From NCBI GenBank assembly GCA_003609755.1, contig AP017991.1:3241501-3305500 (forward strand): a DNA stretch of 64,000 bases, read 5' to 3'. This stretch comes from Planktothrix agardhii NIES-204 (lineage in GTDB: Bacteria; Cyanobacteriota; Cyanobacteriia; Cyanobacteriales; Microcoleaceae). Shown here piece by piece: positions 1 through 64,000 of this stretch; the stretch's first letter is position 1; every line of letters begins with the position of its first letter. The position numbers were made by a program, and so were the translations under genes. Below the pieces are notes generated by a model. The model made no database searches. It was not told where the DNA came from and worked only from the letters and a program-made list of their open reading frames with translations.

Positions 1-335
1 TTCTGATCGGGATATTCTCAAAAAAAAATTCCCCCAACCTAAGTTGAAGGAAAACCATCAGAGTGCATCTATTTTTGTTTATTCTTTTAAGATTATTTCT
101 GATCGGGATATTCTCAAAAAAAAATTCCCCCAACCTAAGTTGAAGGAAAACCATCAGAGTGCATCTATTTTTGTTTATTCTTTTAGGATTATTTCTGATC
201 GGGATATTCTCAAAAAAAATTCTCCCAACCTAAGTTGAAGGAAAACCATCAGGGTGCATCTACTCTTACTTATTCCTGGGCGATTGGTTCTGATCAGGAT
301 ATTCTCAAAAAAAAATTTCCCCAACCTAAATATGA
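1..335. repeat. 96-bp tandem repeat array, about 3.4 copies
   Basis: The motif ttctgatcgggatattctc recurs at 1, 97, 193 and 288, giving a 96-96-95 bp period. Copies 1-3 are nearly identical; the fourth is more diverged and the array fades near 335. The left edge lies outside the window. Because 96 is a multiple of three, one frame stays open through the first copies and gives a 32-residue repeat, but there is no credible start, the frame breaks in the later copies and A runs vary between copies. I regard it as non-coding or a relic of a repetitive gene. Confidence 0.85.
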
Positions 336-672
336 AATCCAATTATAGATGCTACAGATTATCCCTCCACCCCTCCTGTAGAGACTTTGTATGCAACGTC
401 TCTACAGGAGGAATATGTAGCAAACATTTCATGATGGAATATTATTTAATCAAATTGAAGAATTATTAAATAAATTCTGATATCCTTTAAATTATCCTAT
501 AAGTTGTTGGCTTATTTGAGTTGAAAAATGAAACCGTACCTGCTAAATGGACTATTTACAAAGATAAAACATCAAGGACAATATTAACGCAGGAAGAACG
601 GCAATGTCAAATAATTGCTGGGCGATTTCCTAACAGTCAATGTGGGCTTTGGATTCTCTAAAATATAACAGA
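336..672. other. Intergenic stretch with a palindrome and a short coding relic
   Basis: No convincing complete gene lies here. It holds the palindrome at 372-411 and, after an in-frame stop at 500-502, an open stretch at 503-661 on the plus strand whose only possible start is TTG at 521. The predicted peptide of about 46 residues contains ILTQEERQCQ and ends GLWIL. I do not recognise it; it could be the C-terminal relic of a lost gene. Confidence 0.3.
372..411. repeat. Perfect 14-bp inverted repeat (gtagagac family)
   Basis: Left arm cctcctgtagagac at 372-385 pairs perfectly with gtctctacaggagg at 398-411 around a 12-nt loop. The gtagagac/gtctctac core recurs as small palindromes near 20945, 32312 and 58734, so this is one copy of a dispersed palindromic family. 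Confidence 0.8.
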
Positions 673-1773
673 TTAGCTCCATAATTCCGGTTGGATATAC
701 TCTGCTATTTGTTGAGGTGAATTATTTGTCTTGTTACCTTTTCCATTTAGTTTACGATCTACAGGTCTATCTTTGCCACGAATATCAGCAGCAAAAGCCG
801 ATTCTTCATAAAGTAAACGATCTTCCAACTCTTGTAAATGATATTCTTCCGGGTATATTTTCGCCTGACTGCGTTCGGTTGCCCTTTCACCTACTTGCAC
901 ATCAAAACGAAATTTATCAATTGACTCCCCGGTTTTTTCTACATAATTTCGTAGAGTTTTTAAATTGGGAAAATAACCGCGATCATCTGGTTTTCCACTT
1001 AACCGCCGTTGGGCAATTTGATAATATTTATCATCGGTTTCTGCCCCTAAAAAATGACGTTCGTGATCTGTTGCTACAACTGCCACCGTACCCGATCCCA
1101 TATAGGGATCAAGTACAATCTCACCTTTTAAAGTTGTCACTAATACAATTCTAGCAATCAAGTCTTCTGGAAATTGACAAGGATGTATTGTTTGTTCTTC
1201 GTGATTATGTTTGACATTCCGAAACATCCAAATATCGCCGGGGTTTTTTCCGTCTGGGTTGCAGGAAAGTTGACCCTTGCGATCGCCTCGGAAATGCTTT
1301 TTGTTTTGATACTTTTGCGGGACTCTGATGGCATCTAAATTAAATGTATAACTGTCGGATTTTGTAAACCAAAGGATCGTTTCATGGCGACAAGAAAATT
1401 TTTTTTGAGCGTGAAGTCCATGCTGTCTCGCCCAGATAATTCTATTCCGAGGAATTAAGCCGCAAGATTCTAAAATGGGAAAAAAACGAACGTCTAGGGG
1501 TATTAACATTCCTCGGTCGGAAAAAGCACCGATTTGCCAGAAAAGTGAACCAGATTTTTTCAGAACACGACTACATTCTTGCAGTACAATTGTCTGTTCT
1601 TCTAGGTAAATTTCCAGAGCTTTTCTGGCTTCATATTCCTTACCTAAATTGTATGGTGGTGAGGATACAACTAAGTCAACACATTCATCGGGTAAGTTTT
1701 TTAGCAGTTCAATGCAATTCCCTGGAAAAATTTTATCTAGTGGGATATGTTTTTTATCCTGGTGATGTTCCAT
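673..1773 (-). CDS. Site-specific DNA methyltransferase (N4-cytosine/N6-adenine, beta class)
   Basis: 366 residues. The catalytic motif SPPYN lies near residue 39 (DLVVSSPPYNLG) and the SAM-binding motif DPYMGSGT near residue 219. Catalytic motif before SAM motif is the beta-class order of amino-methyltransferases, and SPPY rather than DPPY leans toward N4-cytosine methylation. The last 100 residues are charged and probably carry target recognition or dimerisation. The ATG at 1773 has an AAGGTGA ribosome-binding site about 9 nt upstream. No restriction endonuclease gene is adjacent, so it looks like an orphan methyltransferase, or one half of a system extending beyond position 1. The family is clear; target sequence and base are not. 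Confidence 0.88.
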   Translation of the reverse strand: MEHHQDKKHIPLDKIFPGNCIELLKNLPDECVDLVVSSPPYNLGKEYEARKALEIYLEEQTIVLQECSRVLKKSGSLFWQIGAFSDRGMLIPLDVRFFPILESCGLIPRNRIIWARQHGLHAQKKFSCRHETILWFTKSDSYTFNLDAIRVPQKYQNKKHFRGDRKGQLSCNPDGKNPGDIWMFRNVKHNHEEQTIHPCQFPEDLIARIVLVTTLKGEIVLDPYMGSGTVAVVATDHERHFLGAETDDKYYQIAQRRLSGKPDDRGYFPNLKTLRNYVEKTGESIDKFRFDVQVGERATERSQAKIYPEEYHLQELEDRLLYEESAFAADIRGKDRPVDRKLNGKGNKTNNSPQQIAEYIQPELWS

Positions 1774-1819
1774 TATAATTCACCTTTCAATTGAGATGAT
1801 TTAATTATCCCTAAAATAA

Positions 1820-1904
1820 CGGAGAGGGGGGGATTCGAACCCCCGGAACCTTGCGGCTCACCTGATTTCAAGTCAGGCGCATTCGACCACTCTGCCACCT
1901 CTCC
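1820..1904 (-). tRNA. tRNA-Ser (anticodon UGA)
   Basis: Read on the minus strand: a 7-bp acceptor stem (ggagagg/cctctcc), anticodon stem cctga/tcagg with loop cttgaaa giving anticodon TGA, an extended variable arm as expected for class II tRNAs, and a T-loop ggttcgaatcc. The discriminator base is G, as expected for serine. CCA is not encoded. Confidence 0.95.
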
Positions 1905-1929
1905 AGTTGCTCATCGTTGAGCTAAATAA

Positions 1930-2844
1930 TTATAGCATGGATGAGGATTGTGCCAAGCGCCGAGATAATAATTCTGTTTCAACGACCTGGAAGTCCTTAC
2001 CCACCCAGACTAAGGACACTTCCGATACTTGGTTTTGGTCTAAACTGACTAGCGAAAAATTCCGTTGCTTCCCTTGGGGGGTTTCTCGAATCCGACTGAC
2101 ACAGGCGGAATTCAGATAAACTGTCCCCTCGGTACTCGTAACTAACCGTTGACGCTGACGGGTTTTGGTATGGCGCAGATGATGGTGCATGTGGCCGAAA
2201 GCGACTAGGGGAATGGTTTTACCCAGGGTGCGGGCGTGGGCGATCGCTTGGGCAAAATCGGGATCACCATAATCTCCCCCCATCGGGTTCCAATCTTTCC
2301 CGCAGGGAGCCTCTGCTGCCTCTCCTAACCCCGTGGGGCCGTTGTGACTCAAAAACAGAATCCGGTCAAAGGTTGCCGTTTCCACCGCCTGAATCATGCG
2401 TTGGGCGGATGCGGCAAAACCATCCACTCCAAATCGCTCCATGTAGAAATCGTTATATTTCCATTCTGGGCCCCCCCAACTGAAGGGACGCCCTCCGACT
2501 ACGGTTAATTGCAAATCGGGAAAGTCCCGTTTTCCATAGCCGACATGATCTTCCCCGATTAAATCCAGTTGTTCTTGGACACGATCTTCGGTTGTCCGGT
2601 TATAGGGGCATTTTTGACGTCCCCAGTTGGTGGCGGTGTACCAGGCGTCATGGTTGCCAAAAGCGACGGCTTTGGGGGTATCCACGGCGGCGATGGTTTT
2701 GACGACATCCACCGCCTCATTGCCAAAATCCCCCACAAATAGGACTAAATCAACCTCTAAAGACTTCAATGCCAGGGCGTCCGCCTGTTCCCATTGATCA
2801 TGAACGTCTCCAACAACGGCAATTTTCAGGGGTTTGGTATTCAC
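1930..2844 (-). CDS. Calcineurin-like metallophosphoesterase (cyanobacterial TIGR04168-like)
   Basis: 304 residues starting at GTG 2844. The metal-binding blocks of the calcineurin-like phosphoesterase fold appear in order: GDVHDQW near residue 12, FVGDFGNE near 36, FGNHDAW near 62, LSHNGPTG near 165 and FGHMHHHLR near 216. A di-metal hydrolase acting on phosphoesters is expected, but the substrate cannot be deduced. Sequence and length fit a conserved cyanobacterial/plant family of unknown substrate. It lies just downstream of tRNA-Ser on the same strand and is divergent from nadA. Confidence 0.85.
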   Translation of the reverse strand: MNTKPLKIAVVGDVHDQWEQADALALKSLEVDLVLFVGDFGNEAVDVVKTIAAVDTPKAVAFGNHDAWYTATNWGRQKCPYNRTTEDRVQEQLDLIGEDHVGYGKRDFPDLQLTVVGGRPFSWGGPEWKYNDFYMERFGVDGFAASAQRMIQAVETATFDRILFLSHNGPTGLGEAAEAPCGKDWNPMGGDYGDPDFAQAIAHARTLGKTIPLVAFGHMHHHLRHTKTRQRQRLVTSTEGTVYLNSACVSRIRETPQGKQRNFSLVSLDQNQVSEVSLVWVGKDFQVVETELLSRRLAQSSSML

Positions 2845-2903
2845 AGGGATGATAGTTTCAAAGCTTCCTCACCTAGAATAAGCAATTTTGGGGCAACCGT
2901 GAA

Positions 2904-2932
2904 TCCCCTTTTTTGGTGAATTCAACTATAAT
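2904..2932 (+). promoter_or_regulatory. Possible nadA promoter
   Basis: A consensus -10 hexamer TATAAT lies at 2927-2932, 41 bp before the nadA ATG, in the divergent gap with the phosphoesterase. The -35 position (about 2904-2909, tcccct) does not match consensus, so this call rests on the -10 box and its placement only. Confidence 0.3.
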
Positions 2933-2973
2933 TAAACTACCCTGAACAATATTGAGAGTTCTGATAAGGTTCT

Positions 2974-3969
2974 ATGTTTACATCCACCCTTCCCGCGACA
3001 AACCGTTCGACTGTTGCCGATTTACCCGAGGATTTGTTTGCAGCGATTCAAGAGCTTAAACAAAAATTGAACGCGGTTATTTTGGCGCATTACTATCAAG
3101 ATCCTGATATTCAAGATATTGCTGATTATATTGGGGATTCCCTGGGACTGGCGCGACAAGCGGCGCAGACCGATGCTGATGTGATTGTTTTTGCTGGGGT
3201 TCACTTTATGGCAGAAACGGCTAAAATTTTGAATCCTGATAAGTTGGTGTTGTTACCGGATTTGGATGCGGGGTGTTCCTTGGCCGAAAGTTGTCCCCCC
3301 GATGCTTTTGCTCAATTTAAAGCCCAATATCCTGATCATATTGTGGTGTCTTATATTAATTGTACCGCCGAAATTAAGGCGATGAGTGATATTATTTGCA
3401 CCAGTTCTAATGCGGTGGAGCTTGTTCGGCAAATTCCTGAAAATCAGCCGATTATTTTTGCGCCCGATCGCAATTTGGGCCGATATGTGATGACAGAAAC
3501 GGGACGGGAAATGGTATTATGGGAAGGAGCTTGTATGGTGCATGAAAACTTTTCCCAGAAGAAGTTAGTGCAGCTAAAAATTGAACATCCTGAAGCGGAA
3601 ATTATTGCCCATCCTGAATGTGAACTTCCGGTTTTAGACCAGGCGGATTATATTGGTTCCACTACGGCATTATTAAACTATGTCAAAAGTAGTCCTAAGT
3701 TAAGTTTTATTGTGGCAACCGAGCCCGGAATTATTCATCAAATGGAAAAAGAAACCCAGGGAAAATCTTTTATTCCTGCCCCGCCCATGAGTAATTGTGC
3801 TTGTAATGAATGCCCGCACATGAGGTTAAATACCTTAGAAAAACTTTATTTAGCGATGAAAAATTGTTCTCCAGAAATTACCCTTTCTGAAGAAATCCGA
3901 ATTGCCGCTTTACGTCCGATTCAAAGAATGTTAGAAATGAGTCAAAATATTAATGTTTCCAAAGGATAG
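2974..3969 (+). CDS. nadA: Quinolinate synthase
   Basis: 331 residues, the usual NadA length. Condenses iminoaspartate with dihydroxyacetone phosphate to quinolinate, the first dedicated intermediate of de novo NAD synthesis. Visible hallmarks are [20 protein letters not shown] near residue 37, the GCSLAESCP block with Cys101, WEGACMVHE with Cys187, HPECELPV, and the C-terminal CACNECPHM with Cys280. Cys101, Cys187 and Cys280 match the expected three [4Fe-4S] ligands. ATG 2974 is the first start in frame. It has its own upstream gap and a downstream hairpin, suggesting a monocistronic unit. Confidence 0.97.
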
Positions 3970-4019
3970 GAAGGAATCAGCAAAATTATAATTTTTGTCA
4001 AAATTGTAATATTCTATGG

Positions 4020-4080
4020 TAGGAGTTTGTTCTCTAAACCCGATTGAGGTCTAGTTTAGAGAGTGAACTCCTACATTTTT
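4020..4080 (+). terminator. Intrinsic terminator downstream of nadA
   Basis: A 20-bp inverted repeat (4020-4039 and 4054-4073, two mismatches) begins taggagtt and is followed directly by a run of eight or nine T residues. It lies about 50 bp after the nadA stop. Confidence 0.7.
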
Positions 4081-4158
4081 TTTCAGGAATCACTTATGAT
4101 TGCAATATAAAACCTAGATCAAAAATCTCTTTCTTAAGATCAAACGGATAAATTTATC

Positions 4159-4791
4159 ATGGATAAACATTTAATTATTTTCACCCGTTATCCCGAACCA
4201 GGAAAAACAAAAACCAGATTAATTCCGGTTGTGGGAGAAATTGGAGCGGCAAATTTACATCGTCAAATGACGGAAAAAACCCTAAATACAGTCCGAAAAT
4301 TACAAAAAATAGAGCCTTTATCTATTGAAATTAGATTTACTGGAGGCAATTTAGATGTGATGCAAAATTGGTTAGGGGCAGATTTAATTTATGATGCCCA
4401 AAGTTTTGGGGATTTGGGAAATCGGATGGGAAAGGCATTTCAAATGGCATTTTATGAGGAAAAAACCCAGATTATGATGATTGGCACCGATTGCCCAGAA
4501 TTAACTGTTGATATTTTATATCAAGGATTTAAGCTATTGCAAGATCATGATATTGTGGTCGGCCCTGCTAAAGATGGGGGATATTATTTAATTGGTTTAA
4601 AGAGTTATATTCCTGAATTATTTAAAGATATTCCTTGGGGTACAGCAACGGTTTGTGATATCACCCTCAATATTTGTGAAACCTTGAATTTATCCGTCGG
4701 TAAATTACCTGTATTATTAGATATTGATCGTCCTGAAGATTTAGTTTTTACTGAATTTAGCAATGAACAATTAGGGTATTATGGCCTGTGA
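4159..4791 (+). CDS. DUF2064 / TIGR04282-type glycosyltransferase-like protein (arsenosugar-associated family)
   Basis: 210 residues with a nucleotide-sugar transferase-like fold: IIFTRYPEPGKTKTRL at the N-terminus, GTDCPEL near residue 113 and GPAKDGGYYLIGL near 134, where the acidic clusters resemble the nucleotide/metal site of GT-A enzymes. TIGR04282 members are usually described as arsenosugar-biosynthesis-associated and often neighbour a second glycosyltransferase (TIGR04283), which is not seen here. The role is therefore only a family label. A 170-bp gap separates it from the nadA terminator, so it probably has its own promoter. Confidence 0.82.
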   Translation: MDKHLIIFTRYPEPGKTKTRLIPVVGEIGAANLHRQMTEKTLNTVRKLQKIEPLSIEIRFTGGNLDVMQNWLGADLIYDAQSFGDLGNRMGKAFQMAFYEEKTQIMMIGTDCPELTVDILYQGFKLLQDHDIVVGPAKDGGYYLIGLKSYIPELFKDIPWGTATVCDITLNICETLNLSVGKLPVLLDIDRPEDLVFTEFSNEQLGYYGL

Positions 4792-4920
4792 TGCCCATTT
4801 CCTAGAGATTGAGATTAAAGACAGACTCCCCAAAACCTAAGTAATCTGGGATGATGGAGGGAGTATTCTGCGGCTGTGTCATTCTAAATTAATACTGGGA
4901 CTATTCGTGAGGCTAATGAT

Positions 4921-5748
4921 ATGGAGGTTGATGAATTATTAAAACGCTATGCAGAAGGAGAGCGCCTATTTCGAGCCGTTAGCCTCGTCGGAGTGGATTT
5001 AAGGGGTGTTGACCTCCGGGAAGCCACGATTGCTCGGGCTAACTTGGAAAATACCTCCTTCGTGGGGGCGAACTTAATTGGGATAAATTTTCGAGAAACT
5101 AAGTTTACGGGTGTTGACTTCACCGATGCGGATTTAAGCGATGTTAACTTAATTGGGAGCTATTTAGGCGATACCAAGTTCAATCGAGCCAACTTAAGCG
5201 GGTCGAGTTTGCGCGGGTCTTCTTCCAAAAATGTTAGCTTCACTCAAGCTAATCTCACCGAAGCTAACCTGACGGAATCGAATTTTGCCAGTGCTAATTT
5301 TGTGGGCGCGAATTTAACCCACGCTACCCTAGTCCGAACTAATTTGATGAAAGCTAATCTCACCGGAGCGATTTTAGAAAGCGCTAACCTAACCAACGTG
5401 ATTATGCGAGAAAGCATCCTAGAAGGGGCAAATTTAACGAATGCGACCCTGAGTGGGGGAATGATGATTGGGGCTAATTTTCATGAAGCGGATTTAACCC
5501 GAGTCACGATGATTGGGGCTGATTTAAGCGAAGCTAACCTGAGTGAAGCCAACTTTCGAGGGGCAAATGTAACTTGGACAACTTTACGCGGGGCTAATAT
5601 GAGCCGAGCTAGACTCTACCGCACTAAATTATCCTGGTCTAATTTGAGTGGTGTTAATCTGATTGAAGCGATTATGATTGATACTAAATTAGATCAAGCA
5701 AATTTGAGAGATGCGGATACCCGAGGTGCAATTTTACCGAATAAATAA
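4921..5748 (+). CDS. Pentapeptide repeat protein
   Basis: 275 residues, almost entirely tandem A(D/N)LXX pentapeptides (for example ANLENTSFVGANL) from about residue 22 to the end. Such repeats fold as a quadrilateral right-handed beta-helix. A short N-terminal head, MEVDELLKRYAEGERLF, precedes the repeats. There is no signal peptide or catalytic domain, so the molecular role is unknown. Thirteen bases separate it from a smaller gene with the same head, pointing to a local duplication. Confidence 0.9.
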   Translation: MEVDELLKRYAEGERLFRAVSLVGVDLRGVDLREATIARANLENTSFVGANLIGINFRETKFTGVDFTDADLSDVNLIGSYLGDTKFNRANLSGSSLRGSSSKNVSFTQANLTEANLTESNFASANFVGANLTHATLVRTNLMKANLTGAILESANLTNVIMRESILEGANLTNATLSGGMMIGANFHEADLTRVTMIGADLSEANLSEANFRGANVTWTTLRGANMSRARLYRTKLSWSNLSGVNLIEAIMIDTKLDQANLRDADTRGAILPNK

Positions 5749-5760
5749 TGGATAGGTTCT

Positions 5761-5973
5761 GTGCAAATACAATCAACCATTGATTCTCAAGAACTGTTGC
5801 GTCGTTATTTAGCTGGAGAACGAGATTTTAACCATATTAACTTGATTGGTGCCCATCTATGTCAAGTCAATTTGGTTGGGGCTAATTTAATCGGAGCCTC
5901 CTTAGATCGGGCAGATTTAACTAGGGCTATACTTCATGAACTGTTCCCAGTCAGACTTTCTGAATCTCCTTAA
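5761..5973 (+). CDS. Short pentapeptide repeat protein, probably truncated paralogue
   Basis: 70 residues from a GTG start at 5761. The head SQELLRRYLAGERDF matches the head of the preceding gene (DELLKRYAEGERLF), followed by five or six pentapeptide units, then a non-repeat tail ILHELFPVRLSESP. The tail looks like readthrough after loss of the remaining repeats. It is likely cotranscribed with its larger neighbour. It may be a small functional protein or a degenerating duplicate. Confidence 0.65.
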   Translation: MQIQSTIDSQELLRRYLAGERDFNHINLIGAHLCQVNLVGANLIGASLDRADLTRAILHELFPVRLSESP

Positions 5974-6097
5974 ATCCTAGTTTTTTAAGGTTTTAAATTT
6001 CCATATTTCAACATTTTAGAATAAATAAAACAACCCTTTTTTTTATTGCCAATTCAAGGTAAAATAGAAGTATAGAGTTTTTTGTGAATTAGCCACT

Positions 6098-6715
6098 ATG
6101 ATGCTGAAAGCTAGAGATATTATGACCGCCGAGGTGGTCACCATCAAGGGTTCCGCCACCGTTGCCGAAGCCTTTGAACAAATGAGTACTCTGTGTTTAC
6201 GCGCCTTGATTGTTGAACGCCGTTATCCACAGGATGCTTATGGAATCGTCACCGAGACCGATATTGTTTATAAAGTCACCGCCTACGGCAAAGATCCTAA
6301 AAAAATCCGGGTTTATGAAATTATGACTAAACCTTGTATTTCCGTCAATCCTGACCTGGGTGTGGAATATGTAGCTCGACTTTTTGCTCAAACTAAAATT
6401 CGTCGCGCTCCTGTGATTCAGGATCAACTCCTAGGAATTATTTCTGTAACTGATATTCTGACTAAGGGAGACTTTGTAGAAAATCCTAAAAGCATTCTAT
6501 TAGAAGAACGGATTCAAGAGTCGATTGATGAAGCCCGGGCGATTTGTGCTAAGAAAGGAGCAACCTCAAAAGAATGTGCCGCGGCTTGGGATATTGTAGA
6601 GGAATTAGAAGCAGAAGCGGCTCACCAAAAAGCCGAACGTTTAGAAAAAAGTGCCTTTGATTTGTACTGTGAAGAAAATCCCGACGCGGCAGAAGCTCGG
6701 TTCTATGATACCTAA
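6098..6715 (+). CDS. CBS domain-CP12 fusion protein
   Basis: 205 residues. Two CBS motifs (about residues 1-62 and 70-125; ARDIM, EIMTKP, ISVTDI) are followed by a CP12 domain from about 135: a Cys150-x9-Cys160 pair, then the AWDIVEELEAEAAHQ core (residues 163-177) and a C-terminal YCEENPDA block. CP12 links GAPDH and phosphoribulokinase under oxidising conditions, while CBS pairs bind adenine nucleotides; CBS-CP12 fusions are known in cyanobacteria. The second cysteine of the C-terminal pair is missing: Cys191 is present but the expected partner position 200 is Ala (AEARFYD instead of PECRVYD). The C-terminal disulfide loop therefore cannot form, and GAPDH binding is likely altered. Start is ATG 6098 or the adjacent ATG 6101. 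Confidence 0.92.
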   Translation: MMLKARDIMTAEVVTIKGSATVAEAFEQMSTLCLRALIVERRYPQDAYGIVTETDIVYKVTAYGKDPKKIRVYEIMTKPCISVNPDLGVEYVARLFAQTKIRRAPVIQDQLLGIISVTDILTKGDFVENPKSILLEERIQESIDEARAICAKKGATSKECAAAWDIVEELEAEAAHQKAERLEKSAFDLYCEENPDAAEARFYDT

Positions 6716-6768
6716 TCATTAATCAGAGTGATTTAGATGAGAAGTTTTCTCACTAATTGTAACAATTT

Positions 6769-6797
6769 CCCCCTCTAACCGAATGGTATAGAGGGGG
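6769..6797 (+). terminator. Hairpin after the CBS-CP12 gene
   Basis: ccccctct at 6769-6776 pairs with agaggggg at 6790-6797 about 55 bp after the stop codon. The stem is strong but the following tract (tgtgtctttgt) is only moderately T-rich, so it is a plausible rather than certain rho-independent terminator. Confidence 0.45.
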
Positions 6798-6875
6798 TGT
6801 GTCTTTGTCTAAAAACAGGGAATAAGCAATATTAATAAGGGAAAATTATGCAAGATCACTCGTACCACGGGAAAT

Positions 6876-7058
6876 TTGATTGTCAAAAATTATGATCTGC
6901 GTCAACATCCCAGTTATCAGAAAGCAGTTAAATCAGGAAAATTATCTTGGAGTGATGTGTTTATTTCCTTTTTAGAACCGAGTTTACTCATAAGCGCCTT
7001 AGAACCTATTTATAATCGCGTTATCGGAAGAATTAGAATATTGGGTGAATCATTTTAG
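6876..7058 (+). CDS. Small hypothetical protein
   Basis: 60 residues from a TTG start; the frame is also open upstream of it. The peptide has a basic N-terminal half (KNYDLRQHPSYQKAVKSGKLSW) and a hydrophobic segment FISFLEPSLLISALEPIY. I do not recognise it. An ATG at 6848 with nearby purines is in another frame and stops early, which could mean a frameshifted small gene. It may equally be a chance ORF. Confidence 0.25.
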   Translation: MIVKNYDLRQHPSYQKAVKSGKLSWSDVFISFLEPSLLISALEPIYNRVIGRIRILGESF

Positions 7059-7107
7059 GTTCGATTTGATTTTTAATGTCTTGGAAAATATAATCCAAAA
7101 ATCTTAG

Positions 7108-7965
7108 TTAACCATGAATCCAACCATTGAGAGTAAATCGACTATCAGTAAACTTTTCAGAGGGACAATACACGGGTAAAACTTCATGTTTACACCGACT
7201 ATCAAAAAATATAATACTATTATTAAGCGGTTTAATCTGAGTAAATTGTTCTTGAATTATGGCTGATTTTCCTTGAATTTTTGTTTCATACAACCTCAAA
7301 TCTCCACCATAAAAACCTTGAGGTTCTTGATAAAAATAGTACAGATATGTTAATTTACGATTAGCTGCTTTTCCCCCATCCATATCTTGATGAATTTTAT
7401 AATATCCCCCATGTAAATGAGCCGTAATTTGGATTTCTAAATAAGCAACTAAAAACATTTGTATTTGTAATTGTTCCATCACCTGCGGTCTAGCGGTGAG
7501 AATTTTATGGGTAATTAATTCATGAAATTCGGCAAAGTATTCAGGAAGTAAAATATAGGATTGACGATATTCTGATTCTTGATTAATTACTTCCGAGGAA
7601 AAGAAATTATTTTGATTGGCGAGGGTGAGATTTAAAAGTTTTTGATGATCTTCTTTTGAGAAAAAATCATTAATTTGTAGATAATCAGGATTTATAATAA
7701 TTGTTTCTGGTTCTGGAATATTTGATGAATCATCAGAAGATGGGATAATATCTGATGAATTTGAATTAAAATCTTTCTGTTGTGATAATATTCCTATTTC
7801 TAATACTTTTAATGCGACATTTAGCCTTTGCTCATAGGGAATTTCTGGTTGATTCAGACTAGATTTCACAATATCTAAGGCTTGATTAAAAATTCGATCA
7901 AATTCTGCATTATATCTTTGAGGATTATCGGAATTAGAGAACATGGGAGATAATTTTTTTTGCAT
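7108..7965 (-). CDS. 2-oxoglutarate/Fe(II)-dependent oxygenase (prolyl 4-hydroxylase-like)
   Basis: 285 residues. A charged, low-complexity N-terminal third (about 1-85) is followed by a double-stranded beta-helix oxygenase domain. The iron triad is visible as His192-x-Asp194 (KIHQDMD) and His260 (RCKHEVLPV), with Arg276 (DSRFTLNGW) placed to bind 2-oxoglutarate. These match the Fe2OG/P4Hc family that hydroxylates proteins or small molecules; the substrate is unknown. The start overlaps the upstream TOPRIM-like gene by 32 bp at an A8 run (T8 at 7954-7961), so translation is probably coupled. Third gene of a three-gene minus-strand unit. Confidence 0.85.
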   Translation of the reverse strand: MQKKLSPMFSNSDNPQRYNAEFDRIFNQALDIVKSSLNQPEIPYEQRLNVALKVLEIGILSQQKDFNSNSSDIIPSSDDSSNIPEPETIIINPDYLQINDFFSKEDHQKLLNLTLANQNNFFSSEVINQESEYRQSYILLPEYFAEFHELITHKILTARPQVMEQLQIQMFLVAYLEIQITAHLHGGYYKIHQDMDGGKAANRKLTYLYYFYQEPQGFYGGDLRLYETKIQGKSAIIQEQFTQIKPLNNSIIFFDSRCKHEVLPVYCPSEKFTDSRFTLNGWIHG

Positions 7966-8341
7966 ACATCAAAGTTTTTATAAAATCAATTTCTTGATTA
8001 TCTGTTTCATCTTGAATACTCGATTGGATTAGTGCTTCAGATAGTTTATCTTGTCTTTGTGTTTCTGGATTACGACAATCTAAATCATCAAAAACAAAAA
8101 TCAGGTCACATTGATTTCTTTCTGCTTTTAAAGCAATCGGTAATTGCTCTTGAATTTGCTCAATCAAACTCTTACCTGTTCTTCCATAACTCATTAACGG
8201 ATTAGGTTTAGGGCCGGGTTTTCGACGAACTGGCGTTTTTCTTTGGAATTGACACCCCGGAAAATTTTGTGTTAAAAAAGGGATTAATCCTCGAACTTCC
8301 GCTTCACCCCCTCCAGCAAAAACCCATACTACCACGGCCAA
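7934..8341 (-). CDS. Small TOPRIM-like protein (DUF4276-like), partner of the upstream ATPase
   Basis: 135 residues. The N-terminus VVWVFAGGGEAEVRGLIPFL places an acidic residue after a beta-strand in the manner of the TOPRIM Glu loop, and LIFVFDDLDCRNPE near residues 80-93 resembles the downstream DxD strand. A basic stretch (KTPVRRKPGPKPN) may bind nucleic acid. Its start overlaps the ATPase gene by 13 bp. Small TOPRIM-like proteins encoded next to OLD/ABC-type ATPases occur in several defence modules. At 135 residues it is short for DUF4276, and it ends over the A8 run shared with the next gene, so truncation is possible. The assignment is from motif reading only. Confidence 0.55.
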   Translation of the reverse strand: MAVVVWVFAGGGEAEVRGLIPFLTQNFPGCQFQRKTPVRRKPGPKPNPLMSYGRTGKSLIEQIQEQLPIALKAERNQCDLIFVFDDLDCRNPETQRQDKLSEALIQSSIQDETDNQEIDFIKTLMYAKKIISHVL

Positions 8342-9648
8342 CCTCCCAAACTCGGATCACCAACACGATATAAATCGCCTAATTCCCAACCTTCTGTTAA
8401 TTTTGGTTCCAATATTTCCCGAGAAAGGGGTTTAATTGAAAAATGGTTTTGATCAGTGGAATGAAAATAAGAAATATTCTCCAAACGATCGGTAAAATGA
8501 TCCAAAAGATCAGGACTATGGGTAGTAATAATCACCTGAGTTTTTTGAGCGGCTTGTTTAATCCACTCGGCTAAAATTGGCATCCAGGCAACGTGCAATC
8601 CTAATTCTGGTTCATCAATTACTAACAAAGAAGGTAGGACTGGAGAATGTAATATTGTTGCCCAACACAACATCCTCACTGTACCATCGGACATTTCATT
8701 GAGATAAAAGGGTTCATTCGTGTCTTTAAAATGCCATTCTACAGTTAAAGATAAACGACCAGAACGGATTGGTCTAATTCGACGAGTTTTGGGTAGAATG
8801 GATTTCATTGCTAAATTAAGACTTTCCTCAAAATCAATATTTTGATTATATAAGTTATCCAAAACTAAAGCTAAGTTATCGCCTGATTGAGATAAGTAAA
8901 TATCACTTTGTCCTAGCTTTGGCTCGGCGGTTCTAATTTGGTTTAAATCCATGTTATTAGCATTATAAAAATGCCACTTTGAAACCAAGTCAATTAATTC
9001 TCTCCTGATTCTATAAATCGGTGTATTTTCAGGAGGATATTGACTATTTTCTAAAATTTTAGTAATTGATGATAGGCCCAAAGAATTTGTAGGAATATTG
9101 TCTAAACTTTCAAAATGAGTTGGGTAGTATTGACCGGGTTGATCGTAAACAGATACAACTCCTTTACCTAATCCTCTATTATGTAATTTATAATAATAAA
9201 AAGGATCGGAGTCGGCTGGATCATGTAAATCTTCCCCCCCATATAAATATTCTTCTGAAACTGTCGCCCTAGTTTCTCCCCTATCAGTATAGAGTTGTAA
9301 GTCAAAAACTACACTGTCTCTTTCAGGATTATTCGTCTGGGAAATTTGGGAAAAACAATAATAAAGATTAACTTTTGCTGGACTACTCACACTACTATCT
9401 AAAATTCTAGTGCCACCAATTTTGGAAATGGCATCTTCAAAACCACTCACTCCTCGATTTTCTTCGGGAATATTAATTAAGCAATTTTTTAAGAATTTAA
9501 GACAACTAATAAAATTACTTTTTCCCGAACCATTTGACCCGATAAATATATTCAGATTACTCAGATAAAATGGTTGCTCAGAACATAAATTTTTGTAGTT
9601 TTTGGTTGCCAAAAAATGCAATGAGGGTTGATTCATAAATCTTGACAA
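8329..9648 (-). CDS. OLD/ABC-like AAA_21 ATPase
   Basis: 439 residues. Walker A IGSNGSGKSNF lies near residues 36-46 after the short strand FLSNLNIFIG typical of RecF/SMC/OLD-like ATPases. LNEMSDGTVRMLCW near residues 317-330 resembles a signature motif. Walker B LLVIDEPELGLH is followed by the H-loop region VIITTHSPDLLDHF. There is no C-terminal nuclease domain; the TOPRIM-like function may be supplied by the overlapping downstream gene. ATPases of this class appear in anti-phage systems and DNA repair. First gene of the unit, with an AT-rich upstream gap shared with divergent lpxC. Confidence 0.85.
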   Translation of the reverse strand: MSRFMNQPSLHFLATKNYKNLCSEQPFYLSNLNIFIGSNGSGKSNFISCLKFLKNCLINIPEENRGVSGFEDAISKIGGTRILDSSVSSPAKVNLYYCFSQISQTNNPERDSVVFDLQLYTDRGETRATVSEEYLYGGEDLHDPADSDPFYYYKLHNRGLGKGVVSVYDQPGQYYPTHFESLDNIPTNSLGLSSITKILENSQYPPENTPIYRIRRELIDLVSKWHFYNANNMDLNQIRTAEPKLGQSDIYLSQSGDNLALVLDNLYNQNIDFEESLNLAMKSILPKTRRIRPIRSGRLSLTVEWHFKDTNEPFYLNEMSDGTVRMLCWATILHSPVLPSLLVIDEPELGLHVAWMPILAEWIKQAAQKTQVIITTHSPDLLDHFTDRLENISYFHSTDQNHFSIKPLSREILEPKLTEGWELGDLYRVGDPSLGGWPW

Positions 9649-9737
9649 TAATCACTATGTTTCTTAATCTTATCACAAAATAAAAAAATATGCAATACTT
9701 AAACATACAAATCCATAAAAATTAGGAGAGTTGAACA

Positions 9738-10574
9738 TTGAGCATCAACAGCGAATATACCCTAAAAGAAGAGTTTAGTTGCTCCGGTGTGGGATTACAT
9801 ACGGGTGTGAACACAACGGTTAGAGTTTTACCTGCAAATATTGGGGAAGGACGCTATTTTGTGCGGGTTGATTTACCGGAAAATCCTAAAATTCCGGCTA
9901 TATTAGAATCGGTATTATCCACAACTTTATCCACAGAATTAGGCACTATAAACGCTAAAGTTAGAACCGTTGAACATTTGTTAGCCGCCCTAACGGGAAT
10001 GGGAATTGATCACGCTAGAATTGAAATTGATGGCCCAGAAGTCCCCTTATTAGATGGTTCGGCTCAAAATTGGGTAGAGGCGATCGCAACCGTTGGACGT
10101 CAACCCCTCGATATTCCCTCCCAGGACGTCCCTACTGTTCAAATTACCAAACCCCTATCCGTCCAGCAGGGCGATGGTTTTGTCGTCGCCTTTCCCGCAT
10201 CCGAAACCCGATTTACCTACGGGATTGATTTTTCTGTCCCAGCCATTGGCAATCAATGGTATAGTTACACGGCTGATCCTGAAATCTTTGCGCGGGAAAT
10301 TGCTCCGGCCAGAACCTTCACCCTAGAAGCACAGGTGGAACAGTTAGCAAGAGCGGGACTGATTCAAGGAGGTAGTCTGGATAATGCGATTGTGTGCGGA
10401 AAATCAGGATGGTTAAATCCACCTTTGAGATATGCAAATGAACCCGTGCGTCATAAAATTTTAGACTTAGTAGGGGATTTGAGTTTATTGGGTTTTCTGC
10501 CTCAAGCTCATTACTTAGCATACAAAGCCGGACACCATCTCCATGTTCAACTGGTTCAGGAAATATCAAAGTAG
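9738..10574 (+). CDS. lpxC: UDP-3-O-acyl-N-acetylglucosamine deacetylase
   Basis: 278 residues; the committed zinc-dependent step of lipid A synthesis. The zinc ligands are visible as His80 ([11 protein letters not shown]), His239 and Asp243 ([10 protein letters not shown]), with His266 (AGHHLH) as catalytic base. The start is TTG at 9738, 7 bp after AGGAGAG, which is a good ribosome-binding site; no better ATG exists. First gene of an lpxC-fabZ-lpxA cluster. The protein lacks a long C-terminal tail, as is normal for this family. Confidence 0.97.
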
Positions 10575-10575
10575 T

Positions 10576-10591
10576 AAGCCCTTTAGGGCTT
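10576..10591 (+). terminator. Small palindrome between lpxC and fabZ
   Basis: aagccctttagggctt is a perfect 16-bp palindrome lying immediately after the lpxC stop codon and followed by cttttct-like pyrimidines. It could act as a weak attenuator or mRNA-processing hairpin inside the lpx operon. The T run is poor, so full termination is unlikely. Confidence 0.3.
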
Positions 10592-10627
10592 CTTTCTACC
10601 ACTAACGTTAACTTAAATTCATCGGAT

Positions 10628-11089
10628 ATGGACGACGCCCCTGTGTTGAACGCTGAAACAGTATTGATGATTGAGGAGATTCAAAATCTGTTACCCCATC
10701 GCTATCCCTTTGCGTTGGTGGATCGAATTATTGAATATGTCCCAGGTAAAAAGGCCGTGGGCCTCAAAAATGTCACCATTAATGAACCACATTTTCAAGG
10801 CCACTTCCCCGGACGTCCAATTATGCCCGGAGTTTTGATTGTGGAAGCCATGGCCCAGGTGGGCGGAGTGGTTTTAACTCAACTTCCTGATTTAAAAGGC
10901 AGTTTGTTTTTATTTGCGGGAATTGATAAAGTCCGATTCCGTCGTCCCGTAGTTCCGGGGGATCAATTGATCATGACTACGGAATTATTGGTCGTGAAAC
11001 AACGCCGTTTTGGTAAAATGCAAGCTCGCGCCGAAGTCGATGGTAAACTGGCCTGTGAAGGAGAACTAATGTTCTCTCTTGTAGACTGA
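10628..11089 (+). CDS. fabZ: 3-hydroxyacyl-[acyl-carrier-protein] dehydratase
   Basis: 153 residues of the hot-dog dehydratase family. [11 protein letters not shown] lies at 23-33, the catalytic His59 in [13 protein letters not shown] and Glu73 in [11 protein letters not shown]. It dehydrates 3-hydroxyacyl-ACP in fatty acid elongation. Placement between lpxC and lpxA matches the cyanobacterial arrangement in which 3-hydroxyacyl-ACP is partitioned between lipid A and fatty acids. It starts 53 bp after lpxC. Confidence 0.97.
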
Positions 11090-11129
11090 ATTCTTATACC
11101 TTGTTAGGTTTTAACCTATTTTAATTTCT

Positions 11130-11945
11130 ATGACGACCTTAATTCACCCCACTGCTGTGATTCATCCTGGTGCAGAACTCCATCCGACGGTTCAAGTTGG
11201 CGCTTATGCTGTAATTGGGGAATATGTTAAGGTCGGTGCAGATACGGTCATTGGTTCCCATGTTGTGATTCATGGCCGCACGGAAATTGGCGATCGCAAT
11301 CAATTTTTTCCGGGGGCGGTAATTGGTTCGGAACCTCAAGATCTCAAATATGATGGTTCTTTGAGTTTAGTTAAAATTGGTAATGATAATCTGATTCGGG
11401 AATATGTCACAATTAATCGCGCTACAAATGCCGGGGACGCTACGATTATTGGGAATCAAAATCTATTAATGGCCTATGTTCATGTGGCCCATAATTGTGT
11501 GATTGAGGATCAGGTGGTAATTGCCAATTCTGTCGCCCTAGCGGGTCATGTTTATATTGAATCAAAAGCCCGATTAAGTGGGGTTTTAGGGGTGCATCAA
11601 TTTGTCCATATTGGGAAATTAGCGATGATTGGCGGTATGACTAGGATTGATCGAGATGTGCCTCCTTTTGTGTTAGTTGAGGGGAATCCTTCCCGGGTGC
11701 GATCGCTTAATTTAGTTGGGTTAAAACGGGCGGGATTTAGTTCCGAGGATTTTTCTTTATTAAAAAAAGCCTTTCGGTTATTATATCGTTCTGAGTATTC
11801 TTTTACTCAAGGATTAGAACAGTTAGATTTATTATCGGATCATGCTGCTATTCAACATTTACGCCAGTTTATTAAACGTTCTCAAACCGATCCCGGACGT
11901 CGGGGGGTGACGCCGGGGGCGAAACGCAAAACAACAGAAGATTAA
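11130..11945 (+). CDS. lpxA: UDP-N-acetylglucosamine acyltransferase
   Basis: 271 residues. The N-terminal 190 residues form hexapeptide (left-handed beta-helix) repeats (IHPTAVIHPGAEL, VGAYAVIGEYVKVG), including the HVAHNCVIEDQVVIAN segment that carries the catalytic His, then HQFVHIGKLAMIGG. The C-terminal helical domain ends in a basic Gly-rich tail (GRRGVTPGAKRK). First acylation step of lipid A synthesis, acting with LpxC. lpxB, often next in cyanobacteria, is absent here and replaced by a DUF29 gene. Confidence 0.96.
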   Translation: MTTLIHPTAVIHPGAELHPTVQVGAYAVIGEYVKVGADTVIGSHVVIHGRTEIGDRNQFFPGAVIGSEPQDLKYDGSLSLVKIGNDNLIREYVTINRATNAGDATIIGNQNLLMAYVHVAHNCVIEDQVVIANSVALAGHVYIESKARLSGVLGVHQFVHIGKLAMIGGMTRIDRDVPPFVLVEGNPSRVRSLNLVGLKRAGFSSEDFSLLKKAFRLLYRSEYSFTQGLEQLDLLSDHAAIQHLRQFIKRSQTDPGRRGVTPGAKRKTTED

Positions 11946-11963
11946 GCAGGATTTTAGATAATC

Positions 11964-12401
11964 ATGGATTTAAAAACACTCTATGAAACTGATGATGCTG
12001 AATGGTTACAAGAAACGGTTAAATTAATTAAAAATCACCAATTTGAACAGCTAGATATAGAGAACTTAATTGAGGAATTAGAGGATTTGGGTAAGGAAAA
12101 GAAAAACGCGGTAGTGAGTCTTTTGGAACAGATTATCCGTCATTTATTATTACTGCAATATTGGACAGGGGAAGCTGACTATAATAGAGTTCATTGGGAA
12201 GAAAAAATCTATAGTTTTAGAGTTCAGTTGAGACGAAAAATTACAACAAATCTCCGTAATTATTTAGATTCAGAATTTGATTCTATTTATCAGGATGCGT
12301 TAGGATTTGTCAAGATTAAAACTCAAAATTCCGTCAACTTTCCCCCAGAATGTCCTTACACCCTGGAGCAATTACTAGATATTAATTGGTTTCCAGTTTA
12401 G
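11964..12401 (+). CDS. DUF29 family protein
   Basis: 145 residues with the family signature: LYETDDAEWLQETVKLI at the N-terminus, DIENLIEELEDLGKEKKNAVVSLLEQIIRHLLLLQYW in the middle, and the LRNYLDSEFDSIYQDAL block. DUF29 proteins are abundant in cyanobacteria and have no settled function. It is 18 bp downstream of lpxA and probably cotranscribed, but there is no reason to link it to lipid A. Its stop overlaps the stop of the convergent NACHT gene by 4 bp. Confidence 0.9.
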   Translation: MDLKTLYETDDAEWLQETVKLIKNHQFEQLDIENLIEELEDLGKEKKNAVVSLLEQIIRHLLLLQYWTGEADYNRVHWEEKIYSFRVQLRRKITTNLRNYLDSEFDSIYQDALGFVKIKTQNSVNFPPECPYTLEQLLDINWFPV

Positions 12402-13792
12402 ATTTTATTATAAAAATGATCCCGTAATAAACGATTAATAAAACGATAGCGATCGCCATTTCTTTGTAATAATAACCTATCCGTAGCATCATTCAAAAAT
12501 CGTTGATAATTCCAAGGAATATTCCCATCTTTCCACAAAATCCATCGAATTACAAACTGTTCTATTTTTTGCTTTAAACCCGATTTTTCTAATAAAATTG
12601 CCCATAATAATCCCAATCCCATCCCCAGGATTAAAAGTGGAGTTGTTCTGAGAATAACTCCTGCTAATATTAATATTAGAATAATTCCCCAAATCAAACC
12701 TAGAATTAACTTTAATATTAACTTATAACGTGGTTTTTGTTCATTCTCATCTAACCAATGAATCGGTATTTTTTTCACTGAAAACTCTGTTAATTCATCG
12801 GTTGTTAGTCGAGTTGCTAACCATCCTAACCATCGTCTAAAACTTTCAGATTTTGGTGCTTTTCCCTGGGGATATTCCGATTTATGAATATCCTGATTCA
12901 GTTGACGACGAATATAAGCATTAAATAAATAATCACGTTGATCTTCAAAGGAATTAAGATGTTTCCAAGACATGATTAAAATTTCTTCATAAGCTAAGGT
13001 CATCATCGTTAGATATAGCGGTGTTTTTGCTAAATTTAATAAAGGTTTATCCCTTTCAATATTCTGCCAAAGTTCTCGACTACGAGAATTAATCAAATAA
13101 TCTTGAATTTGTTGAATAGTTAAGGGACGTAAAAAAATAGCTCCATTCAAATCCAAGCGTTCCGATAGTTTTTGATAACTTATAACATTAGCACAGATCA
13201 CCAAATGTAAAGGTGAAACATCCCCATTCAACATTTGATTAATTTGTTGAATATATTTAACTTGTTGATTCAAAGAAAGTTTATCTAATCCATCAATTAA
13301 TGGTAAAATCTGAAGCTGTTGAATCCAATTTTGAACCACAGCAATAGAAATTCCATACTTAATATGTAGCTGTTCAACAATCCAATCTATAATCAATTGA
13401 TCGGGATTCTTCCAAGTTGATAAATCCAGTAAAACCGGGATAGGTTCTTCAACATCAGTTTGAGCGCGACTAACTAATACTTTAGCTAATCCGATTAAGG
13501 TTGTAGTTTTTCCCGAACCAGTCGATCCTAAAATTAATAATCTGCCATTTAAACGATCAAAAACTTGAATAATTCCCGTATCATTCGTTAAACGAACACT
13601 CGGATGATGACTAACTTTTAACTCCACATCCCAGATTCGTCGCATTTTTAAGGGTGGCGTTTCTTGAGCTAAATAAGTTAATACCCCTCGATGTAAAGAT
13701 TGTAAGCGATACTGTCTCACTTCATTTTGGACTTGAAGCAGCAACTTTTGACGATTGTGTAATTGAACCTGGGAAGAAGTCAATTTTGACAT
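12398..13792 (-). CDS. Membrane-associated NACHT-family STAND NTPase
   Basis: 464 residues. An N-terminal helical region (1-70) precedes a NACHT domain with P-loop GSTGSGKTT at residues 89-97 and Walker B LPLIDGLDKL at 164-172, where the usual acidic residue after GLD is Lys. ARC-like helices follow (TPLYLTMMTLAY). Two hydrophobic segments (about 358-380 and 384-402) are probable membrane helices, and the terminal block FLNDATDRLLLQRNGDRYRF is typical of cyanobacterial NACHT-membrane proteins. These resemble STAND ATPases with signalling or defence roles; no effector domain is recognisable here. It is convergent with the DUF29 gene. Confidence 0.85.
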   Translation of the reverse strand: MSKLTSSQVQLHNRQKLLLQVQNEVRQYRLQSLHRGVLTYLAQETPPLKMRRIWDVELKVSHHPSVRLTNDTGIIQVFDRLNGRLLILGSTGSGKTTTLIGLAKVLVSRAQTDVEEPIPVLLDLSTWKNPDQLIIDWIVEQLHIKYGISIAVVQNWIQQLQILPLIDGLDKLSLNQQVKYIQQINQMLNGDVSPLHLVICANVISYQKLSERLDLNGAIFLRPLTIQQIQDYLINSRSRELWQNIERDKPLLNLAKTPLYLTMMTLAYEEILIMSWKHLNSFEDQRDYLFNAYIRRQLNQDIHKSEYPQGKAPKSESFRRWLGWLATRLTTDELTEFSVKKIPIHWLDENEQKPRYKLILKLILGLIWGIILILILAGVILRTTPLLILGMGLGLLWAILLEKSGLKQKIEQFVIRWILWKDGNIPWNYQRFLNDATDRLLLQRNGDRYRFINRLLRDHFYNKI

Positions 13793-13851
13793 TGAAAATT
13801 TAGAATAAGTGAAAAACCGAAACCTACCTGTTTCCGCGAAAATATCACCAG

Positions 13852-13996
13852 TATAGCGCTACGCACTAGGGAACAGGGAACAGGCCGCGTCGTGAGCCGT
13901 GAGCCAGTCGAACGGTCGAACGAGAACACCGGAACAGTAAGCAGTGAATGAGTTTCAGAATTTAGAAGTGTCCTAACTTTAATGCGTAGCGCTATA
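13852..13996. mobile_element. 145-bp MITE-like element with 14-bp terminal inverted repeats
   Basis: tatagcgctacgca at 13852-13865 is repeated perfectly in inverse as tgcgtagcgctata at 13983-13996. The interior has no ORF and contains gggaaca/gggaaca and acaccggaaca motifs seen in other gaps of the window. It fills most of the 329-bp gap between the divergent NACHT and glycosyltransferase genes (13793-14121). No transposase is encoded, so a non-autonomous miniature element is the likeliest reading. Confidence 0.7.
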
Positions 13997-14121
13997 TAGC
14001 AATCCTAAATCTTCTCCGAAAAAAACATAGGAATTTTGTCTTCAAACCTTTACAATAAAACAGTCTAAAGCTGTGTAAGCATTCAGGACTGGGATTTGAT
14101 AATTGATTTAAAAAGATAAAA

Positions 14122-15168
14122 ATGGATATTTCACAAGCACCAATTTTAAAAACTCCAGAACCTGAATATGGAGATTTGATTTTTGATTCCCACACCTTAG
14201 CTATTTCAATCGTTGTACCTATTTACAATGAAGTAGAAAGTTTACCCCGACTGATTGCAGCGATTGATACAAATATGGCCGATTTGGGTTTAACCTATGA
14301 ATTGATTTGTGTTGATGATGGGTCAAGCGATGGGTCTACGGAACTCCTGAAACAACAAGCCGAAATTAATCCTAATCTTAAAGCCATTGTTCTCCGGCGT
14401 AATTATGGTCAGACCGCAGCCATGGCGGCGGGGTTTAAGTATTCCCAGGGTCAGGTGATCATTACCCTGGATGGTGATTTACAAAACGATCCCCAGGATA
14501 TTGCACTCCTGCTGAGGGAATTAGGTAAGGGGTATGATGTCGTCAGTGGTTGGCGGAAAAATCGACAGGATGACAAATTGAGCCGTTTGCTTCCCTCCCG
14601 CATTGCCAACTGGCTGATTAGCAAAATGACCGGAGTGCAGTTACATGACTATGGCTGTTCCCTCAAAGCCTACCGGACTGAGTTAATCGCCGATATGAAC
14701 CTCTATGGAGAATTACACCGATTTTTACCCGCTTTAGCATTTATTGAAGGGGCAAAAATTACTGAAATTCCAGTTAACCATCATGCTCGTCGTTTTGGTC
14801 AGAGTAAGTATGGTTTAGATCGCACCTTTAGGGTGGTGATGGATCTGTTAACGATTTCTTTTATCAAAAAATTCCTAACTCGACCCATGCACGTTTTTGG
14901 TCTGTTGGGAATATCAGCTTTTGGGGTTGGAATTGTTGTTGGTGCTTATTTGAGTTTTATTCGCCTGGTCTTAGGCCAAGAGATTGCCGCTCGTCCCTTA
15001 CTTACCCTGGCGGTACTCATGACCCTTACCGGAATTCAACTCTTTTGTTTTGGTCTATTAGCCGAACTCTCAATGCGAACCTATCACGAATCCCAAGATC
15101 GACCGATCTATCGAGTTCGTGAAGTGATCGAATCTAATGGTAAGAGCAATAACTCAAAAGCCCATTAA
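14122..15168 (+). CDS. Family 2 glycosyltransferase, DPM1/GtrB-like, membrane anchored
   Basis: 348 residues. The GT-A domain spans about 30-260: ISIVVPIYNEVESLPRLI, ICVDDGSSDGS, LRRNYGQTAAMAAG, and the DxD-containing ITLDGDLQNDP. Two C-terminal hydrophobic hairpins (about 265-290 and 297-320) anchor it in the membrane. This matches polyisoprenyl-phosphate glycosyltransferases that transfer a hexose to undecaprenyl or dolichyl phosphate for surface glycan modification. Donor and acceptor are not readable from sequence. Its 3' end overlaps the end of the convergent hypothetical gene by 4 bp. Confidence 0.9.
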   Translation: MDISQAPILKTPEPEYGDLIFDSHTLAISIVVPIYNEVESLPRLIAAIDTNMADLGLTYELICVDDGSSDGSTELLKQQAEINPNLKAIVLRRNYGQTAAMAAGFKYSQGQVIITLDGDLQNDPQDIALLLRELGKGYDVVSGWRKNRQDDKLSRLLPSRIANWLISKMTGVQLHDYGCSLKAYRTELIADMNLYGELHRFLPALAFIEGAKITEIPVNHHARRFGQSKYGLDRTFRVVMDLLTISFIKKFLTRPMHVFGLLGISAFGVGIVVGAYLSFIRLVLGQEIAARPLLTLAVLMTLTGIQLFCFGLLAELSMRTYHESQDRPIYRVREVIESNGKSNNSKAH

Positions 15169-15605
15169 TCTTCTAAACAGGGGATGGTACTGTTGACAGG
15201 AAAAACTTTACACATCATATATTCAGGGTGAAACCCCTCCCCAAGCTCTCCGTGCACAGGGGGTTTGTGGGGGCCGGACGGGTGACAAACCAATGAGGAG
15301 GAAGGGGTTTCTGCCGGATTGTTTTGAGGTTGAATACAAACAGCCACCTGTCCAACTCCAATCATTAAGGTTTGCACTCGTTCAAGAATTTGATCGAGAT
15401 CCACGAGTAATGTTTCCGCCGCTAACAAAGAAGGGGTAACAATAAAAAAGGTTTTGACTCCGGTGGGACTAGGAGCAAAACCAAAGCTACATTCAGAAAG
15501 TTGAGACTGGTTTAAGGGAGTGAGAGCGTCAGAGAAACGTTTAATTAACGCCTGATGCAAAGACTGACTTAGCGCACGATCATCAGATATCGGTTGGGGT
15601 AACAT
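15165..15605 (-). CDS. Hypothetical protein carrying an in-frame palindromic-repeat insertion
   Basis: 146 residues, no family recognised. The first 100 residues look like a normal globular protein (FGFAPSPTGVKTFFIVTPSL, VGVGQ-like segment). Residues of about 108-125 (CHPSGPHKPPVHGELGEGF) are encoded by plus-strand 15229-15280, which resembles the palindromic repeat with a cccccgtgcacgggggg core found at 27383, 45838 and 58634. The final MMCKVFPVNSTIPCLED then resumes. The repeat therefore seems to have entered the gene without breaking its frame. It is convergent with the glycosyltransferase. Confidence 0.6.
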   Translation of the reverse strand: MLPQPISDDRALSQSLHQALIKRFSDALTPLNQSQLSECSFGFAPSPTGVKTFFIVTPSLLAAETLLVDLDQILERVQTLMIGVGQVAVCIQPQNNPAETPSSSLVCHPSGPHKPPVHGELGEGFHPEYMMCKVFPVNSTIPCLED

Positions 15606-15895
15606 GGTTCGTCCTTACCAAAAAATTCATTATAAAGCTCCGTCTTTTGGGGAAGCAGGGGAAGCAGGGGAGCAGGGGGGGTAAACTCTTTTTATTACCC
15701 ATTACCTATTACCCATTACCCATTACCTATTACCCATTACCCACTTATGACGGCTTTTTATGATTTACCTATCATTTATTCTACCCTCCAGTTTAACATT
15801 AACTAATTTCCCATTGGTTTAAATTTTTAATCAGATTCATAAGTAAACCCTGGGTTAATCTCAGAACTTCCCTACATAACCAGCAGACCTAGCAA
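15606..15895. repeat. Repeat-rich gap including a 7-bp tandem array (attaccc/attacct) x7
   Basis: 15694-15742 holds seven contiguous heptamers alternating between attaccc and attacct. Just before it, 15650-15681 has an imperfect ggggaagca direct repeat running into a G7 tract. These are short tandemly repeated sequences of the type known in filamentous cyanobacteria. I see no gene here. Confidence 0.85.
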
Positions 15896-16093
15896 TTAAT
15901 TTTGTATTCTTTCTACCGGGGTATTGATCGTTTTAGCCTTTTTAAAAGTCAATAATCCTAACCCAGCCAAAAATAAAGTCAAAATTGCCATCACCACAAT
16001 AAAGACTTTTTTGGTTTTCATCGTTGCTGCTTCATATTGCAACAACATTTCCTGTTTAATTTTTTTCTCTTGTTCCGAAGGTTCTGGATTCAT
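15896..16093 (-). CDS. Small single-pass membrane protein, hypothetical
   Basis: 65 residues: a charged, probably cytoplasmic N-terminus (EPSEQEKKIKQEMLLQYEAATMKTKK), one clear transmembrane helix at about 29-50 (VFIVVMAILTLFLAGLGLLTF) and a short basic tail. ATG 16093 is well placed between leuA and the repeat-rich gap. Composition and the single helix support a real gene; function unknown. Confidence 0.6.
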   Translation of the reverse strand: MNPEPSEQEKKIKQEMLLQYEAATMKTKKVFIVVMAILTLFLAGLGLLTFKKAKTINTPVERIQN

Positions 16094-16154
16094 GGAATTT
16101 AGTATTATGGGTTGAAAGTTGACGGTTAAACATTAACCGCCAACTACCTTCTAA

Positions 16155-17774
16155 TTAACTCACCGAACTTTGGACAACCTCTTGAGACTGGGGTATACTT
16201 TCGGTCTGCATAGAAGCATACAAACGATTCAGAGCGTTCAAATAGGCCTGAGCCGAGGCTACAATAATATCGGTATTAACCGCATGACCGGAAAATACCC
16301 GGTCTTGATAACGTAACCGAATAGTAACTTCTCCAATCGCATCAATTCCCGCCGTCACCGACTGTACAGAAAACTCAATTAACTCATTAGGCACATTGGC
16401 GACCCGGTTAATCGCCTGATAGACCGCATCCACTGGGCCAGTCCCAATCGCGGCATCGGTTAATTCCTGACCATCGGGGGTGCGGACTGTCACCGTAGCC
16501 GTGGGACGGGCTTGATTTCCACAGGACACCTGGACAAATTCCAAGTGAAATAATTCCGGGGTTTGTTGAATTTCATCCTTAACAATGGCTTCCAAATCCC
16601 AATCGGTGATTTCTTTTTTCTTATCGGCCAATTCCTTAAACCGGACAAACGCCTTATTCACCTCCGGGTCGGTTAACTCAAATCCCAACTCCCGCATCCG
16701 AGATTGAAACGCATGACGCCCGGAATGTTTGCCCAAGACAATCAGGTTATCATTCAACCCAATAGATTGAGCATCCATAATTTCATAGGTGCGTTTATGC
16801 TTTAATATCCCATCTTGATGAATTCCCGACTCATGGGCAAAGGCATTCGCCCCAACAATCGCCTTATTCGGTTGGACTAACATCCCGGTCAAGTTAGACA
16901 CCAAGCGAGAGGTTTTATAGATTTGGCGGGTATCAATATTGGTCAAGGAGGCTTCTGATTCTGGCTCTCGACCCAAAAAAGGATTAAAATACTGCCGACG
17001 GACGTGCAAAGCCATCACCAGTTCTTCTAAAGCAGCATTTCCAGCCCGTTCTCCGATGCCATTAATCGTGCATTCCAACTGTCGCGCCCCATTTTTTACC
17101 GCTTCTAAGAAGTTAGCAACGGCCAAACCCAAATCATTATGGCCATGGACGGAAATAATCGCTTGGTCGATATTGGGGACATTTTCCTTAATCCCTCTAA
17201 TGATCGCCCCAAATTCCGCCGGGGTGGTATAACCGACGGTATCAGGTATATTAACCGTTGTCGCCCCGGCTGCGATCGCTCGCTCCAAAACTTGATACAA
17301 AAATTCTGGGTCAGACCGTCCCGCATCTTCAGGGGAAAACTCAATATCATCGACAAAGGATTTGGCATAGGCGACCATTTCTGAGGTAATATCCAAGACC
17401 TCAGACCGGGTTTTTTTCAATTTATATTGCAAATGGATATCGCTGGTAGCAATAAAAGTATGAATTCGGCGATGGAAAGCCGGAGAAACCGCCTTAGCCG
17501 CTGCTTCAATATCCCCTTTCACAGATCGGGCTAAACTACAAATCACCGGGCCATCTTCCGTACCTACTGCTTCTGCAATTCGAGAAACCGCATCAAAATC
17601 CCCATGACTGGCGATCGCAAATCCTGCCTCAATTACATCCACCCCTAAACGGGCTAATTGTCGAGCAATTACCAACTTCTCATCTACATTCAGGGTAGCC
17701 CCCGGACATTGTTCGCCATCGCGCAAAGTAGTATCAAAAATAATAATTCGGTCGGGGTTAGGTTGAAATTTCAT
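16155..17774 (-). CDS. leuA: 2-isopropylmalate synthase
   Basis: 539 residues. The N-terminal TIM-barrel domain carries [17 protein letters not shown] near residue 12, which includes the metal-binding Asp, with [12 protein letters not shown] near 215 providing metal-binding His residues, and [11 protein letters not shown] near 250. The C-terminal LeuA regulatory domain (about 400-515) is the leucine feedback site. It condenses acetyl-CoA with 2-oxoisovalerate, the first committed step to leucine. The upstream region is unusual: only about 30 bp separate the start from an array of ctgttga heptamers. Confidence 0.97.
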
Positions 17775-17802
17775 CGCGGGAAAATCTCCTTGTAAGCGTT
17801 AA

Positions 17803-17906
17803 CTGTTGACTGTTGACTGTTGACTGTTGACTGTTGACTGTTGACTGTTGACTGTTGACTTTTGGCTGTTCCGGTGTTTCGGTGTTCCGGTGTTCCGGCG
17901 TTCCCT
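17803..17906. repeat. Heptamer array (ctgttga x8) plus gttccggtgt repeats upstream of leuA
   Basis: 17803-17858 contains eight exact ctgttga units. It is followed at about 17865-17906 by several near-copies of a 9-bp ttccggtgt unit. The block lies between the NYN gene and leuA, where the leuA promoter or leader should be, so copy number could affect leuA expression. That effect is an inference. Confidence 0.85.
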
Positions 17907-17911
17907 AATCG

Positions 17912-18433
17912 TTAATAGTCTGTTTTTTCAATCTGTTCTCGAATATCGTTGAGATCGATATAACGATCGGTGGCATTCCGCAGTTCTCTAGCGATCATTC
18001 CTTCTGTAGAAACAACGGTAATATGAGTATTTTTAGATCGTAACAGTTCAATCGCTCGTTCAAAGTCCCCATCTCCACTAAAGAGGACGACCCGATCATA
18101 TTGTTCTACGGTATTAAACATATCTACAACAATTTCAATATCTAAATTAGCTTTTTGGGAATACCGACCGGAACTATCATCGTAATATTCCTTGAGAATT
18201 TTAGTGCGAACTGTATAACCTAAACTGATCAGAGCATCTCGGAATCCTCGTTGATCTTGGGGGTCTTTGAGTCCTGTATACCAGAAGGCATTGACTAGGG
18301 TGATATCCACTTGTTCTGTTTTGAAATAGGTCAAAACCCTACGGGGATCAAAAAACCAACCATTTTTTTGTTGAGCATAGAACATATTGTTACCGTCCAC
18401 AAAAATAGAAAGACGGTTTTTTACGTTAGGCAT
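17912..18433 (-). CDS. NYN domain protein, LabA-like
   Basis: 173 residues, a single NYN (PIN-like) nuclease fold. Conserved acidic residues are visible in LSIFVDGNNMFYAQ (residues 8-21), KANLDIEIVVDMF near 94-106 and VVLFSGDGDFERAIELL near 115-131. This matches the cyanobacterial LabA/LabA-like family, of which LabA in Synechococcus affects circadian feedback on gene expression. The putative activity is RNA cleavage. Whether this is the LabA orthologue or a paralogue cannot be settled here. Confidence 0.88.
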   Translation of the reverse strand: MPNVKNRLSIFVDGNNMFYAQQKNGWFFDPRRVLTYFKTEQVDITLVNAFWYTGLKDPQDQRGFRDALISLGYTVRTKILKEYYDDSSGRYSQKANLDIEIVVDMFNTVEQYDRVVLFSGDGDFERAIELLRSKNTHITVVSTEGMIARELRNATDRYIDLNDIREQIEKTDY

Positions 18434-18473
18434 AGAAAATTAAGACCTAATATTTGTAGAATTGACACTCTCA

Positions 18474-19367
18474 GGTCTGAAGACACTGAGATTCTGCGGA
18501 CAGAATTAGTTTAATCTAATTTTCGCTACGACTGCCGCATATCGTCTACTGAGTTGATTAAGCGACAAACCTAATCTTCCCGATACTTTTTTTAAAATAT
18601 TAGCTGCACCATTTAAGTCAGCATTAACAACAAAACCATCAGATGTCCGATAAAGACCACGCTTAATTCTGTTTCCAGATGCTTTCCACCCTATCGGTTT
18701 TTCACCGTATTTGGGTAGGGAGTCCCCATCTAAGAAACTAGCTTTTGAAGTATAGGCTTCCTCGGTTTCAATAAACCTAATCCCGTGTAAATCACAGAGT
18801 TGTTTTACACGGGATTTTAATTTACCCAAAGGCATTTGAACCATTAATTAACGTTGGTCTTTGCCCTCCAGAATTAGGGTAAGCAACTTTAAACAGTTTA
18901 GAACCCTTGAGATAACTAGGAGGTTTAGGTCGAAAATGGGGTTGACCTTTTTCATGTAAATCTCTCAAATTCTTGAAAGATTTGAATGCTTCTGTTACCG
19001 ACATTAAAGTTTGCTGCACCGGCGTTGATGGCATTGATCGTGCCAATAAAGACTTTGATACCGATGGTTCAAAAGCTAGATCAAACTTTCCTGTTAGTAA
19101 TTTACCTGTCTTAAATAATGTTTGACGAGCGAAATAAATTCCTGTGTTGTACAATTTACCTGATTGTTGACAAAGGTATTCTAATAACGCACGGGTTTCT
19201 GGATCTGGAGACAACAATATTTGCCGCACTCCCATTGTTTTACTTGTTTTAGTCATTGACTCGACTATCACGACTATGTTAATTTCTTTATGATAGCATA
19301 ATTGAATATTTCTAGGGGAATAAATTCCCCTGAGTCGTGTTTCCTCTGGTGGTCTGAAGACACTGAG
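18474..19367 (-). mobile_element. Decayed IS200/IS605-family (TnpB-only) element
   Basis: A broken tnpB is bounded by two copies of the 17-bp sequence ggtctgaagacactgag (18474-18490 and 19351-19367) in direct orientation. No tnpA is present, so this is a TnpB-only remnant. Exact element ends cannot be set from one copy; the 17-mers may be duplicated end sequences or part of the ends. The mobile status is supported mainly by the tnpB. Confidence 0.6.
18506..19256 (-). pseudogene. tnpB: tnpB pseudogene with internal deletion
   Basis: Two out-of-phase pieces. The N-terminal piece runs from the probable start ATG 19256 (MTKTSKTMGVRQILL) to about 18822, with the family segments CQQSGKLYNTGIYFARQ and FRPKPPSYLKG. 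The C-terminal piece runs from 18844 to 18506 (LGKLKSRVKQLCDLHGI, EEAYTSKASFLDGD, VNADLNGAANI). TnpB proteins are about 400 residues; here roughly 100-150 central residues, including the first RuvC catalytic positions, are missing at the 18822-18844 junction. It cannot make an active RNA-guided nuclease. A longer N-terminal reading to 19385 is open but not family-like. Confidence 0.85.
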
Positions 19368-19545
19368 TTTCCACACTCCCATCATGATCTTATGATTATA
19401 TTTAATTATAAGTTTAACGAAAATTTACAATAACCCCAGCCATTTTGGGAAAATCTCTTGAAAACCCTCAAAGTCTATATCCCTGATGGAGAAACTCATC
19501 TGACATTTTTCTGAACTCAAGACCTCGATCTGGTGACTGACGGGG

Positions 19546-20193
19546 CTAAAATTTTTTGCTTTCTAGTGCCCATCGGGCCAGTTCTGTCCGATTATGGAGG
19601 CCGGTTTTTCCCAAAATATTACTGATATGACTTTCAATCGTGCGTTGACTGATTTTCATAATCCGAGCAATATCACGGTTAGCTAAACCTTGAGTAACTA
19701 GGCGGACAACCTTTAACTCCGTTGGAGTTAGTTGTACATTCCGACGCACCCGCAACTTAGGGCCATTACTATTAAGATTGGCACTGTGGCCGTTGGTCAA
19801 ACGGGATGCTTGGCGCAGGGAAGACTCGACTTGAGCCACTAATTCTTCTGGCTCAAAGGGTTTGACAATATAGACATCGGCTCCGGTATTTAAGCCTTTA
19901 ACTTTATCCTGACTTTGACCTTTAGCCGATAGAAATAGAACAGGAATCCATCCGGTGCGGGGGTCTTCTCGAATTTTTTTCACCAGACTATAACCGTCCA
20001 TTTCTGGCATCATAATATCGCAGATCATCAGATCAGGAAGTTCATCTTCGAGAATCTCCAACGCAATTACACCGTTTTCTGCCGTGACCACATCATATCC
20101 CCGAAATTCCAAATAGTCCCTGACCAATAAAATCAGGTTAGGGTCATCATCCACAAGCATCAGTCGTTTTTGATCTCCGTTTCTATCCTTCAT
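19546..20193 (-). CDS. NarL/LuxR-type response regulator
   Basis: About 215 residues from the preferred ATG 20193 (MKDRNGDQKRLMLVDDD); the frame is open to 20304 but the extra 37 residues do not resemble a receiver domain. Receiver: VDDD acidic pocket, phospho-acceptor Asp59 in LMICDIMMPEMDG, Lys in YIVKPFEPEE. Output: C-terminal LuxR-type helix-turn-helix (LTPTELKVVRLVTQGLANRDIARIMKISQRTIESHISNIL is the HTH block, positions about 150-188). This architecture is common in cyanobacteria. I cannot say which named regulator it is, and no sensor kinase is nearby. Confidence 0.88.
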   Translation of the reverse strand: MKDRNGDQKRLMLVDDDPNLILLVRDYLEFRGYDVVTAENGVIALEILEDELPDLMICDIMMPEMDGYSLVKKIREDPRTGWIPVLFLSAKGQSQDKVKGLNTGADVYIVKPFEPEELVAQVESSLRQASRLTNGHSANLNSNGPKLRVRRNVQLTPTELKVVRLVTQGLANRDIARIMKISQRTIESHISNILGKTGLHNRTELARWALESKKF

Positions 20194-20348
20194 TTTAAAA
20201 TCTGTTCCAATGGGGAATCGGCGTAACAACATCAAGGTCAATTTTTTATATCTAGTTCGGTGATATCTCTTTATAGGTTTATTTAGACAAACAGTTTTCA
20301 CCAAAATATAGATATATCAGCAAGTATAATAGATTACCCAACAATTAA

Positions 20349-20813
20349 TTAAGAATTAAGCAATTTGTCATTCGTAATTTGTAATGGATGGGTTAGAGGA
20401 GGGGTTAAAAACACATACTCTTGCACTACTTGAGAACCTAAAATATGTTCTTGAAGAATTCGTTCAATCACCTCCGATGTTGCAGAATGATACCAAACCC
20501 CATCGGGATAAACTACTAAAATAGGGCCATGAGTACAAACACGCAGACAATTTGCCTTGGTTCTAAAGGTACAACTGGGTTTACCCTCAGTCACCTGATC
20601 TAGTTTTAACTCAGTCAATCGTTTTTTTAAATAGTCCCACGCCTCTAAACTTTGTTCTTTGGAACAACAGAGGGGCTTAGTCTGATCCGCACAAATAAAA
20701 ATATGACGTTCAATTTGATTTAATCCTAAAGTCTGTACCTTATTAGCCAAATCGACCGTGATTAAATCGGACTCAGAGGAAGTAATACTCGCAAATTCCG
20801 ACGAAGATGACAT
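20349..20813 (-). CDS. Thioredoxin-like [2Fe-2S] ferredoxin domain protein
   Basis: 154 residues. After a Ser-rich N-terminus, HIFICADQTKPLCC (Cys41, Cys49, Cys50) and FRTKANCLRVCTHGPILVVYPDGVWY (Cys89, Cys93) give the cysteine pattern of thioredoxin-fold [2Fe-2S] ferredoxins, as in NuoE-like and CbiX-associated proteins. An electron-transfer or regulatory role is likely; the partner is unknown. The stop lies 45 bp upstream of the response regulator's longest frame, so cotranscription is possible. Confidence 0.85.
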   Translation of the reverse strand: MSSSSEFASITSSESDLITVDLANKVQTLGLNQIERHIFICADQTKPLCCSKEQSLEAWDYLKKRLTELKLDQVTEGKPSCTFRTKANCLRVCTHGPILVVYPDGVWYHSATSEVIERILQEHILGSQVVQEYVFLTPPLTHPLQITNDKLLNS

Positions 20814-20944
20814 ACAATTCGCAGTTTGATAAAAAAGACCTTAAAACTCCATCATAACAGTTTTTGAAGCGTACAGGTGTTAGCTGTTGATATGTTGATG
20901 AGGGGATTGAGCAAGGTTGGACTGCATCGGGAAAGATCAGTATT

Positions 20945-20971
20945 AGAGAGACGCGCCGTGGCACGTCTCTA
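20945..20971. repeat. Small palindrome, gtagagacg family
   Basis: agagacg at 20947-20953 and cgtctct at 20964-20970 flank cgccgtggca. It lies between the ferredoxin gene and the stop of the large exoprotein, and belongs to the same family as 32312-32340 and 58734-58761. Confidence 0.7.
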
Positions 20972-20983
20972 CAATAATGACTG

Positions 20984-23900
20984 TTATCCTAGAACAAAAT
21001 TACTCTTACCTATCAATCTACTATCGACTCCCAACAGTTCAGCCAACTGTTGTTGACTACTGGCTATTTTAATTAGGGTGGAGTCGTTAAAAGAGGTGAT
21101 TTGTAACTGTTCAAAAGTTAAACCTCCGGTTAAAGCGATAATATCCGCTCCGTTAGTAAAGTCGGTAATTAGCTCATTCCCAAAACTACTGGCCAGATAG
21201 AAGCGGTCATTACCCGCACCACCAGTTAGGGTGTCATCGCCCTCGGCTCCAACTAACCAGTCATTACCCTGACCTCCGGTTAAGATATCGTTGCCTTCTC
21301 CGCCATCGAGGGTATCATCACCTTGATCACCCGAGAGCAAATCATTGCCTTCGCTGCCGTCGAGAAGGTCATTGCCCTGACCGCCATAAATCATGTCGTC
21401 TCCTGAGTTACCCGAAATGGTGTCATTGGCTTCGTTACCAGAGAGAAGATCATCACCTTCGTTTCCTTCTGTTATGTCTTCTCCTTTGTTTCCCAAGATA
21501 GTATCATCTCCGTTGCCACCTTTAATTAAGTCATTCTCTTGACCTCCAAAGAGTTCATCCTCTCCATCACCTCCATCAATCAGGTCTTCTCCTAGGTTGC
21601 CGTTAATCCAATCATTCCCGCCATTACCCGTAATGATGTCGTTACCCAGGTTCCCGTAGAGTTCATCTGCTCCATCATTTCCGATGATTTGGTCGTTATC
21701 TTTGCCACCGAGGACGGTATCGTTACCTTCTAAGGCAAAGATGACATTGGCTTCTGCTGTACGTGATATGGGTTCATTGTCGGTAACCTTGAGTTCTTGG
21801 GTAGGAAATTCGATGGTTGTTATAAAATTGGTGGAGTCATAGATATCCGCACTGCCATTGAATACCGGAGTTTCGGGAATTGGTTCCGGTGTCGGTGCAA
21901 CTGTTGGAACTGGTGTCGGAGTTACCGTTGGAACTGGTGTCGGAGTTACCGTTGGAACTGGTGTCGGAGTTACCGTTGGAACTGGTGTCGGAGTTACCGT
22001 TGGAACTGGTGTCGGAGTTACCGTTGGAACTGGTGTCGGAGTTACCGTTGGAACTGGTGTCGGAGTTACCGTTGGAACTGGTGTCGGAGTTACCGTTGGA
22101 ACTGGTGTCGGTGCAACTGTTGGAACTGGTGTCGGTGCAACTGTTGGAACTGGGGTCGGAGTTACGGTTGGAACTGGGGTCGGTGCAACTGTTGGAACTG
22201 GTGTCGGTGCAACTGTTGGAACTGGTGTCGGTGCAACTGTTGGAACTGGGGTTGGAGTTACGGTTGGAATTGGGGTTGGAGTTACCGTTGGAATTGGGGT
22301 TGGAGTTACCGTTGGAATTGGTGTGGAAGCTACATTAGTAACTGCCACATCTGAAGCATCAAAACCACTATAATTAGCATCGGTACTGGTAGCAGCCGCC
22401 GTAACAATATTATAGGCAATATCTCCATCATCTACGCTATCATCTACTCCAGTAACGGTGACGGTTTGTGCCACATTCCAATTAGCCGATGTGAAGGTTA
22501 AACTGGTTTTGTCTATCGTACCTTCGGCGGTGTTACTGCTAGTTAATGGGATGGTGACATTGGCTGTTGGTTGGCTATTTAAAACTACTGTAAATGTGGC
22601 ATTTCCCCCGGCTTCTGTTGTGGTTAAACCTGTGGTGGGTGTAACTGTAATGCCTTTGGTATCGTTATCAGTATTAGTAACTGCCACATCTGAAGCATTA
22701 AAACCACTATAATTACTATCGGTACTGGTAGCCGCGGCCGTAACAATATTGTAGGCAATATCTCCATCATCTACGCTATCATCTACTCCAGTAACGGTGA
22801 CGGTTTGTGCCACATTCCAATTAGCCGATGTGAAGGTTAAACTGGTTTTATCTACTGTACCTTCGGCGGTGTTACTGCTAGTTAATGGGATGGTGACATC
22901 GGCTGTGGGTTGGCTATTTAAAACTACTGTAAATGTAGCTTTTCCCCCGGCTTCTGTTGTGGTTAAACCTGTGGTGGGTGTAACTGTAATGCCTTTCGTA
23001 TCATTATCAGTATTAGTAACTGCCACATCTGAAGCATTAACACCACTATAATTAGTATCGGTACTGGTAGCCGCGGCCGTAACAATATTGTAGGCAATAT
23101 CTCCATCATCTACGCTATCATTTACGCCGGTAACTGTGACGGTTTGGGGAGTATTCCAGTTAGTTGCTGTGAAGGTTAAACTGGATTGATTTACCGTACC
23201 TTCGGCGGTGTTACTGCTAGTTAATGGGATGGTGACATCGGCTGTGGGTTGGCTATTTAGAACTACTGTAAATGTAGCTTTTCCCCCGGCTTCTGTTGTG
23301 GTTAAACCTGTTGTTGGTGTAACTGTAATGCCTTTGGTATCGTTATCGGTATTAGTAACTGCCACATCTGAAGCATCAAAACCACTATAATTAGCATCGG
23401 TACTGGTAGCAGTAGCCGTAACAATATTATAGGCAATATCTCCATCATCTACGCTATCATTTACGCCGGTAACTGTGACGGTTTGGGGAGTATTCCAGTT
23501 AGTTGCTGTGAAGGTTAAACTGGTTTTATCTATTGTACCTTCGGCGGTGTTACTGCTAGTTAATGGGATGGTGACATTGGCTGTTGGTTGGCTATTTAAA
23601 ACTACTGTAAATGTAGCTTTTCCCCCGGCTTCTGTTGTGGTTAAACCTGTGGTGGGTGTAACTGTAATGCCTTTGGTATCATTATCAGTATTAGTAACTG
23701 CCACATCTGAAGCATTAACACCACTATAATTAGTATCGGTACTGGTAGCCGCCACCGTAACAATATTGTAGGCAATATCTCCATCATCTACGCTATCATC
23801 TACTCCGGTAATGGTGACGGTTTGGGGAGTATTCCAGTTAGCAGTGGTGAAGGTTAAACTGGTTTTGTCTATTGTACCTTCGGCGGTGTTACTGCTAGTT

Positions 23901-26900
23901 AATGGGATGGTGACATCGGCTGTTGGTTGGCTATTTAAAACGACTGTAAATGTGGCATTTCCCCCGGCTTCTGTTGTGGTTAAACCTGTGGTGGGTGTGA
24001 CAGTAATGCCTTTGATATCGTTATCGGTATTAGTAACTGCCACATCTGAAGCATCAAAACCACTATAATTAGCATCGGTACTGGTAGCCGCCACCGTAAC
24101 AATATTGTAGGCAATATCTCCATCATCTATTAAATCATCTACTCCCGTAACTGTGACGGTTTGCGCCACATTCCAATTAGCTGCGGTGAAGGTTAAACTG
24201 GTTTTGTCTATTGTACCTTCGGCGGTGTTACTGCTAGTTAATGGGATGGTGACATCGGCTGTGGGTTGGCTATTTAGAACTACTGTAAAATTAGCCGTAC
24301 CTCCCGCTTCGGTGGTGGTTAAACCTGTGGTGGGTGTGACAGTAATTCCTGGATTATCATTAATCGTCACACTTTGATTAGTAGTAGTTCCTAATGCGAT
24401 TCCTGTGGATGGGTTGCTAATTGTTAAAGTAGCTGTTTCCGTACCTTCCGCAAGTAAATCATTATTAACTGTAATGGTTACTTGTCCGGTATTACTCCCA
24501 TCTGGGATAGTTATTTGAGTAGGAATAGTACCAGTAAAGTCAGCCACACTAGCAGTACCCGTTAATGCTAAATCAAGGGTTTGAGCGCCGACAACATTAC
24601 CTTCAGCAGTAGCGGTCAAGGTAATAGCAGTTGCCCCGGCTTCACTAGCAGTAGTTGGGCTGGCAGTCAGGTTAACTTTTGGTGCGGGAATGGTAATATT
24701 AAAAGTAGCTATGTCGGAAAGATCGACACCACCATTGGCCGTACCGCCGTTATCTTGCAGTTGCACACTAACGGTAGCAGTACCGGGTTTACCACTGGGA
24801 GTGTAGGTCAGCGTGCCATCAGTTGCTACACTGGGTTGAGCGGTAAATAAGGTATTGTCGGTGTTAGTAACGGTGTAGTTGCTAACAGTTTGAGTTGATT
24901 CATTGGCGGGGCCGAAGATAACAGTATTTGCCCAATTACTAACGCTTTGAGCCGTACTTGTCCAAGCTGTTAGGATTTGGTTGCCAGCGTTACTAAAACT
25001 GGGTTTGTCATTAACTGCGGTAACAGTGATGGCTGCGGTGTCGGTGAGGGCGCTGAAGACTGTGCTACCGCCGTTGGTGCTAGTGTCAGCAGTGCTGCCA
25101 TTAGCACCCGCCATTTGATCCCAAGCGCGGAAGGTAATGCCGTTGGTGACAGTGCCGTTGTAGTTGGGAGTTGGTTGGAAATAAATGCGGGTATTGGCAT
25201 TAGCTGCCAGTAGGCGAGCATTGGTATCGGATACTGCGCCCAAAGCAGTCCAAGTAGTACCGCCATCTATGGTGTAAAACCAACTGCCGTTAGTGGTGTC
25301 GGCCCCGGTGATGGCTACCCCTGCGACTGCGCCAGTGTCGGAGTCGGTGATGTTTGTACCGATAGCTGCAATGGATGAGATGAGGTTGCCGACTGCGCCA
25401 GTGGGAACATCTGCATCTTCTAGGATGGGAGTGAGGGTGACAACGGTATCGGCAAGAACGGGGGCGGTATTAAGAAGAATCGTGCCATAAACATCCTTAT
25501 TGTCTTGGTTAGATCCTTGACCGTTGGCGGGAGTGTTAGCAGCTGGAGTGTTAGCTTGGTTGCCAGCGTTATTGCCGGTAAAGGTGGCCCCTAATGAGGT
25601 GACAGTAGGGAGTGCGGTGGGCATTCCTTGGTCGTTGCCATTGGTGTTGGTGAGGGATGTCATGGCAAATATTGCCCCACCTTTGCCTTGGCCGGGGTTG
25701 GTTTCACTACTACTGGGACTGGTTCGGGCGCCATTACCGCCTGTGGCAGTGTTGTTACTAAAGGTTGCGTTGTTTAGAGTCAAAGATCCTTGGCGAATAA
25801 AGATGGCACCCCCAAGGCCAGCGCCACCGCCGCCGGATCGGCCGTTAGTGCCAATGCCGTTGCCACCAAACCTGCCACCGGTACCAGTGGTGTTTATGAC
25901 ACCACCACCACCGCCACCGTAGCCGCCGTTGCCACCCCCGCCGGGGCCCCAGCCCCCACCGCCGCCGAAGCCGCCGTTGCCACCACGTTGGCCGCGACCA
26001 GCACCGCCGCCGCCGCCGAACCCCCCTGCGCCCCCGACGGTCTGCGGATCGTTTCTGATGGTGCCACCTCCACCGAAAAGGCCAATGCCACCACCGTAGT
26101 TGCCGTTGCCGCCATAGCCGCCGCCAGTTCCACTGCCATTGGCAAACAGACCGCCGCCACTGCCACCAGATGTGGTACTACCGAACATCCCGCCGCCACC
26201 ATAGCCGCCACTATAGGCGCCAGCCCCAGTACCGCCGATCGCGGTATTGTTACTAAAGGTGACGTTATTCACCCCCACAGTGCCATTGTAGATGAATAAA
26301 CCGCCACCCATGCCAGCGCCACGACCGCCGTCGTAAGCAGCTCCTCCTTGTGCCTTACTGTTGGTGACTGTCATGTTGGAGAAATTCACGGTTCCCGACT
26401 TGACGAAGAAGGGACGAAAAGCATTATCGCCACTGACAGTATGGTTATTGCCAATAAAATCAATATTGCTGTTAACTAGGGTCTTCATTACCCCTTTAAC
26501 AGTAACGTTTGTTTGTAGGGTAATAGTGTCATCGCCTGCGGCCTTATTCGCGTCTAAAATGGCTTTGCTTAATGTACCTGCTAGAGTGCCAGTGCCATCA
26601 TCATTTGCTACCGTGACATCAAAGTTAGCCAGTGTATAGTCATAATCTGCCATCGCCTCTTGATTAAAGGGTACGGTGGCTTCTATTTTGCCCGTTACTA
26701 TTTCTAAATCCCAGTCGCCACCTAATGCTTGATTTCCGGTTAAGTCGTTAGAGGCAGCGACATCTGCCCCGGTAATTTCACTTAATCGTTCAACAAAATT
26801 CTTGCCAGTTTCTCCGGCGGCTACGTCGCATCCATACAATAGGATATCGCCATTTTCTGTGAGGGCATTTCCCCACTGTTTTAGCTGAGTATTAAAATTT

Positions 26901-27145
26901 TCTATATCATTCCCATTCAGTACATCAGTACCGAGTTTTAAACTGCCTTCGCTACCGTGAGAAAGTATCTGTACAGATTCAATATTTTTTTGATTAGCTA
27001 AGGCATTAGTAATTTGTTCAATCCCGCTAGATATGTTATCTAAAATTACAATTTGAGCGGTATCGGCGTTATCAATTAGGCTTTGATAATCTTGTACCGA
27101 GGAGTCTACGAAAATGACTTGCTTGTTCATAGTTGGCAATTCCAT
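20984..27145 (-). CDS. Large repetitive exoprotein: DUF4347, Gly-rich region, Calx-beta-like repeats, Pro-Thr stalk, RTX
   Basis: 2053 residues. Order: DUF4347 domain (about 6-170; VIFVDSSVQDYQSLID, ILSHGSEGSLKLG, LYGCDVAAG); a Gly-rich stretch with beta-helix-like NNVTFSNNTA segments (about 270-500); cadherin-like segments; one Calx-beta domain; six consecutive copies of a 113-residue unit (GITVTPTTGLTTTEAGG...); about 19 units of PVPTVTPT/PVPTVAPT; then about 17 RTX nonapeptides (GGxGNDxL). No classical signal peptide; C-terminal RTX plus the terminal segment point to type I secretion and calcium-dependent surface display. Function is probably adhesion or surface layer, by inference. Start is ATG 27145 or ATG 27130. 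No secretion genes are nearby. Confidence 0.9.
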   Translation of the reverse strand: MELPTMNKQVIFVDSSVQDYQSLIDNADTAQIVILDNISSGIEQITNALANQKNIESVQILSHGSEGSLKLGTDVLNGNDIENFNTQLKQWGNALTENGDILLYGCDVAAGETGKNFVERLSEITGADVAASNDLTGNQALGGDWDLEIVTGKIEATVPFNQEAMADYDYTLANFDVTVANDDGTGTLAGTLSKAILDANKAAGDDTITLQTNVTVKGVMKTLVNSNIDFIGNNHTVSGDNAFRPFFVKSGTVNFSNMTVTNSKAQGGAAYDGGRGAGMGGGLFIYNGTVGVNNVTFSNNTAIGGTGAGAYSGGYGGGGMFGSTTSGGSGGGLFANGSGTGGGYGGNGNYGGGIGLFGGGGTIRNDPQTVGGAGGFGGGGGAGRGQRGGNGGFGGGGGWGPGGGGNGGYGGGGGGVINTTGTGGRFGGNGIGTNGRSGGGGAGLGGAIFIRQGSLTLNNATFSNNTATGGNGARTSPSSSETNPGQGKGGAIFAMTSLTNTNGNDQGMPTALPTVTSLGATFTGNNAGNQANTPAANTPANGQGSNQDNKDVYGTILLNTAPVLADTVVTLTPILEDADVPTGAVGNLISSIAAIGTNITDSDTGAVAGVAITGADTTNGSWFYTIDGGTTWTALGAVSDTNARLLAANANTRIYFQPTPNYNGTVTNGITFRAWDQMAGANGSTADTSTNGGSTVFSALTDTAAITVTAVNDKPSFSNAGNQILTAWTSTAQSVSNWANTVIFGPANESTQTVSNYTVTNTDNTLFTAQPSVATDGTLTYTPSGKPGTATVSVQLQDNGGTANGGVDLSDIATFNITIPAPKVNLTASPTTASEAGATAITLTATAEGNVVGAQTLDLALTGTASVADFTGTIPTQITIPDGSNTGQVTITVNNDLLAEGTETATLTISNPSTGIALGTTTNQSVTINDNPGITVTPTTGLTTTEAGGTANFTVVLNSQPTADVTIPLTSSNTAEGTIDKTSLTFTAANWNVAQTVTVTGVDDLIDDGDIAYNIVTVAATSTDANYSGFDASDVAVTNTDNDIKGITVTPTTGLTTTEAGGNATFTVVLNSQPTADVTIPLTSSNTAEGTIDKTSLTFTTANWNTPQTVTITGVDDSVDDGDIAYNIVTVAATSTDTNYSGVNASDVAVTNTDNDTKGITVTPTTGLTTTEAGGKATFTVVLNSQPTANVTIPLTSSNTAEGTIDKTSLTFTATNWNTPQTVTVTGVNDSVDDGDIAYNIVTATATSTDANYSGFDASDVAVTNTDNDTKGITVTPTTGLTTTEAGGKATFTVVLNSQPTADVTIPLTSSNTAEGTVNQSSLTFTATNWNTPQTVTVTGVNDSVDDGDIAYNIVTAAATSTDTNYSGVNASDVAVTNTDNDTKGITVTPTTGLTTTEAGGKATFTVVLNSQPTADVTIPLTSSNTAEGTVDKTSLTFTSANWNVAQTVTVTGVDDSVDDGDIAYNIVTAAATSTDSNYSGFNASDVAVTNTDNDTKGITVTPTTGLTTTEAGGNATFTVVLNSQPTANVTIPLTSSNTAEGTIDKTSLTFTSANWNVAQTVTVTGVDDSVDDGDIAYNIVTAAATSTDANYSGFDASDVAVTNVASTPIPTVTPTPIPTVTPTPIPTVTPTPVPTVAPTPVPTVAPTPVPTVAPTPVPTVTPTPVPTVAPTPVPTVAPTPVPTVTPTPVPTVTPTPVPTVTPTPVPTVTPTPVPTVTPTPVPTVTPTPVPTVTPTPVPTVTPTPVPTVAPTPEPIPETPVFNGSADIYDSTNFITTIEFPTQELKVTDNEPISRTAEANVIFALEGNDTVLGGKDNDQIIGNDGADELYGNLGNDIITGNGGNDWINGNLGEDLIDGGDGEDELFGGQENDLIKGGNGDDTILGNKGEDITEGNEGDDLLSGNEANDTISGNSGDDMIYGGQGNDLLDGSEGNDLLSGDQGDDTLDGGEGNDILTGGQGNDWLVGAEGDDTLTGGAGNDRFYLASSFGNELITDFTNGADIIALTGGLTFEQLQITSFNDSTLIKIASSQQQLAELLGVDSRLIGKSNFVLG
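21880..22330. repeat. 24-bp coding minisatellite, about 19 copies
   Basis: On the minus strand it encodes the octapeptide PVPTV(T/A)PT inside the large exoprotein. Units are nearly identical; a T/A switch in the sixth residue and a V/I switch in the second occur in blocks, suggesting growth by unequal exchange or slippage. It probably forms an extended stalk between the Calx-beta-like repeats and the RTX domain. Confidence 0.9.
22330..24355. repeat. Six tandem 339-bp coding repeats
   Basis: Each unit encodes 113 residues of the exoprotein beginning GITVTPTTGL and ending near SDVAVTNTDND. Units differ by only a handful of residues (for example TADVT/TANVT, SANWNVAQ/ATNWNTPQ), and the variants recur in mixed combinations between units, which suggests shuffling or gene conversion. 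All are multiples of three, so copy change keeps the frame. Confidence 0.92.
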
Positions 27146-27246
27146 AATTGCTGAAATCCTTAATATCTATTGTTTATGTTTAAGTTTGGTTGGAGTTTCA
27201 AACCCACCCTCAAAGATGAAGTTCTCTTAATCCGAAAACTTGTGAT

Positions 27247-27351
27247 TAAGTAGGTGGTCATAATTAAAGTTAAAATCCTAAATGCTGTAAGCCCTTTAGA
27301 ATGAGGATTTTAGCTTTCGGTTTGTTGACGTTATTTATGCCCGCCTACTTA
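27247..27351. mobile_element. MITE-like element, taagtagg termini
   Basis: taagtaggtgg at 27247-27257 faces ccgcctactta at 27341-27351 (one mismatch). The same terminal motif bounds a second element at 48737-48865, so it is a family and not a chance palindrome. It lies in the 300-bp gap (27146-27445) after the exoprotein start; the rest of that gap is the palindromic repeat at 27364-27455 and I see no gene in it. Confidence 0.55.
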
Positions 27352-27363
27352 CAGCCGAGGTTA

Positions 27364-27455
27364 GATTCCCCTAAATCATCCTCCCCCCGTGTACGGGGGG
27401 GTAAAGGGGGACTTGGAGATCCTGTGTCCCCCTTTTTAAGCAGGGTTAGGGGGGA
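27364..27455. repeat. Nested palindromic repeat overlapping the sulfotransferase stop
   Basis: A central perfect palindrome ccccccgtgtacgggggg (27383-27400) is enclosed by outer arms gattcccctaa and ttaggggggatc. Its right arm supplies the last codons and stop of the sulfotransferase gene, which ends at 27446. The same gtgcac/gtgtac core flanked by C and G runs occurs at 15243, 45838 and 58634. Confidence 0.75.
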
Positions 27456-28291
27456 TCATTTTTTACAGTTTCTTTCGCTTTCGCTACAATCGCACTAGCG
27501 CGGCTATTTGTAGTCTCTGTCCAAAAAGATAAACTATTAAATTGCTCAAATAAATCGGGCGGTAAAATAGTTGTTCTTGGTTTAAACTCGACTTGTGATC
27601 GCACTTGATGTAACCCTTTTGTTTGCAGTCTATTATCAAATTCTGGCTCCTGATATTCAACATTCTCGAAATCATGCTCAAAAGTATCTTCGCCCAGAAA
27701 TTGATAAATCAACGACATAGTTTTAGCCGGATTTTTGGTTAATAAATCGTAATCAACCAATAGGAGAGATGCACTCTGTTCGCTGTAGAATGCTTCCTTA
27801 AGAGCATTATAGGCATAACCCACTAAACGCGAACCTTGACTTAATGCCTCGGTGCGACTGTAGACTGTAGCCCGTTCTGCTGGATTATTAAATAACCGGG
27901 AAACATCAAAGGCGTTGCGCCGAATCAGTAGCTCAATGCTATCCATAATCCAAGCAATATTTCTGACACAGCAGATTACTTTTGCTTCGGGAAATAGTTC
28001 CAGAATTAATGGCAATTTGCTGCACCAAAGCCGATTGGTATCAAAGATGATTTCTTTTTCAACTTGCGGGTGGTAATAAGCAGAAAATATGCTCATAATC
28101 AGCGCCCGTTTTTGTTCCGGGGAAATGAATACCGAAAACTCATTGTTTTCACTCATGGCTTCCAACATTCGCTCCACTAAACCCCCCACAGGGCTAGTCA
28201 TAGCTGCATGAAACCGGGGATTTTGGCGTAGTATTGCTGCCAGTAAAGTAGAACCTGATCGTGGTAGTCCTGATATAAAGTGGGCTTTCAC
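27446..28291 (-). CDS. Sulfotransferase family protein
   Basis: 281 residues. The N-terminal FISGLPRSGSTLLAAIL (residues 5-21) is the 5'-phosphosulfate-binding loop of PAPS-dependent sulfotransferases; a 3'-phosphate-binding region is expected around AKVICCVRNIAWIMDSI (about 98-115), which places Arg and Ser appropriately. The acceptor is unknown; in cyanobacteria such enzymes act on glycans, lipids or peptides. The final residues KNDPP and the stop are encoded by a palindromic repeat, so the native C-terminus has probably been replaced. ATG 28291 is the only good start. Confidence 0.85.
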   Translation of the reverse strand: MKAHFISGLPRSGSTLLAAILRQNPRFHAAMTSPVGGLVERMLEAMSENNEFSVFISPEQKRALIMSIFSAYYHPQVEKEIIFDTNRLWCSKLPLILELFPEAKVICCVRNIAWIMDSIELLIRRNAFDVSRLFNNPAERATVYSRTEALSQGSRLVGYAYNALKEAFYSEQSASLLLVDYDLLTKNPAKTMSLIYQFLGEDTFEHDFENVEYQEPEFDNRLQTKGLHQVRSQVEFKPRTTILPPDLFEQFNSLSFWTETTNSRASAIVAKAKETVKNDPP

Positions 28292-28650
28292 TGGCTTCGG
28301 TGTTGCAATGCTTACAGGTAGAATGGTTTGTTGTTGAGTCAGTCTGGTTAGGTCACCTGAATTAATTTAAAAGGCTGTATTTATACCTTTATACAGATGA
28401 CACGCGACACTTTCAATATAAATAACCTAACAAGGTGCTTTTCGGTTGTCAATGGTTTAGCCGCTCAATGACAAATCTTTATATTTATTTGAGATATTTT
28501 ACAGAAATTATCAAAAAAGTCGCAGTGATAACGTGGCGCAGGGGCGGGTTTATGATATTATTGATTTTATGTGTTTGTGTTATAGTCAAAAAAAGTAAAT
28601 ATAAATAACCATCTGCGTTAATCTTTACTATATTATTTCCAGGTGATACT
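28292..28650. other. Intergenic region, no gene seen
   Basis: A divergent promoter region for the sulfotransferase and the first Rpn gene. It contains a gcaggggcgggttt fragment near 28538 that resembles the termini of the element at 60064-60234. No ORF or RNA gene is recognisable. Confidence 0.5.
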
Positions 28651-29640
28651 ATGAAATTTATTAATCCCAAAACAGACTACGCCTTTAAAAAAATCTTTGG
28701 TTCGGATCAAAGTCAAGATATTTTAATTAGTTTTCTGAATGCAATTGTCTATCAAGGTGAGACTTTTATCACTTCTTTAGAAATTATTGATCCCTACGCC
28801 CCCGGCAGAATTTCTGGTTTAAAAACCACTTATTTTGATGTTAAGGCTCAACTGAATAACGGCGAAAATGTATTAATTGAAATGCAGGCGTTTAATGTCC
28901 CAGCTTTTGGCAAAAGGATTCTTTATAATACGGCAAAAATGTATGTTAATCAACTGAAGTTAGGGGAAGTTTATCCAGAATTAAGAGCAGCAATTGGTGT
29001 AGCGGTGACGGATTTTATTATGTTTAATGAACATAATAAAGTCATTTCACAATTTACGCTCAAGGAAGATGAGTTACAAGTAAATTATCAACATAGTCCG
29101 TTAAAATTAGTATTTGTGGAGTTACCCAAATTTAATAAAACTCTGGAAGAATTAACAACTATTACGGATAAATGGCTTTATTTTTTACGCAAAGCACCGG
29201 ATTTAGAAGTAGTGCCAGAATCTATGTTAATTGTACCGGAAATTGAGAAGGCTTTTGCGATCGCTGATCGGGTAAACTTAAGTTTAGAGGAAGTAGATGA
29301 TTTGGAGAAACGAGAACAGTTTGAACGGGAAAGAATAGGTGCTATTGAGTTGGGTAAGGCTCAAGGGTTGGCTGAAGGGTTGACTCAAGGGCGTGCTGAA
29401 GGGCGTGCTGAAGGTATTGAAATTGGTGAACAAATTGGTGAACAAATTGGTGAACAAAGGGGTAAAATAAATTTGATTAAACGCCAATTAAAACGGCAAT
29501 TAGGTGAACTAAATCAATCAATAGAAGATAGTTTATCACAGCTAACTTCAGAGCAATTATCAGCTTTGGCTGAAGCTATTTTCGACTTTTCTAATGTAGG
29601 TGATTTATCCAGTTGGCTAGAAACTAATTGCCCTAGTTGA
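28651..29640 (+). CDS. Rpn-family PD-(D/E)XK nuclease / putative transposase, copy 1 of 3
   Basis: 329 residues. N-terminal nuclease fold: FINPKTDYAFKKIFG at the start, then Asp63 in YFDVKAQ and Glu77-x-Gln79 in VLIEMQ, the PD-(D/E)XK core as in Rpn proteins. The body to about residue 245 is virtually identical to copies 2 and 3. It then has a low-complexity linker of four-residue units (GLTQ, GRAE x2, IGEQ x2-3) and a conserved C-terminal helical tail (INLIKRQLKRQLGELNQ). E. coli Rpn proteins are toxic nucleases with separately translated C-terminal inhibitors and variable four-residue repeats. A GAGGA at about 29288 precedes an in-frame TTG at 29302, a candidate internal start. Function here is inferred. 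Confidence 0.88.
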   Translation: MKFINPKTDYAFKKIFGSDQSQDILISFLNAIVYQGETFITSLEIIDPYAPGRISGLKTTYFDVKAQLNNGENVLIEMQAFNVPAFGKRILYNTAKMYVNQLKLGEVYPELRAAIGVAVTDFIMFNEHNKVISQFTLKEDELQVNYQHSPLKLVFVELPKFNKTLEELTTITDKWLYFLRKAPDLEVVPESMLIVPEIEKAFAIADRVNLSLEEVDDLEKREQFERERIGAIELGKAQGLAEGLTQGRAEGRAEGIEIGEQIGEQIGEQRGKINLIKRQLKRQLGELNQSIEDSLSQLTSEQLSALAEAIFDFSNVGDLSSWLETNCPS

Positions 29641-29693
29641 ACATGACTGAGGTATTATCTAAGTCCCTACCTATATTATTTTCCACTAACACT

Positions 29694-30659
29694 ATGAAAT
29701 TCATTAATCCCAAAACAGACTACGCCTTTAAAAAAATCTTTGGTTCGGATCAAAGTCAAGATATTTTAATTAGTTTTCTGAATGCAATTGTCTATCAAGG
29801 TGAGACTTTCATCACTTCTTTAGAAATTATTGATCCCTACGCCCCCGGCAGAATTTCTGGTTTAAAAACCACTTATTTTGATGTTAAGGCTCAACTGAAT
29901 AACGGCGAAAATGTGTTAATTGAAATGCAGGCGTTTAATGTCCCAGCTTTTGGCAAAAGGATTCTTTATAATACGGCAAAAATGTATGTTAATCAACTAA
30001 AATTAGGGGAAGTTTATCCAGAATTAAGAGCAGCAATTGGTGTAGCGGTGACGGATTTTATTATGTTTAATGAACATAATAAAGTCATTTCACAATTTAC
30101 GCTCAAGGAAGATGAGTTACAAGTAAATTATCAACATAGTCCGTTAAAATTAGTATTTGTGGAGTTACCCAAATTTAATAAAACTCTGGAAGAATTAACA
30201 ACTATTACGGATAAATGGCTTTATTTTTTACGCAAAGCACCGGATTTAGAAGTAGTGCCAGAATCTATGTTAATTGTACCGGAAATTGAGAAGGCTTTTG
30301 CGATCGCTGATCGGGTAAACTTAAGTTTAGAGGAAGTAGATGATTTGGAGAAACGAGAACAGTTTGAACGGGAAAGAATAGGTGCTATTGAGTTGGGTAA
30401 GGCTCAAGGGTTGGCTGAAGGGATACAAATTGGTGAACAAATTGGTGAACAAAGAGGTGAACAAAGGGGTGAACAAAGGGGTAAAATAAATCTGATTAAA
30501 CGCCAATTAAAACGGCAATTAGGTGAACTAAATCAATCAATAGAAGATAGTTTATCACAGCTAACTTCAGAGCAATTATCAGCTTTGGCTGAAGCTATTT
30601 TTGATTTTTCTAGTGTAGGTGATTTATCCAGTTGGCTAGAAACTAATTGCCCTAGTTGA
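29694..30659 (+). CDS. Rpn-family PD-(D/E)XK nuclease, copy 2 of 3
   Basis: 321 residues from ATG 29694, chosen because it aligns with the start of copy 1; the frame is open 19 codons further to ATG 29637, which would overlap the stop of copy 1 by 4 bp. The nuclease core matches copy 1 (same FDVKA and IEMQ residues). The variable linker is shorter and different: GLAEGIQIGEQIGEQ, then RGEQ units. The C-terminal tail is identical apart from one or two residues. DNA identity extends into synonymous positions, so the duplication is recent or maintained by gene conversion. Transcription is probably shared with copies 1 and 3. Confidence 0.87.
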   Translation: MKFINPKTDYAFKKIFGSDQSQDILISFLNAIVYQGETFITSLEIIDPYAPGRISGLKTTYFDVKAQLNNGENVLIEMQAFNVPAFGKRILYNTAKMYVNQLKLGEVYPELRAAIGVAVTDFIMFNEHNKVISQFTLKEDELQVNYQHSPLKLVFVELPKFNKTLEELTTITDKWLYFLRKAPDLEVVPESMLIVPEIEKAFAIADRVNLSLEEVDDLEKREQFERERIGAIELGKAQGLAEGIQIGEQIGEQRGEQRGEQRGKINLIKRQLKRQLGELNQSIEDSLSQLTSEQLSALAEAIFDFSSVGDLSSWLETNCPS

Positions 30660-30712
30660 ACAGGACTGAGGTATTATCTAAGTCCCTACCTATATTATTT
30701 TCCACTAACACT

Positions 30713-31714
30713 ATGAAATTCATTAATCCCAAAACAGACTACGCCTTTAAAAAAATCTTTGGTTCGGATCAAAGTCAAGATATTTTAATTAGTTTTCTGA
30801 ATGCAATTGTCTATCAAGGTGAGACTTTCATCACTTCTTTAGAAATTATTGATCCCTACGCCCCCGGCAGAATTTCTGGTTTAAAAACCACTTATTTTGA
30901 TGTTAAGGCTCAACTGAATAACGGCGAAAATGTATTAATTGAAATGCAGGCGTTTAATGTCCCAGCTTTTGGCAAAAGGATTCTTTATAATACGGCAAAA
31001 ATGTATGTTAATCAACTAAAATTAGGGGAAGTTTATCCAGAATTAAGAGCAGCAATTGGTGTAGCGGTGACGGATTTTATTATGTTTAATGAACATAATA
31101 AAGTCATTTCACAATTTACGCTCAAGGAAGATGAGTTACAAGTAAATTATCAACATAGTCCGTTAAAATTAGTATTTGTGGAGTTACCCAAATTTAATAA
31201 AACTCTGGAAGAATTAACAACTATTACGGATAAATGGCTTTATTTTTTACGCAAAGCACCGGATTTAGAAGTAGTGCCAGAATCTATGTTAATTGTACCG
31301 GAAATTGAGAAGGCTTTTGCGATCGCTGATCGGGTAAACTTAAGTTTAGAGGAAGTAGATGATTTGGAGAAACGAGAACAGTTTGAACGGGAAAGAATAG
31401 GTGCTATTGAGTTGGGTAAGGCTCAAGGGCGAACTGAAGGGTTGACTCAAGGGCGTGCTGAAGGGCGTGCTGAAGGGCGTGCTGAAGGGCGTGCTGAAGG
31501 GCGTGCTGAAGGGCGTGCTGAAGGTATTGAAATTGGTCAGATAAATCTGATTAAACGCCAATTAAAACGGCAATTAGGTGAACTAAATCAATCAATAGAA
31601 GATAGTTTATCACAGCTATCATCAGAGCAGTTATCGGCTTTGGCTGAAGCTATTTTCGACTTTTCTAGTGTAGGTGATTTATCCAGTTGGTTAGAAACTA
31701 ATTGTCCTAGTTGA
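30713..31714 (+). CDS. Rpn-family PD-(D/E)XK nuclease, copy 3 of 3
   Basis: 333 residues from ATG 30713; an extended frame reaches an ATG-like start at 30656 overlapping the stop of copy 2. Its core is the same as copies 1 and 2. The linker has GRTEGLTQ followed by six consecutive GRAE units, then GIEIGQ, so it has the longest single-type repeat and lacks the IGEQ block. The C-terminal helical tail is retained. The 53-nt spacer before this gene is nearly identical to that before copy 2, so the repeat unit of the array is gene plus spacer, about 1.02 kb. The series ends here. Confidence 0.87.
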   Translation: MKFINPKTDYAFKKIFGSDQSQDILISFLNAIVYQGETFITSLEIIDPYAPGRISGLKTTYFDVKAQLNNGENVLIEMQAFNVPAFGKRILYNTAKMYVNQLKLGEVYPELRAAIGVAVTDFIMFNEHNKVISQFTLKEDELQVNYQHSPLKLVFVELPKFNKTLEELTTITDKWLYFLRKAPDLEVVPESMLIVPEIEKAFAIADRVNLSLEEVDDLEKREQFERERIGAIELGKAQGRTEGLTQGRAEGRAEGRAEGRAEGRAEGRAEGIEIGQINLIKRQLKRQLGELNQSIEDSLSQLSSEQLSALAEAIFDFSSVGDLSSWLETNCPS

Positions 31715-31783
31715 AATAGAATAAACTAAGAATCCACTAGCCTTTAGGTAGTGGAGTATCAATCAAAGATAACTGTGTATATT

Positions 31784-32275
31784 TTACCTATAGTTTGTAA
31801 ACTGTAATGCAGCCGGATAATCTTCTTCTTTCAGACGCTGAATTACTAATTGTAAATCATCTTTAGATTTAGCTGAAATCCTAACAGAATCCCCCTGAAT
31901 AGATGCTTGTAATTTTTTAAATTCATCTTTAATTAATTTAGTGATTTGTTTTGATACTTCTTGAGTTAAACCTTTTCTGAGTTTAATTTCCTGTCTGACT
32001 CGATTACCACTGGAAGATTCTACTTTCCCATAATCAAAAATCTTCAAAGAAAGATTCCGTTTAGCGGATTTAGTTTGCAAAATTGTATGAATTGCATCGA
32101 GGGTAAACTCGCTATCTGTATTAACTATAATCGCAGTTTCCCCTAATTCTAGGGTAGTCTTAGTATCTTTCAAATCATAACGGCTTTTAATTTCCCGTTC
32201 GGTTTGATCAACAGCATTAACTAATTCCTGGCGGTCAAAATCACTAACAATATCAAATGAATAAGTAGAAGCCAT
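31784..32275 (-). CDS. yajQ: YajQ family nucleotide-binding protein
   Basis: 163 residues from ATG 32275; a TTG at 32281 is less likely. The family signature is clear: [24 protein letters not shown] at the N-terminus, RYDLKDTKT, and the C-terminal [21 protein letters not shown]. YajQ proteins bind nucleotides or nucleic acids, and some bind cyclic di-GMP and act as transcription co-regulators. The role in cyanobacteria is not established. It is convergent with the Rpn array, 69 bp away. Confidence 0.93.
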
Positions 32276-32311
32276 AGTCAATTGTAATTATTTAATAAAA
32301 AAACTATCAGC

Positions 32312-32340
32312 GTAGAGACGTGCCAAGAGCGCGTCTGTAC
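32312..32340. repeat. Small palindrome, gtagagacg family
   Basis: gtagagacg at 32312-32320 faces cgtctgtac (one mismatch to a perfect arm) at 32332-32340, between yajQ and the DprA/LOG-like gene. Confidence 0.65.
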
Positions 32341-32370
32341 GAGTGACTGATTCAACATTGGTATTAACTA

Positions 32371-32874
32371 CTAATCCAAATAGAATAGCGTCACAATTTT
32401 GCGCTGATTTTCAGCTTCCTCACAGGTACTTAGGAGGGTGACACTATCATGGTAGGCAAAACAGATTAACTGTTGACACCGAGAAATAATCTGTTGGTTG
32501 CAAAACCCACTAGCTTCAGCTAGGGATAAATCATCACCCTTAGCATTTTCCACCACATGAATCACCTGTTCTAACTGCTGGCGGGACTCCCTAGGCTGAC
32601 GTTTCATGCTTTGGGGCAAAATTACCGTCAACAAATTGGGGTTAGCCCGCATTGCGCCTCGAATCGCCGCCGCGTTCGTTCCCGTTGAACCCGATGTAAT
32701 CAAATGATTGCCTTCTAAAACCAAGGCATAACTCATCATCTCGATCAAGTTTTGATGGGTTAGGGGAATATGGCGGGAACCCAACAAAGCAACACGCTTG
32801 GAGCCAGTTTGTTGAATGGCTGCCAATTCTTCTAAAAAGTCATCTACTTTCGGCAGATTGATAGATTGGTTCAA
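32371..32874 (-). CDS. DprA/LOG-like Rossmann-fold protein
   Basis: 167 residues. KRVALLGSRHIPLTHQNLIEMM followed by HLITSGSTGTNAAAIRGAM is the nucleotide-binding pattern of the SLOG superfamily (DprA/Smf and LOG relatives): a GSR strand-loop, then a GxxxG-type loop. It lacks the extra domains of full-length DprA, so it is a stand-alone Rossmann protein of the kind often annotated in cyanobacteria as DNA recombination-mediator-like. Whether it binds ssDNA or a nucleotide ligand cannot be told. It lies upstream of yajQ on the same strand with a palindrome in the gap. Confidence 0.7.
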   Translation of the reverse strand: MNQSINLPKVDDFLEELAAIQQTGSKRVALLGSRHIPLTHQNLIEMMSYALVLEGNHLITSGSTGTNAAAIRGAMRANPNLLTVILPQSMKRQPRESRQQLEQVIHVVENAKGDDLSLAEASGFCNQQIISRCQQLICFAYHDSVTLLSTCEEAENQRKIVTLFYLD

Positions 32875-32984
32875 GGATAATTACAAAATATAATCAGGAC
32901 AATCCTGTAGATTTTAGCAAATTCAGCGACAATTATTCTGAGTGCAACTAAAGTTTTTATCTAATTTCATTGACTGTGATTGTT

Positions 32985-34412
32985 ATGACAGCAACAACCG
33001 CCCAACCGACCTGGAATCAACAGTTTACCAGCCCCGCAACTGAGTTTCCGCCCACACCCTTACCCATTTTGTCGGGAAAAATACCCTCTGGGTTACGGGG
33101 TTCTTTATATCGTAATGGCCCAGGACGATTGGCACGGGGAGGACACCGAGTTGGACATTGGTTTGATGGAGATGGGGCAATTTTAGGGGTTCATTTCAGC
33201 GAAAAAGGGGCAACCGGGGTCTATCGTTATGTTCAAACCGCAGGCTATCAAGAGGAAGAACAAAAAAACCGTTTTATCTATGGTGGCTATGGAATGAAAC
33301 CTTCGGGAAACCTTTGGGAACGTTTTCGTAAACCCCTAAAAAATGCGGCGAATACTTCAGTTTTAGCTTTACCCGATAAATTATTGGCGTTGTGGGAAGG
33401 GGGACAACCCCATAGTTTAGATTTAGAAACCTTAGAAACCCAGGGACTGGACAACCTCCAGGGTTTAGCTGAAAATACCCCCTATTCTGCTCACCCTAAA
33501 ATTGATCCCGAAACCGGGGATATTTTTAATTTTGGGCAAATTTTGGGGCCGACTCCTGAGTTAATTTTATATCGGAGCGATCGCACGGGTAACATCAAAC
33601 AACAAAATAAAATTCCTCTGGATGGGATTTCTGCCCTGCATGATTTTGTCCTAGCGGGTGAATATTTAATTTTTGTAATTCCCCCACTGCGGTTAAAACT
33701 TTTACCCGTATTTCTTCAGTTGAAATCCTTTAGTGAAGCCCTATCCTGGCAACCCCAAACCCCCACCCAAATTTTAATAATTGATCGTCATAATTTAACC
33801 TTAGTTAATCGGATTGAAACTGAACCTTGGTTTCAGTGGCATTTTAGCAATGGTTATGTTGCAACAGATGGAACGGTTATTGTTGATTTTGTCCGATATC
33901 AAGATTTCCAAACCAATCAATATTTGAAAGAAGTTGCCACCGGAAACACTCAAACCTTAGCAAAATCGACCTTATGGCGGATGGTATTGCAACCTCAAAC
34001 GGGTAAATTACTACAATTGGAAGAACTCTGCGATCGCCATTGTGAATTTCCCTCGGTCAACCCCCAAGAAGTGGGAAAAAAAGCTCAATTTACCTATTTA
34101 TCCCTTCATAAATCCGGTATTAATCCGGCGGTCGAAATGTTTGGCACAATTGGACGTTTTAATCATCAAACCCAAACCTTAACTACCGCCAATTTAGGGG
34201 AAAATCGTTATCCGATGGAACCTTTATTTGTTCAAGATCTCGATCATCCTCAACAGGGTTGGGTTTTAACCATTGTTTATGATGCTCGGCAAAATTCCAG
34301 CGAAGTTTGGATATTTGATGCCCAATCTTTAAACACGGAACCTGTTTGTCGGTTAGGATTACCCCATGTAGTTCCGAATGGATTTCATGGAACTTGGAAA
34401 CCCGCGACTTAG
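32985..34412 (+). CDS. Carotenoid (apocarotenoid) cleavage oxygenase
   Basis: 475 residues from ATG 32985 (a TTG at 32970 extends by five). RPE65-family seven-bladed propeller. The four iron-ligand histidines fit SAHPKID, LHDFVL, WHFSNGY and the C-terminal FHGTW, and GSLYRNGPGR and HWFDGDGAI are family blocks. It should cleave carotenoids or apocarotenals oxidatively at a double bond to retinal-like products; the substrate cannot be told. Length and lack of a membrane anchor match cyanobacterial apocarotenoid oxygenases. It stands alone, 90 bp before leuS. Confidence 0.93.
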   Translation: MTATTAQPTWNQQFTSPATEFPPTPLPILSGKIPSGLRGSLYRNGPGRLARGGHRVGHWFDGDGAILGVHFSEKGATGVYRYVQTAGYQEEEQKNRFIYGGYGMKPSGNLWERFRKPLKNAANTSVLALPDKLLALWEGGQPHSLDLETLETQGLDNLQGLAENTPYSAHPKIDPETGDIFNFGQILGPTPELILYRSDRTGNIKQQNKIPLDGISALHDFVLAGEYLIFVIPPLRLKLLPVFLQLKSFSEALSWQPQTPTQILIIDRHNLTLVNRIETEPWFQWHFSNGYVATDGTVIVDFVRYQDFQTNQYLKEVATGNTQTLAKSTLWRMVLQPQTGKLLQLEELCDRHCEFPSVNPQEVGKKAQFTYLSLHKSGINPAVEMFGTIGRFNHQTQTLTTANLGENRYPMEPLFVQDLDHPQQGWVLTIVYDARQNSSEVWIFDAQSLNTEPVCRLGLPHVVPNGFHGTWKPAT

Positions 34413-34501
34413 GTTTGATAATCAGGCGAAATCGGTGGGGGTATAACCTCACCAATATGTAAAAATAATAAACAAATAAGAAAACGTATCCGGCACAAAG
34501 T

Positions 34502-37075
34502 ATGGCTGTGGAGTCTCGATATCATCCTGCATCCCTCGAACAAAAGTGGCAACAAACCTGGGAAGAACAGGGGTTGTATAAAACCCCAACCGATAAAAAC
34601 AAGCCCAAATTTTACGCCCTATCCATGTTCCCCTATCCGTCGGGGAGTCTACACATGGGTCACGTTCGCAATTACACTATTACCGACGTGATCGCCCGAC
34701 TCAAACGGATGCAAGGCTATCGTGTCTTACATCCGATGGGGTGGGACGCCTTTGGACTCCCTGCCGAAAATGCCGCCATTGACCGAGGAATTCCTCCGGC
34801 GGAATGGACATATCAAAATATTGCCCAAATGCGGGAACAACTGCAAAAGTTAGGATTCTCCATTGATTGGGAAAAGGAAGTTACCACCTGTTCCCCGGAA
34901 TATTACCGTTGGACACAATGGCTGTTTTTACAATTCTATAAGTGCGGACTTGCCTATCAAAAAGAAGCCGCGGTGAATTGGGACCCAATTGATCAAACGG
35001 TGCTTGCTAATGAACAAGTCGATAATGAGGGAAGATCTTGGCGGTCTGGAGCTATTGTTGAACAAAAATTATTGCGTCAATGGTTCCTAAAAATTACCGA
35101 CTATGCTAACGAATTGCTCAACGATTTAGAGCATTTAAACGGCTGGCCAGAACGGGTTAAATTAATGCAGGCTAACTGGATCGGACAATCCATTGGGGCA
35201 CAGTTAGAATTTCCGATCATTGGGTTAGATGAAAAGATTGCTGTTTTTACCACCCGTCCCGATACGGTTTATGGGGTTTCCTATCTCGTATTAGCCCCAG
35301 AACATCCCTTAGTTGCTCAGGTGACAACCCCGGAACAAAAAGCCGCCGTAGAAGCATTTATTCAAGAGGTAAAAAACGAAAGTCAAACCGATCGCACCTC
35401 AGAAGATAAACCGAAACGCGGCGTTCCTACGGGGGGAAAAGCCCTTAATCCTTTTAATGAAGAAGAAATTCCGATTTGGATTGCGGATTATGTTTTATAT
35501 GGATATGGAACAGGCGCGGTCATGGGAGTTCCGGCCCATGATCTGCGTGATTTTCAATTTGCCACTCAATACGATTTACCCATCAAACAGGTGATTGTTC
35601 CCGATGATGCGGATAATGATAATGAGGAAAATGATCGGATCACAACGGCCTATACGGGGACGGGAATTTTAGTCGAATCCTGTAATTTTAGTGGGGAAAA
35701 TTCCGAACACGGAAAACAAGCAATTATTAACTATGCAGAAGATGAAGGATATGGCAAAGGAATTATTCAATATCGCCTCAGAGATTGGTTGATTTCCCGT
35801 CAACGCTATTGGGGAACTCCGATCCCAATTATTCACTGTCCGAATTGTGGGGCGGTGGCTGTTCCCGATCAAGATTTACCCGTAAAATTGCCGGAAAATG
35901 TAAAATTTAGTGGTCGAGGTTTATCTCCTTTAGCCCAATTAGAAGATTGGATTAATGTGCCTTGTCCGAGTTGTGGAACTCCTGCTAAACGGGAAACCGA
36001 TACCATGGATACTTTTATTGATTCTTCTTGGTATTATTTGCGTTATCCTGATGCCAAAAATGATCAACAAGTCTTCAATCCAGCTATTACTAATGATTGG
36101 ATGGGGGTAGATCAATATGTGGGCGGAATTGAACACGCCATTTTGCATTTATTATATTCTCGATTCTTCACAAAAGTTGTGCGCGATCGCGGATTATTAC
36201 ATTGTAAAGAGCCCTTTGAAAAGTTATTAACTCAAGGGATGGTACAGGGAATTACCTATAAAAACCGCACCACAGGTAAGTATTTTTCCGCTTCCCAAGT
36301 TAGTCCGAGTAATCCCCAAGATCCGACCACGGGAGAAAGGTTAGAAGTCTTCTATGAGAAGATGTCTAAATCTAAATATAATGGGGTTGATCCGTTAGAA
36401 GTGATGGGTAAATATGGGGCTGATACCGCCCGAATGTTTATTCTATTTAAAGCTCCTCCTGAGAAGGATTTAGAATGGGATGATGCCGATGTTGAGGGAC
36501 AATTTCGCTTCTTAAATCGGGTTTGGAGAATTGTTACTGAATTTGCTGAAATTACGACTTCTAAACCTAAGAATCGAGAATTAACTAAAGTCGAAAAAGA
36601 CTTAAAACGGGCGATTCATACGGCTATTAAAGAAGTCAGCGAGGATTTAAACGGAGACTATCAATTTAATACGGCGGTATCTGAATTGATGAAACTCAGT
36701 AATGCTTTATCAGAAGCGAATTGTCAGGAGTCTATTGTTTATTCTGAAGGCATTGAAACCCTGTTAAAATTATTAGCTCCCTTTGCCCCCCATATCGCGG
36801 AGGAATTATGGCAATTGATTGGAAAAACGGGTTCAATTCATACTCAAATATGGCCTGAGCATGAGCCAGAAGCCTTGGTAGTTGATGAAATTACCTTAGT
36901 GATTCAAATTAATGGAAAAACCCGCGGCACGCTGCAAGTCCCAGCAACCGCCAATCACCAAACTTTAGAAGAATATGCCCGAAATTCTGAAGTTAGTCAA
37001 CGTCATATTGGGGATAAAACCATTAAAAAAGTGATTGTTGTCCCAGGAAAATTAGTTAATTTTGTGGTCGTTTAA
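34502..37075 (+). CDS. leuS: Leucyl-tRNA synthetase
   Basis: 857 residues, full length. The HIGH motif is present as [12 protein letters not shown] (about 43-54) and the KMSKS motif as [13 protein letters not shown] (about residue 620). The CP1 editing domain ([16 protein letters not shown] near 340) contains the conserved Asp used in hydrolysing mischarged tRNA-Leu. A C-terminal anticodon-binding region and a final [12 protein letters not shown] block complete the protein. Start ATG 34502. It is followed by an intrinsic terminator, so it is probably the end of its own unit. Confidence 0.98.
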
Positions 37076-37103
37076 CCTAGAATGGTTAAAATACTTTAAG
37101 ATG

Positions 37104-37134
37104 CCTCCAAACTTTTCCGGTTTGGGGGTTTTTT
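37104..37134 (+). terminator. Intrinsic terminator after leuS
   Basis: cctccaaac at 37104-37112 pairs with gtttggggg at 37120-37128 around cttttccg-type loop bases, followed by a T6 run. It begins 29 bp after the leuS stop. Confidence 0.75.
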
Positions 37135-37209
37135 ATAAAGGGAATCAACTATCTGTGAACCTGAATTTATCAACGAATAAAAACTTATCGGGTGCTTCAG
37201 TCTCTGGGT

Positions 37210-38010
37210 TTAAGTCAATAACATATTTAAACTAATGAATAATAAAAATAAAGCAAAAGCCATCCGTAATTTTTCCCCTGAAATTAAATGGGAAAGTGAT
37301 GTCCCTAAAAAAGCTCCTAAAATTGTAAATGGGGCGATTAATAATAATGCTGGCCAGTAAATATATCCAATAAATCCAGGTAGAAAAGAATCACCATGGG
37401 AAGATAATAGAAAAGCCAGAGTTCCTAAAATAGAAATTGGTAAACTAAAGGATGAAGATGTTCCCACGACTTCATACATAGGTAATCCACAATAAATTAA
37501 AAAAGGAACACTAATTGCGCCACCTCCAACTCCTAGGAGTCCTGACTTAAAACCGATTCCCAACCCAACGGCGTTGATTATAGCTAATCTTGGTAAGGAT
37601 TCTGATTGTACTTGAGGTTTAAAATCTAACAATAGTTTAACAGAAATCAATAATAAAAATAATCCGAAAATAATTTTAAGTAAAGCACTAGATAAAGTAT
37701 GATCTAATAAAGCACCTAATAAAACACCTAATAAAATCCCCGGAATAATTTTCCAAAAAACTCCCCATTGCACATCTCCTTTAGAATGGTGTGCCACAAT
37801 CGAAGCAGTCGCCGTAAAAGTCATTATACTCATCGAAGTGGCGATCGCACTGTGCATCACGAAATCGGGCGGAAAGTCCATTAAATTAAAAATATAAAAT
37901 AACCCAGGGACAACTAACATTCCCCCACCAATACCGAGTAATCCGGCCGTTGTTCCCGCGGCTAGTCCCAATATTGCTAATAATACCCAAGGTAGAATCC
38001 CCATGATCAT
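37210..38010 (-). CDS. TauE/SafE family membrane permease
   Basis: About 266 residues from the preferred ATG 38010 (MIMGILPWVLLAILGLAAG). The frame is open to 38247, but those extra 79 residues are Cys/His-rich and non-hydrophobic and do not resemble the family, so I reject the longer start. About eight transmembrane helices; the duplicated signature appears as TTAGLLGIGGGMLVVPG and FKSGLLGVGGGAISVPF. Family members export sulfite or organosulfonates; the substrate here is unknown. Divergent from petH. Confidence 0.88.
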   Translation of the reverse strand: MIMGILPWVLLAILGLAAGTTAGLLGIGGGMLVVPGLFYIFNLMDFPPDFVMHSAIATSMSIMTFTATASIVAHHSKGDVQWGVFWKIIPGILLGVLLGALLDHTLSSALLKIIFGLFLLLISVKLLLDFKPQVQSESLPRLAIINAVGLGIGFKSGLLGVGGGAISVPFLIYCGLPMYEVVGTSSSFSLPISILGTLAFLLSSHGDSFLPGFIGYIYWPALLLIAPFTILGAFLGTSLSHLISGEKLRMAFALFLLFISLNMLLT

Positions 38011-38235
38011 CAAAAAATATCCAGTTTCAAGCAATAGGCCGAATGTATTGTGGCACAAATTTTCAAAGCACGCTTCTCCCAAACTGTGATTAATTCCGAT
38101 TAGCCGATGAACACTAAGCTGTAAAATAGTGCAAAGTGCAAATTGACAACAGTGACGGCCCTCAAGCCAGTTTGAGAGGGAAAAGTAATATTTAACTGTT
38201 TCTGTCCATCGCACGTTAAAAAAACTGGCAAGTGA

Positions 38236-39495
<1,260 letters not shown>

Positions 39496-39496
39496 A

Positions 39497-39545
39497 TCAG
39501 TTATCAGTTATCAGTTACCAGTTATCAGTTACCAGTTATCAGTTG
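39497..39545. repeat. Heptamer array tcagtta/ccagtta, 7 copies
   Basis: Seven contiguous heptamers beginning right after the petH stop. The unit is the reverse complement (with rotation) of the array at 39704-39801, so the two blocks form an inverted pair flanking about 158 bp. Confidence 0.9.
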
Positions 39546-39703
39546 CCAGGTTAATAATTTATTTAAGTTGAAAATCACCGATTATAAACTGGTTCTTAAC
39601 TGTTTTAAGTTAACTACAATAAGCAGTTAACTTAAAAATAGTTATTCAATGACAACTGTTAACTGACAAATCAAAATCAATTATTTACTATAATAACTAA
39701 TAA

Positions 39704-39801
39704 CTGATGACTGATGACTGATGACTGATGATTGATAACTGATAACTGATGACTGATAACTGATAACTGATGACTGATGACTGATGACTGATAACTGATG
39801 A
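39704..39801. repeat. Heptamer array ctgatga/ctgataa, 14 copies
   Basis: Fourteen contiguous 7-bp units, mixing ctgatga and ctgataa with one ttgataa. The last unit provides the first possible ATG (39798) of the downstream GDSL gene. The block between the two arrays (39546-39703) has no gene. Confidence 0.9.
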
Positions 39802-40766
39802 ATGATTATTTTATGATTCCAAAAACTGGCATTGCAATGTACCAAAAGCGACTTTTTGCTCTGCATAAAAGTCAAATTTATACTAATTTAGATGATGAAA
39901 TTGATCAGCCAAATTATCAAGATTGGCTGGATATATTAAATCAAGAATCTGATTTAATCCAAGATAAAATTGCCAAAAAATCTGATTCATCTCGTCTGAA
40001 TATTTTATTAGGAGATTCCCTAAGTATGTGGTTTCCTAATAGTTTATTACCATCGGAAGCATTATGGTTGAATCAAGGGATTTCAGGGGATACGACAAGC
40101 GGAATTTTAAAACGTCTGGATATTTTTGCTAAGAATAATCCTAATAATATTTATATTTTAGCTGGAATTAATGATTTAAAAAGGCAAGTTCCCGTTGTAG
40201 AGATATTAGAAAACCATCAAAAAATCTTAGATTATTTACAAAAAAATTATCCTGAAACTCAAATTTTAGTTCAATCTATTTTTCCGACTCAATTACCAAC
40301 AGAAACTCTAAAATTTTCGATTCCAAATTCTTTAATTAAAGAACTAAATCAAAAGTTAGCCCAACAAGTTAACGACCAAGGAAGCATCTATTTAGACTTT
40401 CATCAACGATTTACTAATACCCAAGGAAATATTCGCTCTGAATTAACAACCGATGGTTTACACCTGAGTCCAGAAGGTTACAAAGTTTGGCAATTTGCCC
40501 TCAAACAAACCGAGTCTCGCCTATCCAAAAATCGAGATCATAACTATCAAAAATGGTTACAAAAATCATCAGAACTTCCCTTAAATGGACAGTCCTACCG
40601 TTGGGTTTCCTATAAAGTTAAACCTGGAGATACCCTAGAAAAAATCACCCTAAAAACATTAGGACAACAGGATTTCGATTATTGCGATTTAATCTCCATC
40701 CGCAATAACCTAATATCAGAGGTTCTCCCTCCAGATCAGTCAATCGAAATCCCCCAACTTATCTAA
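39798..40766 (+). CDS. SGNH/GDSL hydrolase with C-terminal LysM-like segment
   Basis: 322 residues from ATG 39798; alternatives at 39813 and 39837 are attractive because 39798 is created by the upstream heptamer array. The GDSL blocks are ILLGDSLSMWF (Ser74), NQGISGDTTSG, LAGINDL (Asn125) and TDGLHLSPEGY (Asp219, His222), giving the Ser-Asp-His catalytic set. Residues about 260-322 (VSYKVKPGDTLEKITLKTLG) resemble a LysM-like peptidoglycan/chitin-binding motif. An esterase or lipase, perhaps acting at the cell wall. No signal peptide is visible from any start. Confidence 0.82.
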   Translation: MNDYFMIPKTGIAMYQKRLFALHKSQIYTNLDDEIDQPNYQDWLDILNQESDLIQDKIAKKSDSSRLNILLGDSLSMWFPNSLLPSEALWLNQGISGDTTSGILKRLDIFAKNNPNNIYILAGINDLKRQVPVVEILENHQKILDYLQKNYPETQILVQSIFPTQLPTETLKFSIPNSLIKELNQKLAQQVNDQGSIYLDFHQRFTNTQGNIRSELTTDGLHLSPEGYKVWQFALKQTESRLSKNRDHNYQKWLQKSSELPLNGQSYRWVSYKVKPGDTLEKITLKTLGQQDFDYCDLISIRNNLISEVLPPDQSIEIPQLI

Positions 40767-40786
40767 ACGCGGATATTCCAAACCGA

Positions 40787-40984
40787 CTAGAGAGTTTGGC
40801 GAGAAACAAATTTTTCCAAGTCCGCCTGAGTTTGTTGTAGCATTTGCTCACGAGAATCACGAGCTATCGTCAGGTTGGGAACTAAATTACGAGCTTGTAA
40901 CGTCATGTGCAGTTGTAAATCTGCCACATAGGCACTTACGCCTTGCTGATCAGAAACCGTTGAGTATCCCATCTCTAACTTCAC
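40787..40984 (-). CDS. Small hypothetical protein
   Basis: 65 residues from GTG 40984, with a GGGAG ribosome-binding site about 8 bp upstream. The peptide is amphipathic (VADLQLHMTLQARNLVPNL) and ends in a helical, glutamine-rich stretch. No family recognised. Good initiation signals and position in a gap between convergent neighbours support a real gene. Confidence 0.55.
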   Translation of the reverse strand: MKLEMGYSTVSDQQGVSAYVADLQLHMTLQARNLVPNLTIARDSREQMLQQTQADLEKFVSRQTL

Positions 40985-41385
40985 AGGTTTTTCTCCCTTT
41001 GCGCTTAACTGTGTTTTTTGGTCACTTGGTAGAAGGTATCACGTCTTTTGCCAGACTGTACGATCCCGCAACGAAGTTTAACGGTTTTGGGGATAATCTT
41101 TACAGTTCGTTACAGATCGAGGAAGATGGGAGGCAACTAAACGACTAACCGCTAATCATTGCAATATTGAGATTTGTTAACAAAGATGGCACTTATGGGT
41201 AAGCTCTGTAGTGTTAACAAAATTTCTATTAGAGGGAAATATTTCAGCAGATGACTCACTAACCTAGGGACAGGATGCACCAGACTGGGGTTAATTCGTA
41301 TTCTGTACTTTATAATACAGAATAAATGATACTTAACCTAGTTAAAACCCAAAATCAATTACCCACTTAAATTAGATTTTTAGAT
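40985..41385. other. Upstream region of the 1451-residue exoprotein
   Basis: No gene seen. A TATAAT hexamer at 41311-41316, about 70 bp before the exoprotein ATG, could be its -10 box; no good -35 box is at the usual spacing. Confidence 0.35.
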
Positions 41386-44300
41386 ATGGCACAACTTATT
41401 GGCACCGCGAGCGATGATTTCCTAGCTGGGACACCCGAACCCGATGAAATCTTAGGATTTGCTGGAAACGATACCCTGAATGGATTAGGCGAAAACGATA
41501 CTCTAAATGGAGGTCAGGATCAGGATTTACTGTCTGGGGGTAATGGGAATGATCTGATGTTTGGGGATCTGGGAAATGATACCCTCGAAGGAGAAGCAGG
41601 GAATGATATTGCCTATGGCAATAATGGGGATGATCAACTCAATGGCGGTGACGGTGACGACCTCCTTTATGGTGGACAGGGTAACGATACCCTATTTGAT
41701 AGTAGTGGAAATGATCAACTATTTGGAGATAGAGGAAACGACCTACTTTATAGCGGAAGCGGGAAAAATGAACTCACCGGAGGCGGAGGTTCCGATGTAT
41801 TTGTAATTGGTCGAGAACTGATAGATACTGAAGTTGATAGTATTACTGATTTTAGAGTTGGAGTCGATTTAATTGGATTAACTAAGGAATTAAAATTTGC
41901 TGATTTGCGGTTTGTTCAAGTGGGAAATGATACCGTAATTGAAGATAAGATCAGCAATCAAAAACTGATTATTATTCAGGAAACTCAAGCTACAACCATT
42001 AATAATCAAGCCAACTTTACCCAATCAATCGAAAGCCTTACACCCGTTATTGAGTTTACCAATAATAATTCCCTGGTAGTCAAAGAAGGCGAAACACCAG
42101 CCCTATTCGTCAACGTTCAACGAGCAGGTTCTCCCTTTAATACGGTAAGTGCCAAACTGGAACTACAACTCGATACCGCCACGGCTAGTGACGTTAGCGT
42201 AGAACCCATAGAAGTCATTTTCAAACCTTACGAAACTTTCAAAATTGTTCCCATTCCCATCACCGTTATTGATGATCGGGAAGCCGAACCGAATGAAATC
42301 TTTAAATTAACCCTAGCCAATCCCACGGGAGGAGCTACCCTAGGAGAATCTCAGGCAATTGTTATTACCCTACAAGACAATGATAGTAGTTCACCCGGAA
42401 CTGTCCCGCCCGTAGATTCAAAACCGCCGATCGTTTTTCCCATCGGGCCCTTTCCCTCCGCGATTAGTCTGTCGGTTGCTCCCTCTACTATTCTGGAAAA
42501 TAGCCAAGAAAACTTTGTTTATACCTTTACACGGGCGGGAGGTTCCCTCGACCTACCCATTAACGTTAACTTCACCGTTGGAGGAACAGCAAAACTAGGG
42601 GAAAACTATACCGTTATTGATAACGAAACCTTTACGAATACAGGGGGTAGCGTTTCCTTCCCAGCAAATAGTACCATCGCCACCCTCAAACTCGCCCCGA
42701 TCAACAACGATAAATTTGAAGAAGACCCCCTAACTATCGATATCACCTTAAGAGAATCCGGCTTTTTATACACCGCTAATCCTCAACAATCCACCGCCGT
42801 AGCCAGTATCCAGAGCGAAGATCTCCCGCCCAAACCCCCGGTTTATAACTTTAGTCAATCTAAATTTTCCATCTTTGAGGGTGATCCTGGCAATCCTGGG
42901 CAAGCTACTATTACGGTTAATCGTACTTTTGATACCAGTCAGCAATCAAGTGTCAAGATTCTCCTCACCCCCGCCGGACAGAATGGCGGAACACCTGGAG
43001 TTGATGTTGAACCCACGGAAATCGTCCTCCAATTTGCCCCCGGTCAGACCGAGAATACCTTCCAAATCCCGATCATTGGTGATGATGTTATTGAACCTTC
43101 AGAAATAATTATCCTCTCTTTTGCACCGGACGGTTTTCTACCCACCGGACAGGCTGGAACCCTTTATCCTACAACCAACTTAATTATTAATGACGACGAT
43201 GGCCCCACTACTTATGATTTCAAAGAACCCCTATTCAAAACCCTTGAAGGTAACTCAACTAATATTACCCAACTGGTAAAAATTGATCGTTCTGGGGATA
43301 TTAATGTCAACTCCTCCGTCTCAGTCAATGTCACTGGGGTGAATGCTATCCCCAATGTAGATTTTGTTCCCGGGCCGATCACCGTGAACTTCACCCCGGG
43401 ACAAATCACCCAAACCGTCCCGATCACTATTCTCGGCAACCTCACACCCAATCAAAACCGAACCCTGAATCTCTCCCTCAATCCCCCCCTAGGGGCTTTA
43501 GTGGGAAATATCCATCCCACCTCAGAGTTACTGGTGATTGATGATGATAATGTTCCGACCTACGACTTCACCACTAATACTTATCGGATTCGGGAAGGGA
43601 ATAATGATATTACCTACAGTGAAATTACTGTTGTTCGCTCAGGAAAGGTTGATATTGACTCATCGGTGACGGTGGACTTAAACCCCGCAGCCCAAAACGG
43701 AGCAACTTCAGGAGAAGACTTTACTCCATCTGAAATTCCCCTGGAATTTACATCCGGGGAAATTAGCAAAACGATACAAGTCACGATTATCGGAGATGAG
43801 GTATCCGAGTCCACTGAAACTGTCCTCCTCTCCTTTTCCAACTTTGACAATGATGGACAATCTGGAACCACAGTCCCGCAGGCGGCTCTAATCATTGAAG
43901 ATGATGATTCCCCACCAACCTATAACTTTACCCAGAATAACTACAGCTTAGATGAAGGAGACATCACGAACCTGTTTAATGAAGTTCAGGTGCTTCGCTC
44001 AGGAGATATTACTCAAACCTCTAGTGTGGATGTGGTATTTACCAGTGATACCGCGATCGCTAATACGGACTTTACACCAGGGCCACAAAGAATTCAATTT
44101 GCTATTAACCAAGACAAACAAATTGTCCCCCTTGGTATTATCGGGAACACCCTGGTGCAACCTGACCGCAGCTTTGGACTCTCCTTTGCCAATTTTGACA
44201 AAAATGGACTAGCTGGAGAAGACATCCCCACCAGTACCGTTACTATCAAGGACGACGATCAAGCCACTCTGAGTTTAACGACTGTAGAAGCAACTGCCAT

Positions 44301-45741
44301 CGAACCGCCAACCATAGCAGTCCCTAACGAACCGCCCCAAAACGGTGTTTATCGAATTAGTCGTGCCCCGGATACCTTCGGGGATCTAACGATTAACCTC
44401 ACCCTAGAACCCGATAAAATTAGCCCGGCAGATTATACCCTGAGCACCTCAACGGGTCAAACCGTAGCGGTCACAGGCAACTCCACCGCGACTCTGACCC
44501 TTCCCAACAATCAATCCAGTATTGATATTATCTTGACTCCGGTTAATGATGTCCAGGCTGAAGCCAATGAATCCTTAACGCTAGTCTTGGCGGATGGGAA
44601 CTATCAGATTGATCCCGAGGAAAATACGGCAAAAGTTACAATTCTGGCTAATGATACCGCCGTGACTCAACGGGGAGATACCACCAGCAACGCCCCAGAA
44701 GACTATGCAACCCTAGAAGGTTCCTTACGTCAGGCGATTCTCAACGCTGCAACTCTACCCGGGGAAGATACGATTACCTTTGCCCGGCAAGCAGCTTCTG
44801 GAGTGATTAATCTCGCCGGAGCCTTACCTGCTGTCAGTAGCGATGTGATTTTTGATGGGCCAGGAGCCGATAAGCTGACTATTCGTCGAGATACGGGGGG
44901 GGACTACAATGTTTTCACTGTTAATGGCGGGAATGTTACCTTTGAAGAATTGAAACTGAGCAATGGTTTCCCCGCCGGAACGATACCCAATACCAGTAGT
45001 ACCACCACAGGTAGTCGGGGCGGTGCGATTAATATTACGTCTTCTACCAGTAAGGTTAAGGTTCTCGATAGTTGGCTAGATGGAAACCAGGCGAATAATG
45101 GGGGGGCGATCGCCAACTCCGGCCAACTTACTGTTCAAAATAGTACCATCAGCAATAACATAGGTAGCAACGGTGGTGGAATTATTGTGATTGATGGTCA
45201 AGTCCAAATTATTAATAGCACAATTGCTAACAATACAGGTAATATCGGCGGCGGCGTGTTTAACTCCGTTGCGGACTTGACGATTACTAATAGTACAATT
45301 GCTTTCAATAATGCGAGCGGAAACAGTGGCGGAGTCAGAAATATTGGCGGGGTAGCCAATCTGAAAAACTCTATTATTGCTAGTAACACCTCCCCCCTTG
45401 ACCCCGATGTTGGAGCGTCCATTGAATTTGCCTTCAAGAGTGGCGGCAATAACCTAATTGGAAACGGAACTGGGGGAGAGGGTTTAGTCAATGGAGTGAA
45501 CAATGATGTTGTCGGCAGTGCGATCGCCCCAATCGATCCCTTACTCAGTCCCTTACAAAATAACGGCGGCACTACACCAACCTTGGCTCTAGCTAGTACC
45601 AGTCTTGCCATTAATAAGGGAAGTAATAGCTTTATTACCCCCTATACTGACCCTGGACAATTTGATCAACGGGGGGCAGGCTTTAACCGGATCATCAATA
45701 ACATTATTGATATCGGAGCCTTTGAGTCCCAAGTGTTTTAA
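41386..45741 (+). CDS. RTX/Calx-beta/beta-helix exoprotein with N-terminal RTX block
   Basis: 1451 residues. N-terminal RTX calcium-binding nonapeptides (about 15-140; GNDTLNG, GGNGNDLMFG) lead into a compact linker, then about seven Calx-beta domains (about 215-1080; repeating pattern TYDF..., NFTPGQ, EDDD). The C-terminal portion (about 1100-1451) is a right-handed beta-helix (VQNSTISNN, ITNSTIAFNN) ending in a block (NNGGTTPTLALASTSLAINKGS...IDIGAFES) typical of choice-of-anchor Q proteins. No signal peptide. Secreted or surface adhesin-like by inference; RTX at the N- rather than C-terminus is unusual for type I secretion substrates. Confidence 0.88.
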   Translation: MAQLIGTASDDFLAGTPEPDEILGFAGNDTLNGLGENDTLNGGQDQDLLSGGNGNDLMFGDLGNDTLEGEAGNDIAYGNNGDDQLNGGDGDDLLYGGQGNDTLFDSSGNDQLFGDRGNDLLYSGSGKNELTGGGGSDVFVIGRELIDTEVDSITDFRVGVDLIGLTKELKFADLRFVQVGNDTVIEDKISNQKLIIIQETQATTINNQANFTQSIESLTPVIEFTNNNSLVVKEGETPALFVNVQRAGSPFNTVSAKLELQLDTATASDVSVEPIEVIFKPYETFKIVPIPITVIDDREAEPNEIFKLTLANPTGGATLGESQAIVITLQDNDSSSPGTVPPVDSKPPIVFPIGPFPSAISLSVAPSTILENSQENFVYTFTRAGGSLDLPINVNFTVGGTAKLGENYTVIDNETFTNTGGSVSFPANSTIATLKLAPINNDKFEEDPLTIDITLRESGFLYTANPQQSTAVASIQSEDLPPKPPVYNFSQSKFSIFEGDPGNPGQATITVNRTFDTSQQSSVKILLTPAGQNGGTPGVDVEPTEIVLQFAPGQTENTFQIPIIGDDVIEPSEIIILSFAPDGFLPTGQAGTLYPTTNLIINDDDGPTTYDFKEPLFKTLEGNSTNITQLVKIDRSGDINVNSSVSVNVTGVNAIPNVDFVPGPITVNFTPGQITQTVPITILGNLTPNQNRTLNLSLNPPLGALVGNIHPTSELLVIDDDNVPTYDFTTNTYRIREGNNDITYSEITVVRSGKVDIDSSVTVDLNPAAQNGATSGEDFTPSEIPLEFTSGEISKTIQVTIIGDEVSESTETVLLSFSNFDNDGQSGTTVPQAALIIEDDDSPPTYNFTQNNYSLDEGDITNLFNEVQVLRSGDITQTSSVDVVFTSDTAIANTDFTPGPQRIQFAINQDKQIVPLGIIGNTLVQPDRSFGLSFANFDKNGLAGEDIPTSTVTIKDDDQATLSLTTVEATAIEPPTIAVPNEPPQNGVYRISRAPDTFGDLTINLTLEPDKISPADYTLSTSTGQTVAVTGNSTATLTLPNNQSSIDIILTPVNDVQAEANESLTLVLADGNYQIDPEENTAKVTILANDTAVTQRGDTTSNAPEDYATLEGSLRQAILNAATLPGEDTITFARQAASGVINLAGALPAVSSDVIFDGPGADKLTIRRDTGGDYNVFTVNGGNVTFEELKLSNGFPAGTIPNTSSTTTGSRGGAINITSSTSKVKVLDSWLDGNQANNGGAIANSGQLTVQNSTISNNIGSNGGGIIVIDGQVQIINSTIANNTGNIGGGVFNSVADLTITNSTIAFNNASGNSGGVRNIGGVANLKNSIIASNTSPLDPDVGASIEFAFKSGGNNLIGNGTGGEGLVNGVNNDVVGSAIAPIDPLLSPLQNNGGTTPTLALASTSLAINKGSNSFITPYTDPGQFDQRGAGFNRIINNIIDIGAFESQVF

Positions 45742-45755
45742 TCAGTTATTAGTTG

Positions 45756-45889
45756 TAGCAACCGCCAAGGCAGTTAGGACACCTGACGGATCTTAGAACC
45801 CAGACGGTGAAGTATTTCCCCCCTGTTCCCTGCCCCCAAGCCCCCCGTGCACGGGGGGTTTGGGGGGGCTGTTCCGGTGTTCCCTGCTA
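45756..45889 (+). mobile_element. Dispersed ~135-bp element, copy A
   Basis: Begins tagcaaccgccaaggcag, passes through gaacccagacggtgaagta, a ccccccgtgcacggggggtt palindrome and ends gttccggtgttccctgcta. The reverse complement of copy B (58586-58728) matches it along its whole length. Short tagca/tgcta ends and lack of ORFs suggest a non-autonomous element. It follows the exoprotein stop by 15 bp. Confidence 0.8.
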
Positions 45890-45918
45890 TATCAGTTTGA
45901 AAACTCATTGACTTCTGC

Positions 45919-46143
45919 TTAGGAGGGATCTCGGCGTTGAATAAATTCAAAGCCACCCTCCTTATTTTTGGGCAAGTATTTTCCTGTTGCTAATAGTTTT
46001 ACTTTTCTGACTTGTGCTAAGTTTTGAGGCGAGAAGCAAGGTTCAAGGGTTTCTGTCCTTAAATGGTGGGGATCTTGAGGGTGGGTACGATTAATCACCA
46101 TATTTTTCTTGATTTTGGAAATATTGGTAAATCTTAGCATCAT
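45919..46143 (-). CDS. Small hypothetical protein
   Basis: 74 residues from ATG 46143, or about 60 from the ATG of MVINRTHPQDPHH. The sequence is basic, with EPCFSPQNLAQVRKVKLLATGKYL and a terminal FIQRRDPS; composition looks protein-like rather than random. I do not recognise a family. Isolated between copy A of the dispersed element and a long gap. Confidence 0.35.
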   Translation of the reverse strand: MMLRFTNISKIKKNMVINRTHPQDPHHLRTETLEPCFSPQNLAQVRKVKLLATGKYLPKNKEGGFEFIQRRDPS

Positions 46144-46809
46144 TTTTTTGACATTGAGAACAATTTAAAGATTCAATTTAGATTCTCTGGGGTTACTCAT
46201 TTTGAGGCAAGATTCTAGTTTAATAAATTTTGATTTAGGTCAATTGTCTAATCCGATCTTTTGCCAAAATGTTGCTCAACTCTGTTGTCCAAAATTTTTC
46301 CTACCCTATAATTTAGGACGGTCAATGTCGTTCACTTTTAACCTAGAAGCACCTATCTGATTACAAACGATTATTCCCAAAATCATCCCAAGTTCTCATT
46401 TTCACCCTAAGACTGTTCTCCCTGCTAGACTTAAAATTGGTCTAGGTAGGGTCTTCGCAGATCAAAAGCGGATTCGGTGTCAACTTGGTTTTCAGCAGTA
46501 GAGGGGGGGGAAACCCAAAATTGCAAAAAATAACTCATAAAACCGAGAATGTATGATAAAATCAAAAATTAGAGGTTTTTAGTTTCTTGGACTAATTGCT
46601 CAAGCTAGAACTGAGCGATTTTTGAAGGGGTGGAGCCGACTCTGATGTATAACTGAAAATTGTTATAGCTGGGTTGTACCTTCACCGAAGATCAGATGGG
46701 ATTGATCCTTGATTCTGAATAGAAATCAATAGAAATTAACACCTATTGACAGAATTAGAATTGAGCATCAATATTGAATTCACAGTTGATTTATTAGGTT
46801 AAATTTGAT
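46144..46809. other. Long intergenic region upstream of the STAND ATPase
   Basis: 666 bp without a supportable gene or RNA. It contains a G8 run at about 46502-46509. It presumably holds the promoter of the HTH-NB-ARC-TPR gene, but no convincing -35/-10 pair is visible. Confidence 0.4.
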
Positions 46810-48732
46810 ATGGTACCGAGAGAATTTTTAAAGACTGTAGCTACGAGAGTTGGAATTTCCGACAATGAACTCGAAGTGATGGCGCGGGCAATCCAAGGAG
46901 AACCGATGACTGCGATTTCTAAGCAATTAGGGGTTCGCAAGGATGCCTTGCAGAAACGCTTGGGTGAGGTTTATAGGAAACTAAATATTAGCGGTGCAGG
47001 GCCGGGAAAATTAGCAAAATTGCAGCAAAAGTTACTGTCAGAATATCAAACCGATGGTACTAATCAAGGGAGCCAAATCAATGGTCAATCCGGTCGCAAA
47101 AAGCGGTCGATGAGTGGCCTTGACCCCCAAGGTTTCAGTAGTAATGTTCAAATCGATTGGGGGAATGCACCCAAATTGGCAGCCTTTTATGGCCGTTTGG
47201 AAGCTATGGCTACCTTAAAACAAGGATTAGTCACCGAACGTGCTCACCTGATGATGTTGGAGGGCATGGGCGGTATTGGGAAAACGGCTTTGGCGGTTAA
47301 ATTAGTTCAGGAAATTGCCCCGGACTTTGACAAAGTGATTTGGCGCTCACTCCGAGATAAACCTTCTCCGAGTGAGTTTATCGCCTCAACTTTTCCTGAA
47401 CAATCTCAAGCCCCTTTAGGTTGGGATGATTCGGAACAAATCGCCCAATTGTTGAAAACCTTATCGGATTCTCGGTATTTGTTAGTAATTGATGAGATAG
47501 AATATATCTCACAACTCGGGAGTAAAGATGCGGCTTTCAAAAGTTATGAATCTTTATTTCAACAGATTAGTGAGTCTTCCCATCGTAGCAGTGTTTTATT
47601 AATCGGTTGGGAATTTCCGCTTTCGTGGCAACAGTTCGCGTCTAAAACCTCAGTACAGTTAACTGGGTTATCGGAACAAGACTCTCAACAAATGGTTTTA
47701 TCCGGTCAAGAATCCCTCTATTTAGATGAAAAATTCCTATCAGAATTGATTCATTTATGTGGTGGCAACCCCTTAATTTTAAAATTATGGGCGGCTAAGA
47801 TTCCTGATTTTACAATTAGAAATCTGACGAAATTAATCAAGCAAAATACCTTGGTTATTGAAGAATTGGTACGTCAATCCCTGCGAGCAGAACAGGAATT
47901 GTCCGACCTAGAAATTCGTTTAGTCTGTTGGTTGGCAGTAAATCAAAAAGCGGCAACCTTGAGTGAGTTAGCAACGGATTTAATTCTCTCGGAAACTGAA
48001 GCCGAAGTCCAGACTTCCTTAGAATTTTTAGTTGAGCGATCGCTGTTAGAAACAACTAATTTTAGCGCTCCTATGGCTTACACGGTTAATAGTAACTTCA
48101 GAAAAGCCGTCTGGTATCAGTTAATGGGTAAATCCTTTAATGAACTGGGTTATAAACACTACTTAGAAGGGGAGTTTCAATCGGCTAAAATCAATTTATT
48201 GCAAGCAATTCGCTATCATTCGGCTTTAAGTGCAGGTCATTATAATTTAGGTTCGACCTATGAAAAGCTCGATCAGTTTGAAGAAGCCAGAAAACATTAT
48301 CAAATTCTAGTCGATGTGGATAATAACCGCGCAACACAGGCGGCGGTAAATAATTTAGCACGATTGGAAATTTTAGATGGCAAAACCGAGGAAGCTATTG
48401 ATAAATTAGAAAAAACCTTGGTACAAGTTAAGGATAAAGGAATCCGAGCCGCCTTATATAAGAATTTAGGCTGGGCTTATTTCCTAGAAAATAATCCAAA
48501 ACAGGCTGAAGTTGAGTTACGTCAATCCTTAGAATTAAAAGAATCTAATGTGGTAGCTTACTATCTTTTAGCTCAGGTTTTAGAAGCCCAAAACCGTCAT
48601 AAACAAGCCTTAACGTTTTGGAAAACGGCCTTAGAACAGGACGAATTAGATCAAAAATCTAATGGTGTTACCTGGCGTTTACCTGAATTGCTGGCTTGGC
48701 GGATGACTGCTCGCCAACGCTTACTGAAATAA
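46810..48732 (+). CDS. HTH-NB-ARC-TPR STAND ATPase
   Basis: 640 residues. An N-terminal helix-turn-helix-like domain (about 5-80; ELEVMARAIQGEPMTAISKQLGV) of the type seen on cyanobacterial STAND ATPases is followed by an NB-ARC domain: P-loop MEGMGGIGKTAL around residues 151-161, Walker B LLVIDE at 224-229, and GLSEQDSQQM and GGNPLILKLWA for the ARC helices. A winged-helix-like region (about 370-430) precedes at least three TPR units (about 440-600; AGHYNLGSTYEKLDQFEEA). A signal-responsive ATPase: the TPRs sense, the NTPase oligomerises and the HTH may act on DNA or protein. Ligand and effector role are unknown. Confidence 0.87.
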   Translation: MVPREFLKTVATRVGISDNELEVMARAIQGEPMTAISKQLGVRKDALQKRLGEVYRKLNISGAGPGKLAKLQQKLLSEYQTDGTNQGSQINGQSGRKKRSMSGLDPQGFSSNVQIDWGNAPKLAAFYGRLEAMATLKQGLVTERAHLMMLEGMGGIGKTALAVKLVQEIAPDFDKVIWRSLRDKPSPSEFIASTFPEQSQAPLGWDDSEQIAQLLKTLSDSRYLLVIDEIEYISQLGSKDAAFKSYESLFQQISESSHRSSVLLIGWEFPLSWQQFASKTSVQLTGLSEQDSQQMVLSGQESLYLDEKFLSELIHLCGGNPLILKLWAAKIPDFTIRNLTKLIKQNTLVIEELVRQSLRAEQELSDLEIRLVCWLAVNQKAATLSELATDLILSETEAEVQTSLEFLVERSLLETTNFSAPMAYTVNSNFRKAVWYQLMGKSFNELGYKHYLEGEFQSAKINLLQAIRYHSALSAGHYNLGSTYEKLDQFEEARKHYQILVDVDNNRATQAAVNNLARLEILDGKTEEAIDKLEKTLVQVKDKGIRAALYKNLGWAYFLENNPKQAEVELRQSLELKESNVVAYYLLAQVLEAQNRHKQALTFWKTALEQDELDQKSNGVTWRLPELLAWRMTARQRLLK

Positions 48733-48736
48733 TCGC

Positions 48737-48865
48737 TTAAGTAGGTAGGCGGGATTAAACTTTTTCATTTAACAATATGTAAAGGAGGCTTAGATCAGCT
48801 ATTAGAAAGCGTTAGAACGATTTACAATCGTTTACATGGAGACTTTATAGAGCCTACCTACTTAA
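48737..48865. mobile_element. 129-bp MITE-like element with perfect 14-bp ends
   Basis: ttaagtaggtaggc at 48737-48750 is matched exactly by its reverse complement at 48852-48865. The termini are related to those of the element at 27247-27351. It has no ORF and sits directly after the STAND ATPase stop. Confidence 0.75.
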
Positions 48866-48897
48866 AGCCTCCTTTCCCTATTTCCCTGACTTGGGGA

Positions 48898-48936
48898 TTG
48901 ACATCCACCCCGCCGTAAACGGACGGGGATTCCTCA
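48898..48936 (+). mobile_element. Orphan IS200/IS605-type end sequence
   Basis: ttgacatccaccccgccg followed by taaacggacggggattcctca forms a GC-rich stem (ccccg...cgggg, ccgt...acgg) and resembles the right-end motif of cyanobacterial IS200/IS605 elements. No transposase or TnpB gene is adjacent, so it is a remnant. The surrounding gap (48866-49130) has no gene. Confidence 0.5.
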
Positions 48937-49130
48937 CCACGCTACCTTTTTAGGATGGTCGCTGAATGGGGATAACTGTCCTTTCGGATCAACAAAGAAT
49001 TTCGTTGAAAAAAATCTACTAGATCATAGTTTAAAACATCTTTTGAAAAAATAAATTGACTTATACAACAAGGTAGAAATTTTAGCAATTGCAACCTTAA
49101 AGGTTATTTTTAAAAAACCGCTCCCTAAGT

Positions 49131-52100
49131 TTACCAAGGGCTTCCAATCATTGTAAATCCTGACCAGTAATAGGGATGGGATAGGCTGGTAATATTAAAT
49201 TCTGTCAGATTCTCAGGGAGAGGAATAGCGCCAAAGGTGGTTATCAATTGATCATTTTCGATCCGAGTTTTTCCTTGAATCATGTCAATTTGTGCCTCTT
49301 GTAAAGCGATCGCTTTAATCGGAGCTTGCTTTAAAGATTCATAAAATTCACTCATTAATCCCAAGGTTCCTTGATCACTAACATACCATAAACTCGCTAA
49401 AGCGGATTTAACTCCCGCCTGCACCGCTAACCCAGCAAATCCTAATTCTGACCGTCGATCTCCTAATGCTGTTCGACAAGCACTTAAAGTTAATAATTCC
49501 ACTATGGGATTATCCCAACCCAAATTAGGAAGTTCTGTTAAGGGTAATTTTTCATTCCATAATTGAATAAAAGAATTACTCGGAGATCCGGTTTTAAAAT
49601 CAGCGTGGGTGGCTAAATGAATCACTTGAAAATCAGATATACGCCGTTGGGATTTCAGATTTTCCAGGGTAAATCGTTCGTTTAAGAATTTTTCCCCAGG
49701 CCAAATTTCAGTAATATTTTGGAGTTCAATTGGAACCGCCGGAAGTGGATTTTGTTGTTGAAATTGACTGGCTCCCATGGCTAGGACTTGCGCTTGACCA
49801 ATGGGTTGATATCGAAAGTCAATTAAGCTGGTACTCGGAATTAAACTAATCCCATATTTTTCGGTTAAAAATTGTTGACCATCCCATAAAACTGCCATCG
49901 GTAAACTCCGTAAACCTGCATCCAGGGAGAATAGAATTGTAGAAATTCCTAATCTTTTCAAATTATCTTCTATCGGTTGAATCATCCATTGATAAAGTTG
50001 TTTCGCCGGAGCTTGATAACTGACTTTATCCCGTTTTCGGGGGTTGGTAATTTCACTTTGTAATTGTCGAACAACGGGGAATAATTTTTCTTTAGTGGCT
50101 TCAGGAACGCTATGTCTTATGGGTTCACCGAAGGAAGGAACCACAATGATTTCTAATTGCTCTTCCCTGGAAACAATATAAACAATCGCATAAACCTGTT
50201 TAGTTTTTATCTCTAATTCTTTTAACAATTGTTGAACTTCTGAACGATTTAATTGGGTTCCTTGGACTCCTAAATGTTGTTTAAATTCTTGATTTCTTGA
50301 CTGTTCTAATGCTAAAAATGTCGAATCTAAGTTATCAAAACCAAAAGCAATATCTACCGTTGATAAAATTTTCTTGGGCAGAAAATTATTGTTATCATTA
50401 ATAATAATTTCAGGAGAAGTTTCTTCTATTTTTTGTTCTTGGTCAGGAGGAATTAAGGCATCTTGTTGTAGGATAACTCCGGTATCAATTAAGGGTTGAT
50501 TTACATTGGGGGGAATATTAGGCGCGTCATCGGTGGAAATAACAATATTTCCTGATGTGAATGAACCTTCAAAACTTTGGGGTGGCAGAATATTAAAGTC
50601 TCCTGTAGTATTGTTATCATTAATAATAATTTCAGGAGAAGTTTCTTCTATTTTTTGTTCTTGGTCAGGACGAATTAATACATCTTCTTGTAGGATAACT
50701 TCGGTATCAATTAAGGGTTGATTTACATTGGGGGGAATATTAGGCGCGTCATCGGTGGAAATAACAATATTTCCTGATGTGAATGAACCTTCAAAACTTT
50801 GGAGTGGCAGAATATTAAAGTCTCCTGTAGTAATGACGGAGGCTGTTCCATTCATTGCTAAGTTACCTCCGATTTCAAAGGGAGCAACAGGGGGATTCAG
50901 TGGCCCTCCGGCCTGACGAATCGTAATCGAACCCCCGCCCAGACGTCCTGCGGTGGAGATACTGGCGGTTCCCGTGGGGGAAAATTGGGTGGGGAAGGAG
51001 TTGGTAGCACGGAAGTAGCCTTGAGTTGATTCCGCAAAAACGTTACCCCCGAGACCATTGGGGGATTCAGCGTTAATAAATTCGACCTGAACATCATTAA
51101 TCGGGTCGAGGAAGACGTTACCGCCCTGGGTTTGACCTTGGGTATCAATTTGTCCGGTGGTAATGCTGGTTTGGGCTTTAACCGTAACATTACCGCCTGT
51201 CGAACCGGATGTCAGTATATTTCCGGTTGTAACATTTCCGGTATTCGCTTCTAGGGAGATATTTCCGCCCGCATTACCTGGGGATGAGCTATTCAGGGTG
51301 TTAGTAGTAATATTTCCCTGGGGGGTACTTAGGGAAATACCCCCACCGTTAGCATTAGGGGATGAACTATTCAGGGAGTTAACCGTAATATTCCCGTTAC
51401 GGCTATTGAGGGTAATACCAGGGGATGCGGTAATATCACGGGTGGTAATATCATTATTGGCGGTGACTGCAACCGTACCATTACTGAGAATATTAGCATT
51501 GAGGTTAACAATATTACTGGCATTAATATTCAGTCCCCCTGACCCTAGGGTAATAGGGGCGTTAGCTTGGACGGTTCCGGCGGTAATCCCTAAACCGTTT
51601 AGGGTAGATTCTGTGGTAAAAGTATCTAAATTTACATCATTATTCCCCGCGTTAAGAGTTAACTTTCCTTGTCCACCAAGGGTTGAACCAATAAAGTCAA
51701 TTGCTCCATTTCCAATACTGGTGTCTAATGTAACTGAATTTCCAGAAACATTAACGGTATTTACGGAGGAAAAGTTAAGTCCGGCGCTGGTGTAGATATC
51801 TCCAAACAGGTTAAGGGCGCTCGCTTGTTGAAAAATTAATCCGTTTATGGGGTTATTATTATTACCAACGGTATTCAGGGAAATTGTTCCATTTCCGGCG
51901 TTGAGTGTTAGGGTTTGGGAACCTGTTATCGGACTATTATTAAATAGGATATTACCATTATTTCCGGTGGTATTAATAATAATAGGATTTTCGAGTTGAG
52001 TTCCCCCAGAAGCATTACTAAAATCAATATTATTATTTGTAGTTAAATTGCCTTTTAGGGTCGTGAGTCCGGTGGTATTAACTTGCAAACTAGACAGGGG

Positions 52101-55100
52101 GTTACTATCACCCACAGTAGAAAAAGTAATATTACCGCTACCCGCATTCAGGGTTAAGTTACTATTTCCATTGATAGAATTATTGAAAATAATATCACCA
52201 CTATTATTAGTTCCCGATGAAGTTAGGGTAATATTAGGGGATGCGAGTTGTAGGGGACTATTATATTGTTGTTGACTTCCGACCCCATTATTGCTAGAGG
52301 TATTAATATCACCATTTAAAATAATTGGATTATTTCCAGTGTTTAAAGTAACATTTCCCGCTTGGTTGTTTTGGGTGCTGGTATTGATTTCCCCCAGGGT
52401 AATATTAGCAGGAGTTGTCATCGTAATATCACCGCCATTGCTATTAGGAGAACTGCTATTAATAATTCCGCCACTACTATCAATATTTCCCGTATTGCTA
52501 TTTAATATAATAGCTTGACCTTGGGTAGTTAGGTTGGCGGTAGTGATATTATTTTCGGCATTAATATTAATAGTGGCGGTATTCGTGGCGGTGATGGGTT
52601 GGGTTAAATTAACCGTACCACTGCTATTGATATTAATTCCTTCTCCCTCAAGATTAATTCCCCCATTACTATTGACATCTCCACTGGTTAGATTTAAAGT
52701 ATTTAAGGGATTTGTTGCTCCTATTGCTTGATTAATATTAACCGTTCCCGTCCCCGCTTCCAGGGTTAAATTAGCAGTCCCTGGAGTATTACTATCAACG
52801 GTATTATTAAAGGTAACATTTCCACTTCTGGCGGTTCCCGATGTGTTTAAAGTAACGATATCTGCATCTAAAATCACCGGAGAATTAAAGATAATATTAT
52901 TCCCTGAACCAATAGTAGCAGAAGTATCAATATTATTAGTTAAATTAATTGTATTTCCAGAGAGAGTTAGGGTTCCGGCTTGACTGGTTCCTAAATTAGA
53001 TTCTGTGCGGGTAATTACTGCGCCTATAGTTAAATTTTCAGCCGCATTTAGGTTGATTTCTCCTCCGTTTTCGGTGGTTGAACTACTATTAAGAATACCC
53101 GATGCGGTATTAATATTTCCGGTATTACTGGTGAGAGAAATTCTTGACCCATTACTAATAATATCCGCCGTTGTAATATCTCCAGTAGCACTAACATCAA
53201 TAGGACTATTATTAGCTGTTATGGTATCACCTAAATTAATATTTTGAGTTGCATTAACATTAATTCCCCCATTCTCTACCGTTACCGCAGACTGAGTAAC
53301 CACATTTCCGCTATTAATGATTAAGTTTTGTAGCGGCAGACTATCCCCTATTGCTTGACTAAAAGTTGCATCTCCCGTTCCAGTTTCTAGGGTTAAACTA
53401 TTACGTCCTCCCATTAGCAAGGGGAGGGTAGGGGTGGGGTTAATACCCCCGTTAATTGTTCCATTAAAGGTAACATTCCCCCCGCTATTATTTCCCGTTG
53501 TATTGATAGTAATATTGGGTTTAGGTAGAATAACATTAGCATTAAAATTAACATCACTTCCCTGACCTTTGGTGGCTGAGGTATTAATATCTCCAGTTAA
53601 ATTAATAGTATTATTTCCTGAAGAAATATCTAGGGTTCCTGCCTGACTATTGGTAGAATTAGAGGCGGTACTGGTATTAATTCCTCCTAAAGTAATCGTT
53701 CCCGAAGCGTTGAGGGTTTGGTTGCCGCCATCATTATCAGAAGAACTACTATCTAAAATGCCAGCTTGGGTATTAATTTCCCCATTGGTAGCAGAAACCG
53801 TAATTGTATTACCCTGACCTGTGGTGGCGGAAGTATTAATATTATCAGTTACCGTAATAATATTATTAGCAGAAGTTAAACTAACACTTCCTCCTTGGGT
53901 GTTTCCACGGGCATTAATTCCGGCAACCCTAATATTACCCGCCGCATTAATCGCAATATTTCCCCCACTTCCCTGAATAGAACTACTATCAATAATTCCA
54001 AAACTACTATTGATATTTCCTTCACTACTTTGGAGATTAATTTCACCCCCGGTATTAGTCACGGAATTAATTAATAAATCTCGATTTCCTGATATGGTGA
54101 TACTTCCTGAACCTGTGGTAGTAATGGGGGTATTTTCTCCAATAATTACACTATTTGTATTCTCGCCATTCTCACCATTATTCACACCATCGATTAAAAT
54201 TGACCCCGTATTACTTTGAATTTTACTCTCTCCAAATATTCCCACCGCCTGACTATTAGCAACTGCCGCACTACGACCTTGAATATTAATATTCCCACTC
54301 GCTAAACTATTAATTTCTGCGGTATTAATTAAAATAATCCCATTACTCTCACTCCCCGTACTATTGCCAGTTCCAGTTAAATTAATGCTCCCTGTTCCTG
54401 ACGATTGAATTAGACTATTTCCCAATAAAATACCCTGTCCACCTAAAGAAGATGAACTCACTCCAGTTAAATTCAGATTTCCATTAATAACCCCAATAAT
54501 AGGGTTATCTAAAATCAAAATCCCATGACTATCGGGAGTTTGACTACTACTTCCCACTAAATTAATATTTCCCGTTGCTGTCGCGGTAATATTTGCACCT
54601 CCAAATAGGGCAATTCCATGACTACTATTCCCCGTAGCAATACTAAGTCCATCTAAATTAATATTCCCAATTCCAGTAGAAACAATTTCACCTCCATCCC
54701 CAATAAAAATTCCTATACTTGAGGTTAAACCCTGTCCCAAACCGTTAATTTTAATATCACTATTTAGGGTTTGTATTTTTCCATTCGCGATAAAAATTCC
54801 CTCGCTAATATTACCCTGACCACTAACCCCCGATAAGGTAATATTTCCGGTTCCTGTGGAAGAAATTAGGGAGTTATTTAATATAGAAATTCCGTCATTA
54901 TTATTTCCTGTGGCGTTATTATTTCCGTTTAAATCAATATTTCCAGTTCCGGTTGAAGCAATATTACTATCACTAATATAAACTGCCACGCTATTATTGA
55001 TTCCGGCGGGAGTTCCTGTGATTTTAATTGTACCATCAACGGTTGAAATATTACTTTGGTTCAAATTCACACCAAAACTATTTAATCCATTCTCACTACT

Positions 55101-55400
55101 TCCAGTTAAGGTAATATTCCCTGTTCTGCTTTGTAAGGTAGAATTATTATTGAGTAAAACACCAATATTATTGGTTTGACTGCCTTTACTATTGCCAACA
55201 ATACTAATATTTCCTGCCTCTGAATTAATAGTAGATTGTTCTAACCAAACTCCTATATTAGTCTCGGTTTGTAGACCACTGGTTCCAGTTAAATTAACAT
55301 TTCCATTGCCAGAATTTAAGCTACTATTCGTTAATAGAATCCCATGATTAAAGGGTTGGTTATTAACCGCAATGCCATCTAGGGTGATGTTTCCCCCCAA
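49131..55400 (-). CDS. CHAT-domain exoprotein, C-terminal part of a frameshifted TPS-CHAT gene
   Basis: 2089 residues from the first ATG; the coding frame is open upstream to the G run at 55649-55654 and continues the N-terminal part. Residues 1 to about 1580 are beta-helix repeats (GNITL, GGNISL, NSSGNINL-type), consistent with an extended filament. A 74-residue segment is duplicated in tandem (50389-50832). The C-terminal 300 residues form a CHAT peptidase-like domain (clan CD, caspase-like) with HLATHADF and LSACRTALG supplying the His-Cys dyad, then GFAGLAVQAGVKSALASLWYV. By family, the His-Cys pair suggests a cysteine protease; substrate and activation are unknown. Confidence 0.85.
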   Translation of the reverse strand: MGGNITLDGIAVNNQPFNHGILLTNSSLNSGNGNVNLTGTSGLQTETNIGVWLEQSTINSEAGNISIVGNSKGSQTNNIGVLLNNNSTLQSRTGNITLTGSSENGLNSFGVNLNQSNISTVDGTIKITGTPAGINNSVAVYISDSNIASTGTGNIDLNGNNNATGNNNDGISILNNSLISSTGTGNITLSGVSGQGNISEGIFIANGKIQTLNSDIKINGLGQGLTSSIGIFIGDGGEIVSTGIGNINLDGLSIATGNSSHGIALFGGANITATATGNINLVGSSSQTPDSHGILILDNPIIGVINGNLNLTGVSSSSLGGQGILLGNSLIQSSGTGSINLTGTGNSTGSESNGIILINTAEINSLASGNINIQGRSAAVANSQAVGIFGESKIQSNTGSILIDGVNNGENGENTNSVIIGENTPITTTGSGSITISGNRDLLINSVTNTGGEINLQSSEGNINSSFGIIDSSSIQGSGGNIAINAAGNIRVAGINARGNTQGGSVSLTSANNIITVTDNINTSATTGQGNTITVSATNGEINTQAGILDSSSSDNDGGNQTLNASGTITLGGINTSTASNSTNSQAGTLDISSGNNTINLTGDINTSATKGQGSDVNFNANVILPKPNITINTTGNNSGGNVTFNGTINGGINPTPTLPLLMGGRNSLTLETGTGDATFSQAIGDSLPLQNLIINSGNVVTQSAVTVENGGINVNATQNINLGDTITANNSPIDVSATGDITTADIISNGSRISLTSNTGNINTASGILNSSSTTENGGEINLNAAENLTIGAVITRTESNLGTSQAGTLTLSGNTINLTNNIDTSATIGSGNNIIFNSPVILDADIVTLNTSGTARSGNVTFNNTVDSNTPGTANLTLEAGTGTVNINQAIGATNPLNTLNLTSGDVNSNGGINLEGEGININSSGTVNLTQPITATNTATININAENNITTANLTTQGQAIILNSNTGNIDSSGGIINSSSPNSNGGDITMTTPANITLGEINTSTQNNQAGNVTLNTGNNPIILNGDINTSSNNGVGSQQQYNSPLQLASPNITLTSSGTNNSGDIIFNNSINGNSNLTLNAGSGNITFSTVGDSNPLSSLQVNTTGLTTLKGNLTTNNNIDFSNASGGTQLENPIIINTTGNNGNILFNNSPITGSQTLTLNAGNGTISLNTVGNNNNPINGLIFQQASALNLFGDIYTSAGLNFSSVNTVNVSGNSVTLDTSIGNGAIDFIGSTLGGQGKLTLNAGNNDVNLDTFTTESTLNGLGITAGTVQANAPITLGSGGLNINASNIVNLNANILSNGTVAVTANNDITTRDITASPGITLNSRNGNITVNSLNSSSPNANGGGISLSTPQGNITTNTLNSSSPGNAGGNISLEANTGNVTTGNILTSGSTGGNVTVKAQTSITTGQIDTQGQTQGGNVFLDPINDVQVEFINAESPNGLGGNVFAESTQGYFRATNSFPTQFSPTGTASISTAGRLGGGSITIRQAGGPLNPPVAPFEIGGNLAMNGTASVITTGDFNILPLQSFEGSFTSGNIVISTDDAPNIPPNVNQPLIDTEVILQEDVLIRPDQEQKIEETSPEIIINDNNTTGDFNILPPQSFEGSFTSGNIVISTDDAPNIPPNVNQPLIDTGVILQQDALIPPDQEQKIEETSPEIIINDNNNFLPKKILSTVDIAFGFDNLDSTFLALEQSRNQEFKQHLGVQGTQLNRSEVQQLLKELEIKTKQVYAIVYIVSREEQLEIIVVPSFGEPIRHSVPEATKEKLFPVVRQLQSEITNPRKRDKVSYQAPAKQLYQWMIQPIEDNLKRLGISTILFSLDAGLRSLPMAVLWDGQQFLTEKYGISLIPSTSLIDFRYQPIGQAQVLAMGASQFQQQNPLPAVPIELQNITEIWPGEKFLNERFTLENLKSQRRISDFQVIHLATHADFKTGSPSNSFIQLWNEKLPLTELPNLGWDNPIVELLTLSACRTALGDRRSELGFAGLAVQAGVKSALASLWYVSDQGTLGLMSEFYESLKQAPIKAIALQEAQIDMIQGKTRIENDQLITTFGAIPLPENLTEFNITSLSHPYYWSGFTMIGSPW
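50389..50832. repeat. 222-bp tandem duplication inside the CHAT gene
   Basis: Two copies (50389-50610 and 50611-50832) encode a 74-residue unit containing LQSFEGSFTSGNIVIST and DQEQKIEETSPEIIIND. The copies differ at only a few positions (for example DTEVILQEDVLI against DTGVILQQDALI), so the duplication is fairly recent and frame-preserving. Confidence 0.88.
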
Positions 55401-55636
55401 GGTATTAATTTGACTATTATCAATCCAAACTCCAGAATGGAATAGGACATTTCCTCGACCCGTTGCGGTAAAATCTCCTCCCTTTGTATCGAGGGTAGCG
55501 TTTTTAATATAAATAGCACCATTATTATTATTCTCAAAATCTGCATTAAAATTCAGGTTTAATTTATCACTATCATTCGGGATACTATCCCTAATAGTTT
55601 GTCCATTCAGAATAATATTCCCCGCCGCATTTAAGG

Positions 55637-57226
55637 TTAAACTTCTTTCCCCCCAATTCCATCAAAATCAAAGGAAGTTTGAAAGGTAATATTCCCATCT
55701 TGGGAATTGGTTCCCACATCCCCGGTTTCTACAACAACATTACCTTCACTTAGCGCCGACTTCAATACAAAAACACTTAATCTTCCATTATCATCGCTGG
55801 TATTAAATAGTAATTCACCCGTGGGTAAAGGATTTTGATTCAGGTTTGTATTTCCCCTCGTATCATCAACAATATCAATATTATTTGGGTCAAGTAACCA
55901 GGTTCCTCCTAACCCGACAGGGGCTGAAATATCGGGGGCGGTGTTAATATCTAAAATACCGCGACTACTGGTTTCAACAAATCCGCCATTGCCATTTTGG
56001 ATTCCTCCCCGCACCTGAATATTACCATAAACTTGAGTTAAATCTTCAGACCAAATAATAACTCGACCGCCATTTCCCGTGTCTAAAGCATTAGCATTAA
56101 TAAAAGAATCTGGACTAATAAAGGTTTTTTGGGCATGGGGAAAATCCCCTAATCCTTTATAGTCTCCCCCGATTAAAATTGTTCCTCCTCCGGTTAATCC
56201 CGATGCGTTTAAGGTACTATTAATTAAGCCAATCCTATCCCCTGTTAACTGAAGATTTCCCCCGCTTTGATTGGGTGAACTGACATCAATAGTTCCTGAT
56301 AAAATCGTAGTTCCAGGTGTGGTGGGAACTGTAATTCCCGAAGCAGTTAAAATAACCTGACCCTGTTCATTAACCTTAACTTGACTCGCACTAACTGAAT
56401 TTCCTCCAGTGAGTAATTCCGGTAAAGATAAGGCGGTAAAGGTAGAATTATTTTGAGGAATATCTGAAGTTAATTCTAAATTTAATAAATGTCCGTCCTG
56501 GGAAAGTCGAACTAAATTTTCCCCAGTCACCGACGCAATAGTAATATTTCCGGCGGGTGCGGATATTGTTCCGGTATTTAAAACCGTTCCTGCTAATAAT
56601 GTTATATTCTCTCCAGGGGAAACCGTGAGATTTCCGAAATTAACTAAACTCCCAGGATTTTCGGAATTAAACACAAAATCCCTAGGAGTTCCGACTAAGG
56701 TTTGCCATTGATTTTCCCCGATAGCTTGTAACCAATTTTGATTCCCAAATCCAATCGAACTTGCTGTCGTAGCGGTAAAAGAGGCAGGAATATTTAAACT
56801 GGCATTTTCTCCAAAAACAATTCCCGCCGGGTTGATTAAAAATAGGTTAGAATTTCCGCCCGTAACTTGAATTAATCCATTAACAAAAGAGGCTTCTCCC
56901 CCGGTAACTCGTCCTAATATATTCTGAATTTTAGGATTAGAAATAAAGTTAATAATTTGACCCTGAGATAGTCCTAACTTTTCAAAACTATGGAATAAAT
57001 TTGCTCCATTTCCCGATAAACTGCCGCCATTAATATTAAACTGATTTCCCTGATGAATGACTTGGGTTCCGGTTCCATCCTGTGCCGGAATAATCGTTTG
57101 TGCCACAATTGAAGTGGGAAATAGGCAAACTAACAGTACCGATGGAAGGACTACCCGGGGAGTGAATAGAACCGGAATTTGTGCAAAAGGTTGCAATTTG
57201 AGGAGGCGCGTTTGTTTCCGATTCAT
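55637..57226 (-). CDS. TPS (haemagglutination-activity) N-terminal part of the frameshifted TPS-CHAT gene
   Basis: 529 residues, ATG 57226. A signal-peptide-like N-terminus (cleavage probably near residue 42, SIVAQ) precedes the TPS domain (about 45-170; QFNINGGSL, NLFHSFEKLGLSQGQ, FLINPAGIVFG) recognised by two-partner TpsB transporters, then the start of the beta-helix. The frame ends at 55637 just after GGKEV. Adding one G to the G6 run at 55649-55654 gives ...GIGGERSLTLNAAGN... and joins the CHAT part into one protein of about 2700 residues. No TpsB gene is nearby. Confidence 0.88.
   Translation of the reverse strand: MNRKQTRLLKLQPFAQIPVLFTPRVVLPSVLLVCLFPTSIVAQTIIPAQDGTGTQVIHQGNQFNINGGSLSGNGANLFHSFEKLGLSQGQIINFISNPKIQNILGRVTGGEASFVNGLIQVTGGNSNLFLINPAGIVFGENASLNIPASFTATTASSIGFGNQNWLQAIGENQWQTLVGTPRDFVFNSENPGSLVNFGNLTVSPGENITLLAGTVLNTGTISAPAGNITIASVTGENLVRLSQDGHLLNLELTSDIPQNNSTFTALSLPELLTGGNSVSASQVKVNEQGQVILTASGITVPTTPGTTILSGTIDVSSPNQSGGNLQLTGDRIGLINSTLNASGLTGGGTILIGGDYKGLGDFPHAQKTFISPDSFINANALDTGNGGRVIIWSEDLTQVYGNIQVRGGIQNGNGGFVETSSRGILDINTAPDISAPVGLGGTWLLDPNNIDIVDDTRGNTNLNQNPLPTGELLFNTSDDNGRLSVFVLKSALSEGNVVVETGDVGTNSQDGNITFQTSFDFDGIGGKEV
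55649..55654 (-). other. Frameshift site in a G6 homopolymer of the TPS-CHAT gene
   Basis: The coding strand has six G (C6 on the plus strand) where seven would keep the TPS part and the CHAT part in one frame. The downstream region reads without stops for over 2000 codons in the new frame. Possible explanations: a sequencing or assembly error, a fixed mutation, or a slippage switch. Confidence 0.85.
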
Positions 57227-57378
57227 ATTTCTAACCTATCCAGAGAAACCTGTCTCTATCCTAGGCCAGTTTTTCCTAAATAGCAACTCTTAATTTTGAT
57301 AATAAATTATAAATCTTTATAAATTCATCAATTTCTATAGTAAACTAAGAAAATGCACTCAATCCCGTCTAATCATCA

Positions 57379-58005
57379 ATGGATCAACATCAACATCCGG
57401 TAATTCTGAATGAGTCTGTCGCCACAACGGACTTAGCAACCCTGCGCCATTGGCTACTGGATTTATTTTGTCAACTCGCCTATAAAGAAGGAGATTTTGT
57501 ACTTTCTTCCGGTCAACAGAGTTCCTACTATATTAATGGTAAACAAGTCACTTTGCATCCCCATGGAGCTTTGGCTATTGGCCGTTTATTATTAGCAATG
57601 TTACCCGAAGATACCCAAGCGGTGGCCGGATTAACCCTCGGTGCTGACCCGATGGTTTCGGCGGTGAGTGTGGTTTCTGCCTATCAAAATCGGCCAGTTT
57701 TTGCCTTAATTGTTCGCAAGGAAGCCAAAGGACATGGAACCCAGGCCTATATTGAGGGGCCAACTTTACCCCCTGACGCCCAGGTGGTAGTCCTTGAGGA
57801 TGTGGTGACTACGGGACAATCGGCAATGAAAGCGGTCAAACGCCTACAGGATGCGGGATATCAGGCCCATCATATTATCGCTTTAGTAGACAGACAACAG
57901 GGGGGCGGGGAACTCTATCAGCAGGAAGGCTTAGAATTTCAGAGTCTATTTACGATAGATGATTTAAAAGCCCATAATGCCAGTAACAATTGTGCCAAAG
58001 TATGA
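57379..58005 (+). CDS. pyrE: Orotate phosphoribosyltransferase
   Basis: 208 residues. VLEDVVTTGQSAMKAVK (about residues 138-154) is the PRPP-binding motif; GDFVLSSGQQSSYYINGK and LIVRKEAKGHGTQ are further family blocks. It converts orotate to OMP in pyrimidine synthesis. Start ATG 57379, divergent from the TPS-CHAT gene, with an AT-rich gap. No other pyrimidine genes are nearby. Confidence 0.96.
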   Translation: MDQHQHPVILNESVATTDLATLRHWLLDLFCQLAYKEGDFVLSSGQQSSYYINGKQVTLHPHGALAIGRLLLAMLPEDTQAVAGLTLGADPMVSAVSVVSAYQNRPVFALIVRKEAKGHGTQAYIEGPTLPPDAQVVVLEDVVTTGQSAMKAVKRLQDAGYQAHHIIALVDRQQGGGELYQQEGLEFQSLFTIDDLKAHNASNNCAKV

Positions 58006-58061
58006 TATCCTCCTGAGTATTTTCAATTTTGCGACATACCATCCCTTCCCAAAAATTATCG

Positions 58062-58577
58062 ATGAACAGCAAACATTTTATCTTGCCTGGATTTGCGCTT
58101 TTGTTGGGTACAGTGTTCCTGGGGACTGCGGTTGCTAGGGAACTCACCGCAGATGAGAAAACAGTCGTTTGTAAACTCAAAGAAGTAGTTAAGGATGCGG
58201 GGAGAGACGGTTTTGAATTGGCATTTTGGCCGATTGTCCGTAAGGGGCCGGCGAAGGCGAATGCTCCTCTAACCATTAGACTTGATCCTGCGATAGAATA
58301 TTTATTTGTTGGCTATTGTGACGAAAATTGTACCGATGTAAATTTAAGTATTAAAACCCTGGATGGGAAGGTTTTACAATCAGAAAAAGATACTTTATCT
58401 GTGATGCCATTTAAACCTCCGGCTGCTAATATTTATGAACTTAATCTTAATATGACCAGTTGTAGCCGCAAAGATGGATGTGTTTATGGAATTGGTATTT
58501 TAGCACCCAAAGGGGTCAAAGTTCCCTATGCTCCATCCTTACCCAAAGACCTTGCTAAATTTGAGTTTTGCCAATAA
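58062..58577 (+). CDS. Exported hypothetical protein
   Basis: 171 residues from ATG 58062; the frame is open 11 codons upstream, but the internal Met gives a proper signal peptide (HFILPGFALLLGTVFLG, cleavage likely at AVA-REL). The mature part has Cys pairs in YCDENCTD and SCSRKDGCVYG, suggesting disulfides in the periplasm or outside. No family recognised. It starts 56 bp after pyrE. Copy B of a dispersed element begins 8 bp after its stop. Confidence 0.7.
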   Translation: MNSKHFILPGFALLLGTVFLGTAVARELTADEKTVVCKLKEVVKDAGRDGFELAFWPIVRKGPAKANAPLTIRLDPAIEYLFVGYCDENCTDVNLSIKTLDGKVLQSEKDTLSVMPFKPPAANIYELNLNMTSCSRKDGCVYGIGILAPKGVKVPYAPSLPKDLAKFEFCQ

Positions 58578-58585
58578 TTCAGTTA

Positions 58586-58728
58586 TAGCAGGGAACGCCG
58601 GATCTGGGAACGCCGGATCTGGGAACAGCCCCCCCAAACCCCCCGTGTACGGGGGGCTTAGGGGGAAAATACTTCACCGTCTGGGTTCTAAAATCCGTCT
58701 GGTATCCTAACTGCCTTGACGGTTGCTA
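58586..58728 (-). mobile_element. Dispersed ~140-bp element, copy B
   Basis: The reverse complement matches copy A (45756-45889) end to end, including the gaacccagacggtgaagta block and the C/G palindrome (ccccccgtgtacggggggc). At the gttcc end it carries about 2.4 tandem 15-bp gggaacgccggatct units, which accounts for the extra length. Opposite orientation to copy A; no ORF. Confidence 0.8.
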
Positions 58729-58733
58729 TATAA

Positions 58734-58761
58734 GTAGAGACGTGCCATGGCGCGTCTTTAC
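58734..58761. repeat. Small palindrome, gtagagacg family
   Basis: gtagagacg at 58734-58742 faces cgtctttac at 58753-58761 (one mismatch), directly beside copy B of the dispersed element and upstream of the end of the M20 gene. Confidence 0.65.
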
Positions 58762-59996
58762 TAGCTGTTAACTGTTAAATGATTACCAACGCAGAATTTT
58801 TCCACACAGCGCACAAACATTTCTACGCCCATAGCTAAGACCGTTTCATCAAAATTAAAACGGGGATGATGATGGGGAAAATCTAAATTTTTATCCGCAT
58901 TTGCCGAACCCAAAAAGAAATAACAACCCGGAACAGCTTGGAGAAAATAGGCAATATCTTCCGCCGCCATAGTTTGGCATTCTGGCACAAGTCCGGCGGG
59001 AGTTTCAACTAAAGTTTCCGCCACACTTTGTACCAACTCCGTAATCCGTTTATCATTAATCACCGGAGGATATAAAGAGGCATAATTAAGTTCATAACTC
59101 GCCCCATGACTTTGGCAAACCCCGGCAATAATTTGTTCAACTCGACTCCCAAAAAACCCTTTATAGCTAGGATTAAAATACCGCACTGTTCCCAACATTT
59201 TAGCACTATCCGCAATCACATTATCGGTATTTCCAGCATGAAGGGAACCCACACTAACAACGGCTGCATCTAAGGGATTAACATTCCGAGAAACAATGGT
59301 TTGTAGGGCTAAAACAATATGGGAGGCAACCACAATGGAATCAATAGTTTGATGGGGAATTGCCCCATGTCCGCCCTTTCCATAAATTGTACATTGAAAT
59401 TTTTCTACGGCCGCCATTAACGCCCCGCTACGGACTCCAATAGTTCCTAAAGGTAAATTATTCCATAGGTGTAATCCAATTAAACCATCCACATTAGGGT
59501 TCTTTAAAACCCCCGCTTCAATCATCGGTTTAGCACCCCCTGGCCCTTCTTCGGCGGGTTGAAAAATAATTTTAACTAACCCTTGAAAACTATGGCGATG
59601 ATGGGCTAAATAATAGGCAGTTCCTAAAGCAATCGCCGTATGACCATCATGGCCGCAGGCGTGCATAATTCCCTGATGTTGAGATTTATAAGAAACATCA
59701 TTTTCTTCTTGAATTGGTAAGGCGTCTAAATCGGCACGAATCGCTAAAACTGGCCCGGGTTTTCCACTATCAATAATAGCCACAATTCCGGTTTTAGCAA
59801 TTCCGGTTTCATGCTCAATTCCCCATTTTTTCAGTTTTTCGGCAACAAATTCCGCCGTTAAGGTTTCCTTAAATCCCAATTCAGGATACTGATGTAAGTG
59901 GCGACGCCATTCGATTAACTGCGGCTGTAAGTTACGGATATCTAGTCGCAGTTGTGAGTTATTGACTGAATTTAAGCTGGGAATTGTAGAAACCAT
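58761..59996 (-). CDS. M20 family amidohydrolase (HipO/IAA-amino acid hydrolase-like)
   Basis: 411 residues. Metal-binding blocks: ACGHDGHTA near 107-115, QPAEEGPGGAKPMIEAG near 144-160, and a C-terminal FPHHHPRFNFDE. A dimerisation domain (ALMAAVEKFQCTIYGKGGH) sits in the middle. M20D enzymes hydrolyse N-acyl amino acids such as hippurate or auxin conjugates using two divalent metals. The physiological substrate is unknown. It lies in a separate minus-strand unit, with a MITE-like element between it and bioD. Confidence 0.93.
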   Translation of the reverse strand: MVSTIPSLNSVNNSQLRLDIRNLQPQLIEWRRHLHQYPELGFKETLTAEFVAEKLKKWGIEHETGIAKTGIVAIIDSGKPGPVLAIRADLDALPIQEENDVSYKSQHQGIMHACGHDGHTAIALGTAYYLAHHRHSFQGLVKIIFQPAEEGPGGAKPMIEAGVLKNPNVDGLIGLHLWNNLPLGTIGVRSGALMAAVEKFQCTIYGKGGHGAIPHQTIDSIVVASHIVLALQTIVSRNVNPLDAAVVSVGSLHAGNTDNVIADSAKMLGTVRYFNPSYKGFFGSRVEQIIAGVCQSHGASYELNYASLYPPVINDKRITELVQSVAETLVETPAGLVPECQTMAAEDIAYFLQAVPGCYFFLGSANADKNLDFPHHHPRFNFDETVLAMGVEMFVRCVEKFCVGNHLTVNS

Positions 59997-60063
59997 CGGT
60001 ATACAGAAAATCTGAAAAATCTATTTAAGGATCTAAAATTAATTGTAACATTATTTTAATGTT

Positions 60064-60234
60064 TGTAGGGGCGGGTTCCGAATTAATCTTTATAACTTTA
60101 CGAATAACCTACCTCAACTCTCCCCAACTATTACCCAATAAAATTCCAGATTAACTGAAAATCAATGCTGAGTCTGGGCGGGTTTTTCAGATTATTTGTG
60201 CTGAACATAAATTATTACAGAACCCGCCCCTACA
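60064..60234. mobile_element. 171-bp MITE-like element with perfect 15-bp ends
   Basis: tgtaggggcgggttc at 60064-60078 is repeated exactly in inverse as gaacccgcccctaca at 60220-60234. The interior is AT-rich and has no ORF. It occupies most of the 242-bp gap between bioD and the M20 gene. A related ggggcgggtt fragment occurs near 28538. Confidence 0.8.
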
Positions 60235-60243
60235 TCTTTGTGA

Positions 60244-60933
60244 TTAATTAAAAATAGTTTCTATGTCTAAATTTGCAGCAATTTGAGTCAGTTTTTCTCG
60301 ATCCGTTGGTGTATCAAGATGGGGTAAAATTCCTAAAATTGGAATTTGGGTTAAAGATTCTATCAGATTGGTAGGAGTCCAATTTTCAATATCCTGCTCT
60401 GAAATAGGTTCGACACAATTTAAGACTAAACCTTTCAGAAATACCCCCGTTTGTCGAGCTAAAGCCACATTAGCCACCCCCTGAGCGATCGCACCTAAAC
60501 GAACCGGAACCACTAAAATAGTCGGTAAATGCCAATCCCGTGCCAAATCAGCAACTATTAATTCATTCGTCACCGGAGAACCCAACCCCCCCAACCCTTC
60601 TATTAATACAAAATCCAGACGCTCTTGCAACTGACAGAAATGCGACCAAACTAACTTTAAATCGACTATTTTTCCTTCCATTTCGGCTGCAATTGGAGGA
60701 GCAAGAGGGGCTTTAAAATGCAAAGGATTAATGTCTTCAATCGACTGACCTAAATCAAAAAGTTGAGTATACAATTCCCGATCGCCCTCTCCCGTTTGAA
60801 TCGGTTTAAATACCCCTAAAGTTCGAGACAAATAATAGGTTTGCCAATAGGAAATTAACGCCGTTGTTAACACTGTTTTCCCCACATTTGTATCCGTTCC
60901 AGCAATCAATAAAGTCCTGTTCATAACTCTCAC
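60244..60933 (-). CDS. bioD: Dethiobiotin synthetase
   Basis: 229 residues. P-loop IAGTDTNVGKTVLTTAL near residues 10-26; LIEGLGGLGSPV near 108-119 is the second family block. ATP-dependent formation of the ureido ring of dethiobiotin from diaminopelargonate and CO2. Start ATG 60933 (a second ATG lies three codons in). No other bio genes are nearby, as is common in cyanobacteria. Confidence 0.95.
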   Translation of the reverse strand: MRVMNRTLLIAGTDTNVGKTVLTTALISYWQTYYLSRTLGVFKPIQTGEGDRELYTQLFDLGQSIEDINPLHFKAPLAPPIAAEMEGKIVDLKLVWSHFCQLQERLDFVLIEGLGGLGSPVTNELIVADLARDWHLPTILVVPVRLGAIAQGVANVALARQTGVFLKGLVLNCVEPISEQDIENWTPTNLIESLTQIPILGILPHLDTPTDREKLTQIAANLDIETIFN

Positions 60934-60958
60934 CAGTAACCAGTCAATAAATAAAATA

Positions 60959-61279
60959 TTACACAGTTATAATTTTACCATAACAATCTTATGTGGCTGT
61001 AATAATACGAGCAAGACCTATGCCACTTATGCGTTATTTGGCTTTTTGTCTATTTGGCAACGGATGTTTTCGATTGAAATCAGTGATGACAAGATTGATC
61101 AACTCCTCGCTGATGGGGTCATTCATCTTGATATACAAGAATATGTTAAACAGTCTGAGCAGATTATTATTAAAGCTTGTCAAGAATATACTCAACAATT
61201 ACCTAAGATTTTTGCAACATCAACTGAACGTTTTAAAAAAACCGAGTTTCAAGTAGAAGATGAAAGCGGGTCAACTTAA
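60959..61279 (+). pseudogene. N-terminal relic of an AAA/ABC-like ATPase
   Basis: One frame is open through 60959-61279 with no start codon at the proper place. It reads FTITILCGCNNTSKTYATYALFGFL, which looks like a decayed GPNNxGKT Walker A region of an OLD/RecF-like ATPase (Gly-Pro replaced by Gly-Cys and the invariant Gly replaced by Ser), followed by an acidic, helical stretch ending EFQVEDESGST. Nothing after 61279 continues the protein. Overlaps the upstream region of divergent bioD. An 87-residue plus-strand ORF in another frame here is a shadow. Confidence 0.55.
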
Positions 61280-61430
61280 ATTCAATCACTTGATCTAAAA
61301 ATAAGAGAATGAAATACTCCTCAAAAATCTTCAATAGTTTTGATTCTTAATTAAATCTCTAATTTTTAAATTATGTTTTAATGAATCAAGACAGAATATA
61401 ATCAATACAGCACAGTTACAGGTTGACTAG

Positions 61431-64000
61431 ATGGCAATTTTACATGGAAGTTGGTGCATGACGTCGAAGGGGTGTTTTTTCCTTTGGGCAGAAACCTGGC
61501 GGCGAGTCCCGTCGGAGTCCTTTTATTCAGAAGCAATTTTTCCCTATCCTTTTGCTTTAAATGATACAGAATTATTGACTCAACCCTTATTAAAAAATAT
61601 TGGGTTATCAAATATTCTATCCCAACAAATTATAGCGTTACCAACAGATATTTCTGAATCTGGAGACCTGACTCCGATTTATTCTGCTACAACTAATATT
61701 CCTAAATCCTATCTTTATCCTTGGCAAATTACGGGAATTTCTCTTAATCCTAAACAAGCGTTTCAATTTTTACAATCCCTACCCTTGAATACCGTTATAA
61801 CATCTGATTCCGACCTGGGGGAAGATCTACGTTTTTGGTCACATATTGCTCGTTGGAGTTTGGATTTATTAGCTAGATCTAAATTTTTACCTGGATTAAT
61901 TCAACAATCTGATCAAACTATTATATCTCAATGGCAACCGCTTCTTGATAGTGCTATTGATCAAGCTCGATTATTGCGTTTTGCCCAACAAATGCCAAGG
62001 GTTTGTCAAGTGTATCAGGAGTTAATAGCAGGTGATAGTTTAGCGATTAATTTGCCCCTATCTGCTCAGGATATTATTATTAATTTTTTATCGGTAATGA
62101 TTGATCAACAGGTGAGAAATGTAGCCAAGGAAGTTAATAAAAAAGCGATTGTATCACTTCCAATTTGGCAGAAATGGTTACAAAGTTTAGGAGAACAGGA
62201 AAATACTATTAATGCCGAATTAACAGAAATAGAATCCCTAGAAACCGCTTTAAAAAATTGGACTGCTCCCCTACAATATTCTTTATCTGAACCCAATCTA
62301 TTTGCGACGGCTTTTCATTTACATCCTCCCACAGAATATAATCCTAATTGGCAATTAGAATATTGTCTACAAGCTATTGATCAACCTGAATTTATTGTTA
62401 ATTCTAATATTGTTTGGAATCATCCCGTTGACTCGTTTAATTATCGAGGGAGAACGATTAAACATCCCCAGGAAACCCTGTTAAAAGGCTTAGGATTGGC
62501 TTCAAAATTATATCCGGTAATTGAAACCAGTTTACAGCAAGCACGCCCCCAAAGCTGTAGTTTAAATCCTTTACAAGCTTATCAATTCTTGAAAAGCTAT
62601 GCTTGGCGTTTTACTGATAGTGGTTTAGGGGTAATATTACCTCCCAGTTTAGCAAATCGAGAGGGGTGGGCGAGTCGATTAGGATTAAGTATTAAAGCAG
62701 AAACGCCTAAATTAAAAACCAATGAAAGATTAGGATTAAAAAGTTTATTTAACTTTAAATGGCAATTATCAATTGGTGGTCAAACCATGACTAAAGCGGA
62801 ATTTGATCGCTTAGTTGCTAAGGAAAGTCCGTTAGTAGAAATTAATGGGGAATGGGTGGAGTTACGGGAATCGGATATTAGATCGGCAAAGATATTTTTT
62901 AGTCAAAGAAAAGATGAAATGACTCTTTCTTTAGAAGATGCGTTAAGGTTATCAACGGGAGATACTCAAATGATTGAAAAATTACCCGTTGTTAACTTTG
63001 AAGCGGGAGGAAAATTACAGGAATTATTGAATACTTTAACCAATAATCGTAACTTAGAACCGATTCCAAATCCTAAAGATTTTCAAGGGGAATTACGACC
63101 CTATCAAGCTAGAGGTGCAGGTTGGTTGTCTTTCCTAGAAAAATGGGGTTTAGGAGCTTGTTTAGCTGATGATATGGGCTTGGGAAAAACCATAGAATTT
63201 ATTGCTTTTTTACTGCATTTAAAAGAACAAAATAGTTTAGAAAATCCGGTTTTATTGGTTTGTCCAACATCGGTTTTAGGGAATTGGGAACGGGAGGTTA
63301 AAAAGTTTAGTCCGACCTTAAAAGTTATGGTTCATCATGGCGATAAACGCGCCAAAGGTAAAAATTTTGCTAAAATAATTCAAGATAAAAATTTAGTGAT
63401 TACCAGTTATCCCTTAACCTTCCGAGACGAGAAAGAATTGCAAGGGGTAACTTGGCAAGGATTGGTATTAGATGAAGCTCAAAATATTAAAAATCCCGAT
63501 GCTAAACAATCCAAAACTGTTAGAAATATTAACGCATCTTTCAAAATAGCATTAACAGGAACTCCGGTAGAAAATCGCCTCTCGGAATTGTGGTCAATTA
63601 TGGATTTTTTAAATCCAGGGTATTTAGGACAACGGCTATTTTTTCAACGACGGTTTGCTATTCCCATTGAAAAATATGGGGATACGGACTCTTTAAAGAT
63701 TTTGCGATCGCTTGTTCAACCTTTTATTTTACGTCGGTTAAAAACCGATAAGGATATTATTCAAGATTTACCCGAAAAACAGGAAAATATAGTATTTTGT
63801 CTATTAACAACTGAACAAGCAACCCTATATCAAAAGATTGTCGATGACTCCTTAGCAAAAATTGATGATGCGGAAGGAATTCAACGTCGAGGGATGATTT
63901 TAGCTCTATTAGTAAAACTTAAACAACTCTGCAACCATCCAGTTTTAATCGAAGCTAAAGTTAAAAATAGTAAAAAATCAGATATAATTAAGACCCAATA
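61431..64000 (+). CDS. SNF2-family DEAD/DEAH helicase, cut by window end
   Basis: About 857 residues visible from ATG 61431; no stop before 64000, so the C-terminal helicase part is missing. The first 500 residues are a cyanobacterial/bacterial SNF2-associated region (MAILHGSWCM, FFLWAETWRR, SLFNFKWQLSIGGQTMT). The SNF2_N ATPase starts near residue 550: LRPYQARGAGWLSFL, Walker A ADDMGLGKT, DEAQ box VLDEAQNIKN, then LTGTPVENRLSELW and LRRLKTDKDI. Bacterial SNF2 proteins remodel protein-DNA complexes; this type often neighbours a SWIM zinc-finger gene, which would lie beyond the window. Start chosen at the first Met with family sequence. Confidence 0.9.
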   Translation, partial: MAILHGSWCMTSKGCFFLWAETWRRVPSESFYSEAIFPYPFALNDTELLTQPLLKNIGLSNILSQQIIALPTDISESGDLTPIYSATTNIPKSYLYPWQITGISLNPKQAFQFLQSLPLNTVITSDSDLGEDLRFWSHIARWSLDLLARSKFLPGLIQQSDQTIISQWQPLLDSAIDQARLLRFAQQMPRVCQVYQELIAGDSLAINLPLSAQDIIINFLSVMIDQQVRNVAKEVNKKAIVSLPIWQKWLQSLGEQENTINAELTEIESLETALKNWTAPLQYSLSEPNLFATAFHLHPPTEYNPNWQLEYCLQAIDQPEFIVNSNIVWNHPVDSFNYRGRTIKHPQETLLKGLGLASKLYPVIETSLQQARPQSCSLNPLQAYQFLKSYAWRFTDSGLGVILPPSLANREGWASRLGLSIKAETPKLKTNERLGLKSLFNFKWQLSIGGQTMTKAEFDRLVAKESPLVEINGEWVELRESDIRSAKIFFSQRKDEMTLSLEDALRLSTGDTQMIEKLPVVNFEAGGKLQELLNTLTNNRNLEPIPNPKDFQGELRPYQARGAGWLSFLEKWGLGACLADDMGLGKTIEFIAFLLHLKEQNSLENPVLLVCPTSVLGNWEREVKKFSPTLKVMVHHGDKRAKGKNFAKIIQDKNLVITSYPLTFRDEKELQGVTWQGLVLDEAQNIKNPDAKQSKTVRNINASFKIALTGTPVENRLSELWSIMDFLNPGYLGQRLFFQRRFAIPIEKYGDTDSLKILRSLVQPFILRRLKTDKDIIQDLPEKQENIVFCLLTTEQATLYQKIVDDSLAKIDDAEGIQRRGMILALLVKLKQLCNHPVLIEAKVKNSKKSDIIKTQ

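Follow-up and report, generated by a model that had tools for sequence, protein, structure and literature searches.

Why would one genome keep three adjacent genes for virtually the same nuclease, each with a different run of four-residue repeats ahead of its C-terminal domain? In Escherichia coli an internal start, 8-20 residues ahead of the repeats of Rpn nucleases, also yields the C-terminal domain by itself, and this product (RpnS) inhibits the full-length toxin, an activity that is lost when the repeat numbers differ. Addition of one repeat to RpnC-S left RpnC-LS no longer counteracted, and matched repeats restored the inhibition (PMC10327210). An earlier reading made from the letters alone (the sequence-only reading), which was right that repeat mismatch affects inhibitor pairing in E. 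coli (PMC10327210), proposed that such an array holds several specificities side by side. The array discussed here lies in the window, the 64,000-nucleotide stretch of Planktothrix agardhii NIES-204 DNA that was analysed.

The three genes and their family

The triplication of Rpn nuclease genes with differing linkers described from the sequence was confirmed (Table 1), the bodies being identical in protein and the tails nearly so. Nucleotide comparison of the three genes revealed few differences in the bodies (717 nt, 239 codons; 5, 4, and 1 nt pairwise), all of them synonymous. The tails (57 codons plus stop) differ pairwise at 4, 8, and 8 nt, with one or two amino acid changes per pair. The linker consists of four-residue xxxG units and a final K or Q; 12-bp tandem arrays were detected in the linkers by TRF, and units inside one linker are often nucleotide-identical, for instance the repeated CGTGCTGAAGGG. 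The ORF-finder frames of copies 2 and 3 start earlier, at a TTG overlapping the preceding stop (TTGA); their ATG starts were adopted because they match the start of copy 1. The stop-start overlap and the short spacers suggest one transcript for copies 1-3.

Table 1. Positions in the window of the rpn copies, linkers, spacers, and candidate internal RpnS frames.
Feature	Position	Strand	Description
rpn copy 1	28651..29640	+	329 aa, 8 linker units; ATG start 28651
rpn copy 2	29694..30659	+	321 aa, 6 linker units; ATG start 29694
rpn copy 3	30713..31714	+	333 aa, 9 linker units; ATG start 30713
Linker copy 1	29368..29466	+	LAEG LTQG RAEG RAEG IEIG EQIG EQIG EQRG K
Linker copy 2	30411..30485	+	LAEG IQIG EQIG EQRG EQRG EQRG K
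Linker copy 3	31430..31540	+	RTEG LTQG RAEGx6 IEIG Q
Spacer 1-2	29641..29693	+	53 bp; in-frame open from TTG overlapping copy 1 stop
Spacer 2-3	30660..30712	+	53 bp; 1 difference vs spacer 1-2
Candidate internal RpnS frame, copy 1	29302..29640	+	TTG codon 218 after GAGGAA; prediction
Candidate internal RpnS frame, copy 2	30345..30659	+	TTG codon 218; prediction
Candidate internal RpnS frame, copy 3	31364..31714	+	TTG codon 218; prediction

The identity of the locus as Rpn nuclease genes in tandem is well supported. The family assignment made in the sequence-only reading holds, since all three proteins exceed the cut-offs of TIGR01784 and, as curated by Pfam, of PDDEXK_2 (PF12784) and DUF4351 (PF14261). 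Scores against the Rpn model TIGR01784 / COG5464 are 141.8, 145.0, and 144.6 bits (NCBIfam cut-off 52.1), and for copy 1 the E values are 1.7e-50 for PF12784, 3.9e-17 for PF14261, and 3.5e-41 for TIGR01784. D63 and E77-x-Q79 of the PD-(D/E)XK nuclease core are invariant across 29 aligned homologues; their counterparts, by pattern, are D63 and E82-x-Q84 of RpnA (PMC5350276). E. coli RpnA-E and plasmid RpnP2 likewise combine a PD-(D/E)XK-type nuclease with a C-terminal DUF4351-type domain preceded by a variable number of four-residue repeats, DUF4351 being named for separate RpnS genes, and the E. coli rpn arrays are also attributed to tandem duplication (PMC10327210). The Planktothrix array, known from sequence alone, differs in that its body belongs to PF12784 rather than PF04754, its candidate internal start is TTG, and it brings together in one genome three adjacent copies that share the nuclease protein exactly but not the repeats.

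AlphaFold predicts for copy 1 a single helix (residues 212-284) that covers the linker, with a pLDDT there of about 58-69, and for the RpnS part of copy 1 alone a first helix of residues 2-59. The predicted linker helix agrees with the published lengthening of the first RpnS helix by inserted repeats (PMC10327210). Fold searches of the predicted structures gave no secure match, none at E<=0.001; the RpnS fold (PDB 7TH0) was absent among the fold matches listed, and no sequence match to 7TH0 was found either. Weak FliH matches, below cut-off, run across the linker. The glycine (GxxxG) repeats of FliH/YscL are also variable-number xxxG repeats predicted to be helical, but these proteins serve flagellar/type III export and carry no nuclease, so that the likeness is one of repeat composition (PMC2674601). 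In EcoR124I/II the number of four-residue TAEL repeats alters specificity as well, although in that type I restriction enzyme the repeat sets the DNA spacing (PMC10327210). Repeat variation and tandem rpn arrays have each been published in the E. coli study (PMC10327210); what is new here is their combination, array members that differ in their repeats not having been found described in a literature search of mostly freely readable papers and of the article text of PMC10327210.

Linkers, bodies, and tails in related genomes

Planktothrix rubescens PCC7821 (LR882958.1) possesses three tandem copies at a locus (L052) syntenic with the window array, which aligns to window 28359-36000 at 97.3% over 7,645 columns, and two copies at a second locus. 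DUF4351 matches in G082, a genome marked as conspecific with that of the window, coincide in position with both PCC7821 loci. The linkers of the PCC7821 triple array hold 5, 5, and 7 units, those of copies 1 and 2 being nucleotide-identical, with identical tails too. The sequence-only reading had named identical linkers in all copies of a relative as speaking against it; in PCC7821 copies 1 and 2 share a linker and copy 3 does not, and linker diversity is not always kept. Between the window and PCC7821, copies 1 and 2 have 8 and 6 vs 5 and 5 units; copy 3 has 9 vs 7 (two RAEG apart), with a tail identical across 171 nt and one body difference. The array therefore changes within a species, not always towards diversity.

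The wider comparison of close relatives comprised 21 full-length copies, partial copies and genes fetched twice under another locus being excluded. Linker length is 3 modulo 12 nt in every one of them. A linker is shared by one of 21 within-genome pairs, and linkers differ in nine of the ten within-genome pairs with six or fewer body differences. Tychonema bourrellyi has three copies, two in tandem, whose bodies differ at 0-1 of 717 nt. There the body contains one segregating site and the tail 24 of 156 (p=9.6e-15 vs the between-genome ratio); the corresponding numbers for the window genome are 6/717 and 13/156 (p=1.1e-5), in a test that treats sites as independent. Per-site divergence in the tail exceeds that in the body about 110-fold in Tychonema and about 10-fold in the window genome, and the contrast persists when synonymous changes only are counted (2.8e-9 and 0.0013, respectively). 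Taken as whole genomes, PCC7821, PCC 11201, and USR001 show no significant contrast (p 0.21, 0.17, and 0.26), and a reverse pattern, bodies apart and tails alike, is seen in some PCC7821 pairs, e.g., r52_1/r51_1, and in the L118 and L102 pairs 1-2. Discordance between body and tail trees was not established with the short tail (AU p 0.29 and 0.39). Because the tail changes are largely synonymous, recombination history is the likely cause, rather than selection on tail residues; the bodies have likely been homogenised, with the tails lying beyond the converted stretch or swapped separately.

Near-identical copies with differing linkers recur in other genomes. DUF4351 is present in at least 55 of the 59 genomes of the relatives sample. 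Arrays L100-L119 are a non-exhaustive choice from adjacent matches among the matches listed, 16 fetched loci were scanned under one common rule, and every reported match was listed in a scan of 12 few-contig genomes. L101 consists of eight near-identical copies (four full-length, four short) with 8, 3, 4, 11, 9, 10, 7, and 5 units, and L102 of six (four full, two short) with 4, 8, 9, 7, 14, and 11, the counts being all distinct in each; both are of a different Rpn type, which matches PF04754, where Pfam places E. coli RpnA, at a borderline level. The 12-genome scan added L120, with 13 copies (5, 5, 3, 2, 10, 6, 10, 8, 1, 6, 3, 9, and 1 units), and L121, with eight (7, 6, 5, 2, 5, 6, 4, and 1), in both of which some counts are repeated. 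Same-count pairs were scored array by array, except in the Planktothrix set, where the genome was the unit, and the expectation was obtained by permuting counts among arrays of the same type. The observed 0/43, 7/106, and 2/21 compare with 2.36, 9.07, and 3.13 expected (per-stratum P 0.042, 0.23, and 0.37), and the combined 9/170 is fewer than the expected 14.6 (P=0.018, post hoc). Since the test is post hoc, and the two genomes that supply L101/L120 and L102/L121 are congeneric, this is a lead, not proof. The proposal of several specificities side by side is consistent with the distinct counts in the window, L101, and L102 and with the mild deficit of same-count pairs, whereas PCC7821, where two of three linkers are identical, and the repeated counts of L120 and L121 speak against its strict form. 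As a separate observation, genome G017 carries both L120 and L101, of different Rpn types, and 21 DUF4351 matches in total; the C-terminus of each L101 member is of one of two kinds, VSNSPSISDN-like or ESHQPE-like.

A candidate internal start for RpnS

Codon 218, from which the candidate RpnS frames are predicted to begin, is TTG in every one of the 21 close copies and is the sole always-TTG column among the 22 conserved Leu columns of the window family. SD-like pairing before it exceeds the synonymous-shuffle mean in all ten close representatives; 95% of the shuffles are beaten in three of these ten and in 2 of 38 deeper homologues. No common internal start site was found in the deeper homologues (38 scored; three without repeats skipped). 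Of 11 array families belonging to other Rpn types, 10 have an ATG accompanied by an SD-like sequence 7-18 residues ahead of the repeats; the signal beats 95% of shuffles in one of 29 genes, the survey having taken 4/8 copies of L101, 6/13 of L120, and 4/8 of L121.

At L104 and L106 a short RpnS-like gene follows the full one and starts at what corresponds to the full gene's internal ATG; the short and internal ATGs share the context AGAGAGGA(C/G)ATT, and a TGA is situated just upstream of one of them in each locus. These two loci offer the best direct evidence, by sequence likeness and in another Rpn type, for a putative internal start. Their stand-alone RpnS genes have 4 and 8 units vs 8 and 7, respectively, in the adjacent full gene. 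With differing counts the stand-alone RpnS should, by the E. coli rule, not inhibit the neighbouring full gene, which is unexpected if it serves that neighbour. L100 contains three short RpnS-like genes in a row, 350 bp apart, with 4, 4, and 3 units vs 3 in the adjacent full-length gene.

Competing explanations and genomic setting

We put at about even chances the reading of the locus as an Rpn toxin-antitoxin array in which the nuclease is kept alike, the linker and C-terminal part are varied, and the copies are insulated from one another. Each gene would give rise to a full-length nuclease (RpnL) and to its own C-terminal antitoxin (RpnS), made from the internal start before the linker and pairing via the linker helix. 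Tandem duplication and gene conversion would keep the nuclease bodies alike, while 12-bp units would be gained and lost and the linker-plus-tail half exchanged less often or separately, and the copies would thereby acquire linkers differing in length and kind. Each copy would then probably be held by its own RpnS and act separately from its neighbours, because unmatched repeats do not pair under the E. coli rule. That linker differences entail functional separation would follow from the E. coli experiment by analogy (PMC10327210); we infer an internal RpnS in this family, the insulation, the nuclease activity, and a part in phage defence.

The main rival, neutral slippage with concerted evolution, accounts for much of the pattern and is a serious possibility that we disfavour only weakly. 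The 12-bp units would behave as a minisatellite that slips and recombines fast, the bodies would be homogenised by conversion and purifying selection, helix length would matter little, and the differing linkers would be a by-product without a role. The frequent nucleotide identity of linker units, the identical linkers of PCC7821 copies 1 and 2, the mostly synonymous tail differences, and the modest, post hoc nature of the same-count deficit are all congruent with this, but one extra repeat abolishes inhibition in E. coli, so that length is not neutral there (PMC10327210). The presence of whole 12-bp units in all 21 linkers also counts against neutrality, though slippage predicts likewise.

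Rather doubtful is a length-coded repertoire, in which identical nucleases would be orthogonal by repeat count, slippage would make new "addresses," conversion would refresh the bodies, and the set as a whole would escape silencing by any one phage-borne RpnS mimic. Were the copies orthogonal, the arrays would represent natural near-isogenic toxin-antitoxin pairs differing only in repeat count, would give direct access to the evolution of pairing specificity and to the fast variation of Rpn four-residue repeats, and would offer an explanation of why rpn genes are so numerous in cyanobacteria. We regard as improbable that the extra copies are a matter of dosage or redundancy, raising the amount of nuclease and forming mixed dimers freely despite their linkers: the protein-identical bodies and the single transcript suggested by the TTGA overlap and 53-bp spacers would suit this, but the same genes would supply more RpnS along with more RpnL, and linker mismatch prevents cross-inhibition in E. 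coli (PMC10327210). Misassembly of one gene as three, against which the sequence-only reading had cautioned and which bodies about 99% identical might suggest, is scarcely credible given the syntenic three-copy array of PCC7821, the distinct substitutions borne by the copies, and the tandem copies in further genomes.

The window genome (G000; 5.08 Mb, 5 contigs) carries a fourth full rpn copy, with a 4-unit linker and followed by a truncated copy, at C1:1427041. This place is a segmental duplication, matched by window 22334-27129 at 99.5% over 4,796 bases. To the left of the window array are genes for a DUF4347/RTX-repeat protein and a sulfotransferase, the latter shortened in the second place, and to the right YajQ-like, DprA-like (weak), carotenoid oxygenase, and leucyl-tRNA synthetase genes; Pfam reveals no known defence genes among 10 flanking proteins. 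L010:1-7177 and window 22334-29831 share the duplicated DUF4347/RTX-repeat gene, sulfotransferase, and rpn array, and the second array in L010 ends after 47 codons of its second rpn copy. The neighbouring 2,053-aa gene contains tandem repeats of 24 bp (18 copies) and 339 bp (5.9 copies) at window 21888-24350. Soon after copy 3, at window 31739-31760, there is an inverted repeat (CCACTA...TAGTGG) that may be a terminator but lacks a T run.
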